Source of the DNA: Bugula neritina
Lineage: Eukaryota; Bryozoa; Gymnolaemata; Cheilostomatida; Bugulidae
Direction: 5' to 3'
Assembly: GCA_964035545.1 (NCBI GenBank)
Contig: OZ037766.1
Coordinates: forward strand, 1,898,501-1,962,500
DNA length: 64,000 nucleotides
Shown: one piece after another, positions 1 to 64,000 of the stretch
Numbering within the stretch: the first letter of the stretch is position 1
How the letters are laid out: each line of letters begins with the position of its first letter
Position numbers and translations under genes: made by a program
Notes under the pieces: generated by a model
Databases searched by the model: none
What the model saw: only the letters and a program-made list of their open reading frames with translations
Told to the model about the DNA's origin: nothing

Positions 1-2720
1 CTCATTTTAAAGCCTTGAGGGAAATGCATTAGCATAGAAGAATTTAAGCGCATTCCACACACCTAGGTTTTGAATATTCCAACAAAACACATCAAATATT
101 TCTTTTATCCCAACAACTAGTGGTGGTGATAGGAAAATTTTACTTGAAGCTGTACTTTTAGCTGTTATCAAAGATCAGTAGATGAACCCTGGGGATTCTA
201 AATAGACTTGTAGGGCTTGGTTCGAACTTGCAGTAAATTACTATTATAGGTACATCCATTATGTCACGTATGCGAACAGCCTTGCATACTGTAACTATCA
301 TATCAGATTAGTTAATATATAGAAACATCCTTAGCACAATCAGCTTGCAGGATATGCTTTGTACTGTTTATTTAATATTCTACATTGTGAGGAGCAGCAG
401 ATGCAAACTAATTAGTGACAATAAGTTGAAAACTTGCATTCATTTCTCCTTTTTTGTGATGTAAATTACCTTCAAATATTAAAAAGTTATAGAACAATCT
501 AGTCTCAAAATCAGCTTCAAAAGACTGATATTAAAGGCATAAAAATTCATTATTACATCACAAAGTGTAATAAAATCCTAAAAATTGTGTCTAATAGAAT
601 TACAAGACTGCCTGGAAGTTATTTTACTACCTAAAGACATTTAACATGGAAGCCATTGCCCACTTCCTAGTATGAGAAATACCGGCAGTTTTGATTTTTG
701 ATTTCTTATTTAATTTATATCATCTCTTCACTTGGAGCGAAGTTGATGAAGATTTAGAAAACTCCAAACTTCTAAAATTCACACTTAGCTAGACATGTCC
801 ACCACTGAGTGTTTGGGAATTAGACTAGGTGCTCTGGGAACCACCCACTGATAGGTGGGCAGAGGGTACTCCCCCTTCTACATTCTTAGCTGCTAACTAC
901 CCCCACACAAGATGAGTGTCCTATCTCCAGCCAATCAGGCAACGGATGTTCTAAGGAATTAATTAGTTTATTTCTATTGATTTTTATTTGATACTAAAAG
1001 AAAAGTATGCATGTCTACTTTTGGTCTCTGAAGAATTAAGTTTTATAATTTTCCAGCTGAAATCAGATGAGTAGACTAGTCAAACACTGATGCTAATTTA
1101 TTTCTGGAAACTCTTATATAAAGATGAATCTCAGCACATTAACTTTCTCCAACAAGCACTTTTGTTCAAGTCATTCATGAAAAGAAGATATTAACAGAGA
1201 ACTATTTGGTTAGTAATTAGTACAGCTGATGAGACAAACATAGACTTGCAAACCTCCCTCCCTAGGAAGGGGGGGTTGTACAGCCTCCCTCCCTCCCTAG
1301 GGGGAGGTAGGCCTTAGTTTGTGAAGATAAACCTTCAGCAAGGTGAAGCTAAGGCAAGTCTACTTCACTGTCTCTACGCCCTTTTCATTGGCCAATATCT
1401 ACTCTATTTCTATTTTGGCAGCGAATTTTTTAAACAAGAAAACTTGACAACCCACACTTCTATCCTCAGGGGCAGCACAACCCCCCCCCCTTATCTTGTG
1501 AGCCAATCAGCACATGGCTTGACCTCTGGCAGCATTCCTTAAGAGTTAAAATGGTGCAAGATCAGAGCTCTTTGAGTCCGGAGACCAGATTTATACTATC
1601 AGCAGCATAACAAGTTTACAATGTTGGTTCTATTGTACAGCTAATGATGGTAAACTGAACCACTAAAACTCCTGTCAAAGGGACTGTTTCCAGTCAAACT
1701 AAACCAACCTGCCACAGAGTAATCACAGCTATAGATTGATTATAAGAGGGGCCCAACACCAACCCTTAAGCATATTTCAAGAGAGATTTCGTTGAAACGG
1801 CTGTTTAAAGACTGCAAAGGAATTACAAGTTAATTGCATTATTCAGGGTACATTGCAGGGCCTTCAACTACTGCTTGCACAGTTAACGCTTGGTACATGA
1901 ACTTGGAATATAAATGTTACGCAAAGTTTTGTTTTTAAAGCTTTATTTTTTATTTCATTAAAGTACCTTTAAGCAATCCTGACTGAAACATAATTGGCAA
2001 AATAATTTGCATTACACAAGTTTTGTCATCACCCACATTTCTGTTGTTTCCGTTTGAGGTTCTGGGAGAATGACCTTCACCTAAACTACTTTATGTTACT
2101 TATTGGCCCAGCTATTCCATCAACTTGTATCTAAGTGAGCAGTTACTGTAATATTAAGACACTTTGCAGCACATGCAGCTAAGATGAGTGAGCATATGGC
2201 ATACTTTGACATCAAGCCTTGCACAAGTCCAACGTACACTAATGACACTAGGATACAACTATTGTTTACTTGCTGTAAAAACAAACCACAAGCCGTGTAC
2301 ATCTGCCCCCTGTGTATTTAGCTATTATAATTTCAATACAGAAATGAAATTTGAGAGTTAATTAAGCAATTGCTATGAATGCTTTTGAAGAGCTGGGTTC
2401 TTTGTTTGGGAGGCAAGCCAGCCAAGAGGTGGCAATACAAAAATAGCAACATCGGCTAGTATGATACTGTTAGAGAGCTTGGGTTACCTAGCACATCTTA
2501 CATCACACTGCATACTGTAGGGAAACAGAACTTTGATTCACTTAATCTTACATAATGTATTCCATTTCAACACTTAACTTGGAATAGGTTTTGCTGAGGC
2601 ATATGCAAAGTGGATGCAGTAATTTTCCAGTTCTCTATAGTAAGGATTAGGTGGTAGATGACCTCTAAAGTGTGAATTAACTACCCAAAATAGATCTCTA
2701 TATGCCACCAGCATGGGCGG
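1..2720. other. No recognisable gene
   Basis: AT-rich DNA with short open frames only; none has a recognisable domain together with credible splice sites. The stretch at about 1255-1312 holds two C-rich/G-rich blocks centred on CCTAGG that could fold back on themselves. I see no coding exon that I can support. Confidence 0.5.
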
Positions 2721-2722
2721 TG

Positions 2723-3945
2723 TAGCATGGGTGGCCATAGCATAGGGTGGCCATAGCATATAATAGGGTGGCCATAGCATACAATAGGGTGGTCATAGCA
2801 TATAATAGGGTGGTCATAGCATATAATAGGGTGGTCATAGCATATAATAGGGTGGCCATAGCATACAATAGGGTGGTCATAGCATATAATAGGGTGGTCA
2901 TAGCATATAATAGGGTGGTCATAGCATATAATAGGGTGGCCATAGCATATAATAGGGTGGCCATAGCATATAATAGGGTGGCCATAGCATATAATAGGGT
3001 GGTCATAGCATATAATAGGGTGGCCATAGCATATAATAGGGTGGCCATAGCATATAATAGGGTGGCCATAGCATACAATAGGGTGGTCATAGCATATAAT
3101 AGGGTGGTCATAGCATATAATAGGGTGGTCATAGCATATAATAGGGTGGCCATAGCATATAATAGGGTGGTCATAGCATATAATAGGGTGGCCATAGCAT
3201 ATAATAGGGTGGCCATAGCATATAATAGGGTGGTCATAGCATATAATAGGGTGGCCATAGCATATAATAGGGTGGCCATAGCATATAATAGGGTGGCCAT
3301 AGCATACAATAGGGTGGCCATAGCATATAATAGGGTGGTCATAGCATATAATAGGGTGGCCATAGCATATAATAGGGTGGTCATAGCATATAATAGGGTG
3401 GTCATAGCATATAATAGGGTGGTCATAGCATATAATAGGGTGGCCATAGCATATAATAGGGTGGTCATAGCATATAATAGGGTGGCCATAGCATATAATA
3501 GGGTGGCCATAGCATATAATAGGGTGGTCATAGCATATAATAGGGTGGCCATAGCATATAATAGGGTGGCCATAGCATATAATAGGGTGGCCATAGCATA
3601 CAATAGGGTGGTCATAGCATATAATAGGGTGGCCATAGCATATAATAGGGTGGCCATAGCATATAATAGGGTGGTCATAGCATATAATAGGGTGGCCATA
3701 GCATATAATAGGGTGGCCATAGCATATAATAGGGTGGCCATAGCATACAATAGGGTGGTCATAGCATATAATAGGGTGGCCATAGCATATAATAGGGTGG
3801 TCATAGCATACAATAGGGTGGCCATAGCATATAATAGGGTGGCCATAGCATATAATAGGGTGGTCATAGCATATAATAGGGTGGCCATAGCATATAATAG
3901 GGTGGTCATAGCATATAATAGGGTGGTCATAGCATAGCATAGGGT
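2723..3945. repeat. 21-bp minisatellite, about 57 units
   Basis: Tandem array with unit GGYCATAGCATAYAATAGGGT. Almost all variation is confined to two C/T positions. Because 21 is a multiple of three and the unit lacks stops in several frames, long open frames of heptapeptide repeats appear on both strands; these are by-products of the array and not genes. The C/T states show a higher-order pattern, described in the findings. Confidence 0.97.
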
Positions 3946-3959
3946 GCAGTAGGCAAGTT

Positions 3960-4535
3960 GCATAAAGCACAAACTTATACTATTTCCTCTACCTCCACAG
4001 CTACTATAATAATTACTAATCTACTTTCTCAAAATATTCAATTGTCACATTATACTGTTCATTATAATATCAAGGTGGGATAACAGAGTCATATGATAGA
4101 GTTAGTATCATGTAACCACAAGTGGGACTCCATATGTAATCATGGCAGTGATTTATTTCTCTCTCCTAGATTTGAAGTGTGACAGACTAACTAATCATGA
4201 AAAGCACAAACTAGCAAATAAGCATCTGGCACTCCTTATATCTCCAACCCCCTCCCCACCCCCCTGCTCACCCACCCCCTGCTGATCTGAGATGGAACAG
4301 TAACAGAACCTTAGGAAGTCAGAAAACAAAGGAAAACTTGATAAAGTTGCTAGTTTTACTGCAAGCTATCTTACTGCATGCTATATTACTGCATGCTAGT
4401 GTGTATAATAATAGTGTACAGTAAATAGGCATAACTCAGCAACTGGATGCCACCTAAAGCCACCATGAAATGCTGGTAGAGAAACTGCAAACAAAGAGGA
4501 AGGCCCTGGCACCATCAGCTTTGAAACCAGCTTCA
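3960..4535. other. Spacer between minisatellite and ankyrin gene end
   Basis: No gene seen. It contains a C-rich run at about 4248-4280 and short repeats of a TACTGCATGCTA-like sequence near 4360-4400. It probably includes the 3' UTR of the minus-strand gene whose stop codon is proposed at 4536-4538. Confidence 0.4.
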
Positions 4536-5164
4536 TTAATATAACACAGAGAGGCCCAGGGCAGCCTGGATGTTCAGTAAGTAATCCAACTCTGATAACA
4601 CAGCAACCGGCAGCAGACAATGTAGACAATGTGCGAAGAATAAGGAGACATTCATATTTCCACCCAACATCCAACTTGCATAAGGCTGAAAGGGTGATAG
4701 GTCTAAGGTCAAGGCAGGGACAGCGTGTAGAACCTGTTCTAAGAAAAGATGCTGGATGGAGCAACAAGGGATGTGCAGAGGCAATGTTTGAGCTATAAAC
4801 ATTACACAACAGTTCAACTAACCACACAATATGGAGCATCAGTTGCTGGGTAGAGAAGTCAATACAGACTAACTACAGGATAGTAAAAACTAACAGAACT
4901 TTCTTAACATACAAAATCAGGAATTATCCCCCCATATAAAAATATTCAACATATTGCTGCAATGAGATTACGGAGCTTTATTTTTAATACAAAAAGCATT
5001 TCCTGTGTGACACAGGATAACCTGCCCGTCTCACCGCTGAAACAGGGACATACCTTGTCCAGCTCATGTCGACCGTGTATCCCATAATGCCACAGGAGTT
5101 GGGCAATGCTGAGGTGAGGAGTGTAGCTGTAGGCTACCAGAACGCAGGGCACTGTATCCTCTCC
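4536..5164 (-). CDS. Probable last two coding exons of the ankyrin-repeat gene
   Basis: Two coding-looking segments are read right to left. The first, 5164-5054, has an acceptor (CTTTCAG) and a donor (GTATGT) and encodes 37 residues in phase 0, starting GEDTVPCVLVAYSY; it has the spacing of a degenerate ankyrin repeat and the same length and phase as the sure exon 9535-9425. The second, about 4817-4536, can be entered through an acceptor ending GTGGTTAG and reads about 93 residues rich in Leu, His and Cys to a TAA. A different frame is also open across the second segment, so its reading frame is less sure. Assignment to the same gene as the exons at 13453-9425 is an inference from strand, phase and repeat-like character. 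I do not recognise the C-terminal region. Confidence 0.4.
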
Positions 5165-7954
5165 CTGAAAGACAGCAAATTATTAGACAGTTATCAGGGG
5201 TGTGGTATAACTGTATGTATACTATATATCTACTCTATGGTTAACCTATGCAGACACCCCCTAGATACCACTAACCAGATAGATATATCATGAAGTCAAA
5301 TGATAAATGGAAATGTGAAAGGAAAAGACAATTTAGATTTTAGATGCAGTAAGATGAGAGCTAAACACAAAAGTGAAAGAGGATTTTTGCTGTGATATAT
5401 TTTTCCTACATTGGCAGCACGGGCGCTGATGCCAGTCAAATACCTGGATGTTTTTGGACAAGTATTTGAAGGCTGCAATATATAACATGCCCAATGATAA
5501 TAACCCACATTATGCTAAATTATATGTAAAACAATTATCATTCATTATTATGATTACAGTAACAGTCTAATTACATTATATTATCATTACAGGTATGGGT
5601 GAGCACCTGTGGGTACCTGTAGCAAGTAATCATCATTATTATAACTATTAGCCAGTTATTATCCTGAACAGAGAAAAACCAGCCACTCAGTAATAACACT
5701 GACTAACGTGAGGGTGTGACTGACTTTAACATGGCTACAGAGTGCATCCCACCATCATGGCACTATTTCACCTCAATATGGCTGATGTTTATTTATAGCA
5801 CCATGTTTATTATTGTTTGAAGGAGCCAAAGTGTGTGCTAAGGAAATACATACTAATACAGCAGCCAGACAAACAGACAGACAGCCCTATTAGCAGGAGT
5901 CTTGACATGATGTATGATAGCAGAGACCAGAGCTGAAGACTCCTGTCTCCCACACACCAAGTCAAATCAATATCCTCACTGTGTGGCATGTCTAGCAGGT
6001 GCACTTAGCTGGGCTATTCATTGCGTCTCCCACCTACATAGCCAGACCACCCACGAGGATGTCCTTGAGCCAGCTAAAGGTCAACAGCACCACACAGCAA
6101 GACCCCCCCCCACAATCTCTTCTTTACCGGACAAGTTCACAGTCTTACAAGGTGCTACTTGGAGGGTGGCTGTGCAAAGCAGCTGCAACAACCGGTGGCC
6201 AGATGTGAAAGATTATTATTAAGACTTGCTGGTAGTAATTACCCTCCAGAAACCAGGCTAGGCTTACTGTAGAAGGAAGCAGGAAGACGCATACATGTCT
6301 GGCTAATACAACATGTCCATCATCACACACAACAGGAATGGAAATATGAGTAAATAATATTGGCAGTGCTTTATGAAGGGGGCAGCAACTCCAAATTGTA
6401 GATACTAGACTGTTGTCAAATAATATAAACTAAGAATTGTTTTAATAAGAAAAACTGCGTGACCTCAACTTGGCCTTGAAATGGGTATGATTTGAGGCTT
6501 GAATTTTTACACTGGAACAAAAATTTCTCCAGTAGTTTTCCGAATGACTACAGCATAGTTCCCCCCCCCTATGAGGATGTGATAGCTACGTGATTTGTCA
6601 CCTAAGGAAGAGCGTAGTGGCAGCCAGAGGCCTACATATACTGGAGGTGTGGGTGATGGATGGAGAGAGTGACAGGTACCACCACCTCCTTGTCAACACA
6701 ACAGGATAAACCTGACAGGGTAAGGAAACATCACTCTGGTTATTTAATAGCAATTTAACATAGGAAGTACAGCTTATGCTTGTATATAATATATACAGTA
6801 TATACAGTATATATAATATATATGTATAATTATATACATAATACAACATATGTATATAATACGAGTGGAGAACTGAAAGATATATCTTTCTGTTGCTATC
6901 TACAGTAGTACAACTCAAGTATACTGTGCTATTGTATTTCAAGTGAAAGAAAAGACCCACAATAATAATATTACATCATCAACAGTTAGTACGTGCTGGC
7001 AGCAACAGCAGTATCACCTACAGCAAAGGCAGCAGTTGAAGGAAAACACAACATTGTGTACCAGAGATGAACTGATTACATGAAATGTACTTTGGAACAG
7101 CCTAAACCATAGGCATAGGGCATAGAATATGCCAAACTATAATTACATGATGATACCCTGGCACAGTGTTGCATAACAATAACAACCTGCAACAACCTGC
7201 AAGGAAGAGCATTGCAAATGACACCAACTCCACGCACTGTTTTTCTTGGTAACTTTCCAGCATGGTCTTGGATTAAATTTAGATAATAATAAAAACAACC
7301 ACTAAACGGCCAATAGAAATCGAGCTGCTAACTAGCGAGTAACACGATTTTAAACCAATAAGAAAGCAGGAAAGCTCTGCGTATTTCACTCGACATCAAT
7401 CACAGTTTATAGAAAATAATAATTTTGTCCAGGCATTCGGGTGAACTTGCCTCAACACAATGCTTAAAAGTCTTAATAATTGCAAATAAACGAGCAACAC
7501 CCTGCGGGAGGAAACCATTGGTTCTCTTCAACTAACACACAGTTTATTGGTTGTGTTAATTTATGAAGTTGACAGACCAGGGCCACTGCTAATAATATTA
7601 ACATTTTCTTCCATAAGTTCAAATTGAATGAACTGTTCAGTCAATAAGGAAATCAGCCGCTGCTCTACTTTATGAAAGCTGCTTCAAGGCAGCACAAAAT
7701 AAACATTCCTAAAAATATCTAGAAATCCAACTTACAAACTAGACTGAGCTCTATGAATAGAAAGAGTATATGTTGGGGAGACAAGAAACCCACCCATATT
7801 TCTCGCATCCTCTTTCTGACTCATGTTTTGACATGTCATATCATCACCCAAGCATCCTCCCACCCTTAATTGGCCTCCATATTGTAAATATTTGTTTAAT
7901 GAGTTAATTTATGGAATTTCTCATATTTTGAAAACAAATCTTACTCCTCTTGAC

Positions 7955-8199
7955 AACTGATAATCTGCAGAAGGTAATCAACTGATAATCTGCAGAAGGT
8001 AATCAACTGATAATCTGCAGAAGGTAATCAACTGATGATCTGCAGAAGGTAATCAACTGATAATCTGCAGAAGGTAATCAACTGATAATCTGCAGAAGGT
8101 AATCAACTGATAATCTGCAGAAGGTAATCAACTGATAATCTGCAGAAGGTAATCAACTGATAATCTGCAGAAGGTAATCAACTGATAATCTGCAGAAAG
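7955..8199. repeat. 25-bp minisatellite, about 10 units
   Basis: Near-perfect tandem copies of a unit containing AATCTGCAGAAGGTAATC, with one A/G variant at about 8036. It lies in the presumed intron of the ankyrin gene. The PstI-type CTGCAG palindrome recurs in each unit. Confidence 0.95.
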
Positions 8200-8917
8200 T
8201 AAAACATCAAAAAGTCTCAAAGTCACTGAAATAGAAGATTCAGAATTAGGAAACACCGAGAATTGGTACCATAATTAGGATTAACTAACAGAACCTTTAC
8301 TGGAACCAAGTCTAATAGGCTTCAATACTTCCCACAGCCAACACTTGTGAGATCTGCAGATCAACATTTGTGACAAATATTAGGCCCAAAGAGTTTTCTC
8401 AGGTTACGTTGACCCTTTTACAACTTTGAACTGCGCAGCAAAACGACAACTAAAAGCAGTAGCAGCTACTAGCTGCTGTTTAGGGCAGGCATGTAAAGAT
8501 TTGCTTAGCATGGGTTGATAGTTTATGGCCTGGGATCATATAGCTTGGTTTCACAAGCAGACAACTTTCCACGTTACAAAGCTCTGCTGGAACTAGTGCT
8601 ATTTCAAAACACTGCACGGCAGAGCTAACTGCTATGGTGAATCAGCTAGTTACCCGAGCCATCACCTATTCACTGCACTGAAGGTATGTAAACCCCACTT
8701 CAAGTGCACTAGGTTAACGAATGTGCCCAACACTGGATACCCAGGAAGATGTAGGAAAGTGAAATTCATAAGTTCTGTCAGGGAAGTGATAGTATTACAC
8801 AAGGCTTGTACTCAAACAGGGTATTCCGTGCAGTGGAGAGTGAATCAGAATAAACCTGTCTGACCATGTCATCTCAACTGCGTCAAACTTACTGACTGAA
8901 TAGACAGGACCGACAAC

Positions 8918-9048
8918 TGGTAACTAGTAACTGGTAACTAGTAACTGGTAACTAGTAACTGGTAACTAGTAACTAATAACTAGTAGCTCACAACTAGTAA
9001 CTAATGACTAGTAACTAATGACTAGTAACTGACAACTTATTACTAAAA
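8918..9048. repeat. Degenerate 8/16-bp tandem repeat
   Basis: Alternating ACTGGTAA / CTAGTAA units, perfect at the left and decaying to the right (ACTAATGACTAG). It lies about 0.4 kb downstream (minus sense) of ankyrin exon 9535-9425. Confidence 0.85.
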
Positions 9049-9424
9049 ACTACTTGGCAATCCAAATTGTGATTCACACCACAATACAAATACGCAAGAA
9101 TATAGGATGGAAACATAAAGGCATTTCCTCATAGATATTTCAACATTTAAATTATAAAATACATATTTTAAGTGTACCTAACTCTATGCTATATGAAATA
9201 ATCAGGTGAGAGATGACTTTCAAAATAATCCTGCAGGTGTTTTGGTATGGCGCCAGTGTTAGCTGATAGAAGTGGTACGAAAAGTGGTCAGTTTGAAAAT
9301 AAACAACTGCTAGAGTGGCATAAGTCACGGATACATTACTTAATTCCTAATTCTTCTACACATATTTTAATATTATTGTAAAGACTAACCTGACTGAACC
9401 ACTAACATAACAATCTCCACTCAC

Positions 9425-12400
9425 CCCAGACAGTCTGTGTTGAACTCTGCAGTTAGTCTTTACTCCGTCGTCGAGCAGCAACTGAACCAGCTGTTTGTTC
9501 TTATTCTCTAAGGCTATGGAGAGAAGACTCCTTTCCTGCCACAAACAACCAGTATAGTCCAGAGTACAACTTAACTTATACAGTATAGTCCAGAGTACGA
9601 CTTAACTTATACAGTATAGTCTGGAGTACGACTCAACTCACACAGTACAGTGTTGAGTACAACTTGATACACAACTAACAAAGGACGGTTTAGAGTACGA
9701 CTCAAAATATTTGGCCACATCATACTCTAAAAAGCAGCAGATTATTAAGAGTTATCATCTTTTAGGCCGAAAAGCTGTATAACAGACGCATGACTGAATA
9801 TAGCAAATATTACTCAAAAGTAAAGTGAATTTATGCAAACAAATTGCACAATCTTTAAAATGAACTAAGAATTCGCATGCATGGGTGTATACTAGATTAA
9901 AGACTCAGTGAACAACACACGAGACATATAATCACAAATCTGCAACATATTACATGAAAAACAAAGTTAAACAAGTCCAACAACCCAGCAGATCATGATG
10001 AGTTTCAAATTCAAAGAAAATTGCAAAACCACACAAAGCCATCAGCACTTTCAGCCCATTTAGTTTGTTTTGATATGAACTTTAGTAAGAATGCACATGT
10101 CTAAGTTATTTGATACCCCAAGAGCTTGTGGGGCATGTGTTGAACAGCACTTGTAATGTTTAAGTTGAAAAACAAAACTTGAAAGTTTGCCATGATTCAT
10201 AGATTTGCCGGGAGGAAACAGTCTGCTAATACTGACTGGGTTATAATTATTCTGGTCTAATGCAATTAGTAGTCAACTGCAACTGGCCATCTATTTATAG
10301 ACTGGTCAGGTTAAAAATAGTCATCAGGTAGACAGAATAGGTATAATCACTGTAACGGCTTCATTATAATTAAAAAATATATCAAAGAAATGCATCAGTC
10401 AGACTGTGAAAAACATGTGGGGATCAAAAGTTGATCCAGTGAATGGCAGGGTTGTTTGCTACTTGTTAGCAGACAACGGGATGTGCCAACAATTTGCATA
10501 AATTTACACTCAGCATCCAGAGCTAACACCAGGAGCTGACAGAACCTGGCAGACTCACAGGAGGTGACGAGAAAGATACGACTAATAATACTGTGAAGTA
10601 ATCTCCCCTGACTTAAGTTGTGTTTATACCTCTGCTGAAAAAAGTGCCGAGTTTCAGTTAATAACACTCGTCCGGGTACCCCTTTATAGTTTTACAGAAA
10701 CTCGGTAAAATCATATTGAGGCGGAAGCTTACTTTCTAAAAGTGAAATCTGACTTGTTTATTCGCTATTTGATGCCCTTTGAAAATGTCGTGAATTAGCG
10801 AAGTTGACAGCATAAAAACGATAATCGAGAAGGCGTAGGAGATATAATTATTAACATATAAGTACGTCTTCTAATCCCCATAGTCATAACTAAATAACGA
10901 TGTGTACAAGGAGTTATTACTCCTTTTGAGTATTATTCTGAACTCGGCTGATTAAGTTATCACAGTACAAACATTTTTACAAGTAGCTTTTACAATGCAA
11001 TGCAACTTGGGGAAATTTCAACTCGGCCAAATTGAATTTCTGACTGAAAATCGTGAAGGTATAAACGCAGCTTTAGTCATCCCGAAAATATTCCCATAAA
11101 AGTTAATTTTTTCCTTTAAACTCAGAGCAAGTGATAATAAAGCTAATCCTGTAGGTGTACAACCACTAATAGCAACAGAGAGTGAGTCACTAACAACAAG
11201 ATGTGACAGCAGAGTTGTATGAGTGACAAGGCAGAGCAGGTGCTCCATTATTGCCGATGGTGACACAACTCTTATAGAAAGTCCATCACTACAGATAAAA
11301 CACAACAACTCACTATAACATGTGGTTCTTGTTACTACACCGAGAGGAAGATAATTTGACTAAGAAGTTTACAAGGTGATGTTCCCACAACTTTCAGGCA
11401 GTTTCAATATTCATCACGATCGATGCTGAGATGAAAACCATTTCAATGTATTTCAACTTGTAGTTTACAGTCGGGACATTCAACTCCACTCCAAACCAGG
11501 AGACATAACTCCGGTATAAGAAATAAAGCATTGTCTACTTGGTCACAGGCTACCAACACTTTGTATACACACACAATACAAGCATAGAGGACAACTCCAA
11601 AACATAAGTAAAAATAGCCCAAGTACCTTGTATCTGGAGTTAACAGACCTCATTCTAGTTTCTTCTAGAACTTTTCTAACCGCTACCGTATCATTGGCCA
11701 ACACGCTGTGTATCAGAACCTGCAATAAGACCTCATATGTTTATCTCACTGAGTAACACTAATAGTACCTGCTTCTGACAGCAAAACACAGAGATGGGAG
11801 AATACAACTCCAAAGTGTAATGATTAAATACTGTTATGTCATAGTAGTATAATATTGCTAGAAGAAGCACCAAGTTGGGGGTGACTGAGTACAGTACAAA
11901 TACATAGACATCAGTTTCTAAACTGTACACTTGAGACCCCCAAACCAATGCACTCAGTGACCACCAACTCAATGCTTCTTCTAGCAACTTCTGTATAGTA
12001 GAGCTGGAATATTTACTATAGAGTATACAGCCACTACTAATTTAGTTTGCACGCATGCATTCAGTACACTACCTGCAGCTCATATTCTTAGACTACCTGC
12101 AGCTCATATTCTTAGACTACCTGCAGCCCAGCCTCAACTTACTGACTGATTTTTGTGCTCTGAAATCTTCTGAAGACATCGCAGGACAAACACCTCTTCA
12201 GTGCGCCGAGTGTTAGCCCAGTCGAGCACACTCTCACCGCTGCCGCCACTCTCACCGCTGCCGCCACTCTCACCGCTGCCGCCACTCTCACCGCTGCTGA
12301 CACAGATAGAGGTGACGCTGACCCAATTCCTGAGCAGCTTACAAACCATAGCGAAGTTTCCTGCAGACACAGCTTGGTGTAAGGGTGGGTTGAACTTCCT

Positions 12401-13453
12401 CACCAACTCCTTCATAGAACCTCTGCACAAGTCCAGCACACTCGTCCCAATCTACACGGAGAGAGAAGTATCAGTCCCACAATGCACTGGTAGTAGTACT
12501 TTGCATTCACACCATATTAATGAGGTCAGTCCCACAATGCACTGGTAGCACCCTCACCTTATTAGTTATTGTTGCGTCAGCCCCACAATGCAGCAGTGCC
12601 TCTGTCACCAGGTAATTGTGAGCCCTGACGGCAGCGTGTAGCGGTGTCTCCCCTTCCTGACAACAGAATAGTAGAGTCAGCACATGTCTGTGTACAGTTC
12701 TGTAGTACGGGGCTCACCCACCCCCCCCCTCACACAATCTGTGTAGCTTGAGCGAACAGTAGTGAATCTAATACTGGATCGGAAACACAGAAGGAAATGT
12801 AGTTTTTAAGAAGTTTTCCAGCTGTAGCCTTATTATTATTCAGAGAGTTAAGAGTAGAACAGAGTTAGTTCAGTATTAGAATCTATGAGTTTAACGCCAG
12901 AAAAGTTGAAATACGTACATCATTTTGCTTGTTGACAAGCGCCCCCTGTTGGGCCAACACATAGACAGGGGTGGGTAACTCCCGGGGGAACACAGATAGC
13001 CTGTGTAACGCGGTGTTTCCTTTCTACAAAATCATATGTGATGACATCACTTCCTAGATATATTTCCTATAGTGTAAGTACACAACCAAATCTAGAGCAA
13101 CATATTTTAGCCTCAATTTTCAATTTTAAACACAAAATCTCTCGACATGAACACTTTTACCCGTCAATACAATGTGATTCATTCATCTGATGTGAAATCA
13201 GCAAATCTCAAGCAGTTCAATAAAGTGACTTTCAACTGCCACTATCAGCAGGGTTTACAGGTTTTACACCTATTCCGTGAGAAACCTGAGTGTTTGTATC
13301 GCCCACCTTGTCTATCCCTCTATTAACATCCTTCTGTTGTAACAGTAGCCTCAGAGCATCGGCAGACAGATTTATCTCCACCTGCTTGTCACTGGAGTCA
13401 CGACTATCAAATACTTCTATCAGGAAGCTGTCCATTGATGTCTGACTGTCCAT
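9425..13453 (-). CDS. Ankyrin-repeat protein, six exons from the start codon
   Basis: Exons on the minus strand are 13453-13307, 13023-12919, 12656-12558, 12451-12143, 11719-11627 and 9535-9425, all with GT donors and AG acceptors and all phase 0. Exon 1 starts MDSQTSMDSFLIEVF and ends in the first repeat. The 1/2 junction gives DKKGNTALHRL and the 2/3 junction NKQNDEGETPLHAAV, both classic ankyrin cores. Exon 4 holds a further repeat (FNPPLHQAVSAGNFAMVCKL) and an in-frame GESGGS tandem. Exons 5 and 6 join as NSRYKERSLLSIALENKN, followed by LVQLLLDDGV. Repeats typically bind other proteins; no enzymatic domain is seen, so the partner and role are unknown. The ATG at 13435 is an alternative start. 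The 3' end is not certain; see the candidate exons at 5164-4536. Confidence 0.8.
9552..9665. repeat. About 31-bp imperfect tandem repeat
   Basis: Three to four diverged copies of a unit containing CAGTATAGTCCAGAGTACGA begin 17 bp beyond the acceptor of the ankyrin exon at 9535, within the intron. Confidence 0.8.
10395..11330 (-). other. Unassigned open segments inside ankyrin intron 5
   Basis: Two minus-strand stretches (about 11300-11018 and 10740-10395) are open and less AT-biased than their surroundings. The first can be entered through TTTATCTGTAG. Direct joining of exons 11719-11627 and 9535-9425 is in phase and restores an ankyrin repeat, so these segments are not needed by that gene. 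They might be an alternative exon, a nested gene or a decayed mobile element. No domain is recognised. Confidence 0.2.
12236..12297. repeat. 18-bp coding minisatellite (GESGGS), about 3.5 units
   Basis: Tandem CCGCTGCCGCCACTCTCA lies inside ankyrin exon 4. On the coding (minus) strand it reads Gly-Glu-Ser-Gly-Gly-Ser. Since the unit length is a multiple of three, copy-number changes keep the frame. It forms a flexible acidic-polar loop within the repeat region. Confidence 0.95.
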
Positions 13454-13817
13454 TGATGTCTAATTGCAAATCAATGAGTTGTTTAACCAAATTAGTCTTG
13501 TTTGATGTCATTTTAAAAAGATACGGAAATATATGAATAAATTTAAACTGGAAAGTAATGAATGCAATCACTACACTCAAACAGTATATTTCAGTAGATA
13601 CTGAGAAGACTTCACATTTTCAATAGAAGCAACATCAATGTTCTGGCTTACAACAATTTCATCAAGTTTACAAAACAAAGCCTGAACTACAATCACTTTT
13701 ATTACATAATAAATTTACACATGAACATGGAAATAATACCACTTACCTAAAGCGGGCTAGCTGACCTTGTATATTCACATGGGGCAGCAAATACCACTAT
13801 ACCACATGTCATAACTA

Positions 13818-13853
13818 CTGCTGCTGCTACTGCTGCTACTACTACTACTGCTG
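13818..13853. repeat. Triplet repeat tract (CTG/CTA)
   Basis: Short interrupted CTGCTGCTACTGCTGCTACT tract upstream of the ankyrin gene start. Non-coding as far as I can tell. Confidence 0.9.
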
Positions 13854-14094
13854 CCTATTATAACTATCCACTTAAGCAAATAGCAACCTTAGCGCTAAAA
13901 CATTCACTGAATACAATGCCTGTCAATATATCTCAGCAAATGTAAAGTTTTCACTTGCTGTCAAAAGAGCTGAAATAATGTCAATACAAATACTGTATCA
14001 ACAATTTGAGTTCAAACAAATAAAGTCAATTCTTAGTACAATAGCACCTACAATGTATTATAATACTGTGCTATATATTACTATATGCTAGCCA

Positions 14095-14497
14095 ATATAT
14101 TACATATTATGCACTATGTATTACAGTATATTACATACTATACACTATACATTACAATATATTACATACTATACACTATATATTACAATATATTACATAC
14201 TATACACTATATATTACAATATATTACATACTATACACTATATATTACAATATATTACATACTATACACTATGTATTACAGTATATTACATACTATACAC
14301 TATACATTACAATATATTACATACTATACACTACAATATAATACATACTATACACTATATATTATAATATATTACATACTATACAGTATATATTATAATA
14401 TATTACATACTATACAGTATACACTATAATATATTACATACTATACAGTATGTATTATAATATATTACATACTATACAGTATACACTATATATTATA
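14095..14497. repeat. About 31-bp AT-rich minisatellite
   Basis: Roughly a dozen copies of a unit containing TATTACATACTATACACTA, with frequent partial units. Several frames stay open by chance of the repeat. It lies between the Rpp14-like and ankyrin genes. Confidence 0.92.
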
Positions 14498-14811
14498 GTT
14501 ACCAAGGCAACAGCTATGAATATAACAACACTTGGAACAAAGAGGAGAAAGAATAATGTAAGGTGAGGTTTAAACTTGAGAAGATTTAACCAAGAACAGA
14601 GCAAATATTTCATGGGAATGAAGTAAGTAAAAGTTGCTAGTGATCTGCCAAAGAACCTCAACAAAACCGGCATTGTGTTGGTAGAAAATCTACGTGTTAG
14701 TGTGATCGAGGAAATGACATGAGAGACCATCACATCATTAATTTGATTGGTTAAACGTGAATAAATACTCACCATTAATAACTACTATAACATACTTGGA
14801 AGATAAAGTTG

Positions 14812-16667
14812 TTAGACTGAGATACTCACATCGGAGTCACTATGTTGTAACTAAGGGTAAAACTGAGACCTAAAGATAATTTTTCTGCATCTATTTTACA
14901 ACATTTGGCTGTACAAAACATTCTAAAATAGTCATTTACAACTTATTTAGTATAAACATATATACACAGCTATACTGGCCAGCACTGGTCTGTAAAGATA
15001 AACAGTCAAATTGTTAGTAAAAGTCCCCTTAGGTTCACCAATCATCATCACAGGAACAATGCTTCTTACATTAACGTACACATTACATCTAGCTTCCTAT
15101 AGGAGTTGTCTTCTATATAACCGGAATAGACGGAATATAGTCCCGGGAATTGCAGGCTAAAGCCATGAAATGGGATGAGCTCTACAAATAGGTAGATGTG
15201 TAAGAATTGTCCCCTCTTACTTCAACAGTCATGTATAAAATAACTGTGGAATGCAGAGTTACCTTCCCATGTAATGAGTGTGAAGCAAACGATAATCAGT
15301 AGTAATAAATATACTGCATGTAATAAAAACCAACTCAAGAACCAACTTTCCAAAATATAAGTGACTAAAACATTACAGAAACTTTTTGAATACTTCTGCT
15401 ACTTCCAGAGATGTTAATAGAGTTCTGTTCACAAGAAATTTTCATTCTGTTTACTCACTATATTTCTGTAGCATTGAAGATATTTTTGCCATCTGTTTTG
15501 CAAAATTAAAGACTTGCTAATCTTAACCAACACGCTGTCATGTAAAATATATTCTATTACTTAGGATAAATCATCATCTCTCAAATATCTTCTCTCTTGA
15601 ACAAACACATTTTACTGTCTCTGATACATGTATGCAGATTAGACATAGCAAATTATACAACGTGTAGGGTGGTAGCAGAAGGCCTCCGCTGTTGTCCAGA
15701 AAGCAAGTAGTTAGGACTCAAGCTAAATCAAGACAAGTACATACAGAGAAGAGGAGAGAAAGACATACCTGTGCGGTGTGTAGTGTAACCAGTGTATCTC
15801 CGAGCTGAGTAATAGTAAACAGGCTGGCTCTGATCTTCACATAAAACCTGAGGAACAAACATACAAGTAATAGCTACAGAATTTACACAGCTTTACCGCA
15901 ACTAGAATAAAACATTACGCTGTGTGCTACCTTTCACGCAGTTTCAACACTGAGTGGTGAATTGTAATAAAGTTAATATTAAATTGTAACAAATATAATA
16001 GCCGACAATTAAATTATAATATATAAAGATGAGATAGTCACATGACAAGAGATAAGAGCACTGATTGGTCAGCTAGAATTACTCACTTAGCCGGACATCT
16101 GATGATAGCCACTCGAGACTCAGAGCTAAACTTGATGATGTCAAACGTGACAGCCCCTCCTAACTACAAAGTAGAGTTTAAAAGTTACAAAATGAAACTA
16201 AAATCTACTTAAAAATAAATTTCAATTAACAAGAGGGAATAAAAGTATAACACAACATGAGCCTAGACATCCAAACTGAACTCTTCTCAATGGTGTGGAA
16301 AATTGGAGAATAAAGTAACTATTTCAAATTTTCTCTAATAGGCTATAAAAGTCATACATACTGTTCCAAACAGCGATCTCATGGACATGTTCATCACATG
16401 CTTCAATGCTTTGGCTGTAGCGTAAAGTCTCTGAGTACTATGAAGTATTCTAAAAACAGTATGGTCATGTGACTAAATGTTATATTATTACTACTTGCTA
16501 TTGTTAATCAGTTTGTGAACAACCAGAAGTGAAAAGAGAAGTTAGACATACATTTCCACCTTTAAATATCTGTAAGGAAGTGCATTTAACTTCGAAACTA
16601 TTCTTTTGAATTTGTATTTGGGATCTTCATTCACCTGCTGGCATGAATCAGCATTTTCATCTGCCAT
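14812..16667 (-). CDS. RPP14: Rpp14/Pop5-family ribonuclease P/MRP subunit
   Basis: Exons (minus) are 16667-16552, 16449-16362, 16163-16087, 15847-15769 and, less surely, 14850-14812. Phases agree at every junction. The protein starts MADENADSCQQVNEDPKYKF, contains KALKHVMNMSMRSLFGT, GGAVTFDIIKFSSESRVAII and KIRASLFTITQLGDTLVTLH, and is about 132 residues; human RPP14 is 124. The family protein is part of the RNase P/MRP particle that trims pre-tRNA 5' ends, acting in the nucleus. The pattern of an 'LFG' motif, a strand beginning 'AV.FDI', then an 'RVAIIRCP' strand and a helix before 'L.S.' is that of Rpp14 rather than Pop5. The final exon supplies only 12 residues ending SVSISV and is the weakest part: reading through the donor of exon 4 would give a different 17-residue tail. 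Confidence 0.85.
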
Positions 16668-18480
16668 TTTGTGTACCTAAATATTATTTATAATGTCCAA
16701 CAGGTAATGGCAATAAATTTGTAGTTCACATCATTATTTTTAAAACCAAAATATATATATAATTTCACATGTAAAAACATTTATTTATAAAATAAACTTT
16801 TCAAACTGTTTTACATGAATCTAACACATTTATAGCACATATATAAACATATAATGTGTGCTATGAGCTATGTTATTTACCCAGGAACTAATGGAATTAG
16901 ATCTAATACTAAAAGGAAATCTATTTCAATCCAATTTACCAATCCCCAGCACTGAATAGGCCGATAGGTTAACTTGGTTGGTATGGCTGTATACTGACTA
17001 GATTTCTTTCATATGAACTAGAAATCTAAGATAAATCAGATACCAGAAAGGTATTAAAATAAACACCTTTGTGAGCACATAACTCCATAATACATTTTTT
17101 TTTATTTGATATTCATACGATGTCAATTATATTTTGTCTCACATATACACATTTGGTAAATAAATATACAGCAAAACTAAATTGAAGAGTTGCTTTAAGG
17201 AATTTTAATTCTTAAATTAAGTTCTTGGTGTTCTCTGCTAGGATATATGCAGCTACCAAAATAAAATCTAGCCTAAATTTATTTCCCCAAAGCTAATTTG
17301 TTTCAGAATCTATTCTTACCAGTTTAATAATTCAATTCTTAAAAAGAGAATATCATAATAACTGGGGCCAATCAGCCTGCAGTAAAAACAATTAACTTAA
17401 TGATTGCCATTGGTAGTTATAAAATACTATTTGATTGAATGACTGTGACATAAGATAAGTTCTGTAATAATAATAACAATAATATACTCACAAGCTTTAC
17501 TAGCCTTCATCTAATTATATAACAATGAGTGCATAGTGACAGCTCTAAGCCATAGTGATGGTATCAATAAACATTAATTTAATACTATCTACGTATCTAT
17601 TTTAAATTTATAGTTACTGTTATACATTAAATTAATACAGTTATAGCATTTAATAATTGATTTAAACTTATTTTCATTTATTTGTATTAAAATTATCTTG
17701 TTAAACTTGAATATCAAATTTAATTATAATTAAAGTTAATGATCACAATTCAACAACTACAAGATAATTTTAATGCAAATTAATCAAACTATATTTAAAT
17801 CAATTATCAAATGCTATAGCTTTATAATTACCGTTAGTGTTAGTATAGCTGTATTAGAGTAAGAGTATATATAACCATTAGTATTAAAATACTTTCAAAA
17901 TAAATAAAAATCTCATTATCAGTGAATCAATTTACTTTTAGTCAATAGCAATATCAATATGAATAATTGAATTTGAATTATTTGAATAATTATACCTATA
18001 AGTATAATAATAATGTAAATGAATTATGAATAGCCTTTCAATTTTCACTTTTACTCATGACTTTCACTTAGTCTTATCATTATTGATTATGACCATCATT
18101 ATGATTATGCCAAGCCCAATGCCAATGGTAATACTCACTAATAGTAATAGACTATCACTATCACTATGACTATCACTATGGTTATCAAATGTAATAAAGT
18201 TATCCTTAGAGTTAGTGTCATTATGATTAAGATAATTCAGATAATCATAGTTATACTTATTATAATCATATTGATATTCGCTATGATAATGAAATTGAAA
18301 TGACAAACTGAAACTCAAAGTGAAACCGAAAGTCAAAGCGAGTCACACTCACTGTCAGTGTGAGTGTCAGTGCAAGTGTCACCTCGTATCGGTATCGAAT
18401 CTGGCATTAAGTATTATTATAAGTATTATATACATTGATTGAGTAGATATTCCTCATCATTTTACGTCGAGAGAGTAATT
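16668..18480. other. AT-rich low-complexity spacer
   Basis: No gene. It holds A/T-rich DNA and, at about 17800-18380, a degenerate hexanucleotide-like texture (ACTATC, AGTATN, ACTCAC) that ends in a GTGAGTGTCAGTG-type block. Similar texture recurs elsewhere in the window; see the findings. Confidence 0.6.
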
Positions 18481-19330
18481 TTAAAGACAATGAACTCACC
18501 ATGCACTCTTATCACTATATCTCAAGTTAAACTTAATGTAAATGTCTCAACCTGAATTTTCCATTTTGAGTGTTCTTGAACTTTGCGAACGCGTGGAAGT
18601 TGGGAGTGGCACGTGTTAATTTGTTATTGCACCCGCGGGCAAGTTTTATCGTGAATGCAGGTAAAACATTTTATGGACTTCCACAGAGAAAGGATAACTC
18701 TTTATTCTAAATTTCGCAACCAATAGAATATTACAATGCAAGATATCTGGGTAGATAAAGTAGCTTTGTTTAACGAGTTGTCTTTTCTTGGCATCAACTA
18801 TTTCTATTGTTGGTCATGGTATCTTTTTTATCTCGCTGCATTTAAAAACTGACCTTAACAAATACCTGAAGATTACACTATTTTGATAACAAGACACTAT
18901 ACATGCTAATATTATTTTATTGCACCACTGTTTTTATACAATACACTATGTACATGCATTCATAAAAAGTAATAATAAATACACAATATGAAAGAGGTAT
19001 ATCAGCGCATCAAAAAGAATTATATAAAAAAATCAAAGCTCTTCAAAAATTAATCATCATAAATGTTAAAGTACTCAGTTTCATTTCATTTTTGTAAAAA
19101 GTAAAAAAACTAAAATTGATAGAAGATTTTTTTTATACATTGCTCAGAAAATTGCATAGCTCCCATTATCTTCAGTAGCTGATATTTGCTCACATTATTA
19201 TGATGACAAACAGTCTGCAGTTTATTTTATAAGACATGCATCAAGCTATGCCTGCATATGAGATGTCTATATTACAACAGCTTATAAGGTTGAGTAAAGG
19301 TATGCCCAGTCTTAAGTTACCACATACAGG
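18481..19330. other. Spacer without recognised gene
   Basis: AT-rich sequence with no long open frame. It may include the 3' UTR of the Tae4-like gene whose stop codon lies at 19565-19567. Confidence 0.4.
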
Positions 19331-19336
19331 CCTTGA

Positions 19337-19500
19337 ATGAGTGAGTGACTAAATGAAGGAGTGAGTGAGTGAGTGAGTGAGTGAGTGAGTGAGTGAGTGA
19401 ATGAAGAAGTGAGTGAGTTAGTGAGTGAGCGAGTGGGTGTTCGAGTGAATGGTGGGTGAGCGCGAGCGATAATAAAAGGCCGAGTGACTGAGTAAATGAG
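19337..19500. repeat. GAGT/GAGTGAAT tetranucleotide repeat
   Basis: Uninterrupted GTGA units in the centre (about 19360-19400) and decayed units on both sides. A looser copy of the same repeat occurs at 27220-27470. Confidence 0.93.
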
Positions 19501-19564
19501 TGCCTGACTGTCTTCTTCTAGAATATCCAACGATTGCTTATAGATCTTGTTTCTCGCCGAACTA

Positions 19565-22500
19565 TCAACTTGGACAAGGAGAGCCTATCAAAAAATGCAC
19601 CACATACAATTTCAAACGCAAACATAAATCTAGTCTATGGCCTGAATTATTATAACTTTTACATGCTATGTCATATTGTGGATATCAATTATTAGTTGCT
19701 TATTGAGTTTGGAGTTATGTGTTTTTAATTGTAAAAAACACCCTATTCTGTCACTAATTTATGGATTTCAAACATAGTAGGGTCAAACTTGGTAGGGTCA
19801 ATTCATACAATCATTACTTTGGTCAAATCTTTATATTATGACACCAACCTTTACTTGTTGCATATGCATAAAGAAAGAATGTTTGCTAAAAGCAACTTCT
19901 ATAGCAAAAATGACAATACTTATACCTGAAAGTTCCCAGAATTCAATACTGATCTTATGATGCAAGTTGAAGAAGTATCTACTTTTAAAAGGCTTGTCAC
20001 AGTCCCACAATGCTATGCGGGCATCCACTCTGTTTCCATGACTACGGAATGTTAGTATTCTTAGAATCCCTCGCTTCTGGTGTAATTTCTCGAGAATTTC
20101 CTTTAAGCTGAACTTATTTGTAAAATAGAGCTCGGGGCTTTTGTATTTCTGAGCTAAGTAAGGTCCAAAGGCTGTGGTCCTAAATATGTACTGCAGGTTA
20201 TCAAACCCACGTATACTGTCTGCCGATTTGCCCTTACTGATTTCAATCGGCTTGGTCCCCATGCTATGTTCTCCACCAAGTTTGTTAAAGGCTACGGATA
20301 GCCTGAGAGCTGAAGTATCTGCTAGATTAAGGGTTGGATAATGGGCGTCTCCAACTATAAACTGTATCAACTCGTCTCCATAGGCCCCTCCATAATGTCT
20401 GTATCCAGGATATACTTTACTTAGTTCGTGAAATGATGGCAGAGGCATCTAAAATCATGGAGTAGAGTTTGATAGTATAAAATAAAGCCATTCCTGAGAA
20501 AATTTAGCAGCATGTGTTTTAGTAATTTTTATTTAAACTTTCATTGGATGATAGATTGAAGGTTTTTATTTTCAAATAAACAGTATGTTTATGGGCTCTA
20601 TGCTTTAAAAGAGCTGCATGGGTTTTACTCAAGTATGGATATTAGTTGTCATTACAAATTGAAGATGTTTTTGTTGGAAGGCAAACTCTGTAAGCATTTT
20701 ACAACTCAAATCTGAAGGAATGAAGTGTATCATGTAATAACATACATGTTATAGCACCTGTGTGCTATAGCAAACAATAAAGCGTAGCAGTAAGTACGGT
20801 AGTGTAGAAGTAAGTAGTGTAGAGGTAAGTAGAGTAGAAGTAAGTAGTGTAGAGGTAAGTAGTGTAGAGTTAAGTAGTGTAGAGGTAAGTAGTGTAGAGG
20901 TAAGTAGTGTAGAGGTAAGTAGTGTAGAGGTAAGTAGAGTAGAGGTAAGTAGTGTAGGAGTAAGTAGTGTAGAGGTAAGTAATGTAGAGGTAAGTAGTGT
21001 AGAGGTAAGTAATGTAGAAGTAAGTAGTGTAGAAGTAAGTAGTGTAGAGGTAAGTAATGTAGAGGTAAGTAGTGTAGAGGTAAGTAATGTAGAAGTAAGT
21101 AATGTAGAAGTAAGTAGTGTAGAGGTAAGTAGTGTAGAGGTAAGTTCACAAGTTGTAATATTTAGTGGATTATAGAGATAATCCTAACAGATTAAGGTGA
21201 GTAATCCTGTCCACTAATTCTCCTTTAATACTACGAATTAGCCGTCCATCACTAAATTCTTACCAAGGAGTACATATTGTACGTATACATTAGTGTATAG
21301 TATACATACAAGTGTGTATAGCAGGTATACATGTTCATTTATATTTCCTATTAAATATTATTTGTACATCAATTTTTTGTAAAGGATTAAGTCCAACAGT
21401 AACCAAGGTCTTCAGGTGCAGTTTGGGCTTCAATAACGTCTAACAAAGAAATTCGAGGCTTAAGAGAGTCCAACACATTTTTTCTAAACCAAAATACAAA
21501 CTAGCCTTTGGAAAACTGATAATTATGTTATTCTGAAAAAAGGATTATATAATTTCATCACATTATATAGTATTATATTATATGGTATTATCTACTCTAC
21601 TCTACTAGAATGGCATTCACGCTGTTGCGAATGTTTACTCAAGATCTCAATCAGTACAGGGCTAGCTAATAGAAAAACCTCCATTCTCTCTATCCAAATT
21701 TTAAACTGATAATTATAAACCAAAGCTCGGTCATAAACAGAGCCCCATGGATTGACATTGTTTTTATAAAGTCGCAATTTCAATGCTCTTTTATGGGCTC
21801 AAACCTCTAATAAAAGGTGATTTTTGTCTTACAGATAACATCTTCATTCAAACTCAAATCCCCAAACAGACAAATTAATAATCAAAATTAACTTTTAAAC
21901 AAAAGCTTTGTGCCAGCCAAACATGTGACACCCACTGCTATCCAAGACTAATCAATTTTCTTTTTATTTCTTAGAGCGCCAACTTCGAGACTAAAACCAC
22001 ATGATTGGCTGTGAATTAGTCAAACTGTGATTTCCTCCGCCTTTTTTTTAGGTGGTTTATTTGCAACTCTAACATCTTAAAGTTTGAATATGTTTGTTAA
22101 ATGTGCACCCATCATGGTGAATATTAACCAGTATATTATTTACCTTAACTGAGTTTTAAAGAGTAAAGAGAATACAATACAGCATTGAACTATAGGCCAG
22201 GTGTTCCATGTGCAGAGTTTTAAAAGCTGTTTGTTTGTGGATACTAACTGCTTTACTAAACAAACAAGCAACCATGTAGAAATGCCATTTGGTGTGAAAA
22301 GCTAGCCACAAGTATGCTATTGAGTACTCAGCCTATGTAACTATGTACTCAACCTAAGTTGCTATATGCTACAAGGTTAGGTGGCTAATGCCAGATACTT
22401 TCATTATAATATTATAAATGTATGAAAACTTAAAAACTATCAAACATACTTTATAGAAATATACTGATAACTGTTAGTATCAGGTTTGCTAATGAACTAT

Positions 22501-23511
22501 AAACACATTTTATATAGAGTACAGGTAGCACAAGCTAGAGAAAACAGAATTTGTCAACACAACTATATGAATTTGCAGATTTGTATTGATTAAACATATA
22601 TTCTGTAATAATATAGCAAGATACTATATAATATAGCAAGATAAACATACATTATATCATATAGCAATATATTATATCTAAAAGGTTCATAAGGTACATT
22701 TGCGCTTCTTCCTGTACATTACATTTATGTCTTTATGCTGGGTGATTTTCAAAGGTAAAAATAGTGCAAATTACCTTACTATTGTTGTGTAAGATATATT
22801 TTTGTAGAACTAAATCTTTAGGTCAGAAAATTATATTATAAATAATCATTAATTAGGTGTCAAAACTGTTACAAACCAATATCATTGTAGTTATGATATT
22901 ATTATCAAGTTTAAAACTCATAAGATAACAATCGCATTTTAAATCAGTTTAAATAAAAAGGAAAGTTAACCCTAGAGTATATTTGACTTGAAACAGCAGC
23001 TAATTGTTTTCTCTGTATACAATATATTACATATATATTATTTAGAATCTGCATTACTCAACATGGTATAATTAGCATACTAATTAGATGAGCATCTTCT
23101 ACTTTGCCATTTCAACTCTAAACAACTTACAATCTGTGTAAATATGTGATACATACTTCCATTGATGCTTTTAATAGTTTGCAATAAATAAATTCACATA
23201 ATTTAAGGAAAATTCATATAAGATTTACTTCACAACTACCCAAATCATCATTTATAATGTCTATAATGATCATTATACCCATAGTGTCTTAACAGTTACA
23301 CAACATTTTATATACATCAAAGCTTTACCACATGATTATAATATTTAATTTAATATAATAAAATTAGTATTACTTTCAATGTCATAAAGTTGTATTTAAC
23401 ACAGCAGCAGCAGCTGCAACAGCATGCAGTAACATATTATATACTTACCGTGGCCACGATGGTAAAGAGATGTGGAATAATTTGAGTAACTACGTAGCAG
23501 ATTAGGAGCAT
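19565..23511 (-). CDS. Secreted Tae4-like (domesticated T6SS amidase effector) protein, catalytic residues substituted
   Basis: Three exons on the minus strand: 23511-23449, 20448-19926 and 19584-19565, with phases 0 and 1. Exon 1 encodes a 21-residue hydrophobic leader beginning MLLICYVVTQ, a likely signal peptide. Exon 2 carries the whole Tae4-like domain: PSFHELSKVYPGY at its start, then LADTSALRLSVAFNKLGG, later GILRILTF and ARIALWD. Bacterial Tae4 proteins are cell-wall DL-endopeptidases injected by type VI secretion; homologues transferred to animals are called dae genes and are secreted antibacterial factors. By my manual alignment the nucleophile Cys position is Ser (residue 67 of the precursor) and the catalytic His position is Arg (165), while the LWD triplet (168-170) remains. 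The reading frame is intact, so this looks like a maintained pseudoenzyme rather than a dead gene. Exon 3 adds a short GSPCPS tail and is the least certain part. The 3-kb intron after the leader is lineage-made. Confidence 0.72.
20770..21146. repeat. 15-bp minisatellite in intron 1 of the Tae4-like gene
   Basis: About 25 units of AGTGTAGAGGTAAGT with G/A variants. Each unit contains GGTAAGT on the plus strand, a perfect splice-donor match, but the host gene runs on the other strand. A long open frame of LHYLPLHYL-type repeats on the minus strand is a by-product of the 15-bp period. Confidence 0.95.
21147..23448 (-). other. Rest of intron 1 of the Tae4-like gene
   Basis: AT-rich intron without a convincing exon. 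A minus-strand open stretch at 21783-21592 (63 codons, including SVYDRALVYNYQFKIWIERM) looks somewhat protein-like, but it has no recognised domain and no clear splice sites, so I do not call a gene. Confidence 0.4.
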
Positions 23512-25016
23512 GTTGACAAGTTGATCCCAGATAGTAAGATACCCTCTCAAACGAATTTATTACCCATAATATACTGTATAGGCTTTATCCTAGCTAAACA
23601 CTATGAGGTTGAAAACAAGGTCAAAGGTCAAATAGTGAGATTACAAAATCAAGAGTGGATAACTCTTCAACTTCAAGTACAGATGAAACTTTTTTATGTT
23701 ATTAGTATGCGAAGCTGATTATATGAAATCAGAAACTTAGTATAATTTAGCATAGATGCATACCTATACCATATACAATATATTTATTATTAGGTATATA
23801 ATCACCTATATGTAATATATATTATTATATATACATTCCTTTCTCATAGCTCATGGATCTCTTTCTGACAGAGCTCGAGAAAGGTTTGAACCCCCTCCCC
23901 GAAGCTCTCTGCCTGACAAACCCCCTTTAGAGTAAGGTAAATAGTGTATTGGAAAAGTTGGGAAGTCCTGCATGTTATTCATAAAAAATATTGCAAAAGA
24001 AGTTATGTTATCCTGAGAAGTTTAACTCTCCCTTCCAAAAGCTAAAATTCCCGAAGACAACCAAAGTACACAGGCCATTGTATCTCTCCATTATTGTACT
24101 TGAAGCGCTAATAATCTGCCCTTACCAATTTTAGCATATAGAAACTTAGAAATCTCTTGTAATGGTATGGATATATACTACCAGAAAATGACAGGAGAGT
24201 TGTGCTACCTTGACTATGAAGACTTTCAGCTCATTATAACACTATTTCAATAGACTAATTTCTAATTTTTATTATACTTGAGAGCTTTTAAAAACATGCA
24301 TATAATATCTATTAAAAATTAAAAAAAATCAGCAAGAGAAAATTGATAATCTCAAAATTTGAAAATGATGTAATCAGTAGCAAAACCAAAACCGTTTGAT
24401 TAAGTAATGTAGGCGAAGAAGAAAATATTTTAAATGTGCGTAAAGTGCTCAAGCAAGAATGAGGTAGAAAAAGAAAACTCAAAAATATACACAAGATGAA
24501 TCTATGACTAACAACACGAATTAAAACTGGCATAATTTTGGTGTCATTGATGTAATACTGAAATATGATTAACGGTCTGCACAAGAGAATATGAAAGTAG
24601 AACAAAATCGAGCACATAGCTGTGTTAAAGTAGAACATTGTTTTAGCTAAACTAGATTAAGTAAATAGTATTTGCTAAATAACACTTTGAGTGTCACAAA
24701 ATTAAAAATCCACAAAAATACCGTATTTGTTAAAGTTGAAGCAAGTGTTGCACACAATACTGAAGGACATTACGAAACACTGGCATTTCTCCACCAGCAG
24801 TTTAAAAGTTGAAACTTAAACATTAACGAGTCTGTGAATAGAGCGTAACTTCTACTGAATTCAACAAAGAGTCACAACCAAAGTATCAGTGTATAAGGCT
24901 AGCTGCGTGAACGCCCCTTCCATATGGCTACCGACTAGAAATACAGAAGCACAGCTAGCAAGGAGGCTTGCTGCCGTTGCTGCTTCCAATTTCGCATACA
25001 AAGATCTCTGCATGAC
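23512..25016. other. Spacer between Tae4-like and CASTOR-like genes
   Basis: No supported gene. It should hold the promoter of the Tae4-like gene near its left end and the 3' UTR of the CASTOR-like gene near its right end. A C-rich patch at about 23880-23930 interrupts AT-rich DNA. Confidence 0.4.
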
Positions 25017-28000
25017 TCATTCATCGATCTCTTCACTGTGCGCAGTCATGAGTTTCCCATTCACATCACCAAAATCCTCCGTCTGATTGGCTAGAACTCC
25101 GGGCATGTCGGCGTCGGGAACCGCCTTGTGTGAGAGCAACTTTCTCTCCATGAGTAACTTCATGACAGTGTCGATATCTTCGCACGGCACCTAAACAATA
25201 TACATGTGTCGGTACAGTGTATACACGTGTCAGTACAGTGTATACATGTGTCAGTACAGTGTATACATGTGTCAGTACAGTGTATACATGTGTCAGTACA
25301 GTATATACATGTGATGTACTCACCAGTGTGTGCCCGTAGTAGTACGAGGAGATGTAATATTCAGAGATGTTTGCTGATGCTATCGGGTCAGACATTTGGG
25401 CAACTATTCCAGCAGTCACTACAAATACATGATGTGAAATGTCATTGCAAGTACATGTTGCGACATGTCACAGTGTCATAGCATAATGTAACATGCCACA
25501 GTGTCGTAGCATAATGTAACATAGCAAATGGTACATGCTTCATTTAAATAGCACACTGTACCCTAAATGTAACCATAAATACACATATATTACAACGTAA
25601 CAACACACAATACAATGTATACTGGAATAATATACTGTAGAATACATTACTTTGCAATTCAGTACAATATACACAATACAATACAATGTAATACAATACA
25701 TGCGCTAAAATGCATGCAATACAAAGTATACAAAATTCAATACAAAAATGCAAAGCCCAAAATACAATACAACACTATCCAACACATACAATACACACCA
25801 TGCTATACATACACCACAATAAATACACTACAATATGCACAGTATGTAGAGTGCACATTAATTGGTCTTACCAAATCCAAGCCCGCCAGGCATATCTCCA
25901 ATCTTCACCATCTTCCATTTCTCACGAGTGTTGAAAAGAATGTGAGCGGGAAACCTGTATAACATTACTTAGTATAATGTGCTAGACAATGCTATACTTA
26001 GTACAATGTGCTACACAATGCTATACTTAGTATAATGTGCTACACAATGCTATACTTAGTACAATGTGCTACACAATGCTATACCTAGTATAATGTGCTA
26101 CACAATACTATACTTAGTATAATGTGCTACACAATGCTATACTTAGTATAATGTGCTACACAATGCTATACCATACAAGTCAACCACATGAAAAAATGGT
26201 CACCACTAGCCAAATATAAGACTATAAAATCTAACAAGGGAATATAACTCTAAATACATTCACAAAGTAATGGACTATCTGCCAGAATACTGACGGAAAA
26301 CCGTGCCTAACTATCCCAAGGGAAGATAACTGCTGAAAGCATACGCTAAGCAGTATAATATGGCTATTTTGTGCTAGGAGAATGCAGTCAATAATTATGA
26401 CAAAGGGAAACAACTACCGATAAACTCACTTGTGTAGTAGATGATCATCCAGCACTAAAGAAATGTCGTTATCGACTATGCCAAGGCTGAAGAAGGACTC
26501 GTTACCCTTGGGTTGAGTGTGTGAAAAGAACAAACACTCTGTAATTAGAAATCGTATACGGTGTGCAAGAAGCGAAAAAGAGCCTAAAAAATGCAGGTTT
26601 CTACCAGTAAAACTTGAAACTTGGTTCACATATCATGAACCAGGAAAGGGTGTTTCGAAGAAATCATTTTAGTGCAGTAGTGGAGAAATTGAAATAGCCT
26701 ACGCTCTTTAAATTTTTTTATTAAATTTTGGTTTGGGGCGCTAGTTACAACTTTTGCGAGACCATAACTTCTTTTGCTACATTTCTAATCTAAAACACAG
26801 GATTTTCTCAATTTCTCCATTACTGCACCTACCTTGAAGAAACTGACAACAGTAGAGCAGATTGGAGAAAGAACTAGAACAAAACTGACCAATAATATTG
26901 AGAGCGTGGGGCTCGATGCTACTCCTATCCATGGAGGTGATGTAGAAGGTGTTGCCGGGAGATGTGTACGCGTTGGTAATGGGGCGTAGTGGCTTGTTCT
27001 CCTGTCTAGGGGGAATAGTCGAGGGGTCTATGTACACCTCCTCACTTGTTATTGATTTTTCTTCAGTTATTTTAAAATCATAGGCTAAAACTCTGCAGGC
27101 GTACGCCAAGTCGCTCTTTCTTACCTACAATAAGTAGAGAGATGAATAGATCACTAATACTAAACTGAATAGAGATGAGTACATCACAGATACTTGTTAA
27201 CAGTTAGATTTTATAGCTAGTCTCGTGAGTGAGTGACTGTGTGAATAGATGAGTGAGTGAGTGACTCAGATAGCGAGTGAGTGAGTTAGTAAACGAATTA
27301 GGTGATTAGTGAGTGAGTCAAATGTTCAGGTAGTGAGTGAGTGAATGAATGAGTCAGTGAGTGAGTGAATGAGTGAGTCAGTGAGTGAATGAGTGAGTGA
27401 ATGAATAAGTGAGTCAGTGAGTGAATGAATGAATCATCAACTAATTTGATAAACAATCAGTAAGTAGTTAATAAGTCAGTCAGTGAGCAAAGAAGATTAA
27501 TAAATGATTACTAACTGAATCATTCACTAATCAAAGGAGGAAGGAAAAAGATGAAGAAAAAAACTGAGCATGTTAATGCTAATTTACTGTCAATGAAATT
27601 GGTATTTACATGGTTGCAAAGTTTTTCTAGTAACATCTTGTACAGAAAACTACTGCTGCCACACATATTTCAGTAAAGTGGAGCCAGTCAGATCAGGGGG
27701 TGCCATAAGGGGGAGACTCTATCAACTCACCAGTACGTAGTCTGTCTTGTATGTGGAGAGGCAATAAACAGAGATATTGAAGTCAGCCAATGGCATGATG
27801 ACGGAGCGTGCTATCTTACTGATGCCGCCGGTGTTGAGTCCATCTAAACCCACCGACACCACAAGGGGTATCCATACTCCATCCACCACTGTCAACTCAT
27901 CTCTATGCTCTTCCAACACTATAGGCATAGATAGAATTGCTGGTTATTAGCGAATGGTCCAGCCTGTATCAACGGGTCAGCCAATGAAATGATTGCTTAC

Positions 28001-30806
28001 AAGTAGTAAAATAAGCACTTTGAGATGAGCCATTGTCATTCTAATACAGAAAGGAAACATGAAGCTACTAAAGACAAACATTCCAGTGATTTTCTCAGGC
28101 CAGGCATAAACAAATGGATTATTTTAAACCAATTTTCATCATCTGGTAAATGACCCGCCTGCCACATAGTAACAGGCAATATCTGAGCTAGAGGAAGAGT
28201 GGTTCAAATAGTGCTAGGTTCTAGTAAATATCTGTAGTACAAGAAGGTGGCTGCCCGTGCAACACAACCCAAACTAGAAATTCTACACCCAGGCTAATGG
28301 AAACTAAGCATCACTAATCCTAGTAAGAATATACTATACTCTACTAGGAATTATTTCATTTAGACGTGTTATCTACCACAAAGCTATCAATGACACTGGT
28401 TTAGTCTTTGGAGCATGTGTTATTATCTCCAGTGGTTAGTTAGACACACAAATGAGTGGGGGGGGGTAGCTTCAGCCTCAGCACCTAGCCATCAATTCAC
28501 ACAGCCCTAGGGCTATTACTGACAACAACCAGTAGCAAGATAGTAATATTTCAACTATCTTGTTGTTCGAAAGAGAAAATCCCAAAACCTACTTTCAACA
28601 TGTAAATAACAGCTACACAAAGTCAGGATGAGGGCTAGCTTATACGTCCCGCAGTGAGTGACAAGGAGACAGTAGAAAGCCGTTACTAAATCCTAGACTG
28701 GTTGCTGTGGCCGCAGGCTATTTATAGTACAGTTGGCCGAGATGGCTAATAAATTAGTGTCAATGTTTCACCTGCCGCATGTGTGACAAGCCACACGGAG
28801 GCCAGATTATTGCAATAGAAAGTACATTGCAAGCAGTGGAAGTTATTTACTCCCCTCTGACTAGAAGAAATTCAGAGTTACTTACAGTGAAACCTACTTC
28901 TATAATACCAAATATTTCCCTTCCTACTACCAGAAAGATTGAGATTTGGATAAAAATAATATGTGCAAAATGTGAAATAAAATCCATGTTCTGGAAGGGC
29001 AAAGAAAACCAGCCAAACCAGAGCTGGGCTGGCTTTCTTACCCCCCCTCTCCGAATTACTATGACTTTCAACTTGTTGCTATTTTGCCTAGCAGATACAG
29101 AGTTTTATATGCTAGATACTGTAGGAAATGTTACCCATAAAAAGTGTCTTTGATAACTTTCCATTTATTCATGGAAAGTTGTTAAAGACATGACTTAATA
29201 AAAGATGACTATTAAAACAGATGATAAAAGCACAGGTACAATGAAGATTCAATAGAAGCAAGATTTTACAACACAAATAATCACTATACAAATATTGACA
29301 ATTCCATGATGCAACACAAAACTACAAGAAAATCCACTAGTAATTCTATGGAAGAACAAAACAAACTAATATTTCCCTTTAATACAGCATTATGACGGCA
29401 TAACAGAATAGTAGGGGATATAAAATAGAACATCATCAAACATTATAAAGCAGGCTGGTCAGTATATAATATAATATACAATAACATACAATAATATAAT
29501 ATACAATAATATATTTACGTGGCAAGCAGTCTTCATCACATACTATGGAATAGTCCAAATCAGTTTCAGTCACACTGACAAAGCTACAAGAGAACAAACA
29601 TACATTATTATATTGCTACACGTGTTTAGAGTGTCTAGCTGCTATGTCCCTGGACAATATTTGATAACGTGTTTTGCCTTGTTTACAGAAGACTGGTAAC
29701 TTACTCAGTTCAACTTACATGATGCCACATGCTTACATATAACATTTAATTACAAACCATACAAATAATACATTCCATCCAATAGAAAAACAAATACACT
29801 CAAACAAGTTTACTCACGTAGTTTCAAACTTTACCAAATTAATGTGCGCATATTATCTTTAAAGGTGGGTGAAAAAAATTATCGAGTTTTCTTAGTAGAA
29901 GTAAATCTTGAAAAAGTAGCTTTTGTTATCACTTTGTAGGCCTAGTATAGTCTATCATCAATTACTAGAAACAATCTTTTACTCTGAAAAAATATATAGT
30001 CTGTTAATGGAACTTTACAGTGAAGCTGAAATACAGCCTGTTGATGAATTGTACTAGCAGTGATGTAACATGATGACTGGGCAGTAATTTAACCCACCAG
30101 GCAGATTCTCCATGAAGTATTATGATGCTCTCACATTTCCTACTAAATCTAATTATTGTTAAACAAAATTCGATTATCGTTACAAGTGGCTTTAAAAATC
30201 TCAACAAACAAGTTATTGTTGACATTCTTGAGTTTAAAATATAATTTAATTGTAGGACCAAACGTCATTGCAAAGTTGGCAGTTCAAAGTAAGATCAGTA
30301 CACTGCATTTAGTGCAGTAACTGAGAAATTTCAATATAGCTAAAGATCTTTGATTCTTCTAAGTAACTTTGGTTTGAAGGGAGATCAAAGCTTTCAGAAA
30401 AAGATAAATTATTTCACTAGATTTATCATCTAGAACGCAGGCTTTCATCAAACTCTATCACTGCACCTACACACTTTATTGATAACATATTCACCATTAT
30501 GCTGTCTGCCTACAGCAGGAGCTATGGAATGTCCCTAAAGAAAGTGATGACCAGTGTAGTGAAACGTAAGTGGAAATCAGAAAACCTACATATCATCCAA
30601 CTAACTTTAATCATCATAGATTTATAGTACAAGTGTAAGTAGTGTACGTAAACAGCAGTTATATTAATTATTCACCTGCTAGACCTGGTTTTAAGCCGAG
30701 AGTTGCGGAGGAAAAGAATGTCGAGTAGGGCGTGTGTGTACTTGGTTATGGCAGCCTTTCTAAAACTCACAACTTTTAGCCTGTAGTCCAAGATGTTAAT
30801 CTCCAT
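25017..30806 (-). CDS. CASTOR1: CASTOR1/GATSL3-like ACT-domain protein
   Basis: Complete eight-exon model (minus): 30806-30685, 29583-29519, 27918-27731, 27124-26890, 26538-26430, 25954-25872, 25418-25324 and 25190-25017; 356 codons plus stop, all phases consistent. It starts MEINILDYRLKVVSF and contains FVSVTETDLDYSIV, GGISKIARSVIMPLADFNIS, LSTYKTDYVLVRKSDLAYA, CLFFSHTQPKGNESFFSLGI and AGIVAQMSDPIASANISEYY, each matching the human CASTOR1 order. The family has four ACT domains; the human protein is a cytosolic arginine sensor that restrains mTORC1 through GATOR2. The Ser-Val pair that contacts arginine in the N-terminal half (human 111-112) is kept (112-113), but positions matching human Asp276, Glu277 and Asp304 are Val268, Thr269 and Gly296. 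The C-terminus is about 50 residues past the last strand and acidic. Exon 1 could instead end at 30676, adding three residues. Confidence 0.9.
25198..25316. repeat. 21-bp minisatellite filling CASTOR-like intron 7
   Basis: About 5.5 copies of GTGTATACATGTGTCAGTACA occupy nearly the whole 133-bp intron between exons 25418-25324 and 25190-25017, leaving only the splice sites outside the array. Confidence 0.93.
25560..25850. repeat. Degenerate AATACA-rich tract in CASTOR-like intron 6
   Basis: Loose repeats of ACAATACAATAC-type sequence with no constant period, lying between exons 25954-25872 and 25418-25324. Confidence 0.7.
25963..26172. repeat. 29-bp minisatellite in CASTOR-like intron 5
   Basis: About seven copies of a unit containing TTAGTAYAATGTGCTACACA, starting about 10 bp from the acceptor of exon 25954-25872. 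Confidence 0.95.
26668..26832. mobile_element. MITE-like element, copy 1 (CASTOR-like intron 4)
   Basis: A 165-bp segment whose two ends are inverted copies of each other over about 25 bp: left GTGCAGTAGTGGAGAAATTG, right (reverse complement) GTGCAGTAATGGAGAAATTG. It has no coding capacity. A second copy lies at 30308-30470 with the same ends and a shared internal TTTGGTTTG block. No clear target-site duplication was found by eye. The two copies match well at the ends but are diverged inside. Confidence 0.75.
27220..27470. repeat. Degenerate GAGTGAGT/GAATGAGT repeat in CASTOR-like intron 3
   Basis: Tetranucleotide-based repeat with many substitutions, like the purer array at 19337-19500. Confidence 0.9.
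27920..29518 (-). other. CASTOR-like intron 2
   Basis: 1.6-kb intron. The open stretches on both strands at 28779-29153 have no recognised domain and overlap each other; I treat them as chance. A hairpin with a perfect 10-bp stem (AACTTTCCAT / ATGGAAAGTT, loop TTATTC) lies at 29155-29180. Confidence 0.5.
30308..30470. mobile_element. MITE-like element, copy 2 (CASTOR-like intron 1)
   Basis: A 163-bp relative of the element at 26668-26832: it starts TTTAGTGCAGTA, ends CTGCACCTAC, with inverted ends and the same TTTGGTTTG internal block. It lies in intron 1 of the CASTOR-like gene, so both copies are in the same transcription unit and the same orientation. Confidence 0.72.
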
Positions 30807-30829
30807 TCCAGTTTTAAAGGTTATAGTGG

Positions 30830-33800
30830 CTTATACCCCTTAGACTACTACTGGTAGAAGTTCTAATACTACGGCAAGTCTGTGTTCCAGCAATGTTTAT
30901 ACAGCGGCTCTCAGTCTATAGCCCTAAAAATTGAGCCAATAATGAAACAGTATTGATTGGAGACTTGATTGACAGAGGGGTGAAGGTCACTTAATACAAT
31001 CACAAGATAACAACATTCTTGACAATTGATAAATTGAGTAGAATTGCTGGTAAATGAAGCAAATACAAATTTAACCTTCAATATAATTTGAAGGTCAGAT
31101 GAAGTTGTATTTTAGTGATGGGAGGTTTGCCCTATTACCGTATAAGAAAAAAGCTATTGTAGAGGAGTAGAGTATATAACAAGTTAGACTAAGGTACTTG
31201 GTCTCAGCCCTGGGAGAAGGGCATTTGTTCACAACTTTCGTATTACGCTAGTCTTAGTCTTGGTTATTTATTAGCCCTTGGCAAAAATAGTTTTCTCTCT
31301 AAAAGTTGTTTCATTGTAAAAGTACAGTATTCTATAAGCTCAGGTATGAAACTTGAAAGACTTCTTTTTGTCACATTATTTGGGTAGTTTTATATGAAAA
31401 AGTATTCAAAATTATTTACTTTTTAGAAATAACTTTCTCTAGGTTGTATGTTCACATTAAATCAATTCCAGCATTTCTTCAGATGACGAAATGTTTTCCT
31501 AAAATTATCAACATAAATAATACTATTGCCGCCACTGACAGCCCGGTCAGGTGCCCTAAATGACACATATGGCAGGTGTCTGATTGAGCAAGAACTGAGC
31601 AGCTCAAAGTCTGGTTATAAACTACATTGCTTAGTGATGTGACAATAGTTTAGCATGTCAGGTTTATAGCTGTACCAGCAGCTTATGGCTAGTGAATTAT
31701 GTAACTTATGTCATTGCGTGTTATTGGTACCTTCATATCAACATATCAACATACCATCACTATATTGTATGAACTAACAACTTGGTGGCCCCTAGTCATA
31801 TCTAAACAATGATAGGGGTAAAAAAACAAAATGGAGAATTCAATTACTAAATATTTAATTTTGCAGAAATAACAAATAAAAATTTCGATTACCAATATGA
31901 TTATTAAACTAAATATTATATTAAGGATTCTGATAAGATTTATTTTCGAACTTGATGGAACAAACCAAAGTTTTTAAGTAGCATGCCTAGTACAGAATAT
32001 ATTACTATTGGAATCTTCTAGAAAACACCGACTACTGGCAACAACAAGCTCTGTTATAAAATACAACAATTGCTAATTTCCACACAATCATAGATAGTAC
32101 TGTCAGGAAACTTAGTGTGTGTACTGAACCTACATAGGCATTCGTCTGTGTTCTATTGCAAGGCTAATAAAAAAATCTACCAAAAAGGTGTCTCTAGGCA
32201 ACAGGTGAAAAATAGTAGTGCTGGAGGGTTACTGGGTGACGGAAGGCAAAACCTACATTTAGACAATGCCATTTTGAAAACACATTCATGGATGCGGCAG
32301 TATTTACATTGAGCTAAAATACTCTATCTATGAATGGCAAAGTAAGAAAACATTAGGTATGTTTTAAGGCCAAAACATACTCGTTTTGCACTATAAAAAG
32401 ATGAGCAATTGTAATATCCTTATTGATGTAAACATGGTGGCCATGTTCCTAACTTATTCATAGGTTATTGATATCCAGACTTATATATCTGAAATTAGAT
32501 AAAAGACTATGCTCATTTCCATTCTCCCTCTGCGGCACAGCTAATAATTTATTAAGTTATTAGTACGAGATAATTGTAACTATTACTTTAACCTATAAGC
32601 TATAAGCCATAAGACAAAAGTTAAATATTGGGTATTACCCTTACTGTTTATTATTCAGTGTTCTTATTACTCAGTTATAGCTTAAAATGCAAAGCGAAAA
32701 CTTTCCAACTAAAAACAAAAATGTTAGGACTAATGACAAACATAATTTAAACTAGCAATCACAATGCTCGATTATAAATTGATTAATATTATATTTGTAA
32801 AAGGAAGTCTATGAAACCAAGAATCTTTTCTTTATGATAATAGTTAAGTTATATTTATAGTCACTGATAGTGAAACTGATGGTAATAATAATGATAATTA
32901 ACTAACATAACCATAAACTAATATTTATATCCTTAATAACAATTATAATATCATATTTAATACAATTTAAATTATAATTCTCATAAACACTTAAACTTGG
33001 AATTAATCAGTTGAAGTTAATAACTAAGTTTAAAACTAAGGCTAAGCTTAAGCCAACTCCAAGATAGAGACTGAGCCTAAGGCTAATTCGAGTAATGGGT
33101 AATGAGTAACTGTAATCATAATGAGTAACACTAACAAACAGTTAGTGTTACACTTACAGTAACACTAACAGCAACAGTAACTGTAATAGTGTAATGTCAA
33201 TGCTTAACTTTTAAAATTAATGACTATCACAGTCACTATAAGTATAAGTATGACTATAAGCATCACTGTAGGTGTATGAGCATCACATTCTGATAGTGAT
33301 AGTTATTCACTATCAATATCAAAATCAGTAGAGTATGAGTAACACCAACGCAAACTGTAAGTGTAATTACTAATTTAAAACTTAAACTCAAAGGTAATCT
33401 CAATCTGTAAGACTAAGTGTAATGCGGTTTGCTCTGTTAGTGTTACTGTTGAAAAACAAATATCAGTTTTAGTACGTATTTTCCACCCCATTTTTTAGAT
33501 CTTCAAAGTAGTTCATAGCTCCACAATCAAATATAGTATACTAAAGCTACTGTAACTGCTTTGACTAGCATTTACAGGTTTGCAACATGTTGAAGTTATG
33601 CTTCTGGAGATCAATCGGCAAGTGTCAGGGTAGTAACCTGGGAACAGCAAAATCATAAACTGCAAACTGCAATAGCTAAGAATATTTAGTTTTATGCCGT
33701 ATGTTCATTTAGAATAAAAATACTAAGAACCTGAGCTACACAATTATAAGCTGTATTTTCGCCCATTTCTAACTCTTTTAATAGTTGATATTAAACCGAT

Positions 33801-34328
33801 GTAAAAACGGAAGCAAAACATTTAGTACAAAACCATGAGTCGGTATTGAACAATTTCCAGGTATTGGTCATTAAAAAAAATATTTACGTTGAAGAGAGCA
33901 TTGCGGTGTGACTTGTGACACGATAGGAACTGGTGCAAGGAAATTTATAGAGGTTTATTCGTTATTGCATCTGCTCTAGGAATTTAAAGTAAAATTTCAT
34001 ATATTTATACTATACTACGTTTGGTACCCATATTAATCTTCATCTTGTAAAAGTATAACTATAAGTATAAGTATTGCTGTTAGTACAACTATAAATTCTA
34101 GTTTATATTTTAAATTTATAGTTTATTAACTTGAAACTGTGAAACTGACTCAGGTTAAACCTGTCACTGTCAGTGTGAGTGTGACTGAGTGTCACTGTCG
34201 GACTAAGATTGAAAGTAAATATTCATATTCATATTGCATAGCATTGACTATAACTATAACTGTATAAGTATATTCAATTTTTTAACCCATAAACAGTAAA
34301 TTCACTCTCAGACACTATCCTTATCAGT
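30830..34328. other. Spacer upstream of two divergent genes
   Basis: No gene supported between the CASTOR-like start (30806, minus) and the TPD52-like start (34329, plus). It contains AT-rich DNA and degenerate hexamer-like texture at about 32860-33470 and 34050-34300 (blocks such as GTAACACTAACAG and CACTGTCAGTGTGAGTG). It must hold both promoters; no clear TATA box is seen. Confidence 0.5.
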
Positions 34329-37300
34329 ATGGAATCAGCAGAAAGTCCAAGCCAGCCAGAGGTTTCAATGAACTCAGGTAAAATATATTTTAATAAAAAG
34401 TACAACTAAAAGTAAATGTCAAATTATTATTTAATGACGATTTAAGTTTCGATCACAAGCACAATAACAATCCCAATGTAAATCTCGCAGTAATACTAAT
34501 ACTAATAGTAATAGTTAATAGTTATACTTCTAGTCATACACTCATACTGATACTTAATCTTATAGTTATACTCATAGTCATACTACTTATACTTATAGTT
34601 ATAGTAATGTTAAAGGAGCAGCCTAAATGTCAAAGTGAAAGTAACTTGCCTATCAGTATGAGTATCACTATCAGTATCAGTTATGATAGTTCTGACTTAT
34701 ACTTTATTACTTATACTTATAGTTTAACTTGATGTTCTAATTTAGTAATTTGACTAAATTAAATTTATCATTTGAAAATAACTATAAATATAAGTTAGTA
34801 AAGCGAAATCTAAAAATTATAATTCATAATTGTTTCAATTTGAGATAAAATTAGATATAATTATAATATAGTTTTATTAAAATTACCAACAAAAGTTAGA
34901 TATAAAATTATTTAAAAATAAATCAAAAATGAATGTTACTTGAATTGATTAATTTTATTGTAGAATCTAGCAGTTACCGTTTTTCTAGGTTGATAAAAAT
35001 TTAAAAATAACTAGAGAACAGTGGTAAAAGTAATACTCTAAAATTAATATGATAATAGTTTAATTTAAATAATTTCTTATCATGCGGTTATCATAGTGAT
35101 AAAACATATAATAATGGATATGCTAAAACATTAAATAGTAATATAATAATGAATTAAAACTAATAAACTCATTTATATGACTTCAACGTTGTTGTAATTA
35201 TGAATACCTGTATCAAATTCAATTAGATTTAACCAAACCATTTAAAATAGCTATAATACCTATGTAACTTAATGTTTAAAACAAATCACTACAATTTGAG
35301 TTCTATTTGTTGATGATAAATTTAATTTTAAAATAATGTTCCATTTGAAAAACAAAATAAAATATTTACAATTGCAGCATTCGCAGTTATTTGTGTTATT
35401 GGTTTTAAATAAATGTAATGCAGATGCTGTTATTGTAGAAGTTGTTAGTTGATTCACTGTTGGAGCTATATATACATATAGAGGCTTAAGAATTAAAGGT
35501 GGCTCATAATTTCGTTGTATATGTTTTTGTAATAAAATAAATAGATCAAATTGTTGAGGGCTTTAGTTGGACTACATGTTGCAAGGGCTTTGGCGCATCA
35601 AGAAAGCATTTCTTGTGGCCTTTCTGGTACCCCAAATAATATATTTCACTAGATTATTGCTAGCCTACATCAAATCAACCAATAACAAATCAATCATTTG
35701 CAATAAAATGCACTCACAGTATTCAGTGTCATAACGAATTTTAGTCTGCCGTCAAAATGATAACTACAATAAGTTTAAAATAAAGGTGTCTGCTATAATG
35801 GAGATTGGGCACAGTGTAAAAAGGATGGCAATAAATTGCACCATCTTTTAATTTCAACTATGGTCAGCTTCTTTTAGCGATTATTAGCATGATTATTGCG
35901 AAGGTAGTCTATAACCATTGCTTTACGTAATATACATGCCTAAGTTCTAGATCTTGCTTTCAATATACTAATGGTAGCAAAAAACTGATCAATGTTGGGA
36001 ATTTAAGTTTGAATTTCACCTTTTTCTGCCATGCATCAATAGTACTTGCAAATGCAATGAAAATAAACATCATTTTCGAAAATAATATTTAATAACTTTA
36101 TGATTTTTTTTCATATAATATGTTGAGAAATATGTTGCATACTTAGTTGTGTTTAGCTGAGCACCAATATGCCTTGCTAACTCTACTTATTACAGTATAT
36201 ATACTTATCACAGTATATATACTTATCACAGTATATACTGAAAGTTGTTTCACAGCTCACACCCACTACCATTTAATTTATGCTGGTCCTGCTCTGTATT
36301 AGTTGAATGATTTAGAATTCTATGTTGACACGTTGATAGGCAATGCAGAGGAAGCTGTTCGGCCAGAGCTCACTTCTGAAGAGAAGGAAGCAAAAGAGAA
36401 TGAGTGGAGAGAAGAGCTAATAAAAGTAGGATACAGCATGCTTTCCTAACTTCCTGTTAGATTTGTCTACGCGGCATATCTATTTCTTGTAAACTCGTAA
36501 CAGTAACAAATTTAACCTGTAAAATTTAGTTATAACTGGTAGAATTGCTAGTGTAAGCTACATAATTGCTAATACAAGATGCTTTATTTTATAGGCAAAT
36601 AGTTTCATAAGAATTGGATTCAATATTACTTAGGCGAAAGATTGAAATAGTTTAGTAGCCAAACAATTTAATTGTGATATCACATCAGCTGTGAGAATAC
36701 TGAAGTATTTTTACTCTGTCAATCAGAAGGGTTTGTTCTTGATTTCTATGCAGCTAAAACATCGGAACTAAGTGTTCTTTTAAAATGAAAATTTAACGTA
36801 TATCAGCTATTATCAGTCCAGTGCTCAGGAGTGGATGTTTTATTAATGATAAAATAAATATTGATTAATGTTGGAGCATCACACTCTCCACGATATTGAT
36901 TGTATACACCAGCTGCGACTGAGGGTTGTAAAGGAAATAGATATAACATACCATTAGTAATAAATAATAGTCTACCTACATACGTGCAGCATGTATATTT
37001 GTTTGTAGATACTTATTAACTCGCAATAATATCTCGCAAATGTTGATTATTATAAACTCTAGTGTGCATGTTGTTGATTCTAATTTATATGTCTGTAAGT
37101 TAAAACATTAATTTTCTTCAAAAAGCTGTTGAAACACACATTTTCCTAGTATAAACACAGGCTTGGTGTCAGCATAAGATGTAAGCTGAACAAATGTAAT
37201 TGTTCTCAGTGATGTCTACATTGTTCTCAGTGATGTCTAAATTAAAATTGAGAACTCAGTCTGCTTTTTTGTTGAACTGAGTTTATAATACTTAAATATG

Positions 37301-39866
37301 AGCTTAGTATAGCTGCAGAATGCACTTTCCTTACTTAGTATAGCTGCAGAATACACTCCCTCACTTAGTATTGCTGCAGAATGCACCTCCCCTCACTTAG
37401 TATTGCTGCAGAATGCACCTCCCCTCACTTCATATTGTAGACTGAGGAAGAGGTGAACACGCTGAAGCAGGTTTTGGCCTCCAAACAGAAAAGAGTTACG
37501 GATTTGAGAAGGCTGTTGGGTATTGGGATTGTCTCGAAAATCTCTAAAGACGTGAATCAGGGCATCAGTAGACTCTCTGAGTCGGAAGTGTAAGTGAAAT
37601 ATCAACTATGAACGAGTGAGTAGATGTAAGTGAAATATCAACTATGAAAGAGTGAGTAGATGTAAGTGAAATAGTAACTATTAACCAACATGCTGGTGTA
37701 ACATTAAGGATTACAGTTTTATAATACGGGTTTGTCGTGTTAGTGGATCTGTAGGTAGAAAACATTGGATGAGTCATGGCTAGTTGAGTGTATTTCAACA
37801 CAAACAGAACATGTAAACAAATGTTATAAAGAGAAGGCCTTGCAAATAGATCTCAACATACATTGTATGATTGTTGTAATGTAATGGTATATAAGTGCTA
37901 TGTATAGTTGATGTTCTATGGTCTATGTTGATGATGACAGGGTGATGAAAGCCAACACTGCACTGAAGACAGCCGGAGAAAAAACTAGTGCTGCCTTTTC
38001 CACTGTGGGCAAGAAGTTGGAAGATGTCAAGTGAGTTAATTTCTTATGATAAAGTCATATTGAATAAACGTAGTGTCTGCTTGCTGGAACAGCTCTAATG
38101 TTGAAGAGTTTTTGTGTTTTAATTGAAATTGTAGCAGTTTATACTTGCATAGACAAACTCATTGTTGTATTATGTAGTTTCTGTAGATATTGCACACATA
38201 AGGAGTTTCACAGCTTGAGCTTCTAATCTATGCCAGTCTGATTTTCTCACTGGAGATTGTAGATTTTTATTCAATTCTTATTTTCTCGTTTTTCTGTTAC
38301 AGGAATTCAGAGTTTGTGAAGTCATTTGAAGAGAAAGTAGGCCACGCCTACGACAGCGTAAAGGTATATACCTGAGGCTGCGGTTACAGTTTGCACCTAA
38401 TTTGTTTCCGCTGCAGTTTACACTTTCATTCCTTTTACTACACTATTGTGACTCATCATAGCAGCTGGTTTGGGTTTTATTAAACTCTTGTTCAGATTTA
38501 GTACTATGACAAGGACCATATCTGGCAATATGCACTTCTGCTAACTATTCTTATGGTGATCTAAGTTATGCTTATCAAAAGACAAAGGCGTTAATTTCTA
38601 CACACCCTTCACGTTATTAGTGTAGTGTATGAATGCTATGTCTCAGCATGTTGAGTGTAGTAACAGAATATATAGCTTACATCACTCTTTGTACTGTTAG
38701 TTACAGTTTTGTTTGTTTGTGCATGTAGCAAGAATGGAGCAAGCAGGTAATTTGGCTAGATGTGCTATAATAACCTACCAGACTATTAGCCCTTTTAATT
38801 GTTGTCATTGATGTAATATTTCAGTGCTGTTTCTTATGTTAGGAGTTGTGCTGCTAATGTAACAAACACTGAATAGTAGAAACAACTCCTACTTTATCAT
38901 CTAACCACTTTATTCATAAAACTTTATTTATAATTGAAAATATTTTCAATTAAAATAATGAGAATCTACTTTAAAATGATATTAATTTCAGCGACACATC
39001 GGATTTAAATTTATTGTTCTTTTGAAAGTATGTTTGGCAAATGAAAGGCGGATTTTTGTAAAATTAGTTTAAATTCAAGTTCATTATTATAAATATAATT
39101 CAACTGTACAAACTTTAAATTAGATTTTTAGAGTAAATTTTTCTTAAGAATACCAAAAAGCAGTTTTCTATATTATAATTTCAAAGTGATGATAAAACTT
39201 CTCTGTTAAAAACAGAAAATGCTTATGAATAATGCCTGCAGTCACTAAAATGTTGGTGTTTGGAAAATTTCCAATTTAAACTAGACGCATGTCAAGTGAT
39301 GCCCATCCAATCTCCTATTTGTTTTGTTGCCAGAAATCTAAGTCTCTGTTTGCTATTAGCAACGGGCCGGTGAGTGTAGCTGTTGTAATCTCACACCTGT
39401 CCTAGAGTGTCATCATTGCTTATAGTGTTTTTGTAACTCTACTGTTTACTATGCCATGTTCACCCTCTCTATATGAGTTGCCTTTCATTGCACTTTTCCA
39501 TCTCTTGGAGTGAATTTTGTCAACTTTAATATATTCGACAAACGAGCGAAATATCACAATTTAGTAGCATTGTTGCGAGCTACATTTTATGCTTCAAATA
39601 TTACACTTTTATTAATTTATATATTCTTTAAATGCAGAAGTCTTTCCCCAAATGATATATTTTCGCATTAATTTGATGCTAGATATATAGTTTCCAGGTG
39701 TTTCCTGCTGTTGTTACTACTTGAGATCAATATTTTAGTGCTCCGTGTTCCAATATGTTAATCTCTTTTATCTCAGGCTAAAGTTGGAGGGAATAAACCT
39801 GCTGCTGCTGCCGAGGTTCCACCAACCGAGTCTGGGGAAGGGGCAGGTGCTGAATCCACCCAGTAG
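34329..39866 (+). CDS. TPD52: TPD52-family (tumour protein D52-like) coiled-coil protein
   Basis: Eight exons: 34329-34377, 36340-36425, 37441-37589, 37941-38030, 38303-38363, 38729-38746, 39334-39369 and 39777-39866; 192 residues, all phases consistent. It begins MESAESPSQPEVSMNS. The coiled coil spans about residues 30-73 (EEVNTLKQVLASKQKR, then TDLRRLLGIG). The family signatures follow: ALKTAGEKTSAAFSTVGKKL, EDVKNSEFVKSFEEKVG and KVGGNKPAA. TPD52 proteins form homo- and heteromers through the coiled coil and act in membrane trafficking and lipid storage. Two microexons of 18 nt (QEWSKQ) and 36 nt (KSKSLFAISNGP), both phase 0, lie where vertebrate family members have alternatively spliced inserts, so either can be skipped without a frame change. 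An AATAAA lies at 40201. Confidence 0.92.
36190..36241. repeat. 18-bp tandem repeat in TPD52-like intron 1
   Basis: Three copies of CACAGTATATATACTTAT about 100 bp upstream of the exon 36340-36425 acceptor. Confidence 0.9.
37308..37440. repeat. About 30-bp tandem repeat ending at the exon 3 acceptor
   Basis: Four to five copies of a unit containing CTTAGTATTGCTGCAGAATG run directly up to the splice acceptor at 37440. The last, partial copy (CTTCATATTGTAG) supplies the acceptor AG itself. Confidence 0.9.
37590..37672. repeat. 36-bp tandem repeat copying the exon 3 splice donor
   Basis: The sequence from the donor (GTAAGTGAAATATCAACTAT) is repeated at 37590, 37626 and, partly, 37662, giving three GTAAGT donors in a row. 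Use of the second or third would put a TAA in frame at once. Confidence 0.93.
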
Positions 39867-40200
39867 AGGCTCCCAACATTCTACATAGCCTTCTCTCTAT
39901 AACAGTGGCTCAACAAAAATTCCGAGAACCGGTTGTTAGAGCTTAGCTCGAAGACTTCATCGCATTATTTTATAAACTAAAATCTCAACTTATTTAGATT
40001 TACACTAATTTGTTTATACTTGTAACAGGTTCTAGTCTTTTAACATAATTTGGGATTGCAAGGTTTATGGCTTATGTTAAATTTTCATGTTGTTGCTTTC
40101 TAACGAGCAGTCTTGTAATGAGTATGCAATGTAGTTCTAGTAATCTACTAAACAGCACTAAAGAATCTTTTCTAGATCACATTATTTTTATTTAACTATA

Positions 40201-40217
40201 AATAAAATGTTTTTATT
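40201..40217. other. Overlapping convergent poly(A) signals
   Basis: AATAAA at 40201-40206 on the plus strand serves the TPD52-like gene, and TTTATT at 40212-40217 (AATAAA on the minus strand) serves the membrane-protein gene ending at 40499. The two signals are 11 bp apart, so the 3' UTRs probably abut or overlap. Confidence 0.5.
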
Positions 40218-40498
40218 TATTAATTTAATCATTTATTTTGAAAATAACACTGCTACATTTGCATCCATTCATGCTAAAAACAACACAACTATGTTCAGAC
40301 TAAAAGAAAACTCAAAAATTATGTTTGTGTGTATAAATTTCTTTATAAATTATTAACTTATTTAAAACTACAAAAAGAGCAAAACAACAAAATAGCTAAA
40401 CTGGCAGTTTATATTTAATAGAATTGAAACAAGCAAAACAATCATCTGTCACACCTTGAAACTGCATTGACTATAGAAACCCAGAGGTCAAAAATACC

Positions 40499-41529
40499 TC
40501 AATCTACTTGGTTAACATCTGTAGGCTCGCCCAAGTATTCCTTTCCCAACCAAAACATGTAGGCGACAACTCCTACGCCTGTAAGGCACCTGAGGATCTG
40601 GGATCTTGGTAGATAGTGTTTAACGTTGGCAAGCACAAGCAAGGTGCCATAATTGAACAACACACTTCCAGTTGCAGATATTAACACTTTCTTGTAGGTT
40701 TCTAGATCCTTCCGTTGATGCACACTCTTATAAATGCACAAGCCAACTCCAACATGAGCCAAGGTAAAGCAGCAATTCTGAACCAATGAGCTTTTGGCTC
40801 CAAATGGTCTAAAATTAACATTTTTACAATAGATGGTCATAGTATTGTCAACATTATTACTAAACAGTGGTATAGATTATTAATCGAAAGACATAGAATT
40901 CGTAGTCACCGTAATTTGGTGTTTGTTATTGTTACCTAATGCAATGTTTTCTAAGGATGTTGATAATAATTCATATTATCATTATGTTAAATCTGTGATA
41001 ATTTTTTTAATTTGCCACCTCTATCACTATGGGAATTGTTATTTATGCTTGCACTTGTGATCGTCATCATGATCATGGTTACAACATCAATTGAATAATA
41101 TCTAATGAATAATGATAACAATTACGAATAACAATAATGATTACTGTTTTGATTTTCACACACCATTTGATTTCATTAGTGGCTGCACCACATTTTCATT
41201 TTGACTTATGATCAAATGATTTAATTTTATGTTTCATTCAATATTAAATTGTTAAACTTAAAGTTAATGCTACAGTTATTGTTAATTATAATATTAATGT
41301 TATACTTATAGTTTTATAACCGTGAGTTTAGTTGATGATTCAATAGAAAAGCTAACCTGTTCAAAATAAGTGGAGACATCAAATTCGTATTAAAAGCCCC
41401 ACAAGAAAAAGCTGCCACATATGGAGCATTGTTAAAGCACAGTGAACAAGCACCAGCGGATTGAGATTGACTTTGAGATTTATCCCTTTGCTCTGAAATA
41501 CCAATGTCACCTTTAGCATGTTGATCCAT
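40499..41529 (-). CDS. Small three-helix membrane protein, family not recognised
   Basis: Two exons (minus): 41529-41357 and 40808-40499, phase 2, giving 160 residues. It starts MDQHAKGDIGISEQRDKSQS. The soluble N-terminal part contains GACSLCFNNAPYVAAFSCGA, with Cys at a CxxC spacing. The exon junction reads LILNRPFGAKSS. Three hydrophobic helices follow at about residues 69-86 (FTLAHVGVGLCIYKSV), 99-120 (VLISATGSVLFNYGTLLVL) and 130-147 (LTGVGVVAYMFWLG), with basic loops between. The intron has a GTTAGC donor. There is no signal peptide, and small size with basic loops would fit an ER or mitochondrial inner-membrane protein, but that is only a guess. It is convergent with the TPD52-like gene. 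Confidence 0.75.
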
Positions 41530-44470
41530 GATTAAAAAATAGATTTGCAAACTAATAACAGCAATATTGTGACAAGCGCAACTTGATAATTGAGCCTAAA
41601 CTGTAAATATTCACATGAATATTATCGTCACTCCTGAATGAAGAAATACTCATGTGGGAGTTGTTACCAAATGCATTAATTCCAAAAACGACATGTTTTG
41701 TACTAACGAGATGTTCTACGCAAACCGTCATATATACGAATTGAACTAAAAATAGGGCTACATGTCTGCACATGCGCTTTTTACAAGAGAAAAGTCCCAG
41801 TCACTTCAACAAAAAACCACTTGGAATAAAGAGCCAAAGTCACATTTGACGTTGACTTCGAGTCATTTAAAATAAAAATTTTAACTGTCGACAAAAATTC
41901 TCAGTTTTGATTTGTGACTCTATGAAATGACCCATTAAAAGTTTTCAGGTAATGGCATGTTGTTATCTTGTTACATTTTTTAATTTCAATTTGACTTTGA
42001 ATTGTGAGTGTAACTTTTGAGTTTGTAAGCTTAAGGCTAAGCTAAAGCCAAAGCAAAGCCTAAAAGTAAAATTTACACTTATAGTTATAGTTATACTTTT
42101 AGCTAGTCATAATCATAATGTTATTAAATTTGAGTTTCGTATTTATATTGAGCGTTATAAAATTAAAATAATTAAATAATTAATAATTATATTTATTGAA
42201 AAAAGTCAAAGTGAAAGTGTAACTCACTAACTGTAACTATAATAAATCTTATACAGCTCTGGCTCATTCACTGATACTCACAGTGGAAGTGACAAGTCAC
42301 ACTAGCAGTAACAGTGTTAGTAGTGAGTAAAACTAGACGTCAGTTAGTTATTCATATTCATATTGATTATTGATATTGTAATTTTCAAATTGTTTATCAA
42401 GTCATAAGCTAGTATTTTAATTTGTGTTATTTGACTTTGTTAGGCTTAAAGTTAATCTTAATGGTTACTGTTATAGTTAAGTTATAGTTAATAAATAATT
42501 AATATTTTTAAAACTTAATGCCATCACTTAGTCTTATAAGTTATACTCAATAAGTTATAGTTATACTATTACTTTATTACCTCAGTTTATTACCTCACTT
42601 GAGGCAGGACTTCCGCAGCAACTGGAATGTCTATACTCTATAGCCATAACGAAACATCTTGAGTCTAGTGATAACTTATATTAGTATTAGTTATAGTATA
42701 AGTATCACTGTATAACTTATACTTATAGTTATTACTAATACTATTAGTAATAGTAATAGTATTAGTACTACTATTGCATTTACTATGGTATTGGTATTAA
42801 ATTTAGTAATGCTTATACTGATCGATTATGACTATTTATTTACGATAAGGGTTTTAAATATTGGTCATACTAATACTAATACTAATACAGTAATAGTAAA
42901 TATAATAGTAATAATTCCAATATTTAGTGTTACTAAACATCAAGTCTAATAATCATTGGTTAAGTATATCCATTTGCAAAAGCTACCAGTGTTTTGCTAT
43001 CTGTGTGTATGATTTCTCCAAAAGATGCTTATATCTAGCAGTTGAAGACGTTTAAATTTATTTTAAAGATGAAAGATTCAAGATTTTTATTGTTTTGAAA
43101 ACCCTTTTTCTAGTATTATTTTTAATTTTGAATTAATTTTTTATTATTTAAGGTTGTTCATATTGTTAAGCTTCAATTGTTCCTACTGTAAGGTTTTTAT
43201 GATATCTATAATACTCAGCCCTGCTCATTTGACTTTATTAAAACTAGAATTATATCTGTTTAACTTGAGAAATGTCACAGCAAAAATAGCTCCCTGGGCA
43301 GTGGCTGAAAATAAAAATATATTTTGAACACATTGCATAATAGTGTTTGATTCACTGTGTCACATTAGAAACACCATTATAAATTTGTGTGTTGTTTTCA
43401 AGTAGTGTAATAGTATCTTCATCTATATATCTGTATTCAAATTATTACTATTGTTTATAAACATATAAATTACTACAAAACAACAACTTCTTGGGCTTGC
43501 TGTTAAACACTGTTATTGTGACAGTTCCAGTTAATATCAGTGTGTGATCCAAGTATGAAGTTGTTCTAAAATAATAATAATTGAATTTCAGTTATGACAT
43601 GTTGGGAATAAAATTTATGTACAAGTCCAACAATATAGGTGTAGCAGTATATGCTAAACTATTTGATTTTTACTACAAGAAATTTTTTTCAGCATTCGTT
43701 ACACGTATGTAGCCCTGCCTGTGTGTAAATTATAATTTTTCCCAGTGTTGGTGCAAGTGTCTTATAGTTATCAGTAGGTTAAACTATTCAAATGTAGGTG
43801 TTGTTAGATAGAATTAATATTTTAAACTCGTAAGTCAAACTGAAATTTAAAATAGCTGAGATATGATAGACTGGGTAAGTCGTAGGAATATTTATATTTT
43901 GTGTCTTATCTTTCTAGATGAATAAGATAAAAATCAATAAAAGTGTTACTGAATTGATCTTCAACTGTAAAAAAAATTTTATTTCAATTTTATATCCTTT
44001 TGCTGTGATTGTAATGTAGTTTAATCACTCATGACTATCAAGTTAAAACCATTATGGTAACTATGGAGATAGGATGGTCATAATAAACTTGATTTGCCAA
44101 CTTTTGCCATTTCAAGCTTGAACTTAGTTTTAAACGAAAACATTTTCAGTTTTCAAGTTGGGCTAGAATTCTGCAATCATATGATAGTACTAGATAATAT
44201 CTGGACCATTATGGTCCAGTTTCAGTTTGTAGTCCCTGTTTGATTGTTATTGAGCTAGTAAGGATTTCTTAGTCATGTCTGGTTTTCCTAGTGTTGTCTG
44301 TCAAAAGGGAGATAAATCTGAACACCAGTTTTTCACTTTAAACTGGTGACTTGAACACCATACGTGTCTCATTACCTTGGGGAGTTGTATGTGTTGACTA
44401 AACACTGGTGTAGTACTTACTGTTCTGTTGTGAATAGAAAATATCAGCAAGACTCTAATCTTTATTATTA
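41530..44470. other. Spacer with degenerate hexamer-like DNA
   Basis: No gene. At about 42000-42920 the sequence is largely built of variants of ACTNAT/AGTNAT/AATAGT blocks without a fixed phase (for example TAGTAATAGTAATAGTATTA). The rest is plain AT-rich DNA. Confidence 0.6.
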
Positions 44471-44502
44471 TCTTGTAAACAGGAGGTGCAACTTCAAGCT
44501 CA

Positions 44503-47500
44503 ATGTTGACCATGAACGCTACTGTCTGTCTGTTTTGTGACTCCGAGTATGGTGACCCACTGCTGCCGTACTACGTTGACAAGGTGGCAGCGCTTTGTCA
44601 CCTTGTCAGTAAAGAGAATCTGCTCAATAAGAAGATGTGTATGAGGTACGTCTCTCTCTCCTTCCTCTCTCCCCCCTTTCTCCTCCCTCTATCCCCCCTC
44701 ACTCTCTCTCCCTCTCTCCTCCCTCTATCCCCCCTCACTCTCTCTCTCTCTCCCCCTCTCTTCCTCTCTCCCTCTCTCCCCCCCCTCTCTCTCTCCCCTC
44801 TCTCTACTATGTAGAGCAACAGCCAATATGTCAAACAATGTCATGTGCTGCAATAAATATTATGACAAAGCTGCCTTCTCTTTCTTATATCCTCCTGCCT
44901 GATAATGCTCTAGTTTTACTGAAATTAAGTGTGCTGAATCAAAGCCACTTTGAGCAATTGGTTTAGCATGGTGATGTCAGGGAGATTATTTGTGTCTTAG
45001 TTTGTTGTGAAGCTATGTAACCCGGCAGAACCCCTCCTGCATTTGTCACAGCACAGCAAGTAAGGGTCTCAGTGTGTTGCAGGTGCAAGCTGAATGTAGA
45101 CATGATAGAGAATGCCCTGAGGCTAAGGGATATAATGGTGGGCTCTCTGAATATGAAGTTAGCTACTTTGAGTAGCAGAGTCGGGGCGGGTGACGTGGCC
45201 TCCCATACCACGCAGGACGCGGCCAACCTCGCTAACCACCTGCCTCCACTCCGAGACTCTCAGACTGGCAGCGAGTGCGTCGAGTCTACAGACGCTGGGA
45301 AAGAAGACGCTGTTTCTACGTCTACACTAGTCAACAGCTCCGGGACTGTCGGCAGCACCCCTGCATTCAACGCGTCGGAAGCTTTAATCAACAGGTGAGG
45401 CCATGTGAAGGTGTAATATTAAAATTATTAGATAATCCGTTGTTTTTTCAGTTCATTTTTAGTCAGTTTTATAGTGTAGAGACAATGTGTTTATAGTGTA
45501 GAGACAATGTGTTTTATAGTGTAGAGACAATGTGTTTTATAGTGTAGAGACAATGTGTTTTATAGTGTAGAGACAATGTGTTTATAGTGTAGAGACAATG
45601 TGTTTTATAGTGTAGAGACAATGTGTTTTATAGTGTAGAGACAATGTGTTTTATAGTGTAGAGATAATGTGTTTTATAGTGTAGAGATAATGTGTTTTAT
45701 AGTGTAGAGATAATGTGTTTTATAGTGTAGAGACAATGTGTTTTATAGTGTAGAGATAATGTGTTTTATAGTGTAGAGATAATGTGTTTTAAGGTACAAA
45801 TTGACTTGCACATGTCATACTTGGTCACTAGACTAAACTCTGTTCCCTTTACCGTATTACTGTATAATGTGTGTATAACACAGTGACAGCTGTGTGTTGG
45901 GTTTACAGACATTTCACTTGGATACTGTTATATGCTGTGCTCTTACTGTACATATGCTATTTCTTGTTGTACAAGCATGCAATGTACAACTTATTATTGT
46001 TGACAGCAACTTATGTTATTGTTAGTTGGTATAATTATATTAAAATAATTACATCCTTTTCACCACCAGAGCTATGAGCAGCCATGTTTCTTAGTAGATA
46101 GCTGTTCCACTTGTTTCCTCTCTTGTTATCTTCTCTTTGTTCTTCTATTCTTTTCTCCTTTGACTGCTATTGTGTTCTTTATACAACTTGGCAGACTATT
46201 TAAATTATATGTTGTATAGTGTAGGCTTGTCATGTAGCAGTCGGTAATATTTATATTCTCTCATCTCAAACCAGAGCATATTATATACTGCATTCATCCA
46301 CCTTAGGCTAGGCATTATCATTTACCCTTCATCTGTATTTTCACTCCGCCCAAATTAATTAATACAAGTTTCATTGTTAATAAATGTTCATAGGTATGAC
46401 TATAATACTATCCAGAAATCATTTCTGTATGTTCAATGCTTGTGACAGTTGCTCCAATAACCCTGGCTCACCAAGGTGTAGCATTTTGTTGTTGAAGCCT
46501 CTGTTTCTCAATGTAGTGTGAATATGTTTGGGGCGTTCACCATGCCACACCTAACCAACGGCTCCTACAGCAACGGAGTGACCCCAGCAGTTAGCCACAG
46601 GACCCACGGCAGACGGATACCAAAGTGCCCCAAGTGCAGCATCAGTCTCAAGACCCGTCCCTACAATGACGCCATGAAGCACATTCACAAGTGAGTCTAC
46701 GCTTACCAGTGACTACTGGGTACTGTGGGTACTATGTACTGTGATACTGGCTGGTAAGAGTGATACTGAGTAGTTATACTGACTTACGGTGAGTTACACT
46801 GACTGATAATAGTGATACTGAGAGTGAGTAGTGATACTGAGTACTGAGAGTGAATACTTAGTACTGAGAGTGAGTAGTGATACTGAGTACTGAAAGTGAG
46901 TAGTGACAGTGAATACTAAGTACTGAGAGTGAGTAGGGAGTACTGACTAGTGACTAGTGATAATGAGTACTGTGTGACTCTAACTAACATAAAATATAAT
47001 ATTCAAAGGTACTGAAGCCGGCGGCCATATTGAGTTCATCTTCAGCTAGTCTCATTGTTGTGCTACATCTTTTTATTGTTAGTTTAGTGTGTCGAGTGAA
47101 ACATGCAGTTTTGTTATTACAGTTAATGCTTGTGGTATTGAGTTACCTTCTTCATCCTTTATCTCCATTGTATATAATTTGTTGTTTAATTTTATTCTAC
47201 TGGTTTTATTATACTGCCTGGTGGTATGCTAATGCATTGCTGGCACTCAGCTATACGCTACTGCCTCAGTGCCCTGCTCTATCCCTGGTCCTGCCCCCCT
47301 ACTCTATCCCTGGTCCTGCCCTCTACACTATCCCTGGTCCTCCCCCTACACTGCCTCCCTACACTGCCCCTGCCCTCTACAGGCAGTATATTCTTGCTAT
47401 TATTCAAAAGGATATATTACTATGAATAAGTAGATATTGAATACCATGTAATGAGGAAAATAATGGTATAACTCAGTCTGGGTGAATCAGTGTTTTTAGC

Positions 47501-49648
47501 CTTATAAAAATATTGTTGATAAGAGTGATGTAATCTACCTATTTCTTTGTACCTTACACTGGCTAGTAGAACGAGTATATTATACTAACTTATCACTTCT
47601 AATGTAAATATTTATTTAGTTGTGATGAGAGAGAGAGAGTTGTGTAACTGTTGATTTACTTCTAGTTTACTGCAGTGTAGCTACCACCCCTTATCTGTCC
47701 CTACGCCTCCTTGTTTGTCCCCCCTCTACCCCTAGGAGGGTGTAGCTACCACTCCTTATTTTTCACTACTCCTCCTTATTTGTCCCCCCCCTCTACCCCT
47801 CTACCACTAAGCTTCAGTGGAACTCTGGATATCCCAACTGGCTGTCTACCTCTCGGCATGTCCACCAATTTCTCTATATACCTGTAAACAACTTTACCTG
47901 CAGGTCTACCTGTCTATTTATTAGTAAACCTGTATCTCTCTCCACTGCTCGGCTCATACTGGCTGCTCTTGAATAGGTACACAGTTTGTGAGTCCACAAA
48001 GACTGTGTATTCAGTCTAGAGAGTTTCCCTGCCGTCACAAGGCATGGGGGAGAGAGAGCGTTGACATGTCTGTCTGTCTGTGTGTCACAAGTGGTGATGT
48101 TATCCACAGGTGTAACGGGCAAGGAGTTCGTCCAGGAAGAGCCTCCATGACACCCAGGCCCTCCGTGTTCCCGTGCCGACTGTGTCACAAGCGACTGGCC
48201 ACCAAGGAGGCCCTCGACCTGCATATCATCAAATGTAACGGCACCAATAATAACACGAGAGGCCGGAAACCGGCAGATAACACTTGCATGGTATGCACAT
48301 TACACCTGTTTGCATAGCAGAGCCCTGTGTTTCTGTTTTGGTAGCAATAGAGTTCTTTCTTACTATGGCTGACGGTGATTCTATTCAAATTATACACAAT
48401 AATTATCCAACTACTTTATGTAATTTTAATCTGTCTATTTTGGCATAGCTGCGATTGTCTTACAAGTATATATATTGATTATATCATTAGCGTTTATTTA
48501 TTTTGTTATGTTTAATTTATTGATTTTCCTTCAACTGACTATATGGAGCGATTTAATTGGTTTTGCCTATTAGAACTTTTTTTCTCTGGAATATGATTGG
48601 CTACAAAGCTATGCTACAACTTTATATCATAGTTACAGATATATATTACTATATTACAGATATATGTTACTATATTACAGATATATGTTACTATATTACA
48701 GATATATATTACTGTATATTACAGATATATTACTGTATATTACAGATATGTAATCAGGATCAGGTCTACAGACACATTCTGAAGAAGCACCTGCGACAGA
48801 CACACGGAATCAACGCTCAAAGGTTAGATGACAGGTAAAAGTAGTGTTTGCAAGTCCCTCTAAGGGCACACAATTTCCCTATTGTCGCCTTGTGACTACA
48901 ACTCTCTGATGTTTATGATTCTATTTGCTGAGCTAAAAGTCACAACAGCTCATTAAAATAAACTTCCAACACTGGAGTTTTCTCCTCCTGGATATTGTGA
49001 CTGTCGTATAACGTTGCCATTCTTGTCTCCCACAGTGTGCTAGCTGCTCTGAAGACTGGCTCTGGGACAGGAAGTGATGTCAAGGAGCAGGTTCTCTCGC
49101 GGATACAACAGAAGTTGGTGGCTGACTTGTATGACGTTGAGAAATCTGATGCCAGTGAGACGGCCGACACCTCGGCAGCGGAGAACGTGCCTGCTGACAG
49201 CCAGACCTCGCAGGACGACCTCCACATGGGCGATGATGACGAGGCCGAAGAGAACAAGCGCCCCCCTCTGCCCCAAGCTGAAGAGGATGTGCTGAGTTAC
49301 AGCAACGGGTTGCTGGACAACAGGAGCAGCCTTGGCAACGGTGTGCTTAGCAACGGCAGCCTTAGCAACGGCTCTCGCAGTCGCAAGAAGATGAAACCAT
49401 CCAAGTATGTGGCGGAGGTGCACACTTGCGGCACATGCTCGCAGCAGTACGAGTTTTACTCGCAGTTGAAGGAGCACCGGTGTCAGAACCCGGATGTTGA
49501 GCAGGACTCGGCAGCAGACGCACAGGAAGTGCTCAACAAGATGGAGGGTGTAGATGCGAGTGATGAGGTGGCGGAGGAAGAGAGTGGCTTTAGCAGCGGC
49601 GTGGCTGAGGAGATGGCGGGCGAAGAGGGCGTGGCTAACTCATTCTGA
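44503..49648 (+). CDS. ZAD-like zinc-finger protein with C2H2/C2HC fingers
   Basis: Six exons: 44503-44645, 45083-45394, 46517-46690, 48110-48290, 48746-48834 and 49036-49648; 503 residues, phases consistent. The N-terminus has CLFC (Cys9, Cys12) and CMRC (Cys46, Cys49), followed by LNVDMIENALRLRDIM: the C-x2-C...C-x2-C plus helix layout of the ZAD (zf-AD) dimerisation module. Fingers follow: C189/C192/H207/C211, C232/C235/H248/C252, C269/C272/H285/H290 and a shortened C431/C434/H447/C449. Three of the four end in Cys instead of His. Between fingers 3 and 4 is an acidic, Ser/Asn-rich stretch (residues 340-412, with GNGVLSNGSLSNGS) and a basic patch, RSRKKMKPSK. The likely role is a nuclear DNA-binding regulator; the targets are unknown. 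The exon at 44503 is preceded by an acceptor-like GTAAACAG, so a 5' non-coding exon is possible and the start could be the second Met (44512). Confidence 0.8.
44650..44812. repeat. Polypyrimidine CT-rich tract
   Basis: CTCTCTCC/CCCTC repeat beginning 5 bp after the exon 1 donor of the zinc-finger gene. Strand asymmetry is nearly complete for 160 bp (C+T only). Confidence 0.95.
45472..45794. repeat. About 23-bp minisatellite in zinc-finger gene intron 2
   Basis: About 14 copies of TTTATAGTGTAGAGACAATG with GACAAT/GATAAT variants and two copies one base shorter. Confidence 0.96.
46715..46985. repeat. Degenerate GAGTACTGAGAGTGAGTAGT repeat
   Basis: Imperfect repeats of GTGATACTGAGTACTGAGAG-type sequence just after the exon 46517-46690 donor. 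The period is variable. Confidence 0.85.
47276..47390. repeat. 23-bp CTATCCCTGGTCCTGCCC repeat
   Basis: Three to four imperfect copies in intron 3 of the zinc-finger gene. The C-rich units are followed by diverged CTACACTGCC units. Confidence 0.85.
47685..47800. repeat. About 65-bp direct duplication in intron 3
   Basis: Two copies of a segment starting GTAGCTACCACYCCTTATYT and ending in a GTCCCCCC run and CTACCCCT. Confidence 0.8.
48640..48745. repeat. 21-bp repeat carrying the exon 5 acceptor
   Basis: Five to six copies of ATTACAGATATATRTTACTAT. Each carries TTACAG, and the last provides the AG used for exon 48746-48834. The copies are therefore potential cryptic acceptors. Confidence 0.9.
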
Positions 49649-50982
49649 ACTCTTTATACTAACATACCATAATAGCAATTCTCTTCAATACCAAGGAATT
49701 TAATAACAATTTTCTAACTCCTTATGAAATGTAATACCAATTCTCCTGATAAGGAAGGATAGTGTGTTTCAATATTCGCCTAATTAGTGTCCTAGCTTCA
49801 GTTTTTCTTACCATCATTTGTGATATTTTCAAAATCTACTCAAAGCCGTTAAGAGTTTTTTGATTGTTCAATATTATTTGAAAGCTTTACATTTGAATAC
49901 CATGTATATATTATTTGTACACAGTTTCTACCCTAAATACTCTTTTATATTGGAGCTTTCTTAAAATGCAATCAATTGTTCCTAGATATTATACTTAAAT
50001 GTTTTCTAATCCATTTTAGTAGTTAGTTTTCAACCATATTGTATAATAGTAGCATGTTTCAGTTTGTATTTAGACACATTGTCTCATCTCAATCCAAATG
50101 CCGGCCGCCGTATCAATCTTATGGACGTCTTCTGTTTATTTACCAAGAATATCAGTATCTTGTGATGATATTTTCATGTACATACCGTGTGAACTGTACA
50201 AGTTTTACTTAATAGTAGGTGCTCTGATATCTATGACTCCATTTTGCATGCACTTGTATTATATATTATGATTTACTATGTTTTTACAAGCACCGTTATC
50301 TATTCACCAGATATACCATCATTCCTCTGCCCAGCTTTTCTATTCACTTACCAACCAGGGAAATTGCTAGAAGCAGCACTGTGTTGGGGTGACTTAAGTG
50401 CAGAGTTTGTATAGACATTGTTGTCTAAACCTTTAATCTCAAACTTGAGACCCAACTACTGCGCTTGGTCACTGCCAAATCGGTGCAGCTTTAAGTGATT
50501 CCCCTATAAACTTATTCTCATCTATTTGAGATCATTATTTTCTTTTGAAAGGGTGACTGCAATATCAATAGTGTGAAGGTGACTAACGTCCCTATTTTGA
50601 TCTCTTTAAGCTAAAAAACTGTGGCTACATTATATAGACAGTAGAGAAACAATAAACCATTAAACCAACCATCTGTTTATTTTTAATCTAAATTCACTAG
50701 GACACAGCACTCAGCTTGGCTTTGCCAAAAAGAACAAGTCTATGAGCCAAAGATTTGAAGCACACATAAATGTATTACAAATCACATATGTTTATGGAAG
50801 CAATATGTTTCAGCCACAGCTTGAAGTTTAAATTATAGTCTAGCGATAAATTATTTTGATGAACACATCTTGGGGTGAAAAGGGAAATAGAACCACGAAA
50901 ATCGTTAGTCAAGTCTTGTGTATGCATACCAGCTATTAAAGGTAGAATTTGTACAGTCGATCAAAGTAGTGATTCGGAGTTG
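49649..50982. other. 3' UTRs of two convergent genes
   Basis: No gene. The plus-strand zinc-finger gene stop is at 49646-49648 and an AATAAA lies at 50651-50656; the minus-strand PEX39-like gene can use TTTATT at 50676-50681. This implies a 1-kb 3' UTR for the zinc-finger gene. Confidence 0.5.
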
Positions 50983-51246
50983 TTATTCCCAAGGCTTACG
51001 CGGTAGCTCCTTAGTGCAACTAGTAACTGGCTCCTTTGTAGGCTCCACAACTATAGTCTCAGCGCCAGGTATTTCTTCACCCCTTTCTATATACTCCATT
51101 ACTTGTTTGAATGACAAAGGATGGGGTGGCTGTTCTTGTGGTGCTGATTCGACACCTTTAGCTTCGGTTTGAGGTTGTTGAGAGGAAAAATCGTCAACTT
51201 GGTTGGTTAGAGAATTCAGCACCTTATCTTTTAAAATTGTAGACAT
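50983..51246 (-). CDS. PEX39: PEX39/C6orf226-like small protein
   Basis: Single open frame of 87 residues on the minus strand, starting MSTILKDKVLNSLTNQ and ending KELPRKPWE before the stop. The core LSFKQVMEYIERGEEIPGAE followed by a C-terminal (R/K)-PWE motif is the signature of the C6orf226 family, renamed peroxin 39 after work showing that it assists PEX7-dependent import of PTS2 cargo into peroxisomes. The N-terminal half is polar and low in complexity (SSQQPQTEAKG). The length is close to that of the human protein's conserved part. The identification rests on these two motifs only. An upstream non-coding exon ending near 51740 is possible. Confidence 0.65.
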   Translation of the reverse strand: MSTILKDKVLNSLTNQVDDFSSQQPQTEAKGVESAPQEQPPHPLSFKQVMEYIERGEEIPGAETIVVEPTKEPVTSCTKELPRKPWE

Positions 51247-52191
51247 TCTTTCTGTGAGATTAAATTTTCTGAAAAACGTAATATATTATTTATTCTCTTT
51301 AAACTAACAAATGCTACTGATTTAAAAGAGTTATCTAAATACAATTATTAAAAATAAGTACATATATTAACTGTTGTCACTTTTATATAATTAATGTAAA
51401 ACTTTAATCAATTTTGCAAGCGTAAAAATACAAACTTTTATTTTGGAGCGATTAGCAGTCATTATATCCAAAGTATCACACTTTATAACATCTACAGGCG
51501 CAAACTCATAAAACTGTAGGCATATTAACATATAAACATAAAAGATTAGAAAGCTATTGCATTCGTCTTTATTTTGATTTAACTCATCAAAATATATTCA
51601 TACTATAATGTTTGTTAGGAATATCATGCGCTAAGTTTATTCATCAAAGAAGAAATCAACACATGAGTGACACTACACACATTTCTCCTGTACTGATAGT
51701 AGATGCTACAAAACTACTCAATCTTCATGATGCATACCTGGAAAAATAGAATAATTTGGCGGAAATTAGTTGCCTAGCAACTAAAGCATTATCTCTTTGG
51801 TCATTAAAGGAAGTGGAAAGATGCCGCCAACCATCCACAAATTCACCATCTTCTTTAAAATTATACTGTTTATATCTGCAATCAAATGCAATGCAGAATA
51901 AAAACTTAGAAAACCAATGGGGAGATTATCAAATACAAATCATTCTTGATATCATATCACTGGAGTTATTCATTGCTAGATATTAAACTTAACAATACGC
52001 TAACCAAATACCCTATGTACTGATATTACAACATTATAATTGTTAATATTATGTGATATTACTTAATATCAACTCGAGAGAGAAACAGAAGTTACTGGTT
52101 TAAAGGTTCCATAACTGAATAAAATACCTACTTAAGGTGTAAGTCACATGATAAAGCCTCAGTGTCCTCAGATAACCCATTTAGCGGGTGG
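51247..52191. other. Upstream region of the PEX39-like gene
   Basis: No supported coding exon; a plus-strand 76-codon open frame at 51756-51986 has no features of a protein. It contains an X-box at 51769-51781, listed separately. Confidence 0.4.
51769..51781. promoter_or_regulatory. X-box (RFX-binding) motif
   Basis: GTTGCCTAGCAAC fits the RFX consensus GTNRCC-N(0-3)-RGYAAC exactly, with a one-base spacer and a near-perfect palindrome. It lies about 520 bp upstream of the PEX39-like start codon (minus) and about 410 bp past the end of the small gene ending at 52192. RFX X-boxes mark promoters of ciliary genes in animals, but they also occur by chance at this length. Confidence 0.5.
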
Positions 52192-53273
52192 CTAAAAGCG
52201 ACACTGCTGTCTGTAAAATGCTCTAGCTTCGGCTCTGTCATCATTTGATGGTAGAGGTGGGACAATTCCCTGTACCTTCCTCAATTTAACAACACAGTTC
52301 TAAAACAAAGTGACAGATGTCAACCTTAGACTTATACTAGAGATATGCTGTCAATATAAACTTCGAGATATATGTATAGAATGTTATTTACTAGAATATT
52401 GCAAAAACTAGGAACCTAATTCCCAACATATTTACCACATACCAGTAGCTACAAACTATAATATCCATACTAACACCAGTTATGGCCTCAAGGTCAACCC
52501 CAAAACCTGACCAGTTGAACAATAAGAGGTTGATCAACACCCTGTACTGATTTATAGCCTGTACTGAAAACATGGCAAACTAATATCACAAGAGAAAAAA
52601 TATTTCTTGCACTGGGAGTTGTGCTCTCACACAACAGCCTGTGATTCTAGACTACAGGTACAACAGTTTATTGTGACGAAAAGTTGTAACTAATTCTAAC
52701 TATAATTTTGTTGTATTAAATCGCCACACACTTAATCACCATGAATGTGAAAAGTCCTTATTTAGACTATCTATGGACAGGAGAAGCTAATTAATGGGAT
52801 TTCTAAAAACCAATGCTACACTGCATGATGGTCTAATTCTTGTATAAGTCTACAATTGTACTTGCAGCTACTAGCAAATAGAAAACTCTTACACTTATGA
52901 CAAAGATAAATCATAATGAGAAGAGAGTATATTTATACATGCAACATATGACATTAATACATTTTTGTTGCATCAACAGCGCATTAAAGCAACTTGCTTA
53001 CCCAAAACTTCTTACAATTTCTATAGTTTTGAAAAGCGTTGCTACACAAATCCTTGTCAAAATTATTTTCCGACAAACACCTATAAGACATCTGAGATTC
53101 CTACAAATACACATTTTAAATAATAGTTAGCTTTATGATAGTTGCATATTGCTCATTCAATACAATTACAAGTTTAGTGATGTAATTTGACTTGCCTCCC
53201 AGCACGGATTTTTCTCAATGTCGCTAAGCTGACCAATTGTCTTTTTACTGTGAGGTGCTTCCACCACTGACAT
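52192..53273 (-). CDS. Two-exon small protein of unknown function with GC-AG intron
   Basis: Exon 53273-53196 encodes MSVVEAPHSKKTIGQLSDIE then KNPCWE; exon 52299-52192 encodes NCVVKLRKVQGIVPPLPSND then DRAEARAFYRQQCRF and a TAG stop; 61 residues, phase 0. The acceptor is TTTGTTTTAG. The donor reads GGGAG|GCAAGT, the usual context of a GC donor. The junction gives CWENC, and both exons look coding by residue composition. I do not recognise the family. It is small, basic at the C-terminus and without a signal peptide or membrane segment. A further exon inside the 0.9-kb intron cannot be excluded. Confidence 0.45.
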
Positions 53274-54703
53274 GTTAGTCATCTCCCAGCTGCACAAAGT
53301 GATCACAGTCAGTAATATACTTATAGAGAATAGTTTATGTCAAAAGCCACAATAGTAAACAGTTCATAAATTTATAAATTATAAAGCATTCATTGCTTCA
53401 AATAAATTATTGATTACATTAATCATACAATAATCATAATGATAATGAGTTGCAATTATATCAAAATCATAATGATTATGATAATCATATTGATATATAG
53501 TTATACTTATAGTTATACTCATACTAATAGTAATACTTCTAGCAATAATTATTTCATTTAAATATACAATATTATTATAAATATATAGATTAAAAATAAA
53601 TCCGTAATTCGTTAATATTAATAATAATATTAATAGTAATACTTATACTGTAATAGTAATACTAATAGTATTAGCAATACTATTAATATTATATTGATAG
53701 TAATTGTATATTGGTAATTCATAAACTTGAAGCCAAATGCCACATTTAAATGTAAATTATGAAATTTTGATTCAAATTAACATAATTGATAATATTTATT
53801 TATATTTAATTAAATTTAATTATTTAATATTTATTTACTTGTAAATTCAAATTGATTACCATCAGGGCATTATCGTTATGAGTATGTGACTTCAGCTTCT
53901 GGTTTTTAAAATAAAAGCGTTTTATATAAAAGTAAATACATCACAATTAATTAAAGTATGAAGATTACAAATGGAACAATAAAACATTATAGTTTGAAAT
54001 GTCAAAAGCACAAAATTTGCTTACCTCTAAAAAACAATTGCAGTTTAACATTGACCGTAGTCGTAATATGTCTAACAAATACTTCTTTGTCACTAAATTC
54101 GTGACGAGTTAAGAAGTCTGCGTTTGCTGGCTAAATAAACTGAGGCTAATTACGACAGCGATTTTAGTTCAATTACTTCTTTATAATCAACACGCCTCTG
54201 TTTTAGTTGCGACTATGAGTATGAGTCTTTGACATTTTAAACCGAAAGCCTTGCACCCAGCCAACTTCAACTTGGTGCCCCTACCATTCAGTGACTGTGA
54301 GTTCTAATGGGCAATGAACAAGCTAAAAAATTGAACTTGTCAAGTGTGTAATGGTTATTACTCTAAGGACTAACACAGTCACATGACTATCACTATCAGT
54401 ATGAGTATCACAGCACCGGTACGAGTATGACATTAACTGATTAACTGGGAGTAAAACTAAATCAAAATGAGACATAAGTAACTCAAATCTTAAAATCAAT
54501 ATGAATATCAGTTAATAATTTACTGTTATTACTATGACTATGGGTATTGGTATTAGTATTACTATTATTATTATAACTATAGTCTCTGACTCTAGTAATA
54601 ACACTAATAAACTACCAATAGTAATAGTAATAGGCAATAGTAATACTTAGTCTAATACTAATAAAGTAATAGTAATCCTAGTACTAGTAGTTTAATACTA
54701 ACA
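53274..54703. other. Spacer with degenerate hexamer-like DNA
   Basis: No gene. At 53400-53720 and 54370-54700 the DNA is built of loosely repeated TAATAGTAATACTAATAG / AGTATNACTATN blocks. The truncated retrotransposon begins directly inside the second tract. Confidence 0.6.
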
Positions 54704-55660
54704 ACAACAGGTGTACCACAGGGATCAGTGTTAGGGCCGGTACTTTTTTTAGTCTTTATAAATGATCTTCCTGAGTGTCTCAACTGCTCTTGTGCTCTTT
54801 TTGCCGATGACACACTTGTTTACCAAGAAATTTCCTCATCTAAAGACTGTAAGAAATTTCAGCGCAACCTGGACTCTCTTAGTACTTGGGCGAATAAGTG
54901 GGGAATGTCATTTAACATCTCCAAGAGCAAGATAATCAGCTTTAACCCTAAGACCGGCACTCTCCAATACAAGCTTAGTGGATCAGTGTTGGATCATGTT
55001 GGCTCAACAAAATACTTTGGTGTAACACTGCAATCAGACTGTAAATTTGACCAACACATCCTAAAGAAGATTCTTGTTGCAAAACGGCAATTAGGTATGA
55101 TAAAACGTGCACTCTACTGGGCCCCCAAGAGAGCAAAGCTTATTGCTTACAAAGCCCTCTGTCTCCCACACTTGGAATATGCCAGTGCAGCCTGGGACAT
55201 ATTCAGCAAAAACTATATAAGTATAATGGAGAATGTGCAAACAGATGCTGTGCGTTTTATCTCCAACAGCAAAGGAAGAACTGATATTGGGGAGGAGATG
55301 AAAAAGCTGTGTTTGGAGCCGCTTGATCTAAGGAGGAAAAGCCGACGCATCAGCCTTCTTCTAAAAATATTGTCTAAGGAAGAACAACATCCAACTCTGA
55401 GTGCTGCCTATGATGATTTTCTGGATCAGCGGACCACAAGCACTGTACAGACTCGGTCTCAGGTTTCAGGATTTCCCAGATCAGTGAGAGCAAACAGGAA
55501 TGCATATCTTTATAGTTTTCTCCCAAGAACGATAAGAGATATGAGGATCAGCACTGATCACACACAGACAGGCTAGTTAGCCTGTTAAGTTAATCTGCAC
55601 AAGAATTTTAACACTTTTTAGACTACTGTCCAAGTACTGACAACTTCTATTTTTTCTTCC
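54704..55660 (+). mobile_element. 5'-truncated non-LTR retrotransposon (Jockey/CR1-like)
   Basis: Open from about 54704 to the TAG at 55574-55576. The translation contains GVPQGSVLGPVLFLVFINDL, the catalytic ALFADDTLVY box, WANKWGMSFNISKSKI, TKYFGVTL and LPHLEYASAAWD, the conserved C-terminal half of a LINE reverse transcriptase. The endonuclease and the N-terminal reverse-transcriptase blocks are missing, as usual after incomplete target-primed reverse transcription. No stops or frameshifts interrupt the 290 codons, so the insertion is fairly recent. The 3' end is not clear; it is set approximately at the T-rich run near 55650. The family could also be Rex- or L2-like. Confidence 0.88.
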
Positions 55661-58111
55661 CTCTAGGGAGGTCCAGTGTGGAGATAACATTGACAGGTAA
55701 ATCTATACAACTATAAATAAATGTAATACTTATAAATAATAATTTTGCAAGATTGTTTTTAACTAATAACTGATAAGTGACATTAAAAAGTAGCTTTTTT
55801 GTGCCAGACATTATGATACACATACTGATTAAATAATGTAGTGATAGTATAACATTTGTGACACAGGCCTGAGCCTGCATAGCTATCTCTGTATTTGATT
55901 AGGACAGCAAAGTAAAATTGCAATTTTGATATTCTAGCTGACAAATAGCAAAACTCTGATGGTTGGAGGATCTCATTTTTGTCTCAAATTGAGATTACAT
56001 CACTTCCTGATTTAAAGAAAAATCTACACTTAAAGCTGGCAGGTATGGGATAGCTGCTTAACATTGACATTCGGCAATATTTATTATTGAAGTTCTAAAA
56101 CTTGAAGTTGAAGTTTATTACTTTGAGAAACATAAAAACACATATTAAGACTGCGTCATATGTTTGTGCTTTAAGTTTTGTTGCAGAAACAAAGAAAAGC
56201 CAACTGTTTTGTATGTGTGTAAACTTACGAAATTTTAACCGTGAATATATATTTTGGCTTTATTCTTGTCTCTATACAACTGGCTAGTTTGTAAAATCTT
56301 GAGGTTGTTTTTAATCCACTTCTTTCCTAATTGAGTTGTTAAGCTGGAAAGTCCTGAAGCCATCTTGTGCTACTGAAAACATGTTAGAGCTCACTGCATA
56401 AACTGAAATTGAAAAAAAAACTGTCAACAGGATTCACTTAAAGAATACAAATTTGTGCATACACAGCAGTTCAAACTGTTCAGTTATATGTGAACTTCAA
56501 CTATTAACACATGCAACACATCTTAAACTCTGATAAATCTTGCCATCACTTGTCTGACAATTAAACATTCTAAGCAGATCTTTTGGAAATGCTGTATTTG
56601 GAGTTATCTTATTTATGAAGCAAGTCGTACAACAGAAAACTGTTATAACTAATCTAAATATATATACAGAGAGTCTGTTTTGTATAGACTAATACAATAC
56701 TAAAAGTTTTTGTATATATACTTAAATCAATAATGGCGAACATAAGAAACTAATTTTATATTTTGCTACAACTCAAATTTAATGTGAGTGCATGAAGCTA
56801 TTGTTCATATATTATGCTGCAGTTTGATTCAAATGTAGAAAGTTGACATGTAAAACATTTCTATTAATGCGATGATATTGTTGTGGAAGAATGAAAAGGA
56901 TAATTTAATGAGATGTGATTAGTTTGTGTCTCATTGTATAATGTAAGGAAGGTTACATGGTCCTATGAACCTATCTACTTTGGGACCAGACAGAATGGTC
57001 TACAATAATCTTTAAATATTTACACTGATGAGAATGTTTCATACAATGCTTATCTATTTTAGTCTACATCACAAGTTAGATAGTAGGCAACACTTTAACT
57101 TCTGTTGTACATGAACATTTAAACTAAAAAGTCTAGAATCAAATGTTTGAAAGGCTGAAGTGGAGTATTAACTAGCTATAGTTATGTAATCTCTTTATTT
57201 CCTTAAGGCTAAAAATGCATAACACTGCAGCTACATGCAAACTATTTTCCCTTATATTTTTCCATCAAATATCTTTGCTAATTTGTCACAGATGAACGTA
57301 GTGCAGAGTATTGCAGAAGCTCTAATGTGTTGCTCAATGCACACCCTTTGATCTTCTGCTAGTAGCACACAGCAGAGGGGAAATAACTTCTACTTCTGTC
57401 CTATTTCATCTTTTAGAATTCTCCCCACTGACATGTATGTAAATGAAAAATATATAAAATATTGTAATTGTTATTGTATGCTTATCATCTTGTAATGCCA
57501 ACACCGATTGGCCATATATGTATAGACAAAAGAAACAATCTCAGTTTTATCTGAAAATTAGTGAAGTTTTGAACTATTCTTGAGTTTTATATAAACCCTG
57601 GACCTAAACTATAAGTCCTAGCTTGCAAGACTGGCTCTCCATTTGTTGAATAGACAATATGATTACCAGATATTTCGTAGGGGACACAACTCCCTTGTTA
57701 TTATGTAACCGAATGCTTCCTCCAATTACATTGCATAATAGACAATAGTGTGAGTAAGATTTCATACAATAGACTGCTCTGTAACTCGAGTCCTTACACC
57801 ATCTTTGTAGCCCAGCAGTTTTCATATTCCTTCCATATTTTTATTGCAATAATTTCTGGAGTAATAACATTATTATCCCAGCTTAAGTTTAGTGTGCATT
57901 GTTAACGGACTTGGCGTAATCAAGTTAAGTTAGTGGATAATTCAGACAAGCTGGGGAAGTGTTAACAATTATTACTGCCCTTTGCATTATCTAACTATCT
58001 GTTTGATAAATATTATCTTTTCAATGCAAAATATTCTCACTTAACAATGCTGACTACAGTGAAAGCCTATAGCCCTGTGCCCTATCTTCTGTTAGACTGG
58101 ACATGTGCAGG
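55661..58111. other. Upstream region of the SRCR gene
   Basis: No supported gene. AT-rich, with a dispersed repeat copy at about 56185-56430 that recurs in SRCR-gene intron 2. Confidence 0.45.
56185..56430 (+). repeat. Dispersed repeat, copy 1
   Basis: Shares TTGGCTTTATTCTTGTCTCT, a following CAACTGGCTAG-like block, TGTAAAATCTT and further scattered blocks with 59395-59630. The aligned stretch is about 200 bp with many substitutions. Its nature (old transposable element or local duplication) is unknown. Confidence 0.7.
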
Positions 58112-58120
58112 TATATAAAG
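58112..58120 (+). promoter_or_regulatory. TATA box of the SRCR gene
   Basis: TATATAAAG 109 bp upstream of the ATG at 58221 in a less AT-rich context (GCAGG before, GCGTTGACTG after). It implies transcription start near 58142-58150 and a 5' UTR of about 75 nt. Confidence 0.6.
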
Positions 58121-58220
58121 GCGTTGACTGTAGTCAGCTAGATAAAACTGCTGCCTTTGCCTACACTAATTGCTGACTCTCTCTAGCTTTTACCGAAGAC
58201 AGTCAACCCTAAGTTTCATC

Positions 58221-61200
58221 ATGTATCTATCAGCTACCATTTTTGTTATTCTCTCCCAGATTTTGGCTGCAAGTACGGAGGAGATAACTCTTAAACTGGT
58301 TGGAGGGTAAGTATTGAAGTATTATTTTAAATACTACTTGTTTGAAAATGCTTACCTTAAAACACTTTTTAAATTAAAAATTCTACACTTTTCATAATTT
58401 TTTAAAATATGTTTGGGCGAGCGATGTGGTATAAGTTTGGATTTCTAACCGCTAATCATGATAAACATTAAATCAGGTGAATGAACCCATCTTATGCAAT
58501 GTGAAGCATACTGCTTTACTTAGGTGCTCCACTATGTGTTATATTTCTCTCACATTATAATAACATACATCAGGGATATTGCTGCACTTTTCCTGAAAAT
58601 GCTGTAACTGGCTAATTGTGTAGTGCTAAATAATCTATGGCTATGGCAGTTACAATAGAATAGTGTTTCTTTTTTAAATTTGCTCACAAACTTTTTGTTT
58701 GTGGTGAATTTTTAGAGAAAATAAAGTAAAAACTCTCTGAAGTGTTGCAATGGATTTGCATGTGTAGCCTAGAATTTTCAAACATCCCTTTTTACATCAG
58801 GAAACATTTTCCTAAAGAAACGCCAGCTCAATGGGCCCTTTGTTTGCGCCCCACTTTGCATAGTGTACACCACTGGCTTTGTACTGACTATAAACTTCTC
58901 TCATTGCTTTAGAGTATATGAGGGAAATGTGCTGGTGAAAAGGGGGTCTGAATGGGGTCTCGTATGCGATGATGAGTGGGACATTGAAGATGGTAACGTC
59001 ATCTGTCGTCAGCTGGGACTGGGAAAAGCTGTTGGCATAACAAAGTATAACAAATATGGCTCCAGTTTAACAGGTCGGTATATGATAATATACATACAGT
59101 ATACGTATTGTATAATATCATATATATACAGTCTACGTATTGTATAATATCATATATATACAGTCTACGTATTGTATAATATCATATAGTATACAGTCTA
59201 CGAATTGTATAATATCATATAGTATACAGTCTACATATTGTATGATATCATATAGTGTACATTCTTTGAAAGATTGCGAGATAATGGGTATTGTCAGTTG
59301 GACAGGTTTGATAAACTCTTACATCACTTCCTTTAGCCTTAGACCTAAATATATTCCTTGGGAACTACATGTTGCTGCCTATTGGCTGATGCCATAGAAA
59401 ACAAGGAACAATCTATAAACAACTTGTGTTGTTCTGTGTAGTTCAACAAATATCCCTGTAAATATATATGTTGGCTTTATTCTTGTCTCTATGCAACTAG
59501 CTGACATGTAAAATCTTAAAGCAGTTTTCCTATTAACTTCTTCCTTAATCACGTGTGTTTTGAAACCATTTTATGCTGCCAAAACAACTGATGACGTAAA
59601 GAAGCACGCCTTGGAACAAAAGACAGTCCAGTGTATTATATAAGCTGGTCATAGCAGACGTCTGTTACATCTAGCTCTGTTTACTTCTCCAACTCTTAGC
59701 TGAATAGCCATTAGACCTAGTTGTTAAACCTGCTAAATGATTTAATGCAGAAATTTCTTTCAGGGTATATTTGGTTTCAATTATAGAACATTGAGTAGAT
59801 TTATAGGTTAATAAATTTAATGTTGTTAGGTATCTATTTACCTAATCAATAAAATTTCATTTAAATTCATTCAATAAAATTTCATTTAAATTTTTTCAAT
59901 AACATTTTATTTAAATTCATTCAATAAAATTAAGTTTTAAATTCATTCAATAAAGTTTCATTTGAATTCATTCAATAAAATTAAGTTTTAATTTGATTTG
60001 TAAAATATTATATAATTCAAGGTTTTATTGAGTCTGAGACTACTGATTTGTCACGTGTTTCTACCTGCGTTTCTGCCTGCTATTGTTCTACTTGGGCGTG
60101 GAAGCTGAGTTTAGTGACTTGTTCGGATGAAGGCGTTGATTACTCCCAGTCGGGGTAAATGCCGGGGATGATTGGGAGAGCTGAGTTTGACCTTTGCTGT
60201 TGTATTTGGCCTCTGATTCTGTAATATAATTGTTTCATTGATTGCTGTGGGATGATCAATAGACTAGCATGTGGTTACACTTACATCACATACGTACAGT
60301 GATATACTTACATCACATACGTACAGTGATATACTTACATCACATACGTACAGTGATATACTTACATCACATACGTACAGTGATATACTTACATCACATA
60401 CGTACAGTGATATACTTACATCACATACGTACAGTGATACACTTACATCACATACGTACAGTGATACACGTACAGCAATACTCTGGAATAAGGTATACTT
60501 CAGAATAAGATATACTATTGAATAGTATATCTTATATTCCATGAATTCTATGAATATAATATATACAACATACAGTGTATGTAGGCCTATAAAACTTATA
60601 TAGAATATGGCAGAGTATACTGTAAATATATAAGTCTGTAATATACAATATATGTACCCAGTGTACATACAACTACTATCTGGTGATGTGTAGGTGTTAT
60701 TTGATGTCACATGACACAGTTATTCTGCATTTTCGTTTTAATGTATTTTTGTTTGTTTTTCAATAATTTTACTTAATTTATGTTCCGTGGGCCAATTGAA
60801 CTCATTTCAAGACATATACTTTTACTATGCGGTGCATATGTAGAGTATGTACTCTTACTGCAAACTCTAGCAGTATAGATAATGAAAATAGAAATGGTGT
60901 ATATCTGTTATATAAACACCTGGACACCCATATTAGCAGCTTTGATAACTCAAACCATCAAAAGGAGTTTGGCATTTAGTCTAGGGTCTAACTATTTCAA
61001 GTTGAGCTTTATATAGACTGCAATTGCTATTACGTAATAACAACAGTAATAATAACCACACTCTGTGCAAGTATGGTTAATTATATTAATTGCTGTGTGT
61101 TTTCCAAGGTGTTCATTTCTTTGATATGCTGTAGTTACTATAATTTCTCCTAATATACTCCAGCTCCAAAGGCTCCTTGTTTTTCTCATTCTCCTCTCAG

Positions 61201-63879
61201 AGTATTTTATCTCATACTAGCAGAAGTGTTTGTGTGGTTAGACAACTCCCACTCTTAGAGGGAAAATCAGTTCCTCATTGAAGAGCTAAGTGATGAAATA
61301 GATGTCGACAATGAAACTCTGAGACAGTATATAATCAGTAGCTGTGTTTAATGATGCAACTGATTTCCTTATGTGTCATTTCTTCTTGCAATGAAGCTTT
61401 GTGTTGAACGGGATTATGGGAAATTGTTAAATACTAAAATGTTGTTCAAATGCTACAGTTTTCAGTTTATGAGCAGCTGCAAAGCTTTGCCTTTCTTTGT
61501 GTTAAGAGGTAGCAAATAGTCAGCATAGACTCTTGATTAGTAATTGTCTTCTCTTTATAGCTAAATAAGTTGCCTTTTACACACAATTGACTTGACTTGG
61601 TTAATTGATGTTCAATAAACTTTGATTCATATGAGATCACAAATCATTATAAATACTTCTCATGACACCCCTGTGGTCAGAAACCCCCTAAATACTTCCT
61701 CTTACACTCCTGTGGTCAGAAACCCCTAAATACTTCCTCTTACACTCCTGTGGTTAGAAAGTCAGGATGAGTCATCTTCTAAACTCTAAACCATTCTCTT
61801 TATTCAAACATTTAATATCTCTAACCTCTATCAATAGATCCTCTGCATAAATTGAATTCTAATATATGCAGACGAACTCTGTGTGCAGATGAACTCTGTG
61901 TGCAGATGAACTCTGTCTGCAGACAAACTCTGTGTGCAGACGAACTCTGTGCGCAGATAAACTTTGTGTGCAGATGATCTCTGTGTGCAGACGAACTCTG
62001 TGCGCAGATAAACTTTGTGTGCAGATGATCTCTGTGTGCAGACGGACTCTGTGTGCAGAGGAACTCTGTGTGCAGATGATATCTGTGTGCAGACGGACTC
62101 TGTATGCAGACGAACTCTATATGAAAACTTATTTTTTCCTCTATTTATTTGAAAATTCACCACATACACATAGCTAATAGTTATACCATGTTCAGTATTT
62201 CCCTCATCTCAAACACTCGCTGTTACTAGCTGTTGTTTCTTTTTGCAGACTACAAGATATTCCTAGATGACGTAAAATGTCAAGGTCACGAGCACAACCT
62301 GGGTTCCTGCATGCACAGAGAGTGGATGGTCAGCAACTGCAACACTATTGAGGCTGCCGGAGTCGTGTGCGAAGGAGAAAGTGGGGAGGATGACCTCAAC
62401 CTGAAGATTGTGGCCTCTCACGGTGATGACCAGGTGGAGGTAACTTTTACTTGAAAATCTTAGAGTATACTTATCTTGAAGTTTATGACTTGAAGTTTAT
62501 GACTTGAAGTTTATGACTTGAAGTTTATGACTTGAAATTGATTACTAAAAGTTGATGACTTGAAGTTTATGACTTGACTTGACTTAACTTGGATGACTTG
62601 TATTTGACATATCATTAAAACTTTAAGTTTTTATTTACTTGAATCAATTTATTATGTTCACAGGATAGCAGCATAGACCCGTCTCCTCCAAGTGTCACTG
62701 CGAGCGAGGTAGAGAGGGTAGAGGAGCCAGCCGTAAGATCTAGATATAGCCAGAGGACCTTAGATATACTTGCGAGGGCTAGAGAGTTACTGAATAACCC
62801 TTCTTTCTTGGCAGATAGATTCCCAGATGTACCATCGGAGTAAGTTATGAGCTAAATGCAGACAACGGGCTGTTAGTTGGTTGTTGTAAGACTTGGTGCT
62901 AAGGCTATATATAGTTATCTGTAATATTAGTCTTTATATCAATAATATCTTGAATATTGTAAGATTTTATTTTATTTATTGTCTAAGATTTCATGAATAG
63001 CGTTTCCAATTTCAATTTTAAACCTTTTACTACATTCTCACTATAATACCGAGCCTACCATATATGCAGCTATACCAATACTAGTCCTGTACACCCTGCA
63101 GCTGTGGCATGACAATATTTGTTCTATCATATAGCCCAGTCACCAGTGAGCCAGAATCCAGCAGTACAGTTGCTGTAGCTGCCGCCCAACCTGATCACGG
63201 CGCTGCCGCCCAACCTGATCACCCTGCTGCCCAACCTGACCACCACGCTGCCGGCCAACCTGACCACCACGCTGCCGCTCTGGAGGGGAGATCCGGCTCA
63301 TTCAGTGTGGAGGATGTCAACCCGGCACCAGTTGTTCCCCGGGAGGTCACGGCTGACGAGGTTCACCAGGTGTGTTAGCCTGAACTATCTTAAAGGTGTC
63401 ATGTTGAAGTTGTGTCCACATGACCTGCCAGGTTCCACTCAGCTATCTATACTGATGTGGTTACTTTGGCTAATGTGTTCCCCACCCCTCCCCCCACCCG
63501 CCACTTGTTGCCTGTTATCTCTCAGGCTACACTGTGTGTAAATCTTTTCTATGGGACAATTGGTGGGTGCAAGTTTCTTAGTACTTGTAATGCGTACACA
63601 ATTTAATATATATGCTTGAAACATATTGTACATTGTTTTCTCGAAAGAGTTCAGGTGGTGTGACAATAGAATAGTTATATTCAGTTCCCTACGTGATGTC
63701 AGTGCCTACTGCTTACTTCACACCTGTTCTGGTGCTCAGGTAAGCTCCCTCTGACACCAGAGAGCTACAAACTCTCCAGTATGATGTACAGCTTTATAAT
63801 AAATTCTCAATACTTGCAGATAGAAGACGTGTTGACGGAGATGAGAGCTAAAAGTGATCAGCCATTATCTCCCCCTGCT
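58221..63879 (+). CDS. SRCR-domain protein, partial at the right edge
   Basis: Exons 58221-58306, 58913-59073, 62249-62439, 62664-62839, 63135-63369 and 63820-63879; 303 codons so far, phases consistent, open to the right. It starts with a signal peptide, MYLSATIFVILSQILAAS. Residues 24-124 form one SRCR domain: LKLVGG, EWGLVCDDEWDIEDGNVICR, QLGLGKAVG, FLDDVKCQGHEHNLGSC and EAAGVVC. Six cysteines and a domain split over two exons are the marks of group A SRCR domains. Downstream is a charged helix (TLDILARARELLNNPSFLAD), then four copies of AQPDH-A/H residues at 221-249 and an acidic stretch. SRCR proteins are secreted or surface receptors, often in host defence. No membrane segment is seen yet; it could lie beyond the window. 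The GTAAGC donor at 63880 shows that more exons follow. Confidence 0.88.
59085..59262. repeat. About 31-36-bp AT-rich tandem repeat at the exon 2 donor
   Basis: Five imperfect copies of a unit with TACAGTCTACGTATTGTATA start 12 bp after the SRCR exon 2 donor. Confidence 0.9.
59395..59630 (+). repeat. Dispersed repeat, copy 2
   Basis: Counterpart of 56185-56430 in the same orientation, inside intron 2 of the SRCR gene. It is followed at 59636 by ATTATATAAG, a second TATA-like sequence. Confidence 0.65.
59855..59985. repeat. About 30-bp ATTCATTCAATAAAATT repeat
   Basis: Four to five diverged copies, each containing AATAAA or AATAAC. Intron 2 of the SRCR gene. Confidence 0.88.
60277..60476. 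repeat. 27-bp minisatellite, about 7 units
   Basis: Near-identical units with ACTTACATCACATACGTACA. The 27-bp period keeps frames open on both strands by chance. Intron 2 of the SRCR gene. Confidence 0.96.
61660..61760. repeat. About 37-bp tandem repeat, 3 units
   Basis: Copies of CACTCCTGTGGTCAGAAACC with CTAAATACTTCCTCTTA between them. Intron 2 of the SRCR gene. Confidence 0.9.
61866..62125. repeat. About 17-bp CTCTGTGTGCAGA repeat
   Basis: About 15 copies of GAACTCTGTGTGCAGAT with a secondary two-unit period (AACTTTGTGTGCAGATGATC). It ends about 120 bp before the SRCR exon 3 acceptor; each unit contains a GTGCAG acceptor-like sequence. Confidence 0.95.
62470..62590. repeat. 14-bp ACTTGAAGTTTATG repeat
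   Basis: About eight copies, decaying to the right, in the intron after SRCR exon 3. Confidence 0.93.
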
Positions 63880-64000
63880 GTAAGCTATAACCACACTATC
63901 TGTTACACTGAGCCTGTGTCTAGTTTGTAGAGCTCCTACTTAACATTTCCTATTCGTTCCTCGTCTATTTTTAGCTTATCTAATATTAGATCATCAAATT

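What the first reader, a model, noticed from the sequence alone, without database searches (positions are those of the whole stretch)
19565..23511. Animal-type secreted Tae4 homologue that appears to be a pseudoenzyme
The domain order and motifs match the Tae4 peptidoglycan amidase family, known from type VI secretion and from horizontally acquired dae genes in animals. In my alignment the Cys nucleophile is Ser67 and the catalytic His is Arg165, while the frame, splice sites and fold-defining motifs (PSF.EL..YP, LRLS.AFN, LWD) are intact. A maintained but inactive amidase fold would suggest a new role such as peptidoglycan binding, decoy or regulator of an active paralogue. I know of no described catalytically dead dae4.
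Basis: partly seen in the sequence, partly recalled or inferred. Interest (0 to 1): 0.88.

Follow-up and report, generated by a model that had tools for sequence, protein, structure and literature searches.

The report
Animal Tae4-like protein, catalytic residues lost
A moss animal carries a probably secreted protein related to a bacterial cell-wall-cutting weapon in which the known cutting residues are replaced, and its molluscan and annelid relatives lack the key ones too, so it probably recognises something rather than cuts it.

Summary

The finding is wider than stated. In the 142 animal-type rows examined, the nucleophile column is Ser 111, Ala 21, Thr 9, gap 1, never Cys. Asp at either known third-triad position is absent in 139 of 139. 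Among 73 bacterial relatives Cys is kept in 72 and the third Asp in 69 of 71. His is kept in 130 of 139 animal rows; it is Arg in 8 rows, all of the Bugula clade. The one paralogue found in this genome is also Ser/Arg.

Best reading: an old, conserved pseudo-amidase, probably secreted, that binds peptidoglycan fragments without cutting. Residue loss is shown by alignment; inactivity, secretion and ligand are inferred. My capped paper searches listed no description; the key 2015 paper was not held.

The parts
23449..23511 (-). Exon 1: ATG plus hydrophobic N-terminus (MLLICYVVTQIIPHLFTIVAT), likely signal peptide; donor GTAAGTATA
   Evidence: P0001 starts with the same 21 residues bar 3 changes; highest 11-residue Kyte-Doolittle mean 2.41. 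No signal-peptide predictor was run.
20449..23448 (-). Intron 1 (3.0 kb), holds a 15-bp tandem array at 20799-21145
   Evidence: splice signals; array
19926..20448 (-). Exon 2: the Tae4-fold domain (residues 22-195 and first base of codon 196)
20311..20313 (-). Codon TCA = Ser67, at the position of the Cys nucleophile (StTae4 Cys44)
20017..20019 (-). Codon CGC = Arg165, at the position of the catalytic His (StTae4 His126)
20011..20013 (-). Codon GCA = Ala167 (His+2), where 66 of 71 bacterial relatives have the third-triad Asp
   Evidence: the two triad types from passages of PMC6277958
19999..20001 (-). Cys171 of the LWDC motif, in 138 of 139 animal-type rows and 0 of 72 bacterial rows; probable disulfide partner of Cys199
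   Evidence: the disulfide is inferred
19585..19925 (-). Intron 2 (phase 1), at a site that appears shared with molluscs and annelids
   Evidence: sharing is inferred from protein tails
19565..19584 (-). Exon 3: end of codon 196 then SPCPS and stop TGA
   Evidence: P0001 ends SPCTS

Best explanation
The gene encodes a probably secreted Tae4-fold pseudo-amidase. Shown here: the intact frame and splice sites, the (predicted) fold, the absence of Cys and third Asp in every animal-type relative examined, and the further absence of His in the Bugula clade. Inferred: a bacterial Tae4-type gene entered the lineage before bryozoans, molluscs and annelids split, gained introns and a signal peptide, and lost catalysis on the stem. 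Inferred mechanism: the protein is exported to body surfaces or fluid and its papain-like cleft still holds a peptidoglycan stem peptide (gamma-D-Glu-mDAP is the bond cut by bacterial Tae4) without cutting it, so that it acts as a soluble recognition or opsonin-like factor, much as non-catalytic PGRPs do (recalled). In the Bugula clade Arg165 may replace His as a contact for the ligand's carboxylates. Confidence in non-catalytic: about 0.85; in peptidoglycan or muropeptide as ligand: about 0.45.
For: (Tae4 fold and residue pairing); nucleophile Cys in 0 of 141 animal-type rows with a letter there against 72 of 73 bacterial (58 of 59 without the 14 rows that the Cys-demanding pattern had chosen); third Asp in 0 of 139 animal against 69 of 71 bacterial; of 8 columns conserved at 90% or more in bacteria, animals keep none of the bacterial residue at exactly two, the Cys and the His+2 Asp, while R70, G148 and W192 are 100% kept, H165 94%, A68 86% and N65 13% (mostly Asp); the 25 animal rows used form one clade (100/100); residues near-invariant in animals but not in bacteria (G36, G42, D98, S99, G116, P117, C171), so the protein is under strong constraint; window against paralogue dN about 0.56 with dS saturated (ML 3.9); in S. 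typhimurium Tae4, Ala at Cys44 or His126, or mutation of Asp137, removed the growth phenotype; 77 of 88 animal rows with an N-terminal extension have a hydrophobic stretch.
Against: No activity or binding data, and no ligand evidence at all. His is kept in 130 of 139 animal rows and Ser plus His in 100 of 142, so a Ser-His chemistry in molluscs is not excluded. The third Asp is not always needed: Tse1 has a Cys at the equivalent place, said to have no effect on activity (passage). 43 of the 163 hits were not listed and not examined. The window's own Pfam score is below the curated cut-off.
Confidence: 0.6

Rival explanations
1. Changed chemistry: Ser/Thr with the retained His forms a serine-type amidase (as silicateins did from cathepsins; recalled), and only the Bugula clade and the Ala-bearing rows are dead.
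For: Ser or Thr plus His in 108 of 142 rows; Ser is written TCA in the window gene and AGT in the paralogue, codon families not one step apart, which hints at selection for a small hydroxyl residue; one Bugula-clade row has Thr (P0111); the third residue is dispensable in Tse1 (passage).
Against: The supporting Asp is absent from both known positions in 139 of 139 rows; 21 rows have Ala and 8 have Arg instead of His; mutation of Asp137 abolished the growth phenotype of StTae4 (passage). For this window gene (Ser plus Arg) it does not work.
Confidence: 0.12
2. Decoy or inhibitor: it competes with active amidases or binds bacterial immunity or inhibitor proteins, or regulates an active animal amidase.
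For: A known role of pseudoenzymes in general (recalled); the fold is kept.
Against: The only other Tae4 copy found in the genome is also Ser/Arg, so no active Tae4 partner was found; an exon-by-exon search can miss copies.
Confidence: 0.13
3. Non-immune co-option: a structural or developmental extracellular protein (for example of cuticle, shell or larval settlement) whose ligand is not bacterial.
For: Animal-only conserved residues away from the triad; long C-terminal tails in molluscan rows.
Against: No expression data; retention of the His in most rows suggests that the old cleft still matters.
Confidence: 0.12
4. Decaying relic: a pseudogene or prediction error.
For: Window Pfam score below cut-off.
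Against: Intact 201-aa frame with full-length 95% orthologue, apparently shared intron site, strong constraint across phyla, high-confidence fold.
Confidence: 0.03

Closest known systems
Tae4 (T6SS amidase effector 4, PF14113; PDB 4J30, 4HFL, 4BI3, 6IJF)
   Different: No Cys, no His, no third Asp in the window protein; two introns, hydrophobic N-terminus, LWDC plus C-terminal Cys; an animal gene, not one of a T6SS locus.
Domesticated amidase effectors (dae genes of animals, Chou et al. 2015; recalled, paper not held)
   Same: Tae-related gene in an animal with an apparent secretion signal; tick Dae2 is described as horizontally acquired and active against skin bacteria (passages of PMC7962413).
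   Different: As recalled, dae genes are described as active antibacterial amidases; the animal Tae4 rows examined here lack the catalytic residues.
Tae4 of Giardia muris (PMC7641422, passages)
   Same: Tae4 acquired laterally by a eukaryote.
   Different: Described there as a recent acquisition in G. muris and discussed as a peptidoglycan amidase; its residues were not examined here.
Non-catalytic peptidoglycan recognition proteins (PGRP; recalled)
   Same: Proposed working analogy: an amidase fold turned into a recognition protein by loss of catalytic residues.
   Different: Unrelated fold (zinc amidase, Amidase_2).

Membership tests
Tae4 amidase (PF14113) | NlpC/P60 papain-like Tae4 fold | tested here: met
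Tae4 amidase (PF14113) | Profile score over the curated cut-off | tested here: inconclusive
   window 22.6 bits against 27, exon 2 alone 23.2: not over it; paralogue 32.2 passes; 71 of 72 members of A3 match at E<=0.01
Tae4 amidase (PF14113) | Cys nucleophile | tested here: not met
   Ser67; Cys in 0 of 141 animal-type rows and 72 of 73 bacterial rows
Tae4 amidase (PF14113) | Catalytic His | tested here: not met
   Arg165 in window, paralogue and 6 more rows; His in 130 of 139 animal-type and 71 of 71 bacterial rows with a letter there
Tae4 amidase (PF14113) | Third-triad Asp at His+2 or His+11 | tested here: not met
   0 of 139 animal-type rows, 69 of 71 bacterial rows
Tae4 amidase (PF14113) | Cleaves gamma-D-Glu-mDAP of peptidoglycan | not testable with these tools
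   needs an assay
Domesticated amidase effector (dae) | Tae-derived gene resident in an animal genome | tested here: met
   two introns, orthologue in B. neritina, 25 animal rows in one clade (100/100) apart from 70 bacterial rows; root and direction of transfer are inferred
Domesticated amidase effector (dae) | Secretion signal | tested here: inconclusive
   hydrophobic N-terminus in the window protein and in 77 of 88 rows with an extension; no dedicated predictor run
Domesticated amidase effector (dae) | Active antibacterial amidase | tested here: inconclusive
   catalytic residues missing, activity not assayed
Pseudoenzyme under selection | Frame and fold maintained while catalytic residues are lost | tested here: met
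   no dN/dS between species was possible

The most novel reading that the evidence does not exclude
The animal Tae4 lineage sampled here, from bryozoans to molluscs and annelids, has been a non-catalytic peptidoglycan-recognition protein since before these phyla split: a bacterial weapon kept for a very long time with its cutting residues removed, and rebuilt around a new conserved set (H82, D98, S99, G116-P117, C171).
Probability: 0.35. Interest if true: 0.85.

Novelty: new variant of a known kind. Interest (0 to 1): 0.72.

Why it matters
Animal dae genes are cited as cases where a bacterial weapon became an animal antibacterial enzyme. If the lophotrochozoan Tae4 branch lacks the cutting residues throughout, then transfer led here not to a borrowed enzyme but to a new recognition (or other) protein, a route known for PGRPs (recalled) but, as far as my capped searches show, not for an interbacterial effector. 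It also gives a direct test: purify one protein from each of three phyla and ask whether it cuts or only binds. Shellfish genes that carry the Tae4 amidase domain label may need renaming.

Tried and rejected
Considered and rejected: chance ORF or pseudogene (full-length orthologue); bacterial contamination (two introns; SRCR, KPWE-domain and reverse-transcriptase stretches in the same window); misalignment of the catalytic residues (searches agree); Cys171 as substitute nucleophile (a C-terminal Cys follows within 5 residues of position 196 in 86 of 142 rows, 75 with Asp and 11 with Gly there; 51 rows have Gly and no such Cys, 29 of them ending within 12 residues, as read-through into the intron would, the other 22 running on for 15 to 95; 5 rows have a gap); an active Tae4 paralogue in the genome (searches find only the window gene and one Ser/Arg copy; an exon-wise search may miss others).

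Led nowhere: a scan of prokaryote genomes with the animal alignment gave 14 pattern matches, none confirmed. The Amidase_2 (PGRP) search of this genome found 0 matches, but its positive controls are bacteria and introns can hide it, so I draw nothing from it. NCBIfam gave no Tae4 model hit for 6 proteins. dN/dS between species was not possible, because only the protein of B. neritina was at hand; in the paralogue comparison NG86 gave no dS, two methods failed and ML dS is 3.9.

Against my reading or limiting it: the 33 bacterial rows were chosen by a pattern that demands Cys, so their 33 of 33 Cys is by construction. The count used is that, from family searches; 14 of its 73 rows are also pattern-chosen genes, and without them Cys is 58 of 59. 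The domain picked in each of the 74 loci was the best match to a model built from those 33 rows; locus L061 thereby returned its neighbour's gene, a duplicate. Two of the matches had no locus and were not read. One bacterial row (L088) has Ser. In the quick tree the Arg group needs 2 changes against the other named groups (long rows P0015, P0114), while the His column alone needs 1; the careful tree joins the six Arg rows it holds (98/92). The place of the animal clade next to myxococcal Tae4 has 83/86 support only. Rows dropped: 9 of 42 bacterial pattern rows before (fragments, cut by contig ends, or odd frames); 4 animal fragments (P0117-P0120); L100, L101 and L110 before the tree, for which I chose 25 of the 122 animal rows then at hand; 10 of 142 animal rows under 155 aa and 2 bacterial rows before (one search used 4 bacterial rows). 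A3 holds 72 of the rows. Rows are not independent: P0001 and P0002 are near-copies of the window gene and paralogue. 43 of 163 hits were not listed. Foldseek 'pdb' was never run; 'pdb_via' covers only Foldseek's top 1000 chains.

Full report
Gene and organism. The window lies in a 216-Mb animal assembly. Its closest protein is B. neritina EB796_019845 at 95% over 201 aa, so the organism is Bugula or a close bryozoan; a draft B. neritina genome of 214 Mb is reported (PMC7576161, passages). The gene runs on the minus strand in three exons, 23511-23449, 20448-19926 and 19584-19565, with splice signals at each junction. Of the 11 differences from B. neritina, 3 fall in the N-terminal hydrophobic stretch, 7 in the domain and 1 at the C-terminus, none at the residues discussed.

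Catalytic residues. In S. typhimurium Tae4 the dyad is Cys44-His126 with Asp137; alanine at Cys44 or His126, or mutation of Asp137, removes the growth phenotype, though Tse1 tolerates change at the third place (PMC3695027, passages). Other Tae4 proteins take the Asp from His+2 instead (PMC6277958, passages). The window protein has Ser67, Arg165, Ala167 and Lys176 at Cys, His, His+2 and His+11. Chain positions C57 and H139 of 4j30, which align with Ser67 and Arg165, are 82 apart, as are Cys44 and His126.

Relatives. Three protein searches gave 140 animal-type proteins; 120 of 163 hits were listed. Named sources are molluscs (gastropods, bivalves, chiton, octopus and argonaut), annelids (Capitella, Paralvinella, Owenia) and Bugula; many rows are unnamed. 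With the window and paralogue, 142 rows: nucleophile column Ser 111, Ala 21, Thr 9, gap 1, Cys 0; His column His 130, Arg 8, Gln 1 (a fragment), gap 3. Asp at His+2 or His+11: 0 of 139. Bacterial control, drawn by family from 12 seed genomes and from samples of four phyla (282, 398, 296 and 246 genomes with matches in 29, 13, 8 and 6): 74 loci, 73 different proteins, Cys 72, Ser 1; His 71, gap 2; Asp in 69 of 71. Fourteen of the 73 had also been found by a pattern that demands Cys; without them Cys is 58 of 59 and His 57 of 57 with a letter. Of the eight columns conserved at 90% or more in bacteria, the animals have none of the bacterial residue at exactly two, the nucleophile Cys and the His+2 Asp. 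The loss is specific to catalysis, not general decay.

History. In a careful tree of 95 rows the 25 animals are one clade (100/100) on a stem of 2.0 changes per column. The six Arg rows it holds are one clade (98/92) inside it. The tree is unrooted, so the direction of transfer is inferred from the breadth of bacterial Tae4. On the animal tree (132 rows) the His column needs one change and the nucleophile column six, among Ser, Ala and Thr. At residue 196 every row with a letter (137) has Asp with a nearby Cys (75, median tail 67) or Gly (62, of which 51 lack the Cys; 29 of those end within 12 residues). A shared phase-1 intron after FWExP, read spliced or unspliced, would give this (inference). 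The Bugula proteins have Gly in spliced form too. The gene was therefore probably in the common ancestor of these phyla and had lost catalysis by then.

Constraint. Residues near-invariant in animals are rare or absent at the same column in bacteria: G36 (125 of 125 against 4 of 71), G42 (128 of 129 against 4 of 35), D98 (141 of 142 against 3 of 36), S99 (141 of 142 against 0 of 32), G116 (142 of 142 against 4 of 73), P117 (142 of 142 against 0 of 73), C171 (138 of 139 against 0 of 72); H82 is His in 134 of 142 against 4 of 73. Window and paralogue share 87 of 174 aligned residues with saturated synonymous change. Their Ser codons are TCA and AGT, which are not one step apart, so the small hydroxyl has been kept or regained; Thr in P0111 is a possible intermediate. 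Cys171 and the C-terminal Cys probably form a disulfide, so neither is a likely nucleophile (inference).

Paralogues. Searching the genome with the protein found two places only, the window and C1:7191467-7191991, 51% identical, also Ser and Arg; the Pfam model found only the latter.

How it works. Non-catalytic, secreted, peptidoglycan-fragment-binding is the best-supported mechanism. It combines a kept scaffold, His kept in most rows despite no Cys nucleophile, and a hydrophobic N-terminus. The non-catalytic step rests on residues; secretion and ligand are inference. A Ser-His enzyme in molluscs remains possible but lacks the Asp and cannot apply to this gene.

Print. Ten searches of the open library, whose lists were capped, used Tae4, dae and dae4, domesticated amidase effector, a phrase of the 2015 title, Bugula, Capitella and Lottia with Tae4, and pseudoenzyme with peptidoglycan and transfer. 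No listed title or abstract start speaks of an inactive animal Tae4. Giardia muris has a Tae4 described as a recent lateral acquisition (PMC7641422, passages). Chou et al. 2015 was not held; that it reports animal dae genes as active toxins is recalled.

Noticed in passing
G000:C1:7191467-7191991 (L001:1372-1896): Paralogue of the window gene, 51% identical, same Ser and Arg at the catalytic positions, Ser codon AGT instead of TCA.
   Followed up: yes
window 20799-21145: 15-bp tandem array, 23 copies, inside intron 1; read on the plus strand the repeated unit holds a GTAAGT donor-like word, antisense to the gene.
   Followed up: no
window 2742-3946: 21-bp minisatellite, 57 copies, 96% match, open in several frames.
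   Followed up: no
window 58773-59144: Open stretch with a scavenger receptor cysteine-rich (SRCR) domain match, 46.6 bits.
   Followed up: no
window 50986-51285: Minus-strand open stretch with a PEX14-like KPWE domain match, 47.8 bits.
   Followed up: no
window 54665-55573: Reverse transcriptase stretch (RVT_1, 57.5 bits), probably of a retroelement.
   Followed up: no
   Followed up: partly
P0113, P0125, P0112 and similar rows: Annelid-type rows mostly carry Ala at the nucleophile with His kept (21 Ala rows of 142); Paralvinella P0128 has Ser.
   Followed up: partly
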